This document shows positions 1-64,000 of a stretch of DNA of 64,000 nt, piece after piece. The notes beneath the pieces are model-generated. The model had not been told where the DNA came from, searched no databases, and saw only the letters and a list, made by a program, of their open reading frames with translations. The position numbers were made by a program, and so were the translations under genes. Positions within the stretch are counted from its first letter, which is position 1, and every line of letters starts with the position of its first letter. The stretch comes from Antedon bifida. Taxonomy: Eukaryota > Echinodermata > Crinoidea > Comatulida > Antedonidae. The DNA is taken from positions 23,441,001 to 23,505,000 of the forward strand of contig OY727095.1 of NCBI GenBank assembly GCA_963402885.1. Reading direction: 5' to 3'.

Positions 1-235
1 TAGGCCTGGGTAGAATATCTAATGCTTACCTTAACTAAAAATTCAATAAACTTGTTACCACAATGTGGTTAGACAGGAGTGAGTAACTAGCTAGGCCTAC
101 ATTGCAGAGTAGTACACTATTTTTAATTAATTTAAGTATACTATTAGTAGGTAATTAAATTAATTAGGGTAAAATTTAGAGGTCAAATTTGCGTGTCAAA
201 AGTGCGTCTTATACACCGAAATATACGGTAGGCCT
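1..235. repeat. dispersed repeat block, partner at 59226-59530
   Basis: This stretch aligns by eye with 59226-59530 in the same orientation. Both carry TAGAATATCT near the start, then AAAATTCAATAAAC, a TTAGACAGG segment, CTAGCTAGGCCTA, and the end AAATTTAGAGGTCAAATTTG followed by a GTGCGTC/GTGCATC motif. Part of the middle is missing or diverged here. It is a dispersed repeat with no coding potential seen. Confidence 0.6.
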
Positions 236-602
236 ACGTACACGTACCAATTTAACTCAGCACCATTTTTATTCAAGTTTACACAGTGAAATTCTTTGGT
301 TTAATGAAAAATATTTCCAGGAAAAAAATAAAAATCCCCAAAAAGATTGAACTGAACTGAACGTGATCTTGTGCGTTCCGAAAAGCCCGGCCGAAGCACG
401 CGATTGGTCAGTCCATTTTTCTGTCATATTTATAACCATCATCTCTTAACAATCTCTCGATCTCACGCTCAGCAGTGAATTTGACATCGGACACTCTGTA
501 TATTCGATCGATTTAAACATAGTCAATAGAAGTAAAATGACCAAAAAATCTGCTATAATTGATAATTAATTGCACGATTTTGAAAGTGGGGCCTTTGTTT
601 TT
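236..602. other. no gene seen
   Basis: AT-rich sequence with no open frame of note, no splice-like exon and no inverted repeat that I could support. Confidence 0.5.
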
Positions 603-686
603 CAAGGGGGGTTCGCTGGTAAAAGGGGGTTCGCGCAAAAGGGGGGTTCGCCCGAACCCCAAAAAACCCCCCTGGCTACGGGCCTG
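603..686 (-). repeat. G-rich tandem units ending in a hAT-like terminus
   Basis: Three units of the form AAGGGGG(G)TTCGC follow each other from 603, then a C-rich inverted stretch and the terminus CCTGGCTACGGGCCTG at 671-686. Read on the minus strand this starts CAGGCCCGTAGCCAGG, which resembles hAT-type element ends (CAGGG...). No opposite end was found, so I treat it as a truncated non-autonomous element. The G runs could form quadruplexes. The 83-codon frame crossing it is a by-product of the repeat. Confidence 0.4.
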
Positions 687-1441
687 GCCTAGCTTTTTTA
701 GGCATAGTCCTAGGGCTGCTAGGCCTAGAGGCTTTAGCTACCATATAGCCAACAACAATCAACATCGAAATAAACTATTTCCGTGTTATATGCTACATTA
801 CGCGAGTTAACATATTATTCCAGATGAAAAATATTGAGTTTTATATTGTTTTATCCATACGTAATTACACTGGCATTAAAGATATAACATTAAAATGTAG
901 GCCGTTATGAGCCATATTTCGCCGATTTCTTATCGCAGGGAAATTCCCCACCAGAGACATCGAACGATCGAGGAATAGGCCTAGGCTGGAGGTCCGCCTA
1001 GAGACCTAGCGTGCATGCCCGAACGGGTGGATTATCGCTATATAAATAACAAGTTTGAACAAAAGAGCTTACGACAATCTTAGGGAATTTTTATTAAACG
1101 TATAGGCCTACTTGCTTGGCGAATCCATGCCTTTTAAATCATTTAACAAGTTCGTAATCGGATCGTAGTACACCCAAAAACACCGCCTCAACAATCTTGT
1201 GCGATGTACGATCAACATTGGTAGAGTCCATTAATTATGAGGGTGTTTCAAAATGTGATAACTATTAAAAACGTGTCTCAACCACGTGTAATCAAAGCGT
1301 TTATTTCGGTTATCATGTGATTGATTCACGGTTGGTTGCACGCTTGTTTTTTACACGTCCGACGGAGGTGAAATATATATATATTCGGCAATTTGGTGAA
1401 TAAGACAATATTTTTTCTTTATTTGGTTTCACAATTGCTGT
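687..1441. other. no gene seen
   Basis: Non-coding AT-rich sequence with a few GGCCTA motifs. Nothing supportable. Confidence 0.5.
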
Positions 1442-1769
1442 TTGGCTCACAAAAAAAGAAAAAAAAAAAGCCGTGGGAACATAAACAAGGGAGATAAGGG
1501 CCGCATATGTAAAGTGTTAGAAAGGGCATTAAGAGTGATTGGCTCGTCGGCGCTGACAGCGGACTCAGTCTACGATTGTCACTACGGAGAACGATTGAAA
1601 AATGGTTTACAGGCGATCATGGAGGAGGAAAGCCACCCCCTTCATTCGGATCTTCTTCGCTGCCACATTGGTAGAAGTGGTAGACTGAGGCCGGTGTTGG
1701 CGCGGACGGGTCGATACTCAAATTCGTTTCTCCCAGCTGGGATTAAAAAAAAAAAAAAAAAAAAAAAAA
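1442..1769 (+). mobile_element. LINE 3' end (5'-truncated non-LTR retrotransposon)
   Basis: The open frame ends in the typical carboxy tail of a LINE reverse transcriptase ORF2. It has a helical stretch with LERALRVIG, then ESHPLHSDLL, then a basic block and TGRYSNSFLPAGI, matching the 'HPL...R...RY.NSF.P.A' pattern of CR1/RTE/Jockey-like tails. It runs straight into a run of about 25 A from 1745, the tail of the retrotransposed copy. Only about 100 codons remain; the RT and endonuclease domains are absent, as in 5'-truncated insertions. The apparent ATG is an arbitrary truncation point. The clade is not certain. Confidence 0.65.
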
Positions 1770-1944
1770 TTTAACGATGACTTTAAGAGGTAACTACAAT
1801 AATTTTGATAATAACAATAATAATAATATAATATATAATTAATAATGAAATATAAGACACTTTTTAAACCATTTTGTAATGATCTGTATTTTTAACTTAA
1901 ATATTTTTGAGCTGTAATTTTATGATGTACTATTTTAATCATTT

Positions 1945-2978
1945 CAGGGCATCACGTATGCAAAACCCAGGAGAGCAACAAATCGCTCTCCTCAAATCAC
2001 CGAGGAGAGCAATTCGCTCTCCTTGCAAAAATTTTAAATCGCTCTCCTCAAATATTTATGTTGAAGTTGAAGGATGGTCGCCCTTATTAAAAATGGCTGG
2101 CCCTTATTAATTTTTTGTACACATTTTTTTGCCCGACAGGGGATAACCCCTACAATTTACCTGCAATTCATAAATTATACAATTCTAACATGCAACAGCC
2201 ATTAAAATATTGATAATAAGTTACAAAGTGTCATTTTAAAATAATTAAGAAAGATATTTGATCGTGTTTACATGTGTCACACATGGGCGCACGCACAATA
2301 GGGGAGGGCTGAGAGAGCTTCTAGAAGATGCTGACGTCACACATCAGCACGTGTTTTGAGGAGGATTTGAGTGACCAAAATTGGTTAGAACTTTCGAAGA
2401 AATAATCCATCTTCAAAATGACATAATTAAAGCAACCAGCAGCTAAGCTTTTTTAAATAATAAACATTATATTTAGGCCTCCTATATTAATGTTTCCTTT
2501 TAAAATTAAATATATTTTATTAACTCGTTCCATAAAAACATAAAGGAAAAAATTATTGGTTGGGACATGATCTTCCTGTAAAGGAGGTGTTTCTATGACA
2601 CCGTACTGGTTGCACTATGAGGCGATGAAGTAAACTCGCCCTCGCCTTGTTGGTACCTCGCACTGTGAGATGGAGCGCGATGAATTGCTCTCCTTTTCGA
2701 AGGTTGTTGATTGCGATCGCGCTCGCGATCCTTAAAAACGAGGGACTGCCATTAGGCTTGTAGCTTTATAACTTAGCTTATATATTATTAGCCTAGGCCT
2801 AGATTGGTTTTAACTTTTAAAAATCCACGTGTTTTTAGGCCTCTTGACAGAAAAATCAACACTGTCAAAAGCTAGGCTCTATTTTGAAAATTAAGGAGCG
2901 CGATAAATTGCTCTCCTCGAAGCCTGTTGAGGAGCGCGTTCCGCGGTCGCGCAGGCGCTCCTTATAAATGATGCCCTG
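1945..2978. mobile_element. hAT-like non-autonomous element with palindromic GGAGAGCAA motifs
   Basis: The left end reads CAGGGCATCA at 1945 and the right end is its exact complement TGATGCCCTG ending at 2978. CAGGG ends are typical of hAT transposons. Just inside each end lie repeats built on GGAGAGCAATT and its complement: 1972-2052 on the left, 2893-2962 on the right with a diverged GGAGCGCG form, and another set near 2670-2730. No transposase frame is present. The 8 bases outside the two ends do not match, so a target duplication is not confirmed. A related motif cluster sits at 12640-12700. Confidence 0.45.
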
Positions 2979-3085
2979 CATTGTGTATTTTTATATTGTT
3001 ATTCTACATTTTATACTTTATTTTTATACGATATTTTTATACGATATTTTTATGTGATAAGTGAGCGGTTGGACAATAAAAGTTA

Positions 3086-3093
3086 TCTGTATC
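3086..3093 (+). repeat. target site duplication, left copy
   Basis: TCTGTATC sits directly outside the left terminal repeat of the 3094-8867 transposon and is repeated exactly at 8868-8875. The right side lies in a TCTGTA microsatellite, so part of the match could be low complexity. Confidence 0.75.
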
Positions 3094-3120
3094 TGACTCA
3101 AAATATGCTAAAGTGTTATA
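3094..3120 (+). repeat. left terminal inverted repeat
   Basis: Begins TGACTCAAAATATGCTAAAG. Pairs with the complement of 8841-8867, differing at 3 of 27 positions. Confidence 0.85.
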
Positions 3121-3281
3121 AAACTATAACACAGAGGTCAATTTTTCATCTTTAACTTTTTTTTTTTTTTATAACCTGAAATTGTTGAGTAAAAACATAT
3201 CTTTCAGGCAATACTAAAAAAAAGATAAGTCACTGAACATGAACTTCAAAAAATTTATTTTAATTTCATTAGTGTAGCAAT

Positions 3282-3691
3282 TGCGTGTGTTAGTTTTGAC
3301 GGACAAAATTTAGTTGTTTTTCTTGAACAAATAATAAAATTATCATAACTATGTCTTATAATTTATTTAATTATGTATAATATACTACATTTCAAAGTAT
3401 AAATGTGGAAAAAAAAATTCTCAATAATCACATAAAAGTGTTTTTGTCTTTAAAAAATTAGCATGCAATTGGTAAAAATTTATTATGCTGTTTTAATTGT
3501 ACTTTAATCACTGTAAATCCTCTGGTTATTAACTATTCTTGATAGAATTGCAGAAAGTCATAATGGCAAAATGTTTTATGAGGAAAAATAATATCAAATG
3601 GCATATCTTTGAAAATAATGACATTATTTGAGGTGTACTTGCGTGTGTTAGTTTGACAGACACTACGCTTGCGTGTGTTAGTTTGACAGAC
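3282..3691 (+). repeat. subterminal motif, three direct copies in the left arm
   Basis: The motif TGCGTGTGTTAGTTTGACAG (plus AC) occurs at 3640-3661 and 3670-3691, with a one-base-longer copy at 3282-3304. All three are in the same orientation and lie 190-600 bp inside the left terminus. Related copies sit in the right arm. Arrays like this are often transposase-binding sites; that function is inferred. Confidence 0.7.
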
Positions 3692-5123
3692 GAAGCTGTG
3701 GGTGTGGGTGTGTGTGTTGTCTGGAAAACACTATTGTGCATGTAGTTTGATAAAAAAAATGATAGAGTACACTTGAGGTGTGAAGGTTGGCTATGTATTA
3801 AAAATTACCAATATTTTAAGGCAAAAAAACAATTTTGGAAAGTATTTAATAAAATCCAAATACCGTTATGTAATCTCCGACATACAGTAATTTTCACTTG
3901 GCAAATTCAACTATACAATACTTGCAGGTATGAAAACACAACTGAACATGTCAATAAATAAGAGGTTCATCAAAATGGTTTGAAATATTTAAATTGAAAA
4001 TCAATCTGAAACAATTATCTTAATTGCCTAATTATTCTACAGTCAACATGAACGTGCATGATGCATAAATAGAATAATTATTGTGTTAATTGAGTTAAGT
4101 TAACAAATTTACAAGTTATATATGGTTTTCTACCACATCAGTAAATTCATCAAAATGGTTGCATTTTAGATTTAAAAAAACTATCTTGCTTGCCTTATTC
4201 AAACTATCACATGTCAACATTACCATACATGTTCTATTTATTTTAACAAATTTAATACTGTAATTATGATAAATTTTAAACACACATTTAATTTTTATTT
4301 AAAGCCCCCTTCCCTACGTTTTTTAGATCTAATTTAAGATCACAAACTATATTTAATGTAAAAATAATACTATATGGTCCTATTGCGATAACTTTTTTCG
4401 TCTTTAAACGGTTAAAAATGTGAAAAATAAGTTGATTCTAATAATTATAGCGGCCCGCTATAAATCCCAACATGCATTGCGCGCGGATTGATATTTTTGT
4501 TTTTCACATGTAATTCGCCCACTTTTCGATCGATCGTGAGGCCAAAACAAATGGAAGACTCCTAACTTTTCAGCGAAAATACCGGGTTTTCCCCAATTTG
4601 TATCAACGGAGTCTGGCAAAAATAGAAAGACAATTAATGCAGCAACTATACAACATCAGGCTAGGTATATAGCTAGCGTTCGATGTTCGTACGTTACTGA
4701 TGTTTACCAGCTAGGCCTACAAAACTAAGCCTAGCCAGGCTAGGCCTAAGACCGTCCACGAGAGGTCGATCGCCGCGAGCTACTTAGGTAGTGCATTGTT
4801 TCTCACTTTTTATCATAATTTACCATAAAACGTACATTTAAGACAAGGAATGACATGGTTTAATGTTTTTAAAGTGATATATATGTATTATTTTCCAAAA
4901 AACGTCCAAAATTGCAGGGAAGTGGTCTTTAAAAGAATTTTGTAACTTAGTGTCCGTTATGGGTGAAAAAAGGACAAAAAGGTGCAATTGTATCTAACAC
5001 TTAAAGTTACGCCTGAAAACTTGGAAACTCTTATCTACATCTGCTATATTGATAGTAAAAGGACCATGTCCATTTAGCTTCAAACGCTTGCCAAAGATCC
5101 AATAACCTGAAACACATGCTATG

Positions 5124-7177
5124 TCATCTTTTAACAACACCAGACACACCATCACTGGGGCCTTTACCGTGCCTAGATCCAAAATAACTTCTATTAAACT
5201 CAACTCCATGGTAATTGAATTTGGCATAGCTTATATCTCCAAAGGGCCCACGCGACTTATACTGCCTACCACACCCATCCGTGAACTCTACGACTTGTTT
5301 CAAAGATAAGCCTCTAGTTTTCTTAAGGTGTTCCAGTGCAAGATTTTCAAAATGATGTACGGCATGGAAATCATGGTCAAGGTCATCTGAAAGAAAAACT
5401 AAAGCCTCTTGGACAATATGTGTTCTTGGGTCGTCAAAGTGTACACAGTTATAGTAACAAACGATAGGATGTACAGTAACTTGCTGAATAGTCCAATGGG
5501 CAGACTGTATTTCATCTTGTCGGAGACAGCTATAGTTTTCAGCAAAATCTAGCACCATCAAAGTCCAGTTTTCGGGGAGTGTTTTCGAAATGGTTGTAAA
5601 TCCATCTTGCTGCCAGTTTGCAACGAACAGATGTTTGGACAATGACTCGGTTTCTTTAACAAATTCTTGCAAAAAATTACTGACTGTGGTCCTCTCTGTT
5701 ATTACCACTTTCTTCGTCTTGGTTTTTCCACAGAGTTCATATTGCTGGTCACTCCATTTCATCCACTGGATCATTTCTTCACCATGATGTTCTTCCAATT
5801 CCATAACTTTAGTCTTGAGGAGGGACACACCACAATCTTCACACTCTCTATATATACATCCTGGTTTATTATACTTTTCGTTGTCCTCTTTTGGGCACAT
5901 AGTAAGTGCAATCAGCTCATATTTATTTTTAATTTTGATAGTAGGCATCTTGTATGCTACAGCAGCTCTGTTTAAGGCCTGTAACTTGAGGAGGATTGAT
6001 GTGCAGTACTCACAAAGGCATTGGTTTAATTTAGTTTTGTGTTGCAAAAGGACAGTATTTGGTCTCAATTTCTGAAACAAAGAGTGGCTAATAATATTTA
6101 CATCTGGATTTTCGCTTTTCCACATTTTATATGCCTGATCGATAGACACTTCCATGACACTCCTCTGGACTTGTTTCTTCACAGATTTCATTAATGGTAA
6201 TTCTCTTGAAATTTTAGGATTATTATAAAAAGATTGTACCTTCTCAATCATATCAAAACTTGTAGCATCGCTCCTTCTTTTTCGCAAGTCAAGTACAGCT
6301 CCGTCATTTTTATCCATTTTCTTTCTAATACTTGAGTAGTTTGGACGTACATCCAATTGCTTTGCAAGTTTACTCTGCATTCGATATTTCTTGCTAATCA
6401 GGTGAGCACTTGCAAGTAATCTTCTGTCTTTACGGGATGAGGTGTCGCTCTTTTTTTTTAGCACCTGCAACTTATTTTTCAGGTTTTCTGTTATTAACTC
6501 TTGGAATTGTAAATCCCTTTTTCCTTTGTTGACGCCAAGACCATGTCTTCTCAATGCAGCTTTTTTTCTTGGTGTTGTTCTGCTACCTTTAACAAATTCT
6601 TCCACAATCTCGGCAAATCTTTCTGGTTCCTTGGGTAACTTAGCCCATAAACGTGATGCTGCCATTCGTTTTGCAGTAATTGATGGGAAACCAGAAGTTT
6701 TGTGAAGTAAAGGTGTTTGATTGATGTTTTGTTTCTTTGTTTTTGCATTGCGTTTCTCTCTCTTCCGTTTTGCATCTTTCTCTCTCACACGTCTTTTGTG
6801 TTGTGAAGTCATTCTCGCTCTTGATTCTCTTTTCTTGATCTTATTGTACTCGGCTTTCTTCATTTTTTCGCTACGTGTTGCTAATGGCTTTACTTTCTGC
6901 TGTATTTTCTCTCCCTCTGCTTTCTTTCTCTCTACAAATCTCTGCTGTCTTATCCTACTTTTTTCTCGATCTCTTAATTTATCTGCCTCAGACCGCCTGG
7001 CCCTACGCTGGCGATGCATTCTCTCTTTCTTGAAAACGTGTCCACTATTCTGGATCTTTTTTTTTTAAATCTTTCTCTATACAATTTTGAATGGATGGCA
7101 CCTCTGGAAGTTTTCGGGGTTGGTGAGCCCTTATCTTTATCATCTCTTCCATATTTTACTTTTATTTTTAAAACCAT
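5124..7177 (-). CDS. DDE-like transposase of the 3.09-8.87 kb element
   Basis: The main frame (7019 to 5124) encodes 631 residues. An upstream frame from 7177 adds about 40 basic residues and joins the main frame if the A-run near 7057-7066 gains one base. Order in the 631-residue frame: a very basic region (1-95); a helical middle; Cys pairs QCLCEYC (about 333-339) and CEDCG (about 393-397) that look zinc-binding; then the probable catalytic core, LDFAENYS (D491), SDDLDHD (544-550) and FTDGCGRQYKSRG (579-591). This core recurs in many uncharacterised invertebrate proteins, and a truncated relative lies at 20619-21275. The frame stops right after GVSGVVKR; a second frame (5227 to 4994) continues for about 45 residues, so the C-terminus may be frameshifted. 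Role: cut-and-paste transposition, inferred from the element ends and acidic motifs. Confidence 0.7.
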
Positions 7178-7643
7178 TCTGAAAATACAGCAAGTACAGC
7201 AAAAAATAAATAATTTTGTATTTATTTTATTAATATTTTTATTTATTATATTAGTAAATCTATATGTTTTATTTATTTAATATTTTTATTTATGTTAGTA
7301 AATTTGATTTATATTATATTTTAATTTGTTTTATTTATATTCGTTTTAATTTAGTATACTTAATTATTATTGAGTTAATACTAATTAAATAGCCTGTTAG
7401 TTACTTAACTATATTTTTATTATAGGTATTATTAATATTATAGTATCTATTTATTTATAATTATATGGACTAAATGTTCTACTTCAAAATTATTTTACCA
7501 TCCTAATCATCAACACACAAAATGAAAATAAATTGTTTAATTCCATTTAATATTTTTTTATGAGGTGTTAAAGCTATTAAAATACGCTATTTGTAATTGA
7601 AATGAAATACACGATCTGCCAAATCCTTTTATACACGGCCGCC

Positions 7644-8480
7644 GTCCGTCAAATATAACGCACGAGAGCCTTTAACAAACATTCACTTGTTCGCCAGCGC
7701 TCCTCTGAGACGGAATACCAGTGATTGCTATTTGTTAGAAAGTATAGTTCTAAAATCTAGGAATTACATGTATTGAAACTTGAAAAGAACATTCCATGAT
7801 ATTAAAATTAACTAAAATCTAACCAATAAATATGTCAAGGCCTAACGCACGGAAGAAATATCTGTCAAATATAACGCACGATTTAGAAAGGTCAGTCAAA
7901 ACACTGAGCAAATTAGCCTAGGCCTGTGCCTATCGCTGTCGCTCGAGATGGTTCGCCCTAACCTAGCCGTACGGAGGTAATTATTAGGCCTAAAATACCA
8001 CTAGAATGAAATATATAAAGCCTAAACTATGTATTTATGTTCTAAATGCATTTATTTATGATTTCTAATAATGTTAAGTACTTACGTGCGTTATATCTTG
8101 CGTTCGTTATATTTTTGACAGAAACTAGTTTTCGTCGTTTAGCGACGCAATTTTACCTTCTGTAAAGAATTTTTGCAGCGGGAAGCCATCGCGGGAGCTA
8201 TATTTGTAGGCTGCCATGTAGTATCGTCTGTTTGCTCATTCTCGGCGGTAATGACAGGAAAACATTGCGTGCGTTAGTTTTTGACAGACAATGGTGACAT
8301 TTTTTAAAAATCAGGATTTATATACAATTAAATTACATAACATTTAAAATCCGATGCATTATATAGAGTAAACATATCATTGAATTCTTTAACATTTTGG
8401 TTTTCGTATTGCCGTTGTTCTAGGCCTAACCCAGCCTAGGCCAAGTCAAACTTGATTGTTGACGGTCACAGTAACGCACG
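7644..8480. repeat. subterminal motif copies in the right arm
   Basis: Copies of the left-arm motif: complement strand at 7644-7664 and 7861-7880 (GTCAAATATAACGCACG), plus strand at 8099-8122 and 8266-8289 (GCGTGCGTTAGTTTTTGACA), and a weaker complement copy at 8461-8480. Mixed orientation, unlike the three direct copies on the left. Confidence 0.65.
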
Positions 8481-8840
8481 TCAGCACAAGCAAAGATATT
8501 AATTTATTATACAAAAATAAAATATTGTGGTGTCAATATATTGATTTTATTTATTGTTTATACATGTACTTCCAATATCCCAATCAATATTTTTTATTAT
8601 ACTTCACAATTATCAAATATAAATTGGATTATGAAGTGACACTCAAAATGTTACAAATTCATGGTGTGAGAATAGGCAATTATCACAATAAATTTGAAAT
8701 TTAAAAAAAAAATAGTGGGTGAAGTGAAATGAAACTGTGTAAGTTATACCGTTGCATGTTAAACTATCTATTAATTCCCTACACATATTAGTGTATAGTA
8801 TATAATATTTTTTATAAATACAAATTAAAATGGCATTTTA

Positions 8841-8867
8841 TGTAACACCTTAGCATATTTTGACTCA
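8841..8867 (-). repeat. right terminal inverted repeat
   Basis: On the minus strand begins TGAGTCAAAATATGCTAAGG, matching the left terminus 24/27. Confidence 0.85.
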
Positions 8868-8875
8868 TCTGTATC
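8868..8875 (+). repeat. target site duplication, right copy
   Basis: TCTGTATC, identical to 3086-3093. It is the first unit of a short TCTGTA tandem run. Confidence 0.75.
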
Positions 8876-9234
8876 TGTATCTGTATCTTCCCTAACAGCT
8901 TGAATATAGGTGATGGCAATCATGTCTTTAAGAAATCTGGAATACATTACACCCATGCATGGTATTAACTTGACGTATCATTCGTCTTCTTGATGCACCC
9001 CTTATCCGACCTGCGATACTACTACTAGTAGGCCTAGGCCTGTTTCTTCTACCAAAGAAAAATATCCATAGCAAAAACGACAACTCCATGGGCGTTATTT
9101 CACTAGAATATGCTTTTCTTTGAACAGCGAGCGTAATATAGAAATCAAATATTCTTAAATGTGTGAATTTGTGAAAGAATTGTTCATCATGCAGCGTACT
9201 GTTCACCGGTGGTCGCGATCCATTGTTTACAAAA

Positions 9235-9975
9235 AGCTACCCAGGTAGCAAGCCCATATGGTACCCATATTCCTGTTCATATGGTTGGCATATGGGCTTG
9301 CCCAGTAGGGCCCCAGCGGATTCTGCACCCAAGCCCCACATGGACGTCATATTGGTTAGCCCATATCATCCCATGTAGATCCCATATGGTACCCATATTT
9401 GTTTGCCAATTAGGGCCCCATACGGGTTATCCCACATGGGACCCATATGCAAATCTCATATGGGCGGCATATGGGCTTGCCCAGTAGGGCCTCAGCAGAT
9501 TCTGCACCTAAGCCCCACATGGGCGTCATATGGGTTAGCCCTTATCATCCCATGTAAATCCCATATGGTACCCATATTTGTTGCCATTAGGGCCCCATAC
9601 GGGTTATCCCACATGGGACCCATATACAAATCTCATATGGGCTTGCCCAGTAGGGCCCCAGCAGATTCTGCACCCAAGCCCCACATGGGCTACATATACG
9701 TTAGCCCATATCATCCCATATCATTCCATGTAAATCCCACATGGTACCCATATATGCTTGCTCATATGGGCAACATGTGAGTTTGCCCATTAGGGCTGCA
9801 TATGGATTGTCCCACCTGGGGCCCATTTGTAAATCCCATATGGTACCCATATATGCTTGCTCATATGGGCAGCATATGGGTTTACCCATTGGGGCTGCAC
9901 ATGGATTGTTCCACATGGGGTCCATATGTAAATCCCATATGGTACCCATATATGCTTGCTTATATGGGCGGCAGT
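9235..9975. repeat. CATATGGG-rich tandem repeat
   Basis: The phrase TTGCCCAGTAGGGCC recurs at 9298, 9477 and 9643 (periods about 179 and 166 bp). In the right part CATATATGCTTGCTCATATG-like units recur about every 100 bp (near 9749, 9849, 9949). Every unit is studded with the palindrome CATATG. Low stop density creates several overlapping open frames on both strands; these are artefacts of the repeat and not genes. Confidence 0.8.
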
Positions 9976-9992
9976 TACAAAATGGTAGTTAA

Positions 9993-10497
9993 TCGAGATC
10001 ACAATAAAGTAATTTAAAGTTGCAGTATTTAAGTTTCAACACTCTAGATGCTCCTTTATTTGGACTTGGATATTACTAAAAAAAACCAATATATTACAAA
10101 TATAAAATAGCATATACAGTATAAATATTGATCATACAGTCGAAACACGACGCACAATCCGAAACTAAATATATTAGTCCAGTTAAAAGTGGGTAGGTAA
10201 ACCTGTTCATCTTCCAAAATATATTTTCAGAAAAGTTTCGTTCTTAGTGAAGGAAACGAAATGTTGGGTGAGAAAACAAAATACAAAAGTTTTAGTATTT
10301 TGGTTATGTCATGTTCCATTAAACAAATGAATATTGTTAGTTTCAAAAGAACAAAGAAATGGAACCAACTATATTATAAAACAGTTAAAAAATGCTGTTC
10401 ATAAATACAGTTTTGTAAACATTATAAATTCATAGTGCAGACATCAGCAGGTATACATTTTAATAGAGCAAAACAAAATACATAAACACCTAGTTTT
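9993..10497. other. no gene seen
   Basis: AT-rich sequence with nothing supportable; probably the flank or intron of the exon at 10498-10667. Confidence 0.4.
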
Positions 10498-10667
10498 TCA
10501 GTCACTATCTATGTCTGATTCATTGGTGCTTGGTGTAGTAGGCAATATGTTAGTTCTTGCCTTTCTCCCCCCATCCTTATCCCTTGCGTTGTACAAAAAA
10601 GACTTTATATTGTCTTTTATTTCCTCCCGTGTTGCATCCTTTGTAATTGGGTTTCTTCGAACAGCTC
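10498..10667 (-). CDS. terminal exon of an unrecognised gene
   Basis: A clear acceptor (long pyrimidine tract then TTTTAG) lies on the minus strand just before 10667. The frame then runs about 55 residues to a stop at 10498. It is basic, with AVRRNPITKDATREEI and a helical segment NIKSFLYNARDKDGGRKA, and ends in an acidic S/T/D tail (NESDIDSD). This looks like a nuclear-protein carboxy end, possibly from another transposase. Upstream exons were not found with confidence and I do not recognise the family. Confidence 0.4.
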
Positions 10668-11273
10668 CTAAAAGAAAAAACAAAAAAAACATATGTAAAA
10701 TGTTTTTGATTTGATGTAGTGTAAAAGTATGGATGGTGGTGATGTAAATTTGGTGGTTTTAACTGTTCATCTTTTCGAAACGGTAAAAACAATTGCAATA
10801 TACTTAGATAATATTTGTCAGGTGCTCTATCCATATGAAACCGAGGGTATCGGACTATAGACTGCTATTTTTTTTTTGTATGAATCCCAATTGCTTTTTT
10901 ATTTTAAATTCATGCTTTTTTTTTGTTTCCTTTCACTTCTGATGTACTTAATATTCTATATTTTATTAAATTCAGAACTATTAGGTCGCAATCATCTGCT
11001 TTGTTTTAATTACATTTAATGGTAAACTCATTCTAACAGGAATAGGTCCTACTGGAATATATTCCACTTTCCTTGAACATTCTTTTAATCTTATAAACCA
11101 CAAAAATGATAAACACTTGGGCAGAAACTTCTCAATTATTCATGTCGACATTACCAAGTTTTCTTAAACTTTGTCTAGCATCTTCATTTCCTTCTTTCAC
11201 TTCTGATGCTGCATGAGATAAAAGTAAGCCCATTTCCTTTTCAGATTTTTACAAATATTGCACAACATAAGAA
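10668..11273. other. no gene seen
   Basis: AT-rich, T-run-containing sequence up to the left end of the pogo-like element. Nothing supportable. Confidence 0.4.
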
Positions 11274-12184
11274 CAGTCAACTCTACCAATACCGACCACC
11301 CTCCGGACCGACCACGATGGTACGGTGTATAGAGAGTGTTTGTTTACATACCTTATACACCTCACATTAGGTTGAGAATTAGGCTCCCCTCTAACTAGGC
11401 CTAGCTAGAAAGTATTCAGTATATGGTTTATGTTGACTCAACAAGGCTCTTATTATCAATACATTACATTTTAGCAATTTTAATGTATCATATTTAATTA
11501 ATAATAACTGTAGTTAGTACGTAGTTCAATGTTTGATTCAATGTTATTCTCCCTCGCCGATACCCACCACAACAAGACTGTTTCAGTGTTTTAGGATAGC
11601 GCATGGTTTATTGGTTTTTTGGGTCACATCCACCACACACACGTCACATGCATAGGCCACGCCTCCCTAATCATTTATCAACCAATAGAAAACGATAAAT
11701 GAAAATCTAATTGCTCAGTTCTTTCGGCGGCGAACAATGATAAGACAATTTAAACTTATTTCAGAAATTTATTAAACACAAAAGAAACGAACATAAAATG
11801 AATTGATTACATGACTTAAAAATAATTTTAGACCTGAATTCAAATTAAGAAACTTTACAACTTTTATTATAATTTACATTAAAAATGACATTTTTACTTT
11901 TAAAACTTAATAAATAGTCAGGTTCCTCATGTATGAAAATAGGGGTTCCGTAGGATTTTAATGCCCAAAGTGAGATTTCACTTGATTTTACTTTATTATG
12001 GTGCTAGGATACCAAAAATGCTAGGTAACACATTTTCACGATCCCGTAACCATGGTAACAGTCCCAAGTCCAAAATGGCGACCAAATGGCCATATCTCCA
12101 TAACACTTTAGTCTATTGACAAGATATTGGTATCAAAATACTCAGAATATATATATTTATATTCTTTGTAAAAGAACATGTTTA

Positions 12185-14231
12185 CTAAATACAACTGGAA
12201 ATGCTATTTTTCTGTACTATTGACCCTTGACCTTGACTCGTACTGTATCTTAAAAACGGCTGGTCATAAAAATTTAATAATGGTCTCAAATTGCTCAGAC
12301 CTTGTATATTATATACAATTTCCTTTTCCATACTTTGTGTAAGATCCTCTACCTGCCTTTCCATAATTTGATTTCCCCCTTTCGCCCGAATACAATTCTT
12401 AATTTTACCTAACATACAAAGCATATCTGTTTAAGACAGATGTCTACCATCATTACTTTCAATGTGTTCGACCTCCTCAATCTCGTTTGACATCACTTCC
12501 GGGATGCCCCCACCATAACTTTCTAGGAGATCGATCTCCCACTGGGAGGGCATCGTCGATGGCCACATATGTATCAGCATCGCTGTCGATCTGCCCAACC
12601 GACTTCTGCTTCCAGTACAGTCCTTCACGTATAAAAAATCCAGGAGAGCAATTCATTGCTCTCCTAAAATACTGAGGAGAGCAATTTGCTCTCCTAGTAC
12701 AGTACATGGTGCAAAATGTGGACTTGCCTAGGCTGGGTCCGGGAGGAGAGCAATTATCTGCATTATCCAAAGTTGAATCAACCAAGATGTCGAAGCCACA
12801 ACGGTTGAAGCACTTGGTGATAGTCGCCGTAGTTTCTTGCCATGCGGCTGCAGTCCAATTAACAGCATCGAGGACGTTGATTTGTTTGGTAACATCTGAA
12901 GCCGATTCAGCTACATCAATTTTGGCGAGTACACTCCTCATCAGTTTGGCTCTGTAGCGACTCTTGAAAGCTTTAATAATGCCTTGGTCTAGCGGCTGTA
13001 GCACTGACGTGTTGTTCGCTGGCAGAAATGCAAGTTTCACGTGTGATTTATCTCCGTCGACATGGCAGTATGTGTCTGGCGATTGAGGTCGTTAAGGTAG
13101 TCATCAAAAAAGGCTCCAGTCATCCATGCTTTGCGGTTCACCTTCCATACGACGGGCAGTTGGTCTTTATTGATGTTCTTAAAACATCATGGGTTTTCAG
13201 CTCGGTTACTTATCATAGGTTTAACTGAAATGAAAAAACACAAAAATAATTATGGTGACGATAAAGTCTTTCACGTTTGCACCATGATGATGACTGCAAC
13301 AACGATCATGACTATGAGGTAACCATGATGATGAAAATAAAAACATTGTGGCGAAAGACAATTAACATCCAGAAAACTGATGACGATAAAAATGATTACA
13401 TTATGACGAAAGAAAATGTTTAAAAATAACATGATGCTTGAAATGAATGGATTGGTAAATTTAATTGCAAACATAATTATGATGGTGAAAATTGACAAAG
13501 ATTGTGATGGTCATGATCTAAGACAAATTACAAAATTAAGACAATCGTTAAGTTAATTCATGATGCTGAAAATTAATAAGTGGTCCCGACCTAAAATAAA
13601 TCTTTTGCTTACCTTTTCACCAGTCTTTCTGCATGTAAACATTACTGTAATCCGCTCTTTTGAATTCTATACTCCGGTAACATCGTCCTGTTTTTCGGCG
13701 AGTGTTCGATCTGGCAGTGCTCTGAAATAGAGGCCTGTTTCATCACAATTGAAGATGTCTTCGGGAGAATATCCAACACATAAATCAGCGATTTTACTTT
13801 TCCATTCAATCACAACATTCTGTCTACATCTCCACGTTCACCACAAACCGTCACTTGCTTGATCTCATTTCGTTTTATCCATCAGATGCTCCAAAGTTAG
13901 TTATGTTCAATTGCTCTGCAAATTGAGTAGCCTTTGCTTTTATTAGTGGCCCGCTAATAGGAATGTTCTTATCTCTGGCCGTCCTAAACCACACCAATAT
14001 TAACCGATTTAAATCATTGAATCTGGTTTTCACAACTCGGAATTTTGTGCCTGTGTTCTCCTCCATTTTCGATTTCCATTTGTCTTTTGCTTTAAATATG
14101 TCGCCTACAGTTGTCTTTCCCACACCATATTTCTTTGCTACATCAATTCGTTTCATTCCGCTTTCTACATCATTAATTAATCTAAGTTTAGTCACTACAT
14201 CAATTTTGGTTCGTTTTCGTTTGGTTGCCAT
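12185..14231 (-). pseudogene. pogo/Tigger transposase remnant (CENP-B/Jerky-like)
   Basis: From the ATG at 14231: a CENP-B-type helix-turn-helix (MATKRKRTKIDVV, then IDVAKKYGVGKTTVGDIF) and the start of the second DNA-binding domain (PISGPLIKAKATQFAEQLN), which stops at 13875. Around 13700-13750 a broken frame still shows FNCDETGLYFRALPDR, holding the first catalytic aspartate. At 13131-13160 a tryptophan-rich piece remains (VVWKVNRKAWMT). At 13040-12870 NNTSVLQPLDQGIIKAFKSR carries the third acidic residue. The second catalytic motif (DNxxxH) between these is missing. A tail to about 12185 may be the family's carboxy end. There are many stops and frameshifts; it is not functional. A GGAGAGCAA motif cluster lies within the tail. 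Confidence 0.75.
12640..12700. repeat. GGAGAGCAA/TTGCTCTCC palindrome cluster
   Basis: Contains two paired copies of GGAGAGCAATT with its complement, preceded by CACGTATAAAAAATCC, closely matching the left inner part of the hAT-like element at 1953-2040. It is either a fragment of the same element family inside the pogo remnant or an independent insertion without recognisable ends. Confidence 0.5.
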
Positions 14232-14728
14232 AATGATAATGATGAAAGTTTGCAATGAGACATGATTTTTATAAAAAGAATTTAATTGAAAAAAATAAAT
14301 CAAGACACAAGATAAAAATGGTGCCGTTTATTAAAACAACCAACAAATAAAAGCAAGACCGTTTTTATTTCTTTTATTAAAACAACGCTCACATCAGGGT
14401 GGAAGGTCAGATTAGAGTCGGACATGTGGTAACGCTAATGAACTGAATGGCTTTGTTTTCTGATTAATAGGTGTTAAATTGAGTCATCGGTGTTGTTATT
14501 TTCGGTAAACTTAAGTTCAGTACATCGTTGATTTTAACTGGGCGTTGGGTTTAGAAGGAAATTCTATTGTTCTTGACTGAATAATTTGGTCGATATTCGG
14601 AATTGAGTGTCTGTTTTCGGAATGGATTTTTGTACAGTAAGAATAGGCAATTTTTTGGAACTTTCACAAACGGCCGGTTTAGCGTGAAAACCGGTTTTCT
14701 AGACGATCGGTTTTGGGAGAGTTGACTG

Positions 14729-15223
14729 TAATACAATGTAATATACTGAATATCCATATTAGCATTCCATGCCCTTAATAATGAAGGATTATATTGATTT
14801 ACCTATACATCTTGAGGGTTTCTCTTTATAACAATCTTTTCCTTAGTAGCTGTACAATCATTTGACCTTCTCAAATGCACTCGGTATGTATAACTAAACT
14901 AATACACAAGTTTCTTATTAAATATACTACAATTCAGTTATATGTAAGGCTACATATCCTTCATCCTCATCACCTACGGATATTACTGTGTCCTCCGTAT
15001 ATCCAATTCTAAAATAGAAATTAGATTAATATTTATACTAAATTTAAAGTATGTTACAAACATGATGCAGGAGAGACAACCACTTGTCCTTCAGTTCCTA
15101 ATAAAACAATATTTTAAAATCCATGAACAATACATACAAACTTTCCAAGATATTGAAATTAGACATTGAACAAACATAAAAAAACTACAAAATCATCATT
15201 ATACTAACACAAAATTAAACCAG
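14729..15223. other. no clear gene
   Basis: Contains a possible small minus-strand exon near 14960-15010 (acceptor TTTTAG then an acidic frame with EDTVISVG), too weak to call. Otherwise nothing seen. Confidence 0.3.
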
Positions 15224-15239
15224 TCACACACTAAAAAAA

Positions 15240-16830
15240 AACTTGTAAATATATCTTACTGTATAGTTGCCATTGCACGAAGCACAGCACCACCATAAAT
15301 GAAGATTAATTGATGGAATCCATGACAGAAGCGCCTCACAGTCCTTTTTTTTGGCCTTTGCTCTTAATTTTTTGTTGCCATTTTTGGCAACATGAAATAT
15401 ATCGAACTCATGTTTAACCTCTGGATACAGTTTATTCATGTCGGACGATATCTGGCGATGCCTGTCCGTTGTCACCATCTACAATTATATCTTCTTCTAA
15501 TAGAGCCCGGGACATATGATGGTCATCTTCTTCTTCTGACTCATCTAAACTACTTGATGGCTCATAATCACTGTCAACTGTAGGTTCACAATCTGTAAAA
15601 ATTGTAAAAACTAATTACTGTAATGAAAAAAAAGTATTGTGTAAAAGTTTTCCGATACAAGAAAAATGAAAATCGTCAGTTCCAAGAATTAATGCTTAAA
15701 ATTGATCAAGACATGTAAACAAAGGTCCATCTATTCCAGCTTGTCTTCTATTGTGATCAAGATCAAAGCACAACAACATTACCTGTATCACTGTCAGAAT
15801 GGTCTACATCTGAACATTTCAATTCTGGCTCTTTTTCAACACCAGGTTGTTTCTTTGGTGAACTTGATGACTTCTTGGTTTGCACTAATTTGCATTTGGA
15901 GGTTGTAGTCATAGATTTTGTGGTGTCTGTCCTTATTATTTTCGCATAAGAATGGTCATGCTGGATTATCAGTGGATCTGCCAGAGTGTCCGTCTACAGT
16001 AAAAGATGGGGTTGGCATAATTAATAGTTCAACTAGAGTTTCCACAAGCTGTTATCACATAAGCCAATAAAGATACAGAATAAAGATTATTCAATTTAAG
16101 TACCACAAACCTGTGTTGCACACCTCAACAGGAATTTCCATCTGCTCATCAAATGCTGTGTCAACTCCTGTAGACCCACTCAATAATTCTGATGTTGCAG
16201 CATCCTCACTTTCCAAGTTGATGGTCTTTAAAATAAAATAACTACTAATCTATATAAATAAACTAAAGATTTTTATATAAAATTTAAATTGAGATAAATG
16301 TGTAGGCCTAGGCCTACAATTTTTTGCCTAGCCTTATTGTGATTGGCTGTTAGCCTCGGTAACCTACTATCCTAGTCTAGCTATCCTAGGCCTCACTCAA
16401 TGTGTGGCCGACCATTAAAAAGCAGAATTTGGTATGTTACGCACTTTGTTTTTGGTTTTGGGCCATCGCTTTCGTGTTAGTAGTTTTTGTCGTTCCTGTC
16501 TTTGTTGGCTTGTTTGGCTAACCGCTTTACAGAAAACAAACTGTTTAGGTACAGCATTTGGCTTCAACCGCCTGGTAGGCCTAGACTTCGCACCAACAAT
16601 ACTGACTTTTACGGAGTCATCCTCAACATTTCTTTTTCAAAATGGTCACTACATACTCTGGAATAAATATTAATGTGCGGTTTTTCCAACTTCATGGCTG
16701 CAACCCATTTCTTTAGCAGATCCTTATTGTTTAACGGCAACCGATGGAAACTAACATTGCGTATTCCTTTGGACTTCCTGCCTTTCTTATCCGATGCATT
16801 GCTGCATCCAAACGCCATACAAAACACCAT
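15240..16830 (-). pseudogene. THAP-domain transposase gene with internal deletion (Kolobok-like family)
   Basis: Exon 1 (16830-16445) encodes a THAP zinc domain: C5/C9 (FCMAFGC), a central HRLP, then CSDHFEKE. A one-base shift follows, then the RRLKPNAVPKQF signature and a basic linker; donor GTGCGT. Exon 2 (16225-16111), exon 3 (15977-15783) and exon 4 (from about 15593) are Ser/Asp/Glu-rich and join in phase (1/2, 1/2) at proper GT-AG sites. In exon 4 the acidic linker runs straight into SRALLEEDIIVDG and then, after a further 2-base loss, VTTDRHRQISSDMNKL, EFDIFHVAKN and SINLHLWWCCASC, the TDRH and WW-C motifs of the transposase core. The part of the core with the DSPGH motif (seen at 60.4 kb) is deleted. 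The frame ends at a plausible donor near 15260. This is an internally deleted, probably inactive copy. Confidence 0.7.
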
Positions 16831-16879
16831 TTTGTACTATTTTTTTTGTTCCGATCAATCACCAATAACTTCCAAGATA

Positions 16880-17640
16880 ATTACAAACACAAATGAAATA
16901 GATAGAATCAATACCACTCGAAAAAATCAATTTAATTAGGATAAACCAATCGTCGTTGTTTTCGATATTACAGCTAAACGCATACGAAACACATGTATAC
17001 ATAATTAAAAATACCCGGATGAAGGTACTTCCGCCCCTCCAGCTACGCGGCTTCTGGGTAATATTTAAAAGTGGCGGAACTCCATTGGCGATAACATTAT
17101 TTGACTTATAATTCAGAATGTGTAAATATATTAATATTTTTTATGACCTTATTTAATTCTTTGATATATAATTAATACATAGTATGTCGAAAATTAACTA
17201 ATTCAGTATTTCTTTAAAGAATAGTTAAAACATACATTTAATATACTGTATATACAGAAAAATTAAAACATACTGGTTACAACTGGTTGTGAAACAAAAA
17301 TAATAAATCATTATCTGAAGAAAGAACAATGATTAAAAATGTTAGTCAAAAAGTCAAGCTGCGTTTTTAGTAAGAAATATTTCTTGTTTATCTTTGTACT
17401 GGTCTACCAGAGCAGTCAATTTCTGTTGCCTTGCATAGCTTGTTGGCTTCTTCATATGTAATGTTGAATTTTGTTTGAACAAGATAGACTGCAGCTTCTT
17501 TATAGGTGAAATTCATCATATAATTATTGGTGTTACTGCTGACTAAAAAGAACCAGGCTAGGCATAATATATTCATGGACATGTTCAAGGTAGTAATAAA
17601 ACTATTCTAAATTTATGACACAAGTTATAAGTCTATGAAG
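16880..17640. other. flank between two THAP-family remnants
   Basis: AT-rich. A minus-strand frame at 17588-17388 (EEANKLCKATEIDCSGRPV) follows the end of the 17.65-19.4 kb gene and may be trailing coding debris. No domain recognised. Confidence 0.3.
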
Positions 17641-18479
17641 TAGTGTAAATTTAATGCTTGAATCTAGAGATCAACTTTGCAACAAAGTCTGTCTTGTCTG
17701 GTTTTGGCAGTTTTTCTGTAATTGTACTAGGATCACACATCATTTCTGCCATGTAATACGATCCTTTTGTATTTGTTTTGGCCATATACATCGCCATTTC
17801 AATGGTGTTGATGGCATAAACTGCAAAGACAACAATATTACTGTTCAATGTAATAGGATATTTAACTATTTTATAAATTAGTTCAACATTTTGCTTACAA
17901 ACATTTTCAATTATGGCATAACTTGGTAACAATTAATAGTAACTGGTCCTTACCAAATGTGGGATCAACAAGATGTTTTTTGGCCATCCAGTCCTTTTTT
18001 GCCCATGAATACCACAAATAGTGTTCTGTGTCCCCTTTTCTGTTGACCCTTTGTGGCCTGCCAACATTCTCATTGCAATGCAAGGTAGGTTCTAAAGTAA
18101 ATGCACAATATAGAATTACAACACATTTCACATGCACTACAATATTGTATGAATGGGACATTGTTATTGTTAACTATATAGGTATTTATTCTATACTGTG
18201 AAATGATTGCTAATTAGTGTAAATCATAGATTATAAAGAACTTACTTAATTGGTTCTATTATACAATATGCCATCCTATCAAATTATACCTTGCAAGCAT
18301 GCCCTTAAACCGGAATGGTGCATTTTTGGCGCAAAATGATTAATAATTTGATGAAACGATTCATTTGAATAGGTCTGGATAGTCGGTGAATACTCAGATC
18401 TTTACAAATAAGGTGAATTCAGGATGTTGGAAACCTCTCCATGAAGGCATTTGGGATATAGTGTGGTTTCGTGATTATG

Positions 18480-18803
18480 CTCTGCCTAAGTCGAATCTAA
18501 TGAGACTGGTATAAAAATTCGACTTACAGATTTGTAAAAAAAATGCTAGGCCTAGGTTAACTCGTTTCATAAGCTTTTTTAGCGCGTTGTTGCTGCATTT
18601 GTGACTTCGACTTATACAATATAAATCACTAAAGAATGTGTGTATTCGGACTGCAAAATGACGTTGACTTAGACGAATTTCGACTTAGAAAAATTCAACT
18701 TACAAATAAAAATTACACAGTACTGTATAGGAAAGAATTGGGACTTTCATAAAAATTTGACTTTCGCGATTTTTCGACTTAAGCAAATTCGACTTAGGCG
18801 GAG
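18480..18803. mobile_element. MITE with AAGTCGAA-type ends
   Basis: The left end CTCTGCCTAAGTCGAATCT (18480-18498) is mirrored at the right end (complement of 18785-18803, CTCCGCCTAAGTCGAATTT). TTCGACTTA recurs inside both arms. About 325 bp, non-coding, lying in an intron of the surrounding transposase remnant. The ends resemble Tc1/pogo-type non-autonomous elements; the family is uncertain. Confidence 0.6.
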
Positions 18804-19260
18804 TCTTTATATATGTATATGGTTTAGAATTTTTGCTGCCTCCAAGTCCTCCGTTTCTTGCGTTGTATTTCCGATCCAATATACCATCCTAATAATAATG
18901 CCATTTTTGTTGCATTCTTTGTTATTGCTGGCTTTTATGCATTTTTTCTTTATTCCTGAATATAAAAAAATACAGTAAGATGAAAAAAGTCGGTACATTT
19001 TTACTTCATTTGACATAATACATTGGTTCCTTTTATTTGTGGTAAGACATATTACTTACCCTTGGCAATGTGCCATATGCATCAAAGTGATTTTTTTAAC
19101 ACTACTATGGTGATCCGAGACAAGACGCTTGATTGTAACACCATAGCCTTGCAGAACAGACAGCGTTCATTTCAGCCCTTCTAACTCCATAGCTGGTGAA
19201 TTGGGGCATTCGTTTTTCTATAATAATAATAATAATTAAAAAAAGATAAATTATTATATT

Positions 19261-19322
19261 ACCCCATTTACACTTCGGCCTGACGCCGGCTTTCTTCTTA
19301 GCCCGTAAAGTGTAAATGGGGT
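19261..19322. repeat. short hairpin element
   Basis: ACCCCATTTACACTT (19261-19275) is perfectly complemented by AAGTGTAAATGGGGT (19308-19322) across a 32-bp loop. Probably a tiny MITE or a solo end. Confidence 0.6.
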
Positions 19323-19423
19323 CTTTGGCATTCAATGCGTTATCACATTTTAATACAGGTATAATAAAAAATAAAACATACCGATGATGTACCAGGCAAT
19401 TCTTCCTCAATCAGAATCTGAGA

Positions 19424-20220
19424 TATAAAATGAAACATATTTTATTTTCTATCCTGAAAAGTAAGAATACATAGGTTGGAAACTTTCCATTTTTTGTTTG
19501 GTAACAAAACTCCTTGATGATACCAAAACAGAACTACACAGTATCCAGGTCTATACTAGGCTGAGCTTATCCATGGAGGTATGGCTTACCTGGGTATTCT
19601 TAGCAATTATAATTACTATCTATCAACTGGTGTGATTTTAAAAAATGTTCATACAATTTTATAAAACTAACATACTAAGCCTAGGGGAACATTCCTTGAT
19701 GATGAGGAAACAGTAACTGATCAAGGATGTGGGTTGAAGGCCAGTGAACAAAGAGTACCTAGGGAGAGCAAAGATCTTATATACTAAAAATGGGACACAC
19801 TCGGAATTTTACGTGAAATTCATGCAACACACACGTGTCAAATCTCTATGACCCAAAGGCCAGCTGTCCCTTTAAAAATACATATACAAATAAAAATACA
19901 TTTAAAAACATGCAAGGGGTGCAGAAATTATTTCAAAAAATAGTTATAGCACCCATCCCCTGCGTTTTAGGAGATGTCTGTGGGCAGACTTTAATTTTGT
20001 TCCTTCTGACAGGACTAGGTCTTTGGCCTGGAATTGTGGGTGGCAAATTTGCACACATTTATTTAATTTTGTGGTGATAATAAACATTTTGTAAATTTGC
20101 CAGTTGTTGTGTTTGAGTTTTTGGATTGTAAAAATGTAGTTTTTCTTTGTGCCGTATCACCAAGTCATATGGTGGAGTTACTGGTTGTGGGTGTTGCTGC
20201 TTTCTTTTATGTTGTTCTTG
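19424..20220. other. no gene seen
   Basis: AT-rich sequence; the 80-codon plus-strand frame at 19835-20077 has no recognisable features. Confidence 0.4.
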
Positions 20221-20340
20221 CTACTGTTGTTGTTCATTTTTGCAGCTGTTGCAAATGAAGTTTTTTTCTGATGAAAAGTTCCTTTTTGGCACATCTAGAC
20301 AATCTTGGTGGTACCATTTGTTGCATGTGTCACATGCAAC
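20221..20340 (-). CDS. PHD-finger half, terminal exon
   Basis: After an acceptor (ATATTAG) at 20341, the minus-strand frame reads VACDTCNKWYHQDCLDVP, then FICNSCKNEQQQ and a stop. The spacing CxxC-x4-HxxC ... CxxC is the second half of a PHD zinc finger, a chromatin-reader fold also found in some transposon proteins. The first CxxC half would lie on an upstream exon that I could not find between 20345 and 20600. It follows the transposase pieces at 20.6-22.5 kb on the same strand and might be their last exon; that link is a guess. Confidence 0.55.
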   Translation of the reverse strand, partial: VACDTCNKWYHQDCLDVPKRNFSSEKNFICNSCKNEQQQ

Positions 20341-20618
20341 CTAATATTTAACAAATAAAAATGAAATTTGATTTTATATCTCAAACAGATTTGGGCATTG
20401 TACCCTGAATAGTTGATAACAACATTAAAATGAATACATAACGGTTTAAAGACTAAAAGGTACATTTTGTTTGTATTGATATTTGACATAGTGTTGAAAA
20501 CTGATCGATTATGAAAAAATAATGATGAATATCGATTCAAAACTTCTTTAAACAGAGTGGGGACATTCTTTCACAGGGGGGTTGACAATTTTAGATAGGC
20601 CATGAAAACGAACCCCCT

Positions 20619-21275
20619 TCAATTTCTATGATATTCTGATTTAAAACCAAATTTTGTTTGTATTAATAACAGTACGATGGCTTTATCTCCTGCTAACTGC
20701 TCTTTAAGGTTTCGCAAGTAGGCAGCCTGGGCTTTTGTTACAAAATGGTGTTGACGAAGTTTATCTAAAGCATCGCATAGTGTCTGAAGGAGTTCTTGAA
20801 TTGACAGTTGTAAAGATGCAAGTTGTGTTCTGTCTGTGTGCATCCATTGCTTTTAATTAACAGAATCTTCCATGTCAACTTCGTAGTCTGAGCACACTTG
20901 CGACAAATAGCTCATGAGGGCTGCTTTACCAGGACAGTTGGTACAAGACCGCATCATGCAGTCCCGATTACTTATGTAGCATACCATTCTTGCGAGCAGG
21001 TCTTTGTATTCTTGTTTATTAGGAAGAGCTGCAATAAGAAGCTTCACATTCTGATGTTGTTGGCAGACACAAACTGAATGCATTCCCTTACTGTTCACAG
21101 AGACCCACCATTTCGGACGCAACTCACAAAATTTCGAAAATCCAATCTTATCATCAGTAGCTTTTTTGAACTCTATGTACAATTCGTTTAGGTTAACAAG
21201 TAACAAGCGTTTTTGAATTTGGCACTTTTCACCCTCTATTCTTACCGAAAAATACTGTTTTTTGCCTAGACACAT
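20619..21275 (-). pseudogene. front half of a transposase related to the 5-7 kb gene
   Basis: Frame 21275 to 20853, one TAA, then the same frame to 20619. Motifs: KFCELRPKWWVSV and HSVCVCQQHQNVKLL (equivalent to FQKLRP...QCLCEYC in the 5124-7019 protein), CMMRSCTNCPG (a CxxC knuckle), KQWMHTDRTQLA, then HHFVTKAQAAYLRNLKEQL and DKAIVLL. In relatives this last piece is followed by the DFAENYS catalytic segment; here homology ends at IVLL, so the catalytic core is lost. The TAA at 20853-20855 interrupts DSVN-KQW, where relatives have a sense codon. It abuts a Tigger transposase, whose stop overlaps its start by a few bases in another frame. Confidence 0.6.
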
Positions 21276-22481
21276 CCTTGGTGTTTTGGTGCAAATTCTG
21301 CCGTGTCATCCTCGGCAGCATCGTTCGAAGATTCTTCATCTCCAAGTAACTGTCGCCAGCTTCTTTTTAGGTTTGTTTGAGTGGCATCTTCCCATGACTG
21401 GGATATCCATCCAACACAATCTTTTATGGTTAGACGTTTAATGCTGTCGGGTATATCGTCATCATTTGCAAGGATGTGTCGTAGGAGATGTTTCTTGTAT
21501 CGCCGTTTTAGTGGTTCTAAAATTCCCTGATCCATTGGTTGGATAACACTGGTTGTATTTGGTGGAAAATATTCCACCCAGACATTTCCATCTTCTGAAA
21601 CCAGATCCTCTTTCGATGGATGTGATGGTGCATTGTCCAGTAAGAGCAGAATCTTGTATGGGACGTAGTTTTCCTGACACCATCTACGAACAGTCGGAAC
21701 AAACTCTTTATGGAACCACTGCTTAAATATTGATGCATCCATCCAAGCTTTGTGTTGGTTGTAATACCTTACTGGAAGGCTGGACATGTCATCATTCTTG
21801 TAGCAACGAGGTTTTTTTGACTTGTGGATAAATGTCAACGGCAATTTAAATGTTCCGGCAGCGTTGGCACATCCCATGAGTGTTACCCTGTCTTTTGACT
21901 GTTTGAAGTTTTTCGCGTTTTTTTCATTTCGTAAAACTAACGATCGATTTGGCATTAATCGCCACCACAAACCAGTTTCGTCGGCATTGAATATCTGCGC
22001 TCTTGAAAGCTGATTGTCCTCAATAATTTTTTGGAGTTTTATTTTAAATGGCTCAATGGCATCTGTGTGTGCCGATAGCGATTCCCCTTGAAGAGTAGTC
22101 CATCTAATGCCAAGCCGAGCTTTAAATTTGTCAAGCCATCCATCGTTAGCCAAAAACTTTTGTCCAGAATACAAATTTTCAGAAAAAACTATCGCCTTCT
22201 CGCGTAACAAGGGGCCTGATAACGATACCCTTCTCGAACGTTGCTGTTGCATCCAAGTGTAAAGGGCCGCGTCAACCTTCTCAAAGATCGGTGTTTTAAC
22301 ATAAGCCGCTTTGAACGCCTTTGCAGGGTTTTCGTTGGTTGAAACAGATTGTGGCAACTGTCGATTTAGACAGACCAAGTCGTTTTCCAATAGCTGCATT
22401 TGATTCATTATTTTGATATGCTGTAATGACATTGATTTTTGTTTCAAGAGATATAGACTGCCTGGATCGTTTCGAAGCCAT
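21266..22481 (-). pseudogene. pogo/Tigger transposase, nearly complete
   Basis: ATG at 22481: MASKRSRQSISLETKINVI and IGKRLGLSKSTVATI form the CENP-B-type helix-turn-helix, then one frameshift near 22340 into the long frame. That frame has the second DNA-binding domain (VSLSGPLLREKAIVFSENL) and the DDE_1 core: NADETGLWWRLMPNRSL, KTWMD-like HKAWMDASIFKQWF, LLLLDNAPSHPSKE, and FPPNTTSVIQPMDQGIL. The acidic triad is thus visible as D in ADETG, D in DNAPSH and D in PMDQG. A carboxy region with WRQLLGDEESS precedes the stop. Only the single frameshift blocks a full protein, so this copy is much younger than the one at 12-14 kb. Clear terminal repeats were not found. Confidence 0.8.
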
Positions 22482-23049
22482 AGCTAAAATGAAATGACTT
22501 GCCCAAAGTCGCATTATTAAAACACGATAGAGCAAGCAAAACGGATGTTCCTCCCCATCGTCAATTAATACAAAAATATTTGTGAACATAAACAATTATC
22601 ATTTTAAACAAAGCCTAGTTGTTCCATAAAACAATCTAGAATGAAATGTTTATTCCTTTATCGGGGTTTTATTAACACGGCGGTAAAATAAAAAACAACA
22701 AAATGTTTATTCCTTTTATTGGGGTTGTTTTAACACATCGGTAAACTTAAAATAAATCCTAACGATTGATTTTGCCGACTGTTGAGTCGTTGTTTACTGT
22801 GTACTGACTGAGTACAGCTATTTTTAGAAAAACGCGTCACAGTTATGAAGTGTCGGCGGCCGAGTCGAGACGAACCAATTTTTAGGTCCCTGGATTAAGG
22901 TGCCTCTCCGGAGGCCACTGAAAGTTCACACCTAATAGGACTAGTTCAATTGCAACCTTAATTTATTAATTTAAATTATGAGTGCAGAGTATTAATTGAG
23001 CAATAATACGCAAATCATACACAATTTAAGATATTTATTTTCCACCTAC
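22482..23049. other. non-coding, with two similar 45-bp segments
   Basis: AATGTTTATTCCTTT..GGGGTT occurs twice (near 22640 and 22700), each followed by AACAC and CGGTAAA. They may be part of the neighbouring Tigger element's untranslated end. No gene. Confidence 0.4.
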
Positions 23050-23836
23050 CTAGTTCTAAGCTGACATAATGAGTTTCTCCAATATGTCCGAGTAGCAGTG
23101 GTGGTAAATTTAATGACTCGTATGATGATTTTATTTTATTTAAGAGATACCCTTGTCGTGTACTCATCTCTTGACTTGTAACTATGTGGATGTCTCTGTC
23201 AAGTAGACGGGCTGTACCCCGCACGGCGACCGCATCTGCCCATGTACCGTTTTTTCTCATATCAGATATGTAATCCGGGGTGATAAGGGGCATAAGTGAA
23301 TCAGAACTTTCCTAAAGCGACAAAATAACCGTAAATATTAACTATAATAAATTCATTACTGTAGTGTTATATTTTTCCAAATTTTGCCATCCGCATATTG
23401 TACTAATGTGTCTACCGCAACAGATAGCCAAAATGCATTAAACAACCGTAATTCCGATTTAAACGGCAATGAGTTTTGCACTTCATTTTAATTAATGTTT
23501 TTTGAAGGTGCCTAACTATTTAATTGACAATTATATACAGGAATAAATATTGCGTATCTTCGACATCAAAATGATAGTTTTACTTACTAGTTTCTCCAGA
23601 AAAACGATCAAATCATGCCGCAACTTCGTAGGCGAAGCTGATCTTCAACAGCCGCGAAAAAACAATTTCCATCACCTGGAACATCTTTCCTAATCGAAAG
23701 TCCTAGTTTTGCAACATTCTCGTTTAATAATGTTCTGTACTTGTCTGAGTTGGATTGATGCGGCTTAGATTGTCGATCTTATCCCAAAATCAAACAAGGA
23801 CCCGGTTGTTTTTTTTCTTTTTCGCGGAGGACTCAT
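23050..23836 (-). pseudogene. OTU-domain cysteine protease gene, two exons
   Basis: Exon 1 (23836-23588) starts MSPPRKRKKTT, a basic nuclear-type N-end. It contains DVPGDGNCFFAAVEDQLRL, where D-G-N-C-F is the OTU catalytic-cysteine motif, then LRHDLIVFLEKL at the donor CTA|GTAAGT. Exon 2 (23311-23050) follows in phase after TTTAG: ESSDSLMPLITPDYISDM, NGTWADAVAVRGTARLL, DIHIVTS and GHIGETHYVSLEL, with the catalytic histidine in THY. OTU enzymes remove ubiquitin chains; such domains are also carried by transposable elements. Two single-base shifts in exon 1 (before SKPHQSN and after QLRLRS) break the frame. Any further exon was not found. Confidence 0.65.
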
Positions 23837-25077
23837 GATGTTGTTTAATAAGCAATGTTTTAAAATGCAATGGCTAACTAATTGAGGAACCAGTGATAAA
23901 GATATTGCATGTATATATAACAGTATTTTCCATTGTCCACTGGCAGTGGCCACCATCAATCAAATTGGTCGATGGTGGTCGAACAGACCACTATAGGCCT
24001 ACTGTCGCCCGTACAGCCAAATACCTAGCTTCAAGACATTCTTGTCTATCCCTCCTCAATTGATACCGTAAATAAAATAAATACACAATATATCAATAGT
24101 ATTTATAGTTAGTTTAATAAATCAAATGAAATTGGAACATGCAAAGATACACTTTTTATGGATGGAAACCACTGAATTACTACCAAAATAGCTGTATCTG
24201 AATTTTGAATACGTTGAATCAAGACAATAATCGCCTTGGTTGATTGATCAGACTACACCTCGTGCGATCGTGTTTTGAAAATAGTGTAGGTGTTTTCCAA
24301 AGTTATTTTTAGCGCTGCCTGCATTTTCGGCTGTCATCATGACTGCGAGCAAAAGTTGTCGTGATTTACGACATACGAATACTACTCCTGCATACAAGGC
24401 CTTGTGTGACTTAAAATGTACATACTTCACTAACATTAACATAAAAAATGATTTATTATCGATCGTATTAATGTTTGTTTTAATTAATTAAGTCGTGATT
24501 GTGTATAGACTAGACCCAAAAAATTCAACCTCTATACACACACTTATAAAATGGGTTGTTCCAAACGTCAGAGCGTACGAAAATCTGCTTTGATTACTCC
24601 TTTAAACTCGTCTTATTGCAACAACTACATTTTTCATTCAATAATAATATTCAACATTTATATACAATTGTTTTGACGTCAAAATCATGTCACTCTTTTT
24701 CAAACTATTTCAATCACTATGAACGGAATCACTCACGTGTGATCGAGGGAAGAAAGCACATGGTTACCACACCGCAGTACTGTAGTGCTCCTCGTTATAT
24801 TGGCTGTTGATTGGTTGGAGGGAAAACCCAATGGAAATGTTTAGGTCAAAGGCCGGGTGTTTACACTCCACTGCACACACTGTGTCCAATGTGCTGCGTG
24901 TGTTACTGCCGTAGGTTGTACCGTTGTAAAATGATATCGTGTGGCGGCCTAGCTAGTGCTGACGGTAAACTAATCAAAATTATATCGTCATTAACAAAGT
25001 AATTGAATGTAATTCTAAGCAAAATTTAATTAATAGCAATTGGTAGATCAAGCCTACCTTTCCTATGTAAAATAACA
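23837..25077. other. no recognised gene
   Basis: A minus-strand frame at 24442-24248 (ALYAGVVFVCRKSRQ) and a plus-strand frame at 24556-24810 show no domain. The rest is AT-rich non-coding sequence. Confidence 0.4.
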
Positions 25078-25173
25078 ACTAGCAAACATTTGCTAGTTTT
25101 GAAATTTTCAACTAGCAATCATGACTAATCTACTAGCAAATTGCTAGTTTGCTAGCGTGAATTTCGAGCCCTG
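25078..25173 (-). mobile_element. hAT-like element end with CTAGCAAA palindromes
   Basis: On the minus strand it starts CAGGGCTCGAAATTCACGC at 25173, a common hAT-type terminus, then CTAGCAAA/TTTGCTAG palindromes repeated about five times down to 25078. The opposite end was not found. Confidence 0.5.
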
Positions 25174-25328
25174 TTATGTAAAGGTATCCATTTCTAGACC
25201 CAAAGTACATTTCTCTCCATCTTATCTAATTTCCATCGCATTTGTTTGATAAACTTGTCAAAGAGTTTTATTTATTTCCCAGTGGGAGAGAACAAAAGAC
25301 AGGATGACATATTCCAGGAGTGTGTACA
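25174..25328. repeat. duplicated block A, copy 1
   Basis: About 155 bp nearly identical to 37179-37330 in direct orientation, starting TTATGTAAAGGTATCC and ending CATATTCCAGGAGT. It is the first of three collinear duplicated blocks. Confidence 0.7.
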
Positions 25329-26846
25329 GAGGGGGCACAAAAAAACTATTAGCTACTAATATTGTACACAATTTATTACATCCTTTTTTCAATATTATAG
25401 TAAAATGTCTATACGTCAATACGTAGTTACGAGGCGGTATCCTCGCAACTAGGCTCATAGTTGTTTACCACTCCAACACATATGATATGAATAAAGCCTA
25501 TCTTATTAAATAGTATCTCGCGCCCGCACATATACAACAAAAAGTTACAAAGGTTCACATATTTATATTAACGATTTTTTTAAAATTTACGAATTAAATA
25601 AATAAAAAAATAATTAAATACCGCTTGGCCTGTCAATGATGGAGGCATAAAAATGGGGGCGTGGGGTACCTTTTTACCAGGGAGATGTAAAATAAGTATT
25701 TAACATTTAACTTGTTTTTACTACGTTCGCATACAATTTATCATTTGGATTTTTTAAGTTATATGTAGGTTATGTTAAATTGTATTCATCACTAGTGACA
25801 ACTCTAGGAAATTTACAGCAATTAGTTCTGATGCCTAAAATAGTAAAATGCTTTAAAATGTCGGAGCTTCTTTTTTTGTATTTTTGGCTGTTGAATGTTT
25901 TGTTGGCACCCCCCTAACTCTGCAACGATGATATCCATAATGCATCGTATTTCCATTTCACCGTTGTTGATTTACTACTAGCTAGAGTAGGTTATTAAAA
26001 TAATACAATATAACCAAATCTAATATATAGGTGAAAGCTAGCTAGCTTATTTTCACAATGAGTGTACCACAGACTCTTTTCCTTGGCGTATTTTTCCCAT
26101 GCCTAGTTACTCTTAGTTTACTAGAGCTGCTGCAGTAGCTAGTTACTGCATGTTCGATCTATACAATTACAATATGCCTATAGCCTAGCTAGCTAGAAGT
26201 CATCGAATTTACTATCTACTTTGGCTACTATAACTAACAACAATAACAAATCTTGTTGGACAACAACAATGATGATTGAAAATGAATGAAATCTGATCCA
26301 TCCATGTGATGCATGCATGCAGCACACACAACACAGGCACGTTTTGGGCGAATTTATTTGGATAATTCCATATATATAATAGGAAGCCATCGTAATTTAT
26401 GGATTTAACTTGCTTGTTTTAAATTTAATATACTGCGGGCCCAATTTAATATTTATTTATTTATTTCCAAGTACATTAATATTAATTAAAGCACTTTCAA
26501 ATTAATAACAGCACATTTTGTATGATTCACTTATTAATGGAATGTACCAAAGGTAAAGAAATAGCAGAGGGGATAAACAAGGCGGAACAGCCTGGGTGGG
26601 TTTTTATGCTTGATAGAAAATAACGTCTCGTAAAATACAGCACCAATTTTTTTCATTAGCGAAAACTATGAACTAAATCATCATAGGGAATTTAATGTAC
26701 ATATACCGACTGAAAAAAGACAAACAAATTGTACACTAATTATTGAAGTCAAGATGCTCCTGCAATCGTAAACGTATGCTATCGTCTTGTAAAAAGAGGG
26801 ACAGTCCCTTTTCGCTTGGTAATATGATGCAGTTTGTATACACGCG
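25329..26846. other. no gene seen
   Basis: AT-rich; open frames are short and lack domains. Contains CTAGCTAG-rich stretches near 26030-26200. Confidence 0.4.
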
Positions 26847-26958
26847 TCGTATCGTATACGGATCGTATATGTTTATTATGCGGGCAGGAACTTCCGAATT
26901 GACGTATACGTTTCGTATACGAAGTGGACTTCTTATACGAAACATATACGAAACGTAT
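26847..26958. repeat. CGTATACG motif cluster with near-perfect 23-bp inverted repeat
   Basis: About eight CGTATA/TATACG motifs in 112 bp. The core 26903-26925 pairs with 26928-26950 at 21 of 23 positions around a 2-base spacer, so it could extrude as a cruciform. Each arm also holds the smaller palindrome GTATACG-TTT-CGTATAC. No open frame here is credible. Confidence 0.65.
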
Positions 26959-26977
26959 GTGGCTTTTTTGCAAAGGG

Positions 26978-28194
26978 TACTTCATTATCATATTGAAAAT
27001 AACTGCAAAATTATTAAATACTACAACAAATTCATGATTACAATATCCCAAAAAGCTTCAAAAAGTTTAACTTTGATTATCCATCAACTACCGACGGCCA
27101 CTCACCTAACAACTTCAGCCATTATCACTTCCCAACATATCAATTTTACTCTCAATCACAAACAATAACCTCGCCCTTTATTATAAACAAACGACAAGAA
27201 TCCAAACTGCACTAACAAACATTATCCTCGTCAACAAAAATCAATATTACATATTATTGTCATTATTAAAATTACTGTATTATTATTATCATAATAACCA
27301 TTTAATATCATTATTACTCTTCTTACCATTATCATCAAATACTATATATATGCAGTAACCACTTCGGTGCAGAAACATTATTACATACCGCAATGAATCA
27401 TAATGTTTTACTATGAAATCTTTACAAACAGAATTCGGGCAAAAAGAGTGCACTTATTGCAATTTTTTAAACACTTAAAATTGACTGAAACGTACTCTAA
27501 ATCATCAACTTTTTAAAAATTATAGGCGGGCGTAAGCTACGCATGCACTATATATGCTACACATGTAATTGTATTGCCATATGTTGAAAAATGACATTTT
27601 ACATTTTTCATAAAAGTATAACAAACAGGTCTGATAGATAAACAATCCAGTCCTAGGTCATACACAAAAGTACAATAAACGTTCATTTATTTCCTGTAAT
27701 AAACGCCTTATCACATATATATTTATACATACATATATAATTGTATTTCAATACCATTTCACTAAACTGATTAATATCTCGGTACATTACATAGTTTACA
27801 AGATTTCCAAAACCAGTATTAATAACAATAAAAGATAAAAGAGGGCGCCATCAATAATTAGTAATCCGCGATTTTTGTATTAACAGAGCGTGGATGCTTG
27901 CTCTCATGAAGATATCATTAGGCCTAGGTCAGTCAATTATCTTTCAGATGATTTACCATTTTTAAAATTCTGAAGACGTCATCATGTTCATAACCGTGAA
28001 TAACCACAGATATTCTGTCTATTCTGATTAAACACATTTTGGTACATCAAATTATGTATCAAAATTTGTAAAACATTTTTACATGATAGAGGACAGCAAA
28101 CAATAATTTGCTCGTATCAGAGCTATTGCACCTCTGTTAGAAATCATAATCAATAATAATAACTAACTCGTCAAAGTGACGAGTTCATGTCTAG
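26978..28194 (+). mobile_element. Helitron-like element, copy 1 (block B)
   Basis: The 3' end has a perfect 9-bp stem hairpin (AACTCGTCA-AAG-TGACGAGTT, 28165-28185), five bases, then CTAG (28191-28194) followed by T. This is the Helitron-type 3' terminus. The inner sequence is shared with 37748-40924 from the block's left edge onward. No Rep/helicase coding, so non-autonomous. The 5' end (TC) is not located; the left boundary given is where similarity to copy 2 starts. It is inserted in an exon of a THAP-family transposase copy (28195-28660). Confidence 0.5.
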
Positions 28195-28660
28195 TGTTGC
28201 TCTTGAAATTGTGTTCTCTCTGCGCTGCTAAAACACAGGACACATCTGGCAGCAAATACCTATTAAAAAACATAACTTGGGTTGGTATGTTACTATTAGT
28301 AACACAGTAACAACACATCATCAAGCTCAAAGGAGCGTTTATTGCTGTGAATGAACGCAATAGACCATTTAAAAAATATAATAGTTGTACTGTACTTACC
28401 ATTTCTGGTGGTAAAAATATGTTCGATCAGTAAAAACTGCAACGTTTAAAAATCTTAGAGCTCTTAAAGAACTGTGTTATACAACAGCCTAGAAATTTAT
28501 AAATAGTGTCCTGCTTTCCCTCCACACTGCCGACACCTGTCAAACAGAGCCATTCTCTTTGATCAATGATATATTTTCGCTGACACCTAGTAGTATCTGC
28601 TGGTTCTATGCTGGAGCAATGTAGTATTGGTATCTTAGTAAAATACCAATATTCTCCGAT
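28195..28660 (-). pseudogene. THAP-family transposase exon fragments, copy 1
   Basis: Minus-strand pieces equivalent to the gene at 59.5-60.9 kb. A segment near 28490-28600 encodes RKYII and (other frame) ALFDRCRQCGG-type sequence. An exon near 28470-28391 reads LRALRFLNVAVFTDRTYFYHQ and ends at donor ATG|GTAAGT. The next exon starts at 28256 (YLLPDVSCVLAAQREHNF) and is cut by the Helitron-like end at 28194. The two exons join in phase to give HQK-W-YLLP. The longer open frame read through 28258-28390 is intron, not protein. Confidence 0.55.
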
Positions 28661-28850
28661 AACAGGTCCGCATCTTCTTTTTTTTTTGGCTTCGTGCTAT
28701 CAGCCCTATTCTCTTCTATTACTGGCGATTTCAATGTTGGGAAAGTGCCAGGACGAAGACCGTATTTTATCTTTTTCCCTTTCTTTCTCATCTCTTATTT
28801 CGGTGTGGTTTATATTATCTTCTACACAAAAATGCTCGGCTTCCAGATGG
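28661..28850 (-). pseudogene. coding-like debris of block C, copy 1
   Basis: A basic frame (KKGKKIKYGLRPGTFPTLK, then ENRADSTKPKK) shared with 41440-41610. It probably belongs to the acidic/basic linker exons of the same transposase family. The frame is ambiguous because a second frame is also open. Similarity between the copies ends near 28850 and 41622. Confidence 0.35.
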
Positions 28851-29109
28851 GTCATATAATAATGAGGCATCACTATTATACTAAGATAAAACAAATGACA
28901 GTTGTTAATGCTTATCATCTTATTGCCATAGTTTTAGTACCTCGACAACGTGCGATGTTTAAACATAACTAATGAACTATGTTCAATATAAACAATTTCC
29001 TTACCAAATTACAAATAAACGATTTTAATGTTTTTCATGCAATGATAGAATAATCACAAAAGAGAAATATAAATACAGTATATAATTGTGCGCGCAAACT
29101 TCTACTCAC

Positions 29110-29160
29110 CTCAACTCTGGGACGTTGGCTTCTAGACGGCCCTGCAACCTCTGTCTCTTC
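29110..29160 (-). CDS. small exon of an unrecognised gene
   Basis: 17 codons (EETEVAGPSRSQRPRVE) bounded by TTTAG and GTGAGT, phase 0 at both sides. This phase matches the donor of the exon at 29856-30053 upstream, so the two probably belong to one gene. Confidence 0.4.
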
Positions 29161-29855
29161 CTAAACAAAAATATTAAAATGATTAAGTGGATCACAATGC
29201 ATAAACAATATCATGATTTTACAACAAATGTAAAATTCATGATTTTAATGTTTTGCAAACAAAATTAGCCTTATACAATAATCGCAATATAAATACATAT
29301 TTTACAACAAATGTTAAATTCATGATTTTAATGTTTTGCAAACAAAATTAGCCTATACAATAATCGCAATATAAATATATAATTCTCTCAAATAATAATC
29401 AACTCACCTCATATGATTTTACAACAAATGTTAAATAAATTAAATAAATGATTTTGATTTGTTTTGTATAATTGTTTAATAGTTACAAGAGAGAAATTTA
29501 AAACGCGCATAAGAAAACGTAGACTCAGTGAGACACATGATCCAAGGGAAGATTCAGTTTTGAAGTATAGTGGGGCGCAACATGTCAATTTCAAACTGAG
29601 GAGCATGCAGTTGTATTGTAGGATTATTTTTTCGCGATTCAAAGGCTGCGCATTCAACTTCCCGCCCCCTTCCCCTCCCTTTGATCTGTCAATGATGGTC
29701 AAACTATCCAGGTATGAGGCATCGATACACCATCGGCTGTGACATTGATTGAGAAAACAAATTTCCCCCCATCAAAGTATAATTTACAATATCGATTATG
29801 GATGTGCAAGAAATCATCGTTATATAAGTTATATTGAATAATTGTTTCTATTTAC
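29161..29855. other. intron-like, with a direct repeat
   Basis: ATTTTACAACAAATGT..AAATTCATGATTTTAATG occurs twice (near 29215 and 29300) and partly near 29415, a small local tandem duplication. No gene. Confidence 0.5.
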
Positions 29856-30053
29856 CTGTTGCGCCAAATCTCGTCCAGGGAGTAGGTAAATTGTCCCTTT
29901 TCGGACAAATGCCTTAAGGTCCATTACTGTACAAATTGGTTTAACGGGCCTTTCAAGAGCTCTCCCCTGGGTAGCACGTCTATAGGAGAAACCTACTCTC
30001 GCCAGCGGAACCTCAGGGTACACCCCAAATATAACATCTTCTAACGCTTGTAG
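29856..30053 (-). CDS. exon of an unrecognised gene
   Basis: Open for about 66 codons on the minus strand, ending at a good donor (CAACAG|GTAAAT). It contains QALEDVIFGVYPEVPLA, RVGFSYRRATQGRALERP, PICTVMDLKAFVRKG and IYLLPGRDLAQQ. The composition is protein-like (balanced, no repeats) and the phase agrees with the 29110-29160 exon. I do not recognise the domain. It lies downstream, on the same strand, of the OB-fold gene's last exon (30590-30692), so it is probably a separate gene or a piece brought in by a transposon. Confidence 0.45.
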
Positions 30054-30841
30054 TCATTGCCGGCTTGTTCTGTTTTAGGTGGCCCTTTTAAATTAAAATG
30101 TGTAAAACGTGTGTTACTTATTTTGGTTATTGCGTTTTTGATTGATATAATTTAATTATAATTAAGACTAGAATGTTTTAATAAAAATCCATAGCGTAAA
30201 CATGATTGTGTTGTGTATACTATTAGTAGCGCTTTATCACAAGCCAAAAGACTAAATACAGTACTCGCATGATTAGTTTATCCGGCTAAGTTGGCGACAC
30301 TACCTACCTGCTAATAAAGGAACGTACCCTGTGTAAATTCATTCATTCGGCCAAAAATAATTATTACAATAGCAATACACAATAAAAAACATTTTTAACG
30401 GTTAGAAAGTTAACGATAATAGCCCATAAAAACAATTAGTTTATTTCCGTTAAGGTTCCGAAAAATGTTTGCTTTAATAACTAAGCCAGAGATTCAGTTT
30501 ACACCTCGCGTAAGCACATAATGCGCATTCGTTGAATGAAGATAAAATAATTTGAAGATCCCATACCTAACCAACCTATCTCCATCAGTTTAATAGTTGA
30601 CATTGGCATGTAGTTCAATTTTGAAATCAAAATCCAAACCCTCCGGAATTTTTAAAATTTCACCATCTTCGAGGATTACGTCTACAGGATATCTAAAAAT
30701 GAAATAATAATAACAACACAATGAAACATTAAAAAAACAACATTGCAGGTTCTTTTTATAAACCAACACATTGACCTTCCTTATCTTTCCATGGATGAAA
30801 CAGAAAACATCTTTCACGAAAAACAATTCTCGCCAGCGAAG

Positions 30842-32684
30842 TAGGCTAGTCAATCTAGCATTTTGAGTGAAACAAATTTTTTTTTTTAAATGGTTACATA
30901 TGATAAGGTGATTATTTTTTGAGCATCACACCTCTGACACTCATCCGGAAGGTATGCAAATTAGCTTAAATATGCAAATTAGGGTGAAATTACAGGGTTA
31001 CCATATCTTAAAAACTACTAATCGTAGAGAGTTCATTTTTGCACAGTCTGGTTCAGAATATATATATTTATATTTGCTCTAATGAGACATTTTACATAAA
31101 AATGTCCGGAAGTACCAAATTTTGACCCTTGACCCCATTTCTCAATATTTACATAAATATGTGATTAAAATGTCTGTAGAGACTTTATTTTGGACTCAAT
31201 GACTTGGATATTGTTTTTCAATACCCTCCATAGAACTGTATTATAATTCCCAAAATCACAACTTCGTCACACACCTCGAAAGTATGCAAATTAGTAGTAC
31301 AAGTAATATTAAATATGCAAATTAGGGAGTGAAATTACAGCGTTGCCATATCTCGAAAACCGCTAATGCTAGAGTGTTGATTTTTTCACTAAAATATTTA
31401 AAATGTATATATTTATATTTGCTGTAATGAGACATTTTACAAAAAAATGCCCGGAAGTATGACATTTGACCCTCGACCACATTTCTCAATATTGCATATA
31501 GTAATGAAAACTAAAATGTCTGTAGAGACTTTGTTTTGCCCTCATATGACTTGGATACAGGTTTTAATAGCCAACATAGGACTGTTTAGTAGACCTAAAA
31601 AATCACACCTGTATCACTCACCTCCAAAGTATGCAAATTATTAATACAAGTTACATGAAATATGCAAATTAGAGGGTGAAATTACAGGTTCCTATATATC
31701 GAAAACCGCTAAGGTAGAGAGTTGATTTTTTGAATAACTTTTTCAGAATGTACATATTTATATTTACTCTAATGAAACATTTTACGAAAAAATGACCGGA
31801 AATACAACAATTAAATCCTACTACAATTCTACTAAACAGTCCTATGTTGGCTATTAGAAACCTGTATCGGAGTCATTTGAGGGCAAAACAAAGTCTCTAC
31901 AGGATATATTTTTGGTCTACTAAACAGTCCTATGTTGGCTATTAAAACCTGTATCCAAGTCATATGAGGGCAAAACAAAGTCTCTACAGACATTTTAGTT
32001 TCATTATATATGCAATATTGAGAAATGGGGTCGAGGGTCAAATGTCATACTTCCGGTCAATTTTTTGTAAAATGTTTCATTGGAGCAATTAGAAATATGT
32101 ACATTCTGAATACGGCTGTGTAAAAATCAGCTCTCTAGCATTAGTGGTTTTCGAGATATAGGACAACTGTAATTTTCCCTCTTATTTGCATATTTTATTT
32201 AAATTGTACTACTAATTTGCATACTTTCGAGGTGTGTGACAAAGGTGTGATTTTGGGAATTACAAAGTGGTCCTGGCTATTAGGAACCTATGTCTGGGTC
32301 ATTTGAGGGCAAAATAAAGTCTCTACAGACATTTTAGTCACATTGTATATGCAAACATTGAGAAATGGGGTCGAAGGTCAAATGTTGTACTTCCGGTCAT
32401 TTTTTCGTAAAATGTTTTATTAGAGTAAATATAAATATATACATTTTGAATAGATCAGTGAAAAAATCAACTCTCTCGGACTAGTAGTTTTTGAGATATG
32501 GTAACCCTGTAAATTCACCCTAATTTGCATATTTAAGCTAATTTGCATATCATCGGGATGAGTGACAGAGGTGTGATGCTCAAATTTTGATCTCCTCATC
32601 ATATATGACCATTTAAAAAAGAAAAATCTCTGTTTGCAATTTGTTTCACTTTGGGCTGTTTTTTTTGCTAGATTGACTAGCCTA
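30842..32684. mobile_element. fold-back element with repeated units and ten octamer motifs
   Basis: The ends TAGGCTAGTCAATCTAGCA (30842-30860 and complement at 32666-32684) match at all 19 positions, flanked by AAG on both sides. The left arm carries a roughly 340-370-bp unit about two and a half times in direct orientation. The right arm carries the same unit inverted, about twice. Each unit has two ATGCAAAT motifs, an ACAGGGTTACCATATC-like segment and TCTGTAGAGACTTT. It is non-coding; open frames within are fortuitous. It lies in the intron between exons 4 and 5 of the OB-fold gene. Confidence 0.8.
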
Positions 32685-32764
32685 AAGTGTAACCAACAGA
32701 AACAACATAGCGTTTCAAAGGGATTTCAGGACACCATTTAAACAAAATCCTAATAATCCTAATT

Positions 32765-32833
32765 ATACGTTTTGCATTATATTACTATTATTATTATAAT
32801 ACTAAAACCAAGTATTATAATGCAAAACGTCTA
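32765..32833. repeat. short hairpin element
   Basis: ACGTTTTGCATTATA near 32768 is complemented by TATAATGCAAAACGT near 32817 around a loop of about 35 bp. Probably a tiny MITE. Confidence 0.55.
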
Positions 32834-33239
32834 CTTCAGTACAATTGATACATAATATAATCAAAAATGATATAATATTTCGAATACTTCAGACAGCTGA
32901 GGCTTGCCATACAAGCACACTGTCAACACCGTTTTATCGCGGTGCAGCATCTTTTTTACGTCAAATTTTAAATGACCACAAAAATTTCACATATATTGAT
33001 GATGCCAGCTAATGTTTTAGGAACATTCTACAGTACAAATTATGTCCATAAATCGATTAATTAAGAGGTTACACATGTTTATGTAAATTGCCCTCCAAAA
33101 ATATGCTCACCCCAATATATTACCGTATTTCTTTGGGTTAAGTTTCCCTGAAAAGTATTGTTTGCCATCGATCGATCTGCAACAGCAGAATGGTGTTGTC
33201 AAAGTTACACAAAATTCCTGGTAAGTAAAGTAATATACA

Positions 33240-36235
33240 AAATATAAAGTACATACCCTTTGTTCTCATCGCCAGGCCCGATGACCACCCCTTCTAAAAA
33301 TTCAGTATCGTCAGTCTGAAATTAGAATTGTTTTAATTAATAACTACAACGTACAAATCACATCTAATTCATCTCAAAATACAAAGCAATTCACCATCAT
33401 TTTTATAAGTACATTCATTTCTAATCAATATGTATTAATTTCATTTACGCTATTTCCATTCCAGAAATACGACAAGTTTCATTCTTCCTTAATAATTAAG
33501 TTAAACCTTTATTTACTTCACTATCAAAACAAAAAAATCTTAATATTTAATCGCGTGCAACGCGACTCTACAGCTTACTATGGTTGGTCGGTAAACACTA
33601 ACTTGAGCACGCGACGGCAGCTATGTATATAGCCTTGTTAACAAGAGATATTTATTTATTCAAAAATAAAATATATTGGTAATAATTAAATAACATCTGA
33701 GTAGGCTCAAGCTTAATTTCTAACACAAAATATGTTGAGCTTAAAACATTCAATATGACTTTACCGATACTAATTATACTGTACAACCAACAAACTAACA
33801 TCGTAGTGCCCAGACGACAATTGAAAGAATTAGGCCAAGAGCATGCCTATTTGTTAAATATCAAGCCGCCAATAAACCTCAAACTTGGCATGCTAAAAAA
33901 AATTAATAAAACCATCACAACACTTACTTTTACAACAGTAGATCTCGTGCTTTTAAGTTTATTTGTTTCCTCTACCACTACCGCCGATATGGTAACCTGT
34001 TTCAGTGCTTTCCAGTCAATCAACTGACTTTTATCGCCCCAAGGACTAAATCAATATTTGATTTCTGTGTGCCTAACTTTAGACATCGCCTCTTATAAGT
34101 GAGTGTCTCCACTAACTTCCCCACCTGAAAATTTATTTTACATAAAGCATCAAAATTGAAAATGCTATTGTTAGTCACAAAGCAACTTTACTTTATAAAT
34201 AAAATTAACATTATTAAACACCATCTAATAAATACAAATATTCATCAATAATTACCTCTAATACATTCCCTTTCACCAATAGCCTTCCCTTATGGGGGCT
34301 AACTTCCCTTCGCTTCCATCACAGTAACCATTTCTGGCTTCAAAAATTTATCAATGATCTCTTGATTGATTGAAAAGTCACCAACTTTGCACAACACCTA
34401 TAACCACAAAAAATAACAAGACATGACTACTATACAACATAAATCAAACAATACATTCAACTCTAAACTACCACAACATACTCTATACCTAACCACTCTA
34501 TTATAAAACAAATCTACAAGCCATCCGATAACTAATAATCACCTTAAAAAAACACTTACAAACTAATAAAAATCTAACCTTGGATTTCGCTAATAAGCTG
34601 ACAGCGTCGTTTTTCACTATAACATTGGTTATTATAACTTTTTTCCAACTTTTCAATTCCAGCATTTTCTTCACACCAGCGGTATCCATGTCATTTATAT
34701 AACATGAAATTACTTTATTTTCATTTTCTATCAACACATTTCCAACACCAAATGATCTCCCGTCACTTGAAGCTACCCTTACTTCGAACTCTTCAACAAT
34801 TACCAATTTCAATGTTTGTTTAAAACTCATTGCGCTCTCTTCCTATTTTCAAAATAAAGTTCAACAACTTCAACTTCTCATTCTTCAACTGATCACATGC
34901 AATCGCTTCAGATCCCTTATCACAATCCTCAACATATCAATTTCACGATATCAATTACAAACAACAGGCTGGCCATTTACCAATGCAATCACTTTTCAAA
35001 CACAATTAAACTTCAGCAATACCAATATAACAACTATAATATAAAAAATCAGAATCACTTTTTATTAATAAAAAAAAATAAATCTACCATTTCTGGTTCC
35101 ATCAAAGAAACATTTATTTTGGGATGTTATAAGGCAACATGAATCAAATAAAATAAATTATCCTCAAACATAAAAAAACACAATTAGTTTTAAACTAATA
35201 AAAACAGTCAATTAGGCCCTACATTACATTTTATTTCACTTCAAATTTAATCACTGTCCTATCAGATAGGTGTTAATCCCCCTGATACAGGGGCTATTTT
35301 ATGAACCAGTTCACCGGGGTAACCCCCTACTCTTCTCGAATAAACAACTGGGTTCTTTAAAATGCACACAGGTTATAACTGTATACACTGGACCTACGGT
35401 TTATAGTCCTTATCCGAGTAGATTCCAGCATCACAACTAGGATCGAGTCAGACTCGAACGCTCGCCGATGTTTTTAGCTTGGTAAACGCCGCCCCTGCCT
35501 TAACCGCTCGGCCTTAAGACTCGCAATGTAGCAGATTTTAATTAAAAGATGAAAGACCGTTTATGTGTTGTATGTATTTGTGACAACATGAATAATCATA
35601 TAACCTCTCCGCAAATATAAATCAAAATAAACAAGAAAAAAAATTCATGAGATGATAAGAAGAAAACATTCTATCAAAAACCTTTATCAATTTCCAATTC
35701 AGATAGAAATATATTATAATACCTGCTAGGACAGGAATATAATTTGAAACCCTGGGAGAAAATATATTTTTATCCTCAAATTCAAACAATAGTAGGGACT
35801 GTTTACTGTTAAATAAACTGTACAGGTCCCCGTGGACTATTAGTCTAACCCAATCTACACTATTAACTTCCAAATGCCTGTAAACATCATATCTTCATGC
35901 CCTGAACTGATTGCACTATTGTCCCATTGTTAACTAGATATTTTTAAAATAAAGTTTTGCATCCAAACCTGCAATTACGCAAATTAATTACTAAACTTTA
36001 AAACAATTCAATAACTAACTATTAGACACATCCACAACATTATATACAATTAACACCACCATTAATTCCATTGTAGCTTACAACCTAAAATAACTGAATT
36101 GTAGGCCTATATTAAATAAAACCCTAAACAAATACTGCGTGTACCGTCATATTTCAGATTTTTTACTCATAATTTGATTGACAAATATCATCTAATACTC
36201 AATTTTATAATAAATAACACCTAAAATAAAACAAA
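33240..36235. repeat. duplicated block D, copy 1
   Basis: Direct-orientation similarity to 45893-47765. Shared content: OB-fold exons 3 and 4, intergenic sequence, the tRNA-derived SINE head and its flank. Copy 2 lacks about 34305-34850 (exons 1-2), about 35205-35455 (SINE body) and about 35692-36065. Confidence 0.75.
35240..35525 (-). mobile_element. tRNA-derived SINE
   Basis: On the minus strand from about 35525: AAGGCCGAGCGGTTAAGGC fits a tRNA D-arm/A-box (Ser/Leu type), and GTTCGAGTCTG fits the T-arm/B-box about 50 bases on. A non-tRNA body of about 200 bp follows to about 35240. The anticodon arm does not fold as a functional tRNA and there is a continuing body, so I call a SINE rather than a tRNA gene. 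Pol III internal promoter boxes are visible. Confidence 0.6.
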
Positions 36236-37178
36236 AATGGTATGTTTACTGTCAAGTATTTCTGCGTCAAAAGAAGTGTGGAAAAAAAAAACAGGCACAT
36301 AACAAACTTAACCTACGGACCCCTTCCTAATACTACCAGCATTATTATTCATGCTTACAATTACAACTACTAAAACAACCAACGTTACACAATAATACCG
36401 ACAAACATGACAAATAAATATTTCTAAAACCCGACTTCGACAACATCATTTTCTAAGTCACTTATATATAACAAAACATACTTCCATTCAGAAAATGAAG
36501 GCACACAATAAATTATAAACCCCCCGGTGATATCCTGAAAATGTATTAATTAATTTGATACGATAAAGATAAGGAAGTCGATGAGAATGACAAAAAGTCG
36601 CGAAATCAAATTATGCCCTCAGATAAATAAACATATCAATTATTCATTAAAGTCAATGTTCCTTTAGTTTACAAAATAATATTGTACGCAATATCTAGTC
36701 GACAGTTATTAAATGCAAACACAACATTCCCAGTTTCATTCAAACTCGATATAATTCAACATGTTTTTTTCCATTGCTGTTGCAAAATTAATGTAGTTTT
36801 TTATTTTAAAAATAAGTTTTGTAAATAGCGTCGACAACATCATGTCAAAGTAATTTGGGTAGACTTTCTAATATATACTGACCATTAGATCAATGGAGTT
36901 TTCATATTACTGTTCAATAACAAATGTTTTTTGGAAATTAACATTAGTAATCGATGTATTTGTTGTATTCAATGAACTTGATGTCATAATATAGGATATT
37001 AACTGTTAGGTTTTCTACTTATCAAACAGAATGTTCTGAATTGAAATCTTGATTGCTTGCGAAACTTTTCACATTCTCACGGACTTTCTCATGATATTTC
37101 AAAATAATTTATTTAATTTCTATTTATCACCGGAACGTTCAGAATTATTTTTATGCATGCCTGTGGTATTAATTATAT
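36236..37178. other. no gene seen
   Basis: AT-rich sequence between block D copy 1 and block A copy 2. Nothing supportable. Confidence 0.4.
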
Positions 37179-37330
37179 TTATGTAAAGGTATCCATTTCT
37201 AGACCCAAAGTACATTTCTCTCCGTCTTATTGAATTTCCGTCACATTTGTTTGATAAACTTGTCAAAGAGTTTTATTTATTTCCCAGTGGGAGAGAACAA
37301 AAGACAGGATGACATATTCCAGGAGTCCAC
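37179..37330. repeat. duplicated block A, copy 2
   Basis: Near-identical to 25174-25328, same orientation. The stretch to 37747 between this and block B copy 2 is unrelated to its counterpart and holds no gene. Confidence 0.7.
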
Positions 37331-38612
37331 TATCACTCACAGCTCCTGAGCCTACTAAGATATGCAAAGGTATATTACAAAGTTCACCCAGATTACCAAT
37401 GACACAGTCAGTCTACTCAAACATACTAACATTTCACCCCCCAAACCTACAGCCATATTACTTATACGTATCCTTTGTTTTCAACAACCAGTGCGAATCA
37501 CCCCTATACAAATTAGGTACCGACACCCCATCTAAACTGTTAAGCAACTTAACAAATGCATAAAAAACCATACTTAGTTCACCCTAAACGTCATAATAAC
37601 CAAACATAAATATCATAACAAATGAACAAACTATAACTACCTTTAATTCCATAACCATTAATAAATGCATTTACACAATTTCCATCCAGTTACAAAATAA
37701 AGTATCTTCTTTATTCATTAATTAAAAAAAATAATCAAACCTTCAGTTACTTCATTATCATATTGAAATAACTGCAAAATAATTAATACTACATGATTAA
37801 TTAATAATTTATGATTACAATATCCCAAAAATACACTAACTTCAAAAAGTTTAACTTTGATTATCCATCAACTACCGACGGCCACTCACCTAACAACTTC
37901 AGCCGTTGTCACTTCCCAACATATCAATTTTACTCTCAATCACAAACAATAACCCCGCCCTTTTTAAGATTATAAACAAACGACAAGAATCCAAACTGCA
38001 CTAACAAACATTATCCTCGTCAACAAAAATCAATATTACATATTATTGTCATTATTATTATAATAACCATTTAATATCATTATTACTCTTCTTACCATTA
38101 TCATCAAATACTATTATCATATAGTATAAGTGTATCGAAACAAAACATAAGACCCTTTCAAATCTATAACTTTAATAAACAACAAACCATCTATAATTAG
38201 GCGAATTATAGGTTATATGCATTCATTTAAATAAAGATAATTGATTGTAAAAAGATATATTGATTAATTGATTTTGTCAGAATCTATTTTTATTTATGAT
38301 ATATGGAAGTAGGATCTAGCTAACGCAAATACAATACCCAGTATCACAATCCGATCAAACATCCCTCTGCTTATAATTTCATAAACCACATTTAATACAT
38401 AAAAATAAAAACAAAAGTTACTTTTTCTCTAAATTCCATTATAAATCATGTGTATACTATAGGCCTACACTAAGAAAAAAATATTCTTTTCCCAAAGTGA
38501 AACTCTATCTCGGTACCTTAAATGATATAGACGCGATTACAGACCACCGAGCCATACAGAACTGACTGAGAGTACAAGAATAATTCCTCTGTACTGTATA
38601 TTATTTAATATT

Positions 38613-39475
38613 AGCGAGCTTTCGTTGTAGTACGGAAGTAGTTTACCGTAGCGCTAAATTTGAGAACGGTAGTGAGAAGAAATAGCGTCCTGTCTGAAAC
38701 GTACATTCAGCTGTGTATACTATTTAAATTATGGAGGACACGATAGAAGTAGTATCGTCAACAGTAAAGCAGTTTATTCAGTCATTATTTTAACTTATTG
38801 TAATCAAACATGGACTAGGCTATAGCATATTAAATGAATGTTCATTAATGATGTCAAGTTAGTTTCAAGTTTATTGTTTCACACAATACAATACAATATA
38901 ATACAGAAACATAAATACAATTGTGTGAGCAGAACGCATTAATAAGCCAAGGCTTTAAGTTTGGTCCAGAAAAGTAAAAATATATTTAATTATTTAATTT
39001 AAGCATTACTTACTAACTAACAATGTAGTGCTCTAGATCAGTGATGCAAAATATAAAATAAAAAAATTGGCTTAGAGATTCGGCCTAGGCCTAGCCTGAA
39101 ATAGCTGTTGCATTCATCATTGTTGAATTTATCTAAGTTGAATTGATATTCATCACTTTTATACTGAAAATCAGGATTACTTGGAGAATTCATACTATAC
39201 AACATAATGAATTCTTCCTCGTCTAGAACATCTGAAATATAGGCAGCAACAAGAGCATCTCGTACCCTATGTAGGTTCGGCATGTTGTGTGAGATGCTGA
39301 AGGCCGAGACAACTGATGATGATACCTGATCGCACTATGACGTCGCGCACATGTTCCCGTCGCGTGAACAAAACGAAACAGTAACAGACATGACGAGAGC
39401 CTAGTAAATGAGTACAGTCACGGTTGGTTAAACCGGCCGTACTGCACGTTTACCGTCCCGTTACGAAAGCTCGCT
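38613..39475 (-). mobile_element. PIF/Harbinger-type deletion derivative
   Basis: Ends AGCGAGCTTTCGT (38613-38625) and its exact complement (39463-39475), flanked by ATT on both sides. On the minus strand from 39283: MPNLHRVRDALVAAY, SDVLDEEEFIMLY, FNLDKFNNDECNSYFR. This resembles the amino end of Harbinger nuclease-like proteins in invertebrates (DDECRxxFRF region). Homology stops at YFR, and the nuclease core is deleted. Harbinger elements usually duplicate three bases, compatible with ATT here although TWA is the usual target. Confidence 0.6.
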
Positions 39476-40282
39476 ATTCAGTAACCACTTCGGTGCAGAA
39501 ACATTAGTACGTACCGCAATGAATCATAATGTTCTGCTATGAAATCTTTACAAACAGAAATCGGGCAAAAAGAGTGCATTTTAAAGTTTAACGCGCAGTC
39601 CGCGTGCAAAAATACGCACTTATTGCAATTTTTTAAACACTTAAAATTGACTGAAATGTACTCTAAATTATCAAAAATAAATTGAAAACCTTTTAAAAAT
39701 TATAGGCGCGCGTAAGCTACGCATGCACTATATACGCTACACATGTAATTGTATTGCCATATCTTGAAAAATGACATTTTACATAAAAGTATAAAGCAGA
39801 CTGTTGACAAACAGGTAATTCCAACAACAGTGTCGCATATACAGTCTGATAGATAAACAATCCAGTCCCAGGTCATACACAAAAGTACAATAAACGTTCA
39901 TTTATTTCCTGTAATAAACGCCCTATCACATATATATTTATACATACATATATAATTGTATTTCAATACATTTCTAATTGTAATAGCAATCATTGCTAGA
40001 CATTTTAAGAAACATTTTCAATACCATTTCACTAAACTGATTAATATCTCGGTACATTACATAGTTTACAAGATTTCCAAAACCAGTATTAATAACAATA
40101 AAAGATAAAAGAGGGCGCTATCAATAATTGCCTTGCCTCAGTATACAATACATCCAAAAAATATATATCACAACAATTAGTAATCCGCGATTTTTGTATT
40201 AACAGAGTGGATGCTTGCCCTCGTGAAGATATCATTAGGCCTAGGTCAGTCAATTATCTTTCAGATGATTTACCATTTTTAA

Positions 40283-40706
40283 GACACATATATCAAAGAC
40301 ACATTCTTCTACACAGCAGCACAACAATGGAACCTATTACCACACATTTTAAAAACCATTTTTAGCAAGACAGATTTTAAATTTAAAGTAAAGGAATATT
40401 TAGCAACGTCTCATGAATGAATAAATGACAGATGTATTTTAACTTACTGTAAGACTTTTAAAAAATTATTTTAATAATCAATTTTATACAGTATGCTTTT
40501 ATATGCTATGTTTTATTGTTTTACTGGTTTTATATTTTATTGTTTTTATGTATATAATGGACCCCAATGGAAATAAGCTGGAATAATATTTACCGGCTTT
40601 TTGGGTTATCCATGGAAGACTACCGTATGTTTTAATTGTTCTTGTTTACCAATTGTAATGTATATTTGTGTACTTCTGAATAAATTCAAATCAAATCAAA
40701 ATCAAA
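40283..40706 (+). mobile_element. 5'-truncated LINE 3' end
   Basis: Encodes FFYTAAQQWNLLPHILK and FKFKVKEYLATSHE to the stop, the 'A..WN.LP..I......FK..L..YL' tail of CR1-like reverse transcriptase ORFs. A 3' untranslated region follows, ending in a TCAAATCAAA-type repeat. It is absent from the collinear copy 1 (27972/27973), so the insertion postdates the block duplication or was lost there. The 60-codon plus-strand frame at 40601-40798 is fortuitous. Confidence 0.7.
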
Positions 40707-40924
40707 ATTCTGATGACGTCGTCATGTTCATAACCGTAAATAACCACAGATATTCTGTCTATTCTGATTTTTACATGATAGAGGACAGCAAACAATAATT
40801 TGCTCGTATCAGAGCTATTGCACCTCTGTTAGAAATCTGCCAACCTATAACATGTTATAGGTTAGCATATCAATCATAATCAATAATAATAACTAACTCG
40901 TCAAAGTGACGAGTTCATGTCTAG

Positions 40925-41622
40925 TCTTGCTCTTGAAATTGTGTTCTCTCTGCGCTGCGAAAGCACAAGACACATCTGGCAGCAAATACCTATTAAAAAA
41001 CATAACTTGGTTTGGTATGTTACTATTAGTAACACAGTAACAACACATCATCAAGCTCAAAGGAGCGTTCATTGCTGTGAATGAACGCAATAGACCATTT
41101 AAAAAATATAATAGTTGTACTGTACATACCATTTCTGGTGGTAAAAACTGCAACGTTTAAAAATCTTAGAGCTCTTAAGAACTGTGTTATACAACAGCCT
41201 AGAAATTTAAAAAAGTGTATTTATGTACCGTAAATAGTGTCCTGCTTTCCCTCCACACTGCCGACACCTGTCAAACAGAGCCATTCTCTTAGACCAATGA
41301 TATATTTTCGCTGACACCATCAGTTTGGTCATCTGGAGCAATGTAGTCCGCATCGGTATCTTAGTAAAATACCAATATTCTATCTCGGCATATATGATAA
41401 ACAAAATGTTTTGTGATTTGAGTACTGTATTTTTTTGGCTTCGTGCTATCAGCCCTATTCTCTTCTATTACTGGCGATTTCAATGTTGGGAAAGTGCCAG
41501 GACGAAGACCGTATTTTATCTTTTTCCCCTTCTTTCTCATCTCTTATTTCGGTGTGGTTTATATTATCTTCTACACAAAAATGCTTGGTGCATATTTATG
41601 AGACGGCTTCCAGATGTATCCT
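40925..41622 (-). pseudogene. THAP-family transposase exon fragments, copy 2
   Basis: Counterpart of 28195-28850. YLLPDVSCAFAAQREHNF ends at the Helitron-like junction (40924). The HQK exon has lost part of the FTDRTYF segment. A frame near 41340-41230 gives MALFDRCRQCGGKAG. Linker debris continues to 41622. The longer frame 41153-40893 reads through an intron. Confidence 0.5.
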
Positions 41623-41691
41623 TTTCTAGTTAGTTTCACGAAATCCTCTTTTTTAAAAGTTTCCAATTGGCTTGGAAGAAGCAGAAAGCAT

Positions 41692-41707
41692 CCCCCCCCC
41701 CCCCCCC
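41692..41707 (+). repeat. poly-C run
   Basis: Sixteen consecutive C bases; prone to length error. Confidence 0.8.
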
Positions 41708-41869
41708 AATACAGCACAGCATTGTTCGGAAAACCTTATACTGTACTATTCAACTGGATGAGTGTACTGTACAACTTGATATTTCTCAAACCAACGTGTC
41801 CCAGGAGGAGTTGCATGCCTCTCTATTGGATTTTCCAAAGGGTCATGTCAGAGTGTCACAGGCTGACAC

Positions 41870-43800
41870 TGGACAGTCTGTATTTAGACTGCTATAGCAG
41901 CTGTATTTGATATTAAGTTTGCTTCATATCAAATATATAGCAATACCTGAACCAGAGTCTGTATTTATAGACTGCTATAGCTGCTATATTTGATAGTTGA
42001 TATATTTAGGTGATCATTTAGAATAAAATGATCACCTATTGTTATTGTATAAAATCTTTATTATTATTTTTTTTTTTATTTTTTTTTTTCTTTTTATTGT
42101 TTCTGTACACTATTTTGTGTAACAATTATCTCAAAAAGTTTAATGTCAATGATTACAAAAATTTCAGAATATCTTTCAAATAATACAACTTAATCCTAAT
42201 AAGCTTTCCAGCGTGATCACTCATCCGTGACGACATTTATACGCCATTTTGCGAAATCACATTATCAATCATATCTCCATAATTCATTATCACATATTAA
42301 TGAAATTCACTACACGTAAACTTCAGATCAAGGGTAAAAATATTAGCAAATAAAAACGCACGCGCACGTAGGTTCATGCGCGTGATATCGCGCGTTAAAA
42401 ATTTAAAAAGCTCAAAATTAAGTTTTGATCAATTTAGAGCATGAATTAGGCCATTTGCGTGTTTCAAAAAATTACTGCGCAAAAATGCGTTTTTGCGCGC
42501 GCGATACTTAAAAAGCGTAAAAAATATGAATTTTTTTTACAAATCTCATTCTACTCACCATCCTTAGTACATTCACCAAATTTGAGTCAGTTCCGACTTA
42601 AAATAACGCTATACGAGCACGTTAAAAATGACAAAATGCGCACATTTATTTTACAAAAGTTCTGAAAATGGTGAAAAATAGGTCTTTTTTAAAATGAAAA
42701 TAATTCTTCAGAATGCAAGATGACCCCCGATTTTTTTAACTTATTCTGGAAGCCATTGAGTTGTAGATATGAATTCATGTACACATTTTACGTACAAAAT
42801 GTTTTGACGTCATCAAATGGCCACTTGAATTTAAAAATTAGGATTTGTTATCTTTTTGTGTAGATTATCACATTCAACAGAGCGCATCTTGGTTATGTGT
42901 GCTCGAATTTCGCACAACTTTCAGTATGTGCTTGCTTAATTAATTATCTTTATCATGAGTTGACACTATCTTCATTTTAATGACGTCATCACGCGTAAAA
43001 ACTTGAATAACGTAGGCCGTGTAATTTCACCTTCGCAGTAAATTTGAATATCTTACAGCTCTTCAGAATTGAAGGTTACCTTGATGATTATAATTTATTA
43101 TGAAAGCTGATGAAATGTAGATATTTATTCATATAAAAATTAAGCCTATCGGATGTTGTGACGTTAACATATGGCCAGTTGAAGTGAAAAAGTAGTTTTT
43201 TCATATTTTTCGTCAAAGTTATACACAATTCAAAGAGCGCGCACAGCGCTTCTACGTGCCAAATTGTTTTCCAAATCTTATATTTTTTTGCTCAATTAAT
43301 TATCTTTCGAAATTGTCATCTTAAAGTTTAGTTTGATAACGTCATCATGCCAAAAAATTAGAACATGTGTCCCGCAATTTCACCTATGCTACACTGTATA
43401 TAGATATACAGTATATACTGTACATATTGTATATGGCATATAGGCACAACTCAGCACTATAAGCATATAATAGGATGGCATACATCAACATTTTCCGATC
43501 GTATGTTAACGTACGTGCATGTTTAAAAAAAAATTAATTTCAGTAAAATGATAAAAATGATCACCTATAATTCGTCAAAGTGACGAATTAAATTCTAGTT
43601 GATATTAATTTTGCTTTATAGATAACAATACTATAATGACAATACCCAAACCAGAGTCTGTATTTATAGACTGCTATAGCAGCTATATTTTATAGTTGAT
43701 ATATTCGATATTAAGTTTGCTTTATATCAAATATATAGCAATACCTGAACCACAGTCTGTTATAGACTGCTATAGCTGCTATATTTGATATTTCGAGACA
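41870..43800. repeat. palindrome-rich tandem repeat split by an insertion
   Basis: Units containing GTCTGTATTTATAGACTGC and CTGCTATAGCAGCTATAT recur near 41876, 41955, 43655 and 43755. The array is interrupted between about 42006 and 43599 by the Helitron-like element. Confidence 0.65.
42007..43598 (+). mobile_element. Helitron/Helentron-like element in a tandem repeat
   Basis: The 3' end has hairpin AATTCGTCA-AAG-TGACGAATT (43569-43589), six bases, and CTAG at 43595-43598. The 5' end shows TAGGTGATCATTT with an inverted copy 5 bases on, and the same AGGTGATCAT motif occurs inverted just inside the 3' end. Short inverted subterminal motifs at both ends and a T/T junction fit Helentron-type elements. 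No Rep/helicase coding. The interior (42.4-43.4 kb) is AT-rich and non-coding. Confidence 0.55.
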
Positions 43801-43919
43801 AATTCGTTTGAAGTAGACTATAGCCGTACTTTACAAAAACGTGAATTTTAGCATAGAAATACACACAGTTTGAATATTGGTGTACATATGTTAAAAGCTT
43901 GTATAATGGGTAATTAAAC

Positions 43920-44065
43920 TGATTAATTTTTGTCCAATAGATTCCAGGATTACCAGTGTGTCGGGTGTCAAGGTGTCATATGCACTCTTCACAAACTTGT
44001 TGTCCTTGAATTTTCCAAACCCCAACTCGGCTATCTTTGTCAAGAATTTAACTACGCCATTTTTG
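43920..44065 (-). CDS. possible exon, unrecognised
   Basis: The minus-strand frame reads VVKFLTKIAELGFGKFKDN, KFVKSAYDTLTPDTLVILE and SIGQKLI. A GTAATC donor-like site lies after PDTL. The composition is protein-like but there is no domain match. It could belong to the repeated-exon THAP gene whose next exon lies at 45152-45415. Confidence 0.3.
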
Positions 44066-45010
44066 GTTTAAATAATTACATATGATTACGTTTTTTTAGT
44101 AATTTATTTTATACATCACCCATTGAAATATCAATAAAACATTACATGCTTATAAAATATAAAAAGTTGTTTACTTAACGGAATTCGGACAAATTCATTG
44201 CTCTAACTTTGTGTATAACGAGAGACCATGTGAGTTCATGGTACTGTACACGCGCGAGAGAAAACATTCCGCTGCGGGTGATTCGCATCTACCAATCAAA
44301 TCAAATCAGCCAGAATCCAAAATCATTCAACCGTGACCAATGCCGATAATCACGGGAAAGCTCAGCTTTGATTGGCTAACGATGACATCATATCACACAA
44401 TGGTGGTTTTGTAGTTGAGCTTCACGGAATATTATGTTCCAAAAATTAAATACATGGATATTTTTTGTGCTTTTTCTTTAAAAAATTTGAATAATAAAGG
44501 CCTCATATCGAGAAAAATCGGGTTTTTGGCACTTATAATAAATATATCTTAGAGAAAAAAGCACATGGCATGTGGATCTTAGCGTAGGAAGACATACAAA
44601 TCCCAGGTCAACTGCAAAAATAAGGTTGAATAGGATAAGGTAAAGACTTTTAAAAGTAAACAATCTAGATATTTTAACTGGATATTCTACAGTATAACAC
44701 TACATGATAAAATCTACAAGGGATGGGGTTTTTCATAGCAATTGCTTATAGGACTAGATTGTGATACTGTACAACAGCTCAATTGACCTTTGCCATACCT
44801 CCAAATTGCCTTCCATAGGCAATAAGGAGTTTGGCCTTGATAAGAATGTGTTGAATTGAATCTGCAGTATCAGCATGTATTTGCACTGTGGTACAAATCA
44901 ATCAACAGTTCTTATTTTCAATGTGTAGAATGATCAGATGTAAGTGAATTTTTGAATTTGTTATGATTTATTTCTGAGTAGTATTATTTTACTGTACCTG
45001 TGGTTGATTT
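44066..45010. other. no gene seen
   Basis: AT-rich; nothing supportable. Confidence 0.4.
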
Positions 45011-45151
45011 AAATTAAATTGTTGTCATAATAATTTTATGTACCTAAATCAGTATAATTGGATGGCACCCAAATAAGATAACAGCAGCTCACAAGAAAAG
45101 TGCATAAAATGCCTTATGTAAAGTTAACTTAAAAAAGGAAGATATATCACC

Positions 45152-45415
45152 TTACTGTACCTCTATCATTCTATTCTCAATATCATCATAAAATGCCGCG
45201 TAGCATTGTGTCGATTCTTCATCAAATGTATACAATTTACCGACCGAGCGCATCTTTCGAATTTGCAACAGAATGTCTCCAAATGTCATGGTTCCTGCTG
45301 GTGATTCCTCCATCTCCTGAAACAGTCCCCGTTTTCGCTTGATACACAACATGGCAATGTGTCGGTCATTAAAACCATCAAAATCAAGTTGGTTCAGCAT
45401 GTGAAAACACAACAA
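45152..45415 (-). pseudogene. repeated exon of a THAP-associated gene, copy at 45 kb
   Basis: Encodes MLNQLDFDGFNDRHIAMLC, KRKRGLFQEMEESPAGTM, TFGDILLQIRKMRSVGKLY and FDEESTQCYAAFYDDIENR. Almost identical to 58169-57899; the first few codons of that exon (GFMQPTIAIH) are lost here. It lies downstream of a THAP-exon tail at 45790-45890 whose THAP part is deleted and replaced by block D sequence. Function unknown. Confidence 0.5.
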
Positions 45416-45511
45416 TCTTTATTTACAAAATTGAACATGCATTGATCACAACTACAGCATTATATAATATTTTGGCCATTGATCTGATGTGAAATGAATA
45501 AATGCTCATAC

Positions 45512-45636
45512 ACTCCCAACGAGATGTTGTGTGTCCCCCAAAACTGACGTAAATTGTAAAATGTATTTTATAAATAAAAGTCAATTTTACAATTTAGATC
45601 AGTTTTTGGGGGGACACAAAACATCTGATTGGGAGT
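45512..45636. mobile_element. hairpin MITE, copy 1
   Basis: ACTCCCAACGAGATGTTGTG at the left end pairs with the complement at the right end (ending GGGAGT); about 50-bp arms, 125 bp total. A partly deleted second copy lies at 58282-58371 in the equivalent intron. Confidence 0.7.
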
Positions 45637-45892
45637 AAATAAACTAAATCGAACGAATGTTTGGTAAATGAATACATGACTAACTATAGCCTCTTATTGG
45701 CCTAGGCACCCGGCCCCACTATTATAGTATAATCAGGCTAGGCCTAGATTTGAACGACAACGTAAGTAGGCAGGGGCTTATATTTATAAAATTACTTACC
45801 CTTTCAACCTTGCGTCTTCGCCATGCTGCAGTCCGAGGCCGCACTTTCCGATTTTTGGGTTGGGGTGGTAGGCCTTCTTCAACAACATTGCA

Positions 45893-47765
45893 GGTTCTTC
45901 GTTCTCATCGCCAAGCCCGATGACCACCCCTTCTAAAAATTCAGTATCGTCAGTCTGAAATTAGAATTGTTTTAATTAATAACTACAACGTACAAATCAT
46001 ATCTAATTCATCTCAAAATACAAAGCAATTCACCATCATTTTTATAAGTAAATTCATTTCTAATCAATATGTATTAATTTCATTTACGCTATTTCCATTC
46101 CAGAAATACGACATGTTTCATTCTTCCTTAATAATTACGTTAAACTTTTATGTACTTCACTATCAAAACAAAAAAAATCTTAGTATTTAATCTTGTGCAA
46201 CGCGACTCTACAGCTTACTATGGTTGGTCGGTAAACACTAACGTGAGCACGCGACGGCAGCTATGTATATGGCCTTGTTAACAGAGATACTTATTTATTC
46301 AAAACTAAAATATATTGGTAATAATTAAATAACATCTGAGTAGGCTCAAGCTTATAAAGTCACGCCTTCCTACACATCTCAAGCTTAATTTCTAACACAA
46401 AATATGTTGAGCTTAAAACATTCAATATGACTTTACCGATACTAATTATACTGTACAACCAACAAACTAACATCGTAGTGCAATTATTTTAACACACTCC
46501 AACCCAAAACACCTTGCCCAGACGACAATTGAAAGAATTAGGCCGAGAGCATGCCTATTAGTATTTGGTAAATATCAAGCCGCCAATAAACCTCAAACTT
46601 GGCATGCTAAAAAAAATTAATAAAACCATCACAACACTTACTTCTACAACAGTAGATCTCGTGCTTTTAAGTTTATTTGTTTCCTCTACCACTACCGCCG
46701 AAATGGTAACCTGTTTCAGTGCTTTCCAGTCAATCAACTGACTTTTATCGCCCCAAGGACTAAATCAATATTTGATTCCTGTGTGCCTAACTTTAGACAT
46801 CGTCTCTTATAGGTGGGTGTCTCCACTAACTTCCCCACCTGAAAATTTATTTTACATAAAGCATCAAAATTGAAAATGCTATTAGTCACAAAGCAACTTT
46901 ACTTTATAAATAAAATAACATTATTAAACACCATCTAATAAATACAAAAATTCATCAATAATTACCTCTAATACATTCCCTTTCACCGATAGCCTTCGCT
47001 TAGGGGGGCTTCCCTCTAAGTTCAACAACTTCGACTTCTCATTCTTCAACTGATCACGTGCAATCGCTTCAGATCCCTTATAACTATCCTCAACATATCA
47101 ATTTCACGATATCAATTACAAACAACAGGCTGGCCATTTACCAATGCAATCACAACTTTTCAAACACAATTAAACTTCAGCAATACCAATATAACAACTA
47201 TAATATAAAAAATCAGAATCACTTTTTATTAATAAAAAAAAATAAATCTACCATTTCTGGTTCCATCAAAGAAACATTTATTTTGGGATGTTAACATCAA
47301 ATCAAATAAATTATCCTCAAACATAAAAAAAACACAATTAGTTTCAAACTAATAAAACACACTCGAACCCTCGCCGATGTTGTTAGCTCAGTAAACGCCG
47401 CCCCTGCCTTAACCGCTCGGCCTTAAGACTCGCAATGTAGCAGATTTTAATTAAAAGATGAAAGACCGTTTCTGTGTTGAATGTATTTGTGACAACATGA
47501 ATAATCATAATAATAACCTCTCCGCAAATATAAAACAAAATAAACAAGAAAAAAAATTCATGATGATAAGAAGAAAACATTCTATCAAAAACCTTTATCA
47601 ATTTAGCTTACAACCTAAAATACCTAAATTGTAGGCCTATATTAAATAAAACCCTAAACAAATACTACGTTTACTGTCATATTTCAGATTTTTTACTCAT
47701 AATTTGATTGACAAATATCATCTAATACTCAATTTTATAATAAATAACACCTAAAATAAACAAAA
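45893..47765. repeat. duplicated block D, copy 2 (OB-fold gene remnant)
   Basis: Contains OB-fold exon 3 (46838-46642) and exon 4 (to about 45899). Both match copy 1 closely, including the same one-base loss in the LVLWGD segment. Exons 1-2 are removed by a deletion of about 0.55 kb and the terminal exon is absent. The SINE head survives at 47361-47435. Confidence 0.7.
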
Positions 47766-48866
47766 CCAAACTGGTTGGGTCGAGTATACCCCGTAATCAC
47801 AACATGAACGATGTACAGTATTTGATTGAAGGTCGACTCGACCTACCGGAATGGTATAGATAATATAGCTCGAATAAGAGAGTTGGAATATTTGTAAACA
47901 TAAGTATTGCTAATTTTAACAAGTGTAGCCTATACTGTAGTAAAAGGCCTGGTAGTATCAATTCCCATAGGGTCTACTACCCTAGCTAGTTCAATTAACT
48001 GAGCCGGATCGGCTAGGTCTCCTTCCTACTACTAGGTCTACTTGCTTGATGCAGTATCTGCTTTTTTGGAGAGTAAACTACTTTAGGCCTACTTAGACAA
48101 ACGGGAAACCAAACGTACGTGCGGACGGCGATCGGATCTTGTTTAGGAGTTTGGTTTATAGGATGGGTTTTGAATCCACTGAGTTTTGTTATTTATGGGC
48201 CAATCGTCTAGGCTAGCTAGGCCCATGGGCCCCAATCTTTTAACGTAGCCATTGGGGCATGGAATCCCTCCTAGTCAGAATGGCTCTCACCCATAAAAAA
48301 AAATGATTTAGGCTAGGCCTAGTACGTGAAGCCGATAATACGATCTGTACTATACTAAAGAGGTATAAAAATAGTATAATTTATGACTCCATGATCTGTA
48401 CTAAATTTTGTATTTCATTAAATGTCAAATAAATATATTCTACTACTGTTATTATTACACTTTAAGCCCAGCTTAGAAAATCTACAAAAAATGTATTTCA
48501 CAATGATCGAGTGGTCTTCATTTGACAGGGGAGAGAGATTTAAATTAGTTGACAAACACAACATACTGTACATGACGTTGCGAGTTTGGAATCCACTGAT
48601 GACGTGATTTTGTGAATATCTCATGAATATTAATGAGCTTCCATAAGCTGCTGATAAACAGACTTTCCATGAACTTACCCTAAAATGTATATAAAATTTA
48701 TTTTTTTTTAATTTCTCGTTATTACTTCTTCATTGTGTCTATAATATTTTTTATTTAATAAATAAACGATATTTAAAAGCAATTTTAAACCCAGAATCCC
48801 CCTTTAAATGTTTAAAAGAAATAGCTACTGAGATACTTAACAATATTATTTCAATTTACTGTAGAT
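47766..48866. other. no gene seen
   Basis: GGCCTA-rich non-coding sequence; two overlapping frames at 48418-48624 are mirror artefacts. Confidence 0.4.
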
Positions 48867-49200
48867 AACCATAATAAATGCACTCGCTCCCAAAGTAATA
48901 ATGACTTATCTATTCCGTTATGGAATAACTCTCAGGGTAAAAGAACTTTTGTTTATAGATCAACAAAACTATGGAATTCTCTACCAAATAACATAAAATC
49001 AGAACTCGGTCAGAACTCCATATGTCTTTGGCAACTTTTAAATCTTCACTATAGAAAACATATATGTATTAACCTTTTTGCCTTCACAATTGTAAATAGT
49101 TTTATATCTCTTTTCTTTCTTTTTGTTTTTCTTTTATATTTTATTTTTGTTATAAATATGTTTACTGAACCACTTTGGAAATCAGTACAAATAAATAAAT
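48867..49200 (+). mobile_element. 5'-truncated LINE 3' end
   Basis: The frame gives TRSQSNNDLSIPLWNNSQGK, RTFVYRSTKLWNSLPNNIKSE and then degenerate coding, the 'GKR.F.YRS..LWN.LP..IK' tail of CR1/Jockey-like LINEs. A T-rich 3' region ends in AAATAAATAAAT. It directly abuts the left edge of the 49205-49443 exon repeat. Confidence 0.65.
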
Positions 49201-49204
49201 AAAT

Positions 49205-49443
49205 TATAATGGTATGGCACCCAAATAAGATAACAGCAGCTCACAAGAAAAGTGCATAAAACGCCTTATGTAAAGTTAACTTTAAAAAAGAAGATATATT
49301 ACCTTACTGTACCTCTATCATTCTATTCTCAATATCATCATAAAATGCCGCGTAGCATTGTGTTGATTCTTCATCAAATGTATACAATTTACCAACCGAG
49401 CGCATCTTTCGAATTTGCAACAGAATGTTTCCAAATGTCATGG
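49205..49443 (-). pseudogene. partial copy of the repeated THAP-associated exon
   Basis: Matches the downstream half of the 45152-45415 and 57899-58169 exons and their 3' flank. Similarity breaks off at CATGGTT (49443), shortly before the Academ-like element's terminal repeat. Confidence 0.6.
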
Positions 49444-49519
49444 TTAGCTACAAACACAAAATTTTGAAATGTCTTGTAATGTAAGCATTTTGAACTACTT
49501 TTATAAGAAAGAGGTATAA

Positions 49520-52500
49520 TGTAGGCCACTATGTAATTTCGTGTCATTTTTTTGTTAAAAGCAAAATTCAAGCTGATTTAGTGTCTTTAGGGTGTAAAGT
49601 AATAAAAAAAATATGTTGCCATTTTTCTAAAGAAGCTTAAGGGTGTCAAATCCAAGATGGCCGCCAATACATAAAAAATCCAATAAATCTAACATGTTGG
49701 ACAAAGTAACTTCCATTTTGAATAATGTTTTACGTTAGAACTAGTGCCATATGCGTTCTATACTACATAAACCTACATGCAACAGTATTCAGCCATTTTG
49801 AATCCCAAAATGGCCGCCATTTGAGAAAATGGTTAATTTCTTATTAAGACATGTGTACTGTTAAATGACATAGATTTAAGTCACATCAAATGATAGGCAT
49901 ATGCCAACAAAATGGTAATTAACATAACATATTGACCATTTAACATACCAGTCTGCAACTCAGTCTGGCCAGTCGGCATACAACAATACTTTTTATCAGG
50001 AAAATCAAAGTTACCTTATAATTCCTCGCTTGCATCTCCTGCAAGGGTTGGGGTTAAGTTTTCTAAGTTGCTGCATTCATGAACAATACAACCGCATATT
50101 TCTGTACATGGGAGCTTATTCCTGCGGCAACTACACACATTTCCTTGACATCCAGATTTGCAGCCACATTTAATAAGTGCAATTATAGCTTCTGGTGCAG
50201 GGGCATTTAAGCATCGCACTGGAACAAACTTGTCTTCTTCCAATTCCCATCCATAGTCAGTTGGAGAAGGAAAATGTGGATGACTTTCACAGGCCTTTCT
50301 CCACACCATTGCAATGTAATGTGCTCTCAGGATGTGTGGTTGTAATGAACCTTTAGTGGGAGGAAGACTCTCTCCCTCTGCTTGACGGTTCGAATATAAG
50401 AACCAGCGTAGTTCATCAACTTTAGTGTGTAATTTTGATCTATACAGCAAACAAACAAACTTTTCTAATTGGGTTGTCATTTCTGGACCTGGTTCTGTTA
50501 TGTCATCCTGACCTAGTAAAGCCAATACATCCAATATTCCGTCTTCCAATGACATGAACACCTTCATGCACCAGTCTTTTGTCCTTCCAGCAAACCTGCC
50601 ACACATATCTGATCCTGTAAATGCATGAAACCCAAGAATAGCTAATGCACGTTTTTCCCCAAGATTTTTATAGATAGGTTTGATAGGGATCTTCCTGTTG
50701 TTTTTCCCCTTTCCAGTCAGGAAAAATGTATTGACAGGTAGTTTTGGATACATGTATATCATCAACAACAAGACATCCGTATCTGGCGAGTCGATGACAA
50801 TCTCCACATCACCATTCACGGAAAGAGCATGTAGTAAAAGTAAGGTATCTGCCTCTTCATGACTATGAGTGAGTAGTGTATTTGGCACATTAATATTGCC
50901 TTTGGTCTCTGTCCCAACTGTTACCATAAATTTCTTCAGTTGATTGACAGAGCTCCTACTATGACCCAGTGTCTTTGCAGCTAAGTATTCAACTAACTCT
51001 GCCTTTGTCTTTATGTCTGAAAGAAAGTCCTTCAATGAAATATTGTTGATTAGTGAGCTATCTTGAATGTGATAGTAGGTTGACCTTCCTTTCGTTCTCT
51101 TCTTTCTCATTTGTTCTTTCAAAGAACTAGTAATGTATCTATCAAATACCAAACGAACTTCATCATACCGTTCTGCGATCACAACAAGCTTGCTCAGAAA
51201 CGAATCAGCAAAATCACTGCAATATTTCATATCATCTGTTTTGGAGATTGAGTTTACTAGTGCCATACCATCTATAACAATAACTGTGTACTGATCTGTT
51301 GTTACATCCTGGTCCATTGGTTGTATTGTTTCATCTGAAGTAATGTATTGTTCTTCAGGAATTAGTTCTTCGAGGTGATGAACAATCTTAGATTTGTCAT
51401 ATGCAAGAAGAAGTGTCCCGTCTGAAGCAAAAAGTGCACGTGGAATAACGCCAAACTTATACTTTCCTACACATACCTTCAAATCTAGATCAGGGCGACT
51501 ACGTGATACAACAATGAATCTTTGTAGGAGGCCTCTTTCTTCTTTGACTTTGATGAGTTTGTCACCTGTTTTCAGGTTCATCGCTGTATTTGCACTTTTA
51601 AATGTACCAATCTTCCTCCTTTTCATTGGATCCCATACAGACAATTTGCCCTCTACAAGACGTTCTGTTACAAATGCCTCAAACATGTTCTGCCCAATGG
51701 CATCACGCTCTAATATTTCATTTGTCACCTTCTCATTCATTACTTCTTTGCTAAGAAGATTATAAAGGTCATTACCATCAGCATTGAATGGATCTCCATG
51801 GTCAACAAACACCTGTGTGAGCAATGCAGCATTCTTCTTTATTCGGGATGCCTTTCCTCCTGTTATCTCATGGTGCTGTTTTCTAGAAAATTCGTTTCCT
51901 TTAAAATGCTGGCTTTCAAACTCAGAAACTAGATTTGCCAGCTCTGGTGCCTCGTTTAGATTTTGTGGACCTTCTGTGCTCCCGGTAATATCCTTATGAT
52001 AAGCATCTTGCAAATGAAACGATGCATCACTTAGAATATCTTTCTCTTCCGTCATTTTGTCTAAAAAACTGTCAAAATAGAGATGGTAGAGAGAAAGAAG
52101 AGTTATAGTATGGGCTTCTAGTGACCTGTATAGATGTTTTCCATTTAAGATTTGTGTTACTGTTGTAGGTGAATAGAGTCCAGCTTCAACCCAAGCTTGG
52201 TCAATTCCGCTTGCTTCAACATATTTCCCCAATGCTGCCAATGCCCAAAAGACTACATGTAGCTCACCGGGTCGAAACAGAAATTGTTTCTTAATGTCAT
52301 CTCTGTCCACCCAAAGTTTCATCGCCATATCATACAGTTGAAGGTCAAGAGTCATCACCGTTATCTTTCCTTTTCCTAATACCTGAGTTGTTATATCATG
52401 TGCTCTCATCAGACCAGTGTATAACGTTCCATATTCTGTGGGAGGTGATCGTATTAACGGTGGAACTAATGAAACATTGGTACGTCTTGCAGGAGATGAG

Positions 52501-55180
52501 AGGAGGGAGTTAAATGCTCCCCATGTTCCTGGAGCTTGTAAATGAGTATCTTTATTTCCTTCAAAGTTCAGACATTCAAGTATCCATGCCATATCTGTCT
52601 TTTTACTCATCTCTGTAATGGGCTGTGAAGTGCTCAACTTGCATGGAAACTTATTCTTTTTAGGACTTGGTTTTGAACACACTAGATATTCACATTCCAA
52701 AGCTTCATTATCTGATTGATTTTTAGCCTTTGGTGTGCGATCAATTTTAACTTTTGGTAAGATTGGTGGTTTGTCTTGATTGACAGTTTGATAAATTGCT
52801 ATTGCTGTTCCATGCAATGTATTCATGCCGCAGGGCGTGGCTTCTAGAAAATCTATGTTGTCCAGTGCGAACCAAACAAAGTTATCCTTTACAAGCCAAG
52901 GAGGAAGACACAGTCCTCCCACAGATTCCATCTGCATTTTAACAGCTTTGGCAATACCGGATTCGATTTCCATAACTTTAGAGTAACTGGTGCCAAGATC
53001 GAGCTCTTCTAACTTTGATACAATTGACTTTGATCTAGTATTCTTGTGTACATCTAGAGCTAAACCAACAGATAAAGGAGTTTCACAGTGGTTTCTAAAG
53101 TCGCCTGCCTCTGTCTTTGGTTTATAGGACACTTGTCTGTCTGATTTGTAAGCTTGAACAAAGTGTTGCGCCAAGACTGATGCACTTTGACTTATAGATG
53201 TTTCTCTTCTCTCAGTTTGAATGGGCCTTGTTCCTTGTATAGCATGCTTGCAAAACATGTACAGCAATGGTGGTGGGTCATAATCTTGAAATGTACCACA
53301 GAACTTCCATTTAGGTGAGTTTTCAATATCTTTTCTTATTAGTTTGGCTGCTTTGAGAAGAATCTGCAAGTCCTCCTTTAGATTTCCCATTTCTATTGCA
53401 ATTGATACCGCAACTTCTTTAGATTTGGTTGATAAAACTTGCTCTGACATTGTCTTGTCTAATGGTCTGTTAAAGTGTACATCAGGAATACTATCAATAA
53501 TCAGCTGCTTTAAATATGGTTTATACCGTGGATTGTTAGGTACTGATACTCCGTTGCTTTCAAGAATATTTATGTAAGTTGTTTGAATATCATTCATGTT
53601 AAGAATAGTGTCTGTTTGATTGTCAAGTTCATATTCTACTACCTCAAGTAGTTCAAGGTCAGATACAATTTTACTGCAATCATCATCATGTGTCGTTTCA
53701 GATTTACTGTTCCTATCGATTTCTCTTTTTACCTTTACTAAACAAGGAAGATGGTATTTGATATCATACGCAACTGCTGCTAGAGGATCAGCTGCTGCAA
53801 CAACATTACTAAGTCTTGCTTTAAGATTTAAATTGCTTGTGTTTTTGCCAATTTCAATGAACTGGAATCCCATGTTTTTTGTTGAAATATCATGCAGTTT
53901 AATTTCTGTGTCTTCATCACAAATAATGCATTTATGGTTGTCAAAACTATTTCTTTTGCCCCTTGTGGATGTTGAGGCAGACATATCAGTAAAGGAAGAT
54001 GGTCTTCCCCTCTTTTTTTGACGTATGGCACCAACATCCCCAACATTTATCCCCTTGTTAAATCTAGCTTTTGCCCTATCAATTTTGCCTTTGTGTGTAA
54101 GATCCTGATAGCATTGCCTGTGATAGGAAATGCCCTCATTTAACAGTTGCTCTGCACTTAAATCTTGTATACGATTAATCAATTCTACAAAATCTGTTTC
54201 GCCATACTCATATCTTAATTGAGCACTTTCTATAATTTTTTTAATTGAATCCAATGATGGTGTTGTTACGTAACTTTTATATCCACTTTGGCCACCACTT
54301 CTCTGACAAACAAAGCACACTTTTTCATCAATTAATTTTTGCTTTTTGGTTGTCAGATGAGCTTCCATGATTTGATATACAGTTTGGAAAGGATAGGAGA
54401 AGTACTGTTACCTATATGAATATAATAGCATTATTTAACTATGTTTATAAGAAGATTTATCAATATAAAAACAAAATTGAAAACATTAATTTACTAAATT
54501 TCTTTATAATCTTCTTCTATACATATTACTTATAATTAACTACTAACCTGACAAATAACATTTCACTTGGGATATCCTTTTTAGAATAAATTTAATAAAC
54601 CTGTAATTTCAAGTTTAGAAGACCATAACACAAAAGCATTTTGTGGTACCATATCATCAAAAGTGTAATGTACTTGTGAGAGAGTCAATAATGGCAATAA
54701 CTCATACAAAGTTAGACAACATTAGACAAGTTTAGACAACTTTAGACAACTTTATACAATCATATGAAAATGACTATTGTAGAACATTCTAGTACAACAA
54801 AATATTTATTTACACATATGGACACATATTAAACAAAAATATTTAAATAATTTAATTTTTTAGTGGCGGCCATTTTGAAATCCAATATGGCCGACAGATT
54901 ATACTTTTGCCTAGTCACAAATGATTGTTTAATGAATAATACCATCAAAACAGACTTGATTCACATTGATAATTTGTTTTATTGGTGACATTCTTATCTA
55001 AATAGCGTTTTTTTTAAATGTTGGCGGCCATCTTGAATTTGGGCCTTTAAATGTCTTTTAAAAAAATGGCAACATATTTTTTTTCATTCCTTATATTATC
55101 AAGATATGAAATAAAGTCTAAGTTTGCTTTTAACAAAAAATATACACAACATTCTTATAGACGACATACCAGCCTACACT
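49520..55180 (-). mobile_element. Academ-like DNA transposon with long terminal inverted repeats
   Basis: The two ends are inverted copies over about 130 bp, sharing in order TTTTTTGTTAAAAGCAAA, AAAATATGTTGCCATTTTT and CAAGATGGCCGCCAA (left 49547-49667, right 55021-55140), with a second pair of GGCGGCCAT motifs further in (49808 and 54866). Outermost matches GTAGGC...TATGT lie near 49521 and 55165-55177. Exact termini and a target duplication could not be fixed. The only gene inside is the 1450-codon ORF. Confidence 0.65.
50016..54368 (-). CDS. Academ-like transposase with FEN/XPG-type nuclease and CXC domain
   Basis: Single open frame of 1450 codons from the ATG at 54368. Order: zinc-knuckle-like N-end (CFVCQRSGG, later YHRQC); a second Cys/His cluster (HKCIICDED ... 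YHLPCL); a central region with ALDNIDFLE and NTLHGTA (about 500-520), LDLQLYDMA (about 676) and WVEAGLYSPT (about 730), which I read as the DDE-like core of Academ transposases; then a FEN1/XPG-type nuclease at about 1025-1275 with VIDGMALVNS, RLVFDRY, HSHEEADTLL, DSPDTDVLLLM and FTGSDMCGRFAG, matching the acidic ladder of flap endonucleases; and a CXC/tesmin-like DNA-binding domain (KCGCKSGCQGNVCSCRRNK, about 1397-1430). XPG-bearing Academ elements (AcademX) are known in animals. No stop or frameshift is visible, so the copy could be recently active. Confidence 0.75.
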   Translation of the reverse strand: MEAHLTTKKQKLIDEKVCFVCQRSGGQSGYKSYVTTPSLDSIKKIIESAQLRYEYGETDFVELINRIQDLSAEQLLNEGISYHRQCYQDLTHKGKIDRAKARFNKGINVGDVGAIRQKKRGRPSSFTDMSASTSTRGKRNSFDNHKCIICDEDTEIKLHDISTKNMGFQFIEIGKNTSNLNLKARLSNVVAAADPLAAVAYDIKYHLPCLVKVKREIDRNSKSETTHDDDCSKIVSDLELLEVVEYELDNQTDTILNMNDIQTTYINILESNGVSVPNNPRYKPYLKQLIIDSIPDVHFNRPLDKTMSEQVLSTKSKEVAVSIAIEMGNLKEDLQILLKAAKLIRKDIENSPKWKFCGTFQDYDPPPLLYMFCKHAIQGTRPIQTERRETSISQSASVLAQHFVQAYKSDRQVSYKPKTEAGDFRNHCETPLSVGLALDVHKNTRSKSIVSKLEELDLGTSYSKVMEIESGIAKAVKMQMESVGGLCLPPWLVKDNFVWFALDNIDFLEATPCGMNTLHGTAIAIYQTVNQDKPPILPKVKIDRTPKAKNQSDNEALECEYLVCSKPSPKKNKFPCKLSTSQPITEMSKKTDMAWILECLNFEGNKDTHLQAPGTWGAFNSLLSSPARRTNVSLVPPLIRSPPTEYGTLYTGLMRAHDITTQVLGKGKITVMTLDLQLYDMAMKLWVDRDDIKKQFLFRPGELHVVFWALAALGKYVEASGIDQAWVEAGLYSPTTVTQILNGKHLYRSLEAHTITLLSLYHLYFDSFLDKMTEEKDILSDASFHLQDAYHKDITGSTEGPQNLNEAPELANLVSEFESQHFKGNEFSRKQHHEITGGKASRIKKNAALLTQVFVDHGDPFNADGNDLYNLLSKEVMNEKVTNEILERDAIGQNMFEAFVTERLVEGKLSVWDPMKRRKIGTFKSANTAMNLKTGDKLIKVKEERGLLQRFIVVSRSRPDLDLKVCVGKYKFGVIPRALFASDGTLLLAYDKSKIVHHLEELIPEEQYITSDETIQPMDQDVTTDQYTVIVIDGMALVNSISKTDDMKYCSDFADSFLSKLVVIAERYDEVRLVFDRYITSSLKEQMRKKRTKGRSTYYHIQDSSLINNISLKDFLSDIKTKAELVEYLAAKTLGHSRSSVNQLKKFMVTVGTETKGNINVPNTLLTHSHEEADTLLLLHALSVNGDVEIVIDSPDTDVLLLMIYMYPKLPVNTFFLTGKGKNNRKIPIKPIYKNLGEKRALAILGFHAFTGSDMCGRFAGRTKDWCMKVFMSLEDGILDVLALLGQDDITEPGPEMTTQLEKFVCLLYRSKLHTKVDELRWFLYSNRQAEGESLPPTKGSLQPHILRAHYIAMVWRKACESHPHFPSPTDYGWELEEDKFVPVRCLNAPAPEAIIALIKCGCKSGCQGNVCSCRRNKLPCTEICGCIVHECSNLENLTPTLAGDASEEL

Positions 55181-55856
55181 AGTAATTGAATAAAGCAATT
55201 TAAAGCAAAAATGATTTAAATCTGACAGTATTAGCGGAGATATTATCTTTTGAAGGCGATAATCTCTATTGTTTTAGTTAAACAAAAACTGTCTCCTATA
55301 CACAATTTGCACTATGTTGTGTAATGTAAATTCAACACCAATTATCGATGAATTTTTGTTTTGTACGGTTCTATTGTATAAAATGAATTATTGATTACTA
55401 TATTCAAGGTTATTTTTAAAGGTCAAGTTCATTGATAAAGGATAAATACAACATTTCAAATAATTTAACTTTATACAGAACTGGCAATTTTATTAATAGA
55501 ATTAACTATAATAATGCATTATTATTTTAACAATCCCTTATTATTTATTATTAATTTTATTAAACATTATTTTAAATATTATTTATAAAATATATTCATA
55601 ACACAAGGCTTTCTTTTGGATATTTGGTGGTTCTGAAAAGAACTGTTTGTTTTGAGTGTTTCTTTTTATATTTTTTGTCTTCTTTTTTTTGCACATTAAA
55701 TCTATAAAACATCATCTTTGATCATTGGAACATCTTCAAACAAGCTCTCCGCCTTCCCATTAACAAGTGAAGATTCATCTAACTTCCATGTTTTGAACAG
55801 TAAAGGGTACATTTAAATCAAGAATATTTTGGTCTTTTTCTACGAGTTTCATCCAA
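55181..55856. other. no gene seen
   Basis: AT-rich; nothing supportable. Confidence 0.4.
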
Positions 55857-56266
55857 TTAAGGACCAGATACATACTTGCCAATAATACCGAGAGCCTGGC
55901 ACCCAGCACACTCGGCACAATAACGGCTAATAACGCGACTGGTGGCCAGCAATAGTGCCCTATCGGTTCGCGTTCCTCTTGTGTATTCGTCCCACAGCAG
56001 GTTCAGACGATCTGTTGCACGTGCAGCATGGCGTGATTGATTACGTATGTTATCCTCCATGCCAACTCTGAATGAATCGCAACTGTCTGTCCTTTGTCAA
56101 ATAGCAGCTTACAAAGTAAGTAGAAGTGTAGATTAGCTGCAGACAAACAATTAAAATTACATTCCTTCCTTCCATCAGTTGTCGGACGAAGGGTCTGGTA
56201 TTTGGTTGCTGCATGTAGGCGCGTTGAAGGCCAACTTCTTGGACCTTGCGAAAGATAGCCTAACAT
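55857..56266 (-). pseudogene. unrecognised gene remnant with one frameshift
   Basis: Frame 1 from 56266: GYLSQGPRSWPSTRLHAATK, then CNFNCLSAANLHFYLLCK and FDKGQTVAIHSEL. After one shift near 56045: MEDNIRNQSRHAARAT, DRLNLLWDEYTRGTRTDRAL, LATSRVISRYCAECAGCQ and a stop at 55857. The helical, Arg-rich sequence and terminal Cys pair look like real protein, but I do not recognise the family. Confidence 0.4.
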
Positions 56267-57764
56267 TAGTCCAGCGTTTACTTTTTGGTATATACATAAT
56301 GTAGATTATAATTTAAAATTAAGATTCGATGTAAATTACAATATAAGATTCGATAGCATGTAAATTTATAATAAAATGTACATTGATTTAATGCAATAAT
56401 AAATAATATAAATACTGAAGATCATAATGAAATAAAATAACACACATTTGCTACGCAAACGTAAATTAAAAATGCAATGTTGCATAAAGACGTAAATTAT
56501 AATGAAATATTAAGATTCGATGTAAATATTAATAAAATGAAAGATTCGATTTCATGTAAATCAATAATAAAATACAAATAGCGAACGTAATTATTAATAT
56601 TTTATATACAAATTCGATAGTACATGATTTTTGGCCTATGTTTATGCCATACTTTATTTGTTCGACCTTTCTGTAAATTAACGCCATAGGCCATAGGCTA
56701 GGCCTAGCTTGTAGTAGATAGGCTACTACTACAATCTAGGCCTAGCCTAGCCTACCTTACCTACTACAGCCTCTAGCTAAGGAAAGTGCTATAGTATAGG
56801 CCTACTATTTTAGACCACAGACAGCTAGCGGTAGCGTAGTTAGCTAGCCTACAATAATATTATTAGCAAACTGACAGAAATAATATTAAAAATAGAGTGT
56901 GAGTGAATTATTTGTTTAAAGTTTAATAACTCTTACAAAAACTACTTTACTTTAAAACTTCTACATGCACTTTGGCCGCACGCAATCCTTTGTATTTTAC
57001 ACCAAAAACCATGTTGCATATCTGGCCTTAAAAGGTTCACACTCAATTATACAGGGGTATGACTTTGTGAACTCTGGTTTAAAACTGCAATATTTTCGCT
57101 TCGGCATTATGAAGATTTTCTTGATTATAGCTTTGCTCGACGAACATTAACTGATAAATGACATTTAAAATGTTGGGAGTAAATTTAATTACGGCCTAAA
57201 TGATTTAAGGCGTAATTAAATTGTCATTTTCTGTTCACCCACCATTCATTATGATTCACACATGTCATGCTCTCGCAGACAAAACAACATGCATTCTCGG
57301 CCGAGATAGAAACAAATGAAATAAACAATTTTACAAGAATGAAAAGACTTTTGACTTGGGCGTTGGATATTAATTGACAAAACAAAGAACCTAAAACAAA
57401 GGTTTGCTTGCTTTAGAATTTTATTGTTAATTCACATAGGTTAACCAAAATGACATGGATTAATCATATTAACTATAACAACACGGAACATCAATTCTAT
57501 ATAGACTCTTCTACACATAATGTAACAAATAAAACACTAATGTAATCAAACACTGTATACTCTCTCTAACCAATTTTTCAATCTTCTATCGACTAAAGCC
57601 GAAATATAGTCGTTATCTCGGGACCGTTCTATAGTTACCACCAGATAAGCTTACTTCATCAAGGCTTCTATGAATGGATGACGAGTTGGGAGCAGGAACG
57701 CTAGTAGACCATACCCAGTACCGTTTTGATTACGAACAATCGGGAAAGTTGATTTAAATTATAT
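56267..57764. other. no gene seen
   Basis: AT-rich with repeated AAGATTCGATGTAAAT segments (near 56320, 56345, 56510, 56545), a local degenerate repeat. GGCCTA-rich from 56690 to 56800. Confidence 0.4.
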
Positions 57765-57898
57765 TGTTGTCAATACTTTCATGTACCTAAATCATTATAA
57801 TGGGATGGCACCCAAATAAGATAACAGCAGCTCACAAGAAAAGTGCATAAAACGCCTTATGTAAAGTTAACTTAAAAAAGGAAGATATATCACCTTAC

Positions 57899-58169
57899 CT
57901 CTCTATCATTATATTCTCAATATCATCATAAAATGCCGCGTAGCATTGTGTCGATTCTTCATCAAATGTATACAATTTACCGACAGAGCGCATCTTTCGA
58001 ATTTGCAACAGAATGTCTCCAAATGTCATGGTTCCTGCTGGTGATTCCTCCATCTCTTGAAACAGTCCCCGTTTTCGCTTGATACACAAGATGGCAATGT
58101 GTCTGTCATTAAAACCATCAAAATCAAGTTGGTTCAGCATGTGAATGGCAATTGTAGGCTGCATAAACC
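57899..58169 (-). CDS. repeated exon of a THAP-associated gene, best copy
   Basis: Acceptor TTTTGCAG at 58170 and donor GAGAG|GTAAGG at 57898. Encodes GFMQPTIAIHMLNQLDFDG, FNDRHIAILCIKRKRGLF, AGTMTFGDILLQIRKMRSVG and STQCYAAFYDDIEN, without stops. It lies downstream of the THAP exon at 58913-58542, but the phases (0 against 2) do not fit a direct join, so another exon or a change is needed. Two more copies exist in the window (45.2 kb and 49.3 kb). Domain unknown. Confidence 0.5.
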
Positions 58170-58281
58170 CTGCAAAACACAAAAATCTTTATTTACAAAA
58201 TTGAACATGCATTGATCACAACTACAGTATTATATAATATTTTGGCCATTGATCTGATGTGAAATGAATGAATGCTCATAC

Positions 58282-58371
58282 ACTCCCAACGAGATGTTGT
58301 GTGTCCCCCAAAACTGACGTAAATTCAATTTTACAATTTAGATCAGTTTTTGGGGGGACACAAAACATCTG
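58282..58371. mobile_element. hairpin MITE, copy 2, partly deleted
   Basis: Same ACTCCCAACGAGATGTTGTG end as 45512-45636. The loop is shortened and the right terminus is missing. Confidence 0.65.
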
Positions 58372-58541
58372 TAAATAAACTAAATCGAACGAATGTTTCT
58401 TCAATGAATATATGACTAACTATAGCCTCTTCTTATAGACCTAGGCACCCGGCCCCACTATTATAGTATAATCAGGCTAGGCCTAGATTTGAACGACAAC
58501 GTAAGTAGGCAGGGACTTATATTTATAAAAATCCTACTTAC

Positions 58542-58913
58542 CCTTTCAACCTCGCTGCAGTCCGAGGCCGCACTTTCCGTTTTTTGGGGTTGGGGTGGTA
58601 GGCCTTCTTCATCACTTACCGGAGCTGTTACGGTGGGGCAAGCATCGGTTTTTAATCTCGGCCTTACCACCACCCTAGTCTTCTGCATTTTAGAAACATA
58701 GAAATAATTTTCGATGTCCCCGTTTAAAAAGTGGGCGCTACATATTCTGTTTGTTCCCTTCCACAAATACCCCTTTCTCGTTAACTTTACAAATTCAGTA
58801 CATTTAGTAAACGTTACACTACGTTTAAACTTGTCTGGAAATAAAAAAAATGAAACATTTGGGTGTGTTGAGCCAATCCGATTGCATCCACCGATACAGC
58901 AAGCACTCGGCAT
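58542..58913 (-). CDS. THAP-domain exon
   Basis: The start at 58913 (MPSACCIGGC) is preferred over the in-frame ATG at 58946 because THAP domains begin almost directly with the first cysteine. C2CH pattern: CCIGGC, VSFFLFPDK, a tryptophan-containing middle (RKGYLWKGTNRICSAHF, giving CxxH). The linker then has VSDEEGLPPQPQKTESAA and ends EVER at donor AGG|GTAAGT (58541). THAP domains bind DNA and sit at the N-end of P-, Kolobok- and related transposases and host regulators. The frame is intact. A tail-only relative lies at 45790-45890. Confidence 0.75.
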
Positions 58914-59225
58914 CTTGCGAAAATAATGATGGTGCGTGTGTCGCACATGTTATTTTCGTCGTCATGCACTGATGATACATCAAGCTGCTGTGTCTGGCTG
59001 ACATGTCAAAGTGCATTAAATCAACCAATCACGATTCGCCTGGGTTGAAAAAGATTAACCAATCACATACGGCTGCCGTGGCTACTACCGCTGAGCGCGA
59101 TTGGACATACGTGTGTTTAGAGCGATCGTGAAAACTAATATGATGTGCGAGTTAGTCGGCCATATTCCGTTTTGAGGTGCTATGGTGCTAGAAATACACA
59201 CATTCGAGTTGAAAGTCTAAAGTAC

Positions 59226-59530
59226 TTGGCCTAGGTAGAATATCTCAAGTACTGTAAATACATAGGATGACAATTTACCTTAATTGAAAATTCAATAAAC
59301 TCATGATGTGGTGATCGACGATGATGATTAGACAGGCTAGACTAACTAGCTAGGCCTATATTGACAGAGTTGTAAACTAGTAATAGGTAGGCTAGGCCTC
59401 CTTGTTATTGAGGCTACTGTACTGTTAACTTTGTTTGACTTTTTAGGGTGCGCAAGGAAGTGACCTGTGTATAAGACGCACCCAAAATTTAGAGGTCAAA
59501 TTTGTGCGTCAAAAGTGCATCTTGTACACA
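59226..59530. repeat. dispersed repeat block, partner of 1-235
   Basis: Collinear with the start of the window; includes a hairpin (GTGTATAAGACGCAC at 59467 and its near-complement GTGCATCTTGTACAC ending at 59528), a MITE-like structure. Confidence 0.6.
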
Positions 59531-59542
59531 TGAGATACTTAC

Positions 59543-60905
59543 TTGGGAGAATGTAATCCTGTTCTTCCAGTTTACCATGCATGCATTTGGGATACAAGGG
59601 AGTTTCATGTTCATGTATCCCTCTTACACGATTGTATATACTTTTAAATTGTTGGACTTTTAATTCCTTGTCGTAACTCAAATCATTGGTCTCGGGTGTA
59701 GTTGACACAATCCAATAAATCATTGTTACAATAGATTTGATCCATTTTGGTATCTGGTCACAGTCTTTAATCTTTCCAGCCTTCAGACATTTATTTAAGT
59801 TCTACTGCAGTTTGATCATATTAAACATCTTCAAAAAGTATGCAAACTTTTTATTTAAAAAAAATTTAAAATATTGTGTTTAAAGATTGTTGGCAATTAA
59901 ATGGACTACAGTACTGAGATAACATTTGAGTGTATAATTTTATAATAATAATAATCATGTACCATATTAGTGCTGGTCCAGCAAAGGTGATCAATTGAAG
60001 TAGTTAAATACTTGCCTCACATCAAAGTAGTGTACGTATTCTTCATGGAATTTTTGAGGTAGGCAGCTACAACTACTATGCCTATCGGAAACAATTCTTT
60101 CCTCTGAAATTACCCTTTAAAACCAACAATGTTCTTTTCAACCCCTCCAGTTCCATCGCCGGTGAATTTGAACATTCATCTTTCTGTAAAACGAATTCAG
60201 TTAAAAAGTTAATTACCAATAATTTTGGAGGTGGCATGTCCAAAATGTTATAAGCACAGTACAGGTAAAGTATTACGGTACAATGAAGATGGAGTAAATT
60301 TGACTTGACGACTTACTTGGATGTTGATTACTTTATGGGTGGTATACGTGCCAAACTTGGCTGTATGTCCTGGGCTATCGCAGCGCATATCACATGAAAT
60401 ATTCATGTTGCTCTTGAAATTGTGTTCTCTCTGTGCTGCGAAAACACAGGACACAGCTGGCAGCAAATACCTATTAAAAAAAAACATAACTTGGTTTGGT
60501 ATGTTACTATTAGTAACACAGTAACAACACATCATCAAGCTCAGAGGAGCGTTTATTGCTGTGAATGAACGCGATAGACCATTGAAAAAATATAATAATA
60601 GATGTACTGTATTTACCATTTCTGGTGGTAGAAATATGTTCGATCAGTAAAAACTGCAATGTTTTAAAATCTTAGAGCTCTTAAGAACTGTGTTATACAA
60701 TTACAGCCTAGAAATATAAAAAAATGTATTTATGTACCGTAAATAGTGTCTGCTTTCCCTCCACACTGCCGACACCTGTCAAACAGAGCCATTAATTCTC
60801 TTTGACAACGATATATTTTCGCTGACACCTAGTAGTATCTGCTGATTCATAATCAGTTTGGTCATCTGGAGCAATGTAGTCCGCATCGGTATCTTGGTAA
60901 AATAC
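59543..60905 (-). pseudogene. THAP-family (Kolobok-like) transposase core, five exons
   Basis: Exons (minus): about 60905-60738, DADYIAPDDQTDYESADT, RKYIVVKEN, then a shift and ALFDRCRQCGG; 60687-60617, LRALRF, one stop, NIAVFTDRTYFYHQ; 60470-60317, YLLPAVSCVFAAQREHNF, ISCDMRCDSPGHTAKFGTY (the GDxRxDSPGH hallmark); 60183-60114, DECSNSPAMELEGLKRTLL; 59801-59543, NLNKCLKAGKIKDCDQIPKW, IKSIVTMIYWIVSTTPE, VRGIHEHETPLYPKCMHG. All borders are GT-AG. The order matches the family core: DSPGH, NS-ME-EGL, WIKSI-YW, CxHG. The TDRH segment that should precede KKK...DC is missing between the last two exons. It carries stops and shifts, so is inactive. The exon junction at 60398 is the unoccupied version of the Helitron-like insertion site at 28194/40924. 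Confidence 0.65.
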
Positions 60906-60914
60906 CAATATATA

Positions 60915-61170
60915 TGATAAACAAAATGTTTTGTGATTTGAGTACTGTATGCCTATGTTGTTCAATAGGTGGCATCAATGCGAACTTATACTTTATGCAC
61001 AGTTTGACGCTATCAATGGCGTGCTTCATTGTTGTGGCATTTATGACAATTTTGTCATCTGATTGGCTGCCCCATGGAGTGTTGGGCATGGGGGTGTTCG
61101 GTGGTGAGTGGGTTTGTTCTTGGCATAATGCGATTTTAGCTTCAAACATAGCTTGGTAAACCATTGCCAA
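60915..61170 (-). CDS. possible exon upstream of the THAP-family copy
   Basis: Open minus-strand frame: MVYQAMFEAKIALCQEQTH, SPPNTPMPNTPWGSQSDDK, IVINATTMKHAIDSVKLC. Protein-like composition, no recognised domain. It may be an upstream exon of the 59.5-60.9 kb gene. Confidence 0.3.
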
Positions 61171-61235
61171 TCTGGCTGCCTGGCCCTGGGTCTTGGCGAG
61201 AACCCCTTTCTACGCTAACGCTAAGGTCAAATTTG

Positions 61236-61256
61236 CTTTCGCAAAATTTGCGAAAG
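61236..61256. repeat. perfect 10+1+10 palindrome
   Basis: CTTTCGCAAA, one base, TTTGCGAAAG; a third CTTTCGCGAAA lies at 61269. Confidence 0.6.
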
Positions 61257-63043
61257 GTCGCAGATTTTCTTTCGCGAAATTGAAAATACTTTTGTCAAAT
61301 TTAAAAATGATAAAAAATGGCCAAAATGGTCTGTAAATACATTTACATAGTGTATGCTGTTGTCTTGTTTATTTTTACTTTTATTCCATTCAAACATGAC
61401 CATAGCAACATTCTTAATTATAGGCCTAGGCCTAAAACATCATGTACATACATGCGCAGAGATAGTATTTGGCGGTCAGCGCCAGCCAAAAGCAAGAATC
61501 ACTCACCCAGCGAGTGGTCGGAGTCGTGCGCGACGTACGTCAATATAATATCCATGTGTAGCCTAGAAAAGTATTTTTCGTCAATCAATAAAAAATGGAA
61601 AATTTGTTTCTGTTTGTGTGTTTTTTTTCATTTTATTCACAACACAATAACGTATTGTCATGGAATTTTTCTCATCACACACACACATATTCCCCAGCCC
61701 TAGCTGATGCTCTGTGATTCATGTGTGTGCTCTGCATACGTTATCTGAAAATAAAAATTACTGCGCATGTTTCTCATGACCTTAAATCCCAAATTTACAA
61801 GCAAGGATCGGATCGTTTATTTAGGCCTACTCACAAACCGGTTTATTTTCCGGTAATGAATAAACATATTTGTTTTTATTTATGAATTATAAATAATTAA
61901 TAAGGTGAGTAAAAATATAAACATAGTACTGTACACAATAAATAACAATTGTTCATTTTGTTTTTTGATTATTAAGGCTAAAAAAGGTCTCATGCAGAGG
62001 ACGATTTGAAAAACTAAAAATATGAGTGTACTCGCATTTAGTAAATTAAAATTATAAACAAAAATGTTTGAGAATTTGAGTGATAGGCCAATATACAGTA
62101 TAGTCCTAGTTAAATATTTCTAGCAAAAGTGAGTTGATAAATCATCATAAAAAATGTATAGGGATACAACTACAATGATGCACTAGGCCTACTTACTACA
62201 ACTTCCGAATAAACTAAAGATAATCTGGAAATTAAATGATATACAAAACGAAACAGTACAACAGAAATTAATGTGATCGGTCACTTGCTGAATTGTGAAT
62301 TACTATTGTGTATCTTTCTTATATCATCGTCAAAAAAAGCCAAAAGCATATGAAATGAAGTGATTTCTTGCATTAATATTCAATAATTCCGGCCGATAAT
62401 GTAGGTTGAGAAATCAACAAACAATTATTTATAACCGTGATTAGGACTAACTAATTCGTGTACAGTACTACATAACTACATAACTTTCGAATAACTTATA
62501 GTAAAGTTAATCGTTAGATGATAGGCTATACAAAGAAAAAACAATAAATCTATAAAAAAAATACGAAACAAGAAAACAGAAAATAACCGGGAACTTCTTT
62601 TTTTTTCAGCGATTCCCTCATCATTGCAGTAAATCCCTTTCTTTCTTTAGCGTTAATCCAAACCTGAAATGCCTCTTCATAGTCAAAACCCTCAATTTCT
62701 TTCGATTCGAGATGTAGAATCAATTCATAACCAATGACACAGTTAAACTGTTGCGAGTGTAAACACTCTACACACAACACAAAAGATTATCGACTTAGGG
62801 TTGAGGTGAGCGGGGTTCGAGTTGATTGGGGCTGCGGCACTAGACACACATAGATAAGTTATTATTCTAAATCGTAATACAAATTATACAATATGCAACT
62901 TATAATTAAGGTATGCTGATTAAACCTTTTGACCAATTTCTGTTGTACTAATGTGGCATTAGTTGGGTTGGGACAACCAATCATATGGTTCCCAATTATA
63001 ACATATTTTAGACCTAGTGTTTGGCGCAGGTGAAGAACGAGTT
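61257..63043. other. no recognised gene
   Basis: AT-rich. A minus-strand frame at 62780-62550 (GFDYEEAFQVWINAKERKGF) precedes the gag-like fossil's 3' side and is unassigned. Confidence 0.4.
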
Positions 63044-64000
63044 TTAGGGTTCTACCTCATGGCTAAGGGCTTCATAGCTACATAACGCAGCCTTGGCACT
63101 AACTGCCTTAGGTGTTCGCTTTTCTGCCCTAGCCCTACTATTAATTTCCTCACTTCTAACTTCTTTAATTAGTGTTAAATAAGTAGGGGGATTTGATTTA
63201 CGTTGTTTAAGGTTTAATGTAGATGATAGCATCTCGTCATATACTAGCCCACGGACAAATTGAGTTAGTCTCAGGTGGTCAGCCTTTGCTACCCCAACTG
63301 TCCCTGCCTTTGTTGCCCTAGTTAGATTTTCATCCAGGCGCATTAAAAATTTAGAGGCACTTCCCCTTCCGACTGATAGGTCTCCCTAAATAGAGTATAG
63401 AGGTCATCTGCATCAACTGCCAATCCATAGACCTCATTAAGTACATCAGCAGTTGATTTATCGGCCACTTTATTTAGGATATTAAGTGCTGGAGGAAAGA
63501 GACTTTGACTTAAGATGCTCTTTTGTTCAGCCTGTGATAAGCTATCATCCCTTAAAAGTTGTTGGACTAGTTGGGACCAAGTCTCGAAGTCGAAATCATT
63601 TGAAGGGATTGGCACCCGTCCCGAAAACTGTCGTAACCGACGAACACCGGCCGTACGGGGCACGTTTTTGCCTATTAGGTGTTTTACTACTACTTCTTTC
63701 GTGTCGGAGGGGATGGAATCTAGCCTAAGATCGTTTAGGGTTTTCCCATGTTCTAAGAGAAATTTTTGTAGTTGTCCCTGGAAATCTGTTGGTAGGATAT
63801 GGGTATCCTTTTCTGGGGTCTTCCCATCCCATTTTATAATAGTCCAGGTTTCGTTATCTGTGTGGTCAATGGTTGTGGGGATATTTAGATCTGCTACAGG
63901 TTTGGAAAATGAAATTAATAGTTGGAAAGTGATATCTGTTTCATCTATAACTTCAACAACCTGGGATCGATCTATATCTTTGAATGCATTAGGTATTCTA
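63044..64000 (-). mobile_element. Ty3/Gypsy-like (PNMA-type) gag fossil, cut by the window edge
   Basis: The minus-strand coding resembles the capsid part of Ty3/Gypsy Gag and its PNMA relatives: an acidic N-terminal part, RRLRQFSGRVPIP, then FDFETWSQLVQQLLRD and a helical capsid-like region ending in a basic tail. No pol region or long terminal repeat is seen on the 3' side within the window; the 5' side runs off the end. It appears broken, with roughly one interruption in the visible part, and otherwise well preserved, suggesting moderate or young age. It could instead be a domesticated PNMA-like gene. Confidence 0.55.

Follow-up and report, generated by a model that had tools for sequence, protein, structure and literature searches.

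The locus examined here lies in a 64-kb window (the whole stretch of DNA that was analysed, G000:C8:23441001-23505000) of a eukaryotic assembly of 315.6 Mb in 27 contigs. It raises the question of what a very long reading frame tells us about the mobile element that carries it. In a preliminary description, the absence of any stop codon was taken as a sign of recent activity or selection, and the encoded protein was credited with the ability to cut DNA ends as well as to process flaps. The answer depends on what the other copies of the element look like, on which catalytic residues the window copy still has and on what its substitutions say about selection.

The element, its ends and its copies

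Alignment to two copies of about 99% identity and comparison of their flanks, together with the target site duplications, place the element very close to the bounds given before (49520-55180). It is 5.67 kb long and both of its ends are inverted repeats. The features are as follows.

49517-55181, gene on the minus strand: whole element, from alignment to two copies of about 99% identity and their flanks
49514-49516: left target site duplication (GTA), exact 3-bp match to 55182-55184
55182-55184: right target site duplication (GTA), exact 3-bp match to the left copy
49517-49678: terminal inverted repeat on the 3' side of the gene, starting TAATGTAGGC
55010-55181: terminal inverted repeat on the 5' side of the gene, finishing in GCCTACACTA

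The inverted-repeat arms at 49535-49678 and 55010-55153 comprise 144 nt and are 74% complementary; the terminal 10 bp of the element lie outside these arms and were set by comparing the copies and their flanks.

Besides the window copy, there exist two full-length copies, L009 on the same contig, with its left end 1.31 Mb away, and L010 on contig C10. The window copy is 98.9 and 99.1% identical to L009 in two aligned pieces and shows the same values (98.9 and 99.1%) with L010, while the two sisters are 99.6% identical to each other. The flanks of all three copies are mutually unrelated, and the sisters are bordered by 3-bp duplications of their own, ATG and TGT. Three copies of about 99% identity, lying at unrelated sites and each bordered by a different 3-bp duplication, show that the element is a transposon and not a host gene. 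The near-identical copies and target duplications that the preliminary description proposed to look for were found, and a single-copy, syntenic host gene without transposon ends is ruled out by the three copies with their distinct flanks, the inverted-repeat ends and the duplications. Host genes of the Rad2 type sit elsewhere in the genome, at four places.

Full-length matches to 1001 bp from the middle of the gene occur at three places, and the remaining matches are partial, with 66-74% (both among the 40 of 130 candidates that were scored). The terminal 30 bp were found with three or fewer mismatches at 123 genomic sites, approximately 120 matching ends that belong mostly to shorter relatives; the reversed control had 0 matches. 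Both the left and the right end recur at 82-84%, in 37 of the 40 scored candidates in each search, out of 302 candidates for the left and 274 for the right end. For 20 of the shorter relatives the end pairs were matched by hand; since the ends are only 2.8 to 4.2 kb apart, these elements cannot hold the whole gene. Counting the three full-length copies and 19 of the 20 shorter relatives, a 3-bp duplication is present in 22 of 23 elements, and only the hand-paired ends L135/L136 do not possess one.

Decayed pieces of the gene are present in shorter relatives that share the element ends, for instance at G000:C10:6427172-6430922 and G000:C7:14147249-14151010. Some of the shorter relatives repeat one piece at a distance of about 827 bp, which looks like tandem repetition of an internal unit. 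There are also divergent relatives in the same genome, whose open frames range from 1148 to 1700 codons; those that were aligned are only 20-42% identical. Searches for relatives among viral contigs and among phages yielded nothing useful.

A young in-frame deletion of 459 bp

The coding part of the window copy is described by two features.

50016-54407, minus strand: open frame of 1463 codons plus stop, measured from stop to stop
51949-51950: deletion junction, at which 459 bp or 153 codons (sister residues 821-973) are missing that L009 and L010 hold in frame

The first methionine is residue 14 of the frame, which leaves exactly the 1450 unbroken codons that had been reported. With an assumed composition of 36% GC, the chance of a frame of this length is about 1e-46. 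The frame of L009 comprises 1616 uninterrupted codons (1603 from the first methionine) and that of L010 is equally long but contains one stop. The deleted form is seen in one copy only, the window copy.

It was considered whether the roughly 457 extra bases of the sisters could be an intron. This is ruled out by their translation, which is continuous in-frame coding sequence. The difference of 459 bp might also be an error of the assembly, with the locus being full length in reality, since copies of about 99% identity can mislead assemblers. Such an error is very improbable, because substitutions private to the window copy lie around the junction (codons 818, 994 and 1030) and the junction itself is a simple join with a 2-bp microhomology (GC). 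The compared sequences point to a young in-frame deletion in the window copy, and it is because this deletion is both young and in frame that the frame appears unbroken. The event is invisible from the window alone, since the missing segment is known only from the other copies.

The DDE core

52342-52862, minus strand: remnant of the DDE core with D516 and D688, conserved in the aligned relatives

D516 is kept in all seven and D688 in all eight of the aligned relatives. The 153 deleted residues include the sequence D-H-G-I-E-Q-E-N. Its residue E944 (sister numbering) is conserved in all 10 relatives aligned there, and D940 as well as N947 are conserved in 10 out of 11. These three residues are present in both sisters and deleted from the window copy. 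We presume from their conservation that D516, D688 and E944 form the DDE set, in which a long insertion separates the third acid from the second. L009 possesses this set completely, and the window copy is left without the third acid. The DDE-like motifs noticed before are therefore real as far as D516 and D688 are concerned, but the set is incomplete, as the segment with the third acid is gone.

Database profiles gave little guidance for this region. Pfam DUF6589 matches the DDE regions of two of six relatives weakly (best value 1.3e-5), a literature search on DUF6589 found no paper, and the PDB profile search with the DDE region returned kinase-like chance matches only.

Since the 153 missing residues carry the presumed third DDE acid, the window copy is probably inactive as a transposase and probably cannot jump by itself. 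For the same reason, the proposed ability of the window protein to cut DNA ends is not supported. The frame of 1463 codons, the intact ends and the clean 3-bp duplication would all suit an intact autonomous transposon that is active at present. However, a copy that lacks 153 residues held by both sisters, family-invariant ones among them, is hardly compatible with this, and we regard current autonomous activity as highly improbable. As the window copy keeps the element ends, it could still be mobilised by the protein of an intact copy.

Selection on the family and on the window copy

Changes private to the window copy comprise eight synonymous and five non-synonymous substitutions, which are fewer amino acid changes than expected under neutrality (binomial P 0.002); this count excludes the junction codon, so that the synonymous changes number eight instead of nine. 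The changes specific to the sisters, four synonymous and 11 non-synonymous of 15 with the stop included, fit neutrality (P 0.40). These numbers are small and come from three copies without an outgroup. Because there is no outgroup, the branch of the window copy includes changes from before the deletion, so that the constraint applies to the moving lineage and not to the deleted copy. The open frame in the window reflects purifying selection on the family together with a young in-frame deletion, and not selection on the window copy. Of the two explanations offered before for the lack of stops, recent activity stands in the sense of a recent arrival, whereas selection on this copy does not.

A further idea is that of a domesticated or regulatory derivative, in which the deleted protein would have been kept for binding ends or cutting flaps, either repressing the element or serving the host. 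The KP-type truncated P element offers a comparison for such a protein, and the idea gains from the deletion being in frame and from the zinc-finger-like, FEN-like and CXC-like parts that remain. However, the deletion occurs in one copy only, it would be in frame by chance in one third of cases, nothing points to selection on this copy after the deletion and the transposon ends are retained. Altogether, a derivative of this kind is improbable.

The FEN/XPG-like nuclease domain

50604-51272, minus strand: FEN/XPG-like nuclease core, window residues 1046-1268, from invariant acids and hhalign comparison to archaeal FEN1

The eight FEN-like acids of the window protein are D1046, D1089, E1184, E1185, D1187, D1209, D1211 and D1267. 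They are kept in 13 of the 15 regions from relatives, the exceptions being L019 and L032, and all 12 FEN positions examined are intact in 11 of the 15. For the profile comparison, 12 of the 15 regions were aligned; L028 and L035 were left out as near-duplicates of L017 and L042, and L032 because it has no E-E-x-D stretch, while the near-duplicate pair L018/L019 stayed in. The opposite profile was built from 18 archaeal FEN1 sequences (21 were chosen out of 53 loci, and three had a stop in the span).

The comparison of both profiles by hhalign gave a score of 37.1 over 224 columns with 18% identity, corresponding to an E-value of 3.3e-4 for a single comparison and a probability of only 38%. None of 400 column shuffles reached this score (the highest was 27.1), and the reversed profile and the DDE region scored 16.0 and 18.6, respectively. 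When single sequences were left out, the scores ranged from 32.0 to 39.7 and the alignments from 91 to 226 columns, with the 91 columns resulting from the omission of L043; without L046 the E-value was 0.0018.

The archaeal FEN1 residues D27, D80, K87, R94, E154, D173, D175, G234 and D236 align to invariant or nearly invariant residues of the family, and R1254, E1337 and D1340 of the family have no matching FEN1 residue in the profile alignment. The catalytic acids of FEN in the numbering of P. furiosus are D27, D80, E152, E154, D173, D175 and D236. Six of these seven align to acids of the family; E152 does not, though the E-E-x-D cluster sits at this place.

Other searches were less informative. 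The PDB profile search with the FEN region returned Exo1 in three of seven hits (E 0.37-0.39) with the catalytic residues in register, but the best match was a ribosomal protein and Exo1 scored no better than unrelated proteins. The archaeal FEN model matched the relative L047 with an E-value of 0.027 and 13.6 bits, far below the cut-off of 352, and no Pfam XPG domain was found in 12 relatives. A single-sequence AlphaFold2 model (mean pLDDT 43) was too poor for reading the fold. Taken as a prediction, a FEN/XPG-like domain in the family protein is supported by the profile comparison. The full acidic ladder ascribed to the window protein is thus confirmed in its eight acids and backed by the catalytic register.

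Zinc-finger-like and CXC-like parts

53740-54317, minus strand: two N-terminal C2HC zinc-finger-like sets, from cysteine and histidine conservation
50073-50168, minus strand: CXC-like cysteine cluster C1414-C1445 with nine cysteines, Pfam TCR below the cut-off

The first zinc-finger-like set (C31, C34, H96 and C99) is complete in four of seven aligned rows and the second (C160, C163, H219 and C222) in six of six, a pattern that suggests zinc binding by these C2HC-like sets. At the other end of the protein, the CXC end described previously is present as a CXC-like cluster. Its nine cysteines are kept in the rows of the 10 relatives that cover the region, with one row having C changed to S; L044 and L046 have no such region, and L017, L028 and L035 stop before it. 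Matches to the Pfam model TCR (CXC) remain below the cut-off both for the window protein (E 0.84) and for L047 (E 0.0027), and a PDB search with the window protein brought up LIN54 over the CXC-like stretch with an E-value of 5.9. Searches of Pfam, NCBIfam and PDB with the window protein itself gave no usable family assignment, and neither Pfam nor NCBIfam reported a helicase model.

Classification

The AcademX lineage was reportedly described by Kojima in 2020, and the AcademX nuclease is of XPG type. Since AcademX has already been described, the fusion of a DDE transposase and a nuclease does not represent a new kind. The window element is most likely an internally deleted cut-and-paste DNA transposon of the AcademX type, and the earlier designation as Academ-like agrees with this, given the DDE-plus-nuclease anatomy and the 3-bp duplications. 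Membership in the superfamily is assigned tentatively, by anatomy.

According to the available part of one source, the superfamily includes AcademH, with a helicase and duplications of 9 or 10 bp, and AcademX, with duplications of 3 or 4 bp, these lengths being apparently tied to the helicase and the nuclease, respectively (PMC10045372). A RecQ helicase is mentioned for Academ in an excerpt of another source (PMC3627910). Bivalve Academ elements have a mean length of 5565 bp, as far as the accessible text gives it, which is similar to the length found here (PMC10294476). Like AcademX as portrayed in these excerpts, the present family encodes transposase and nuclease together and has 3-bp duplications, though 20 of the 23 elements behind this count are hand-picked pairs. 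The nuclease is indicated by the FEN1 profile and the catalytic register, without a Pfam XPG match. A complete DDE set is found in L009; unlike AcademX, the window copy is without the stretch that carries the presumed third catalytic acid.

Most catalytic residues of the nuclease follow the FEN1/EXO1/XPG (Rad2) family in order and register. The present family differs from it by the low identity in the profile alignment, by the fusion to a DDE transposase and by the missing Pfam XPG match. The target of Kolobok elements is TTAA, in contrast to the varied 3-bp duplications of the present family. Some Kolobok lineages carry accessory nucleases or helicases, so they are likewise DDE transposons with an extra nuclease, but the types of nuclease differ, judging from the portion of the source at hand (PMC9587614). 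In the literature search, which drew partly on excerpts, no paper on a FEN/XPG-plus-CXC transposase was found.

Other mobile elements

A second Academ-like family occurs in the same genome at L044 (G000:C11:26446500-26455000), L045 (G000:C7:20480000-20488500) and a third place (G000:C12:2350337-2354206). L044 and L045 are 99.9% identical over 7.07 kb. Their inverted repeats are about 600 bp long and near-perfect, the ends read TAGTG...CACTA, and the 3-bp duplications are, by eye, CTA and TTA. The open frame of this family has 1397 codons and contains the FEN-like residues but not the CXC-like end.

Within the window, an open frame of 646 codons at 5124-7064 (minus strand) encodes a protein whose N-terminus is very basic and which has no match in Pfam. 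Another mobile-element gene is suggested by a copy of 99% identity on C11 and by numerous divergent relatives in the genome (42 matches). The frames at 21266-22483 (minus strand; Pfam DDE_1 5e-47 and a Tc5-type DNA-binding domain) and 12477-13091 (minus strand; Pfam DDE_1 1.6e-18) are identified by these matches as putative remains of pogo/Tigger-like transposases. A strong negative GC skew compared to the rest of the window (-0.36, -0.32 and -0.28) marks 34001-38000 and 46001-48000.

Proposed mechanism and significance

The intact protein would consist, in this order, of zinc-finger-like modules, a DDE core with a long insertion, a FEN/XPG-like nuclease and a CXC-like cluster. Its DDE site most likely cuts the 3' ends of the element and joins them to staggered target positions, giving rise to the 3-bp duplications; the duplications are observed, and the cut-and-join chemistry is assumed from DDE enzymes in general. 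The FEN-like site probably trims or cuts 5' strands or flaps at ends or junctions, and the zinc-finger-like and CXC-like parts probably bind DNA. Abortive gap repair is a route to internal deletions, as in the case of KP. The intact form of the window copy probably lost its 459 bp in frame through such an interrupted repair, either before or after landing at the present site. The deletion is an ordinary event, and it changes how the unbroken frame in the window should be read.

The DDE acids and the FEN-like acids alike are conserved across very divergent relatives. This points to a nuclease that transposition requires, and it makes the role of the AcademX nuclease testable. One could go further and assume a single-chain transposase with two nucleases, in which the DDE site acts on the transferred 3' strands and the FEN-like site on the non-transferred 5' strands, so that the FEN part, and not host repair, drives excision and the stagger of 3 bp instead of 9-10 bp. 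We consider this rather unlikely. If it were true, the window copy would be a natural separation-of-function form, with a dead DDE site but with the FEN-like and end-binding parts kept.

The window copy illustrates that a long open frame can be a misleading sign, since a frame of 4.4 kb without any stop may still have lost its catalytic core. Together, the DDE-deleted copy, the uninterrupted copy on the same chromosome, the copy with one stop and the approximately 120 ends form a natural comparison set.
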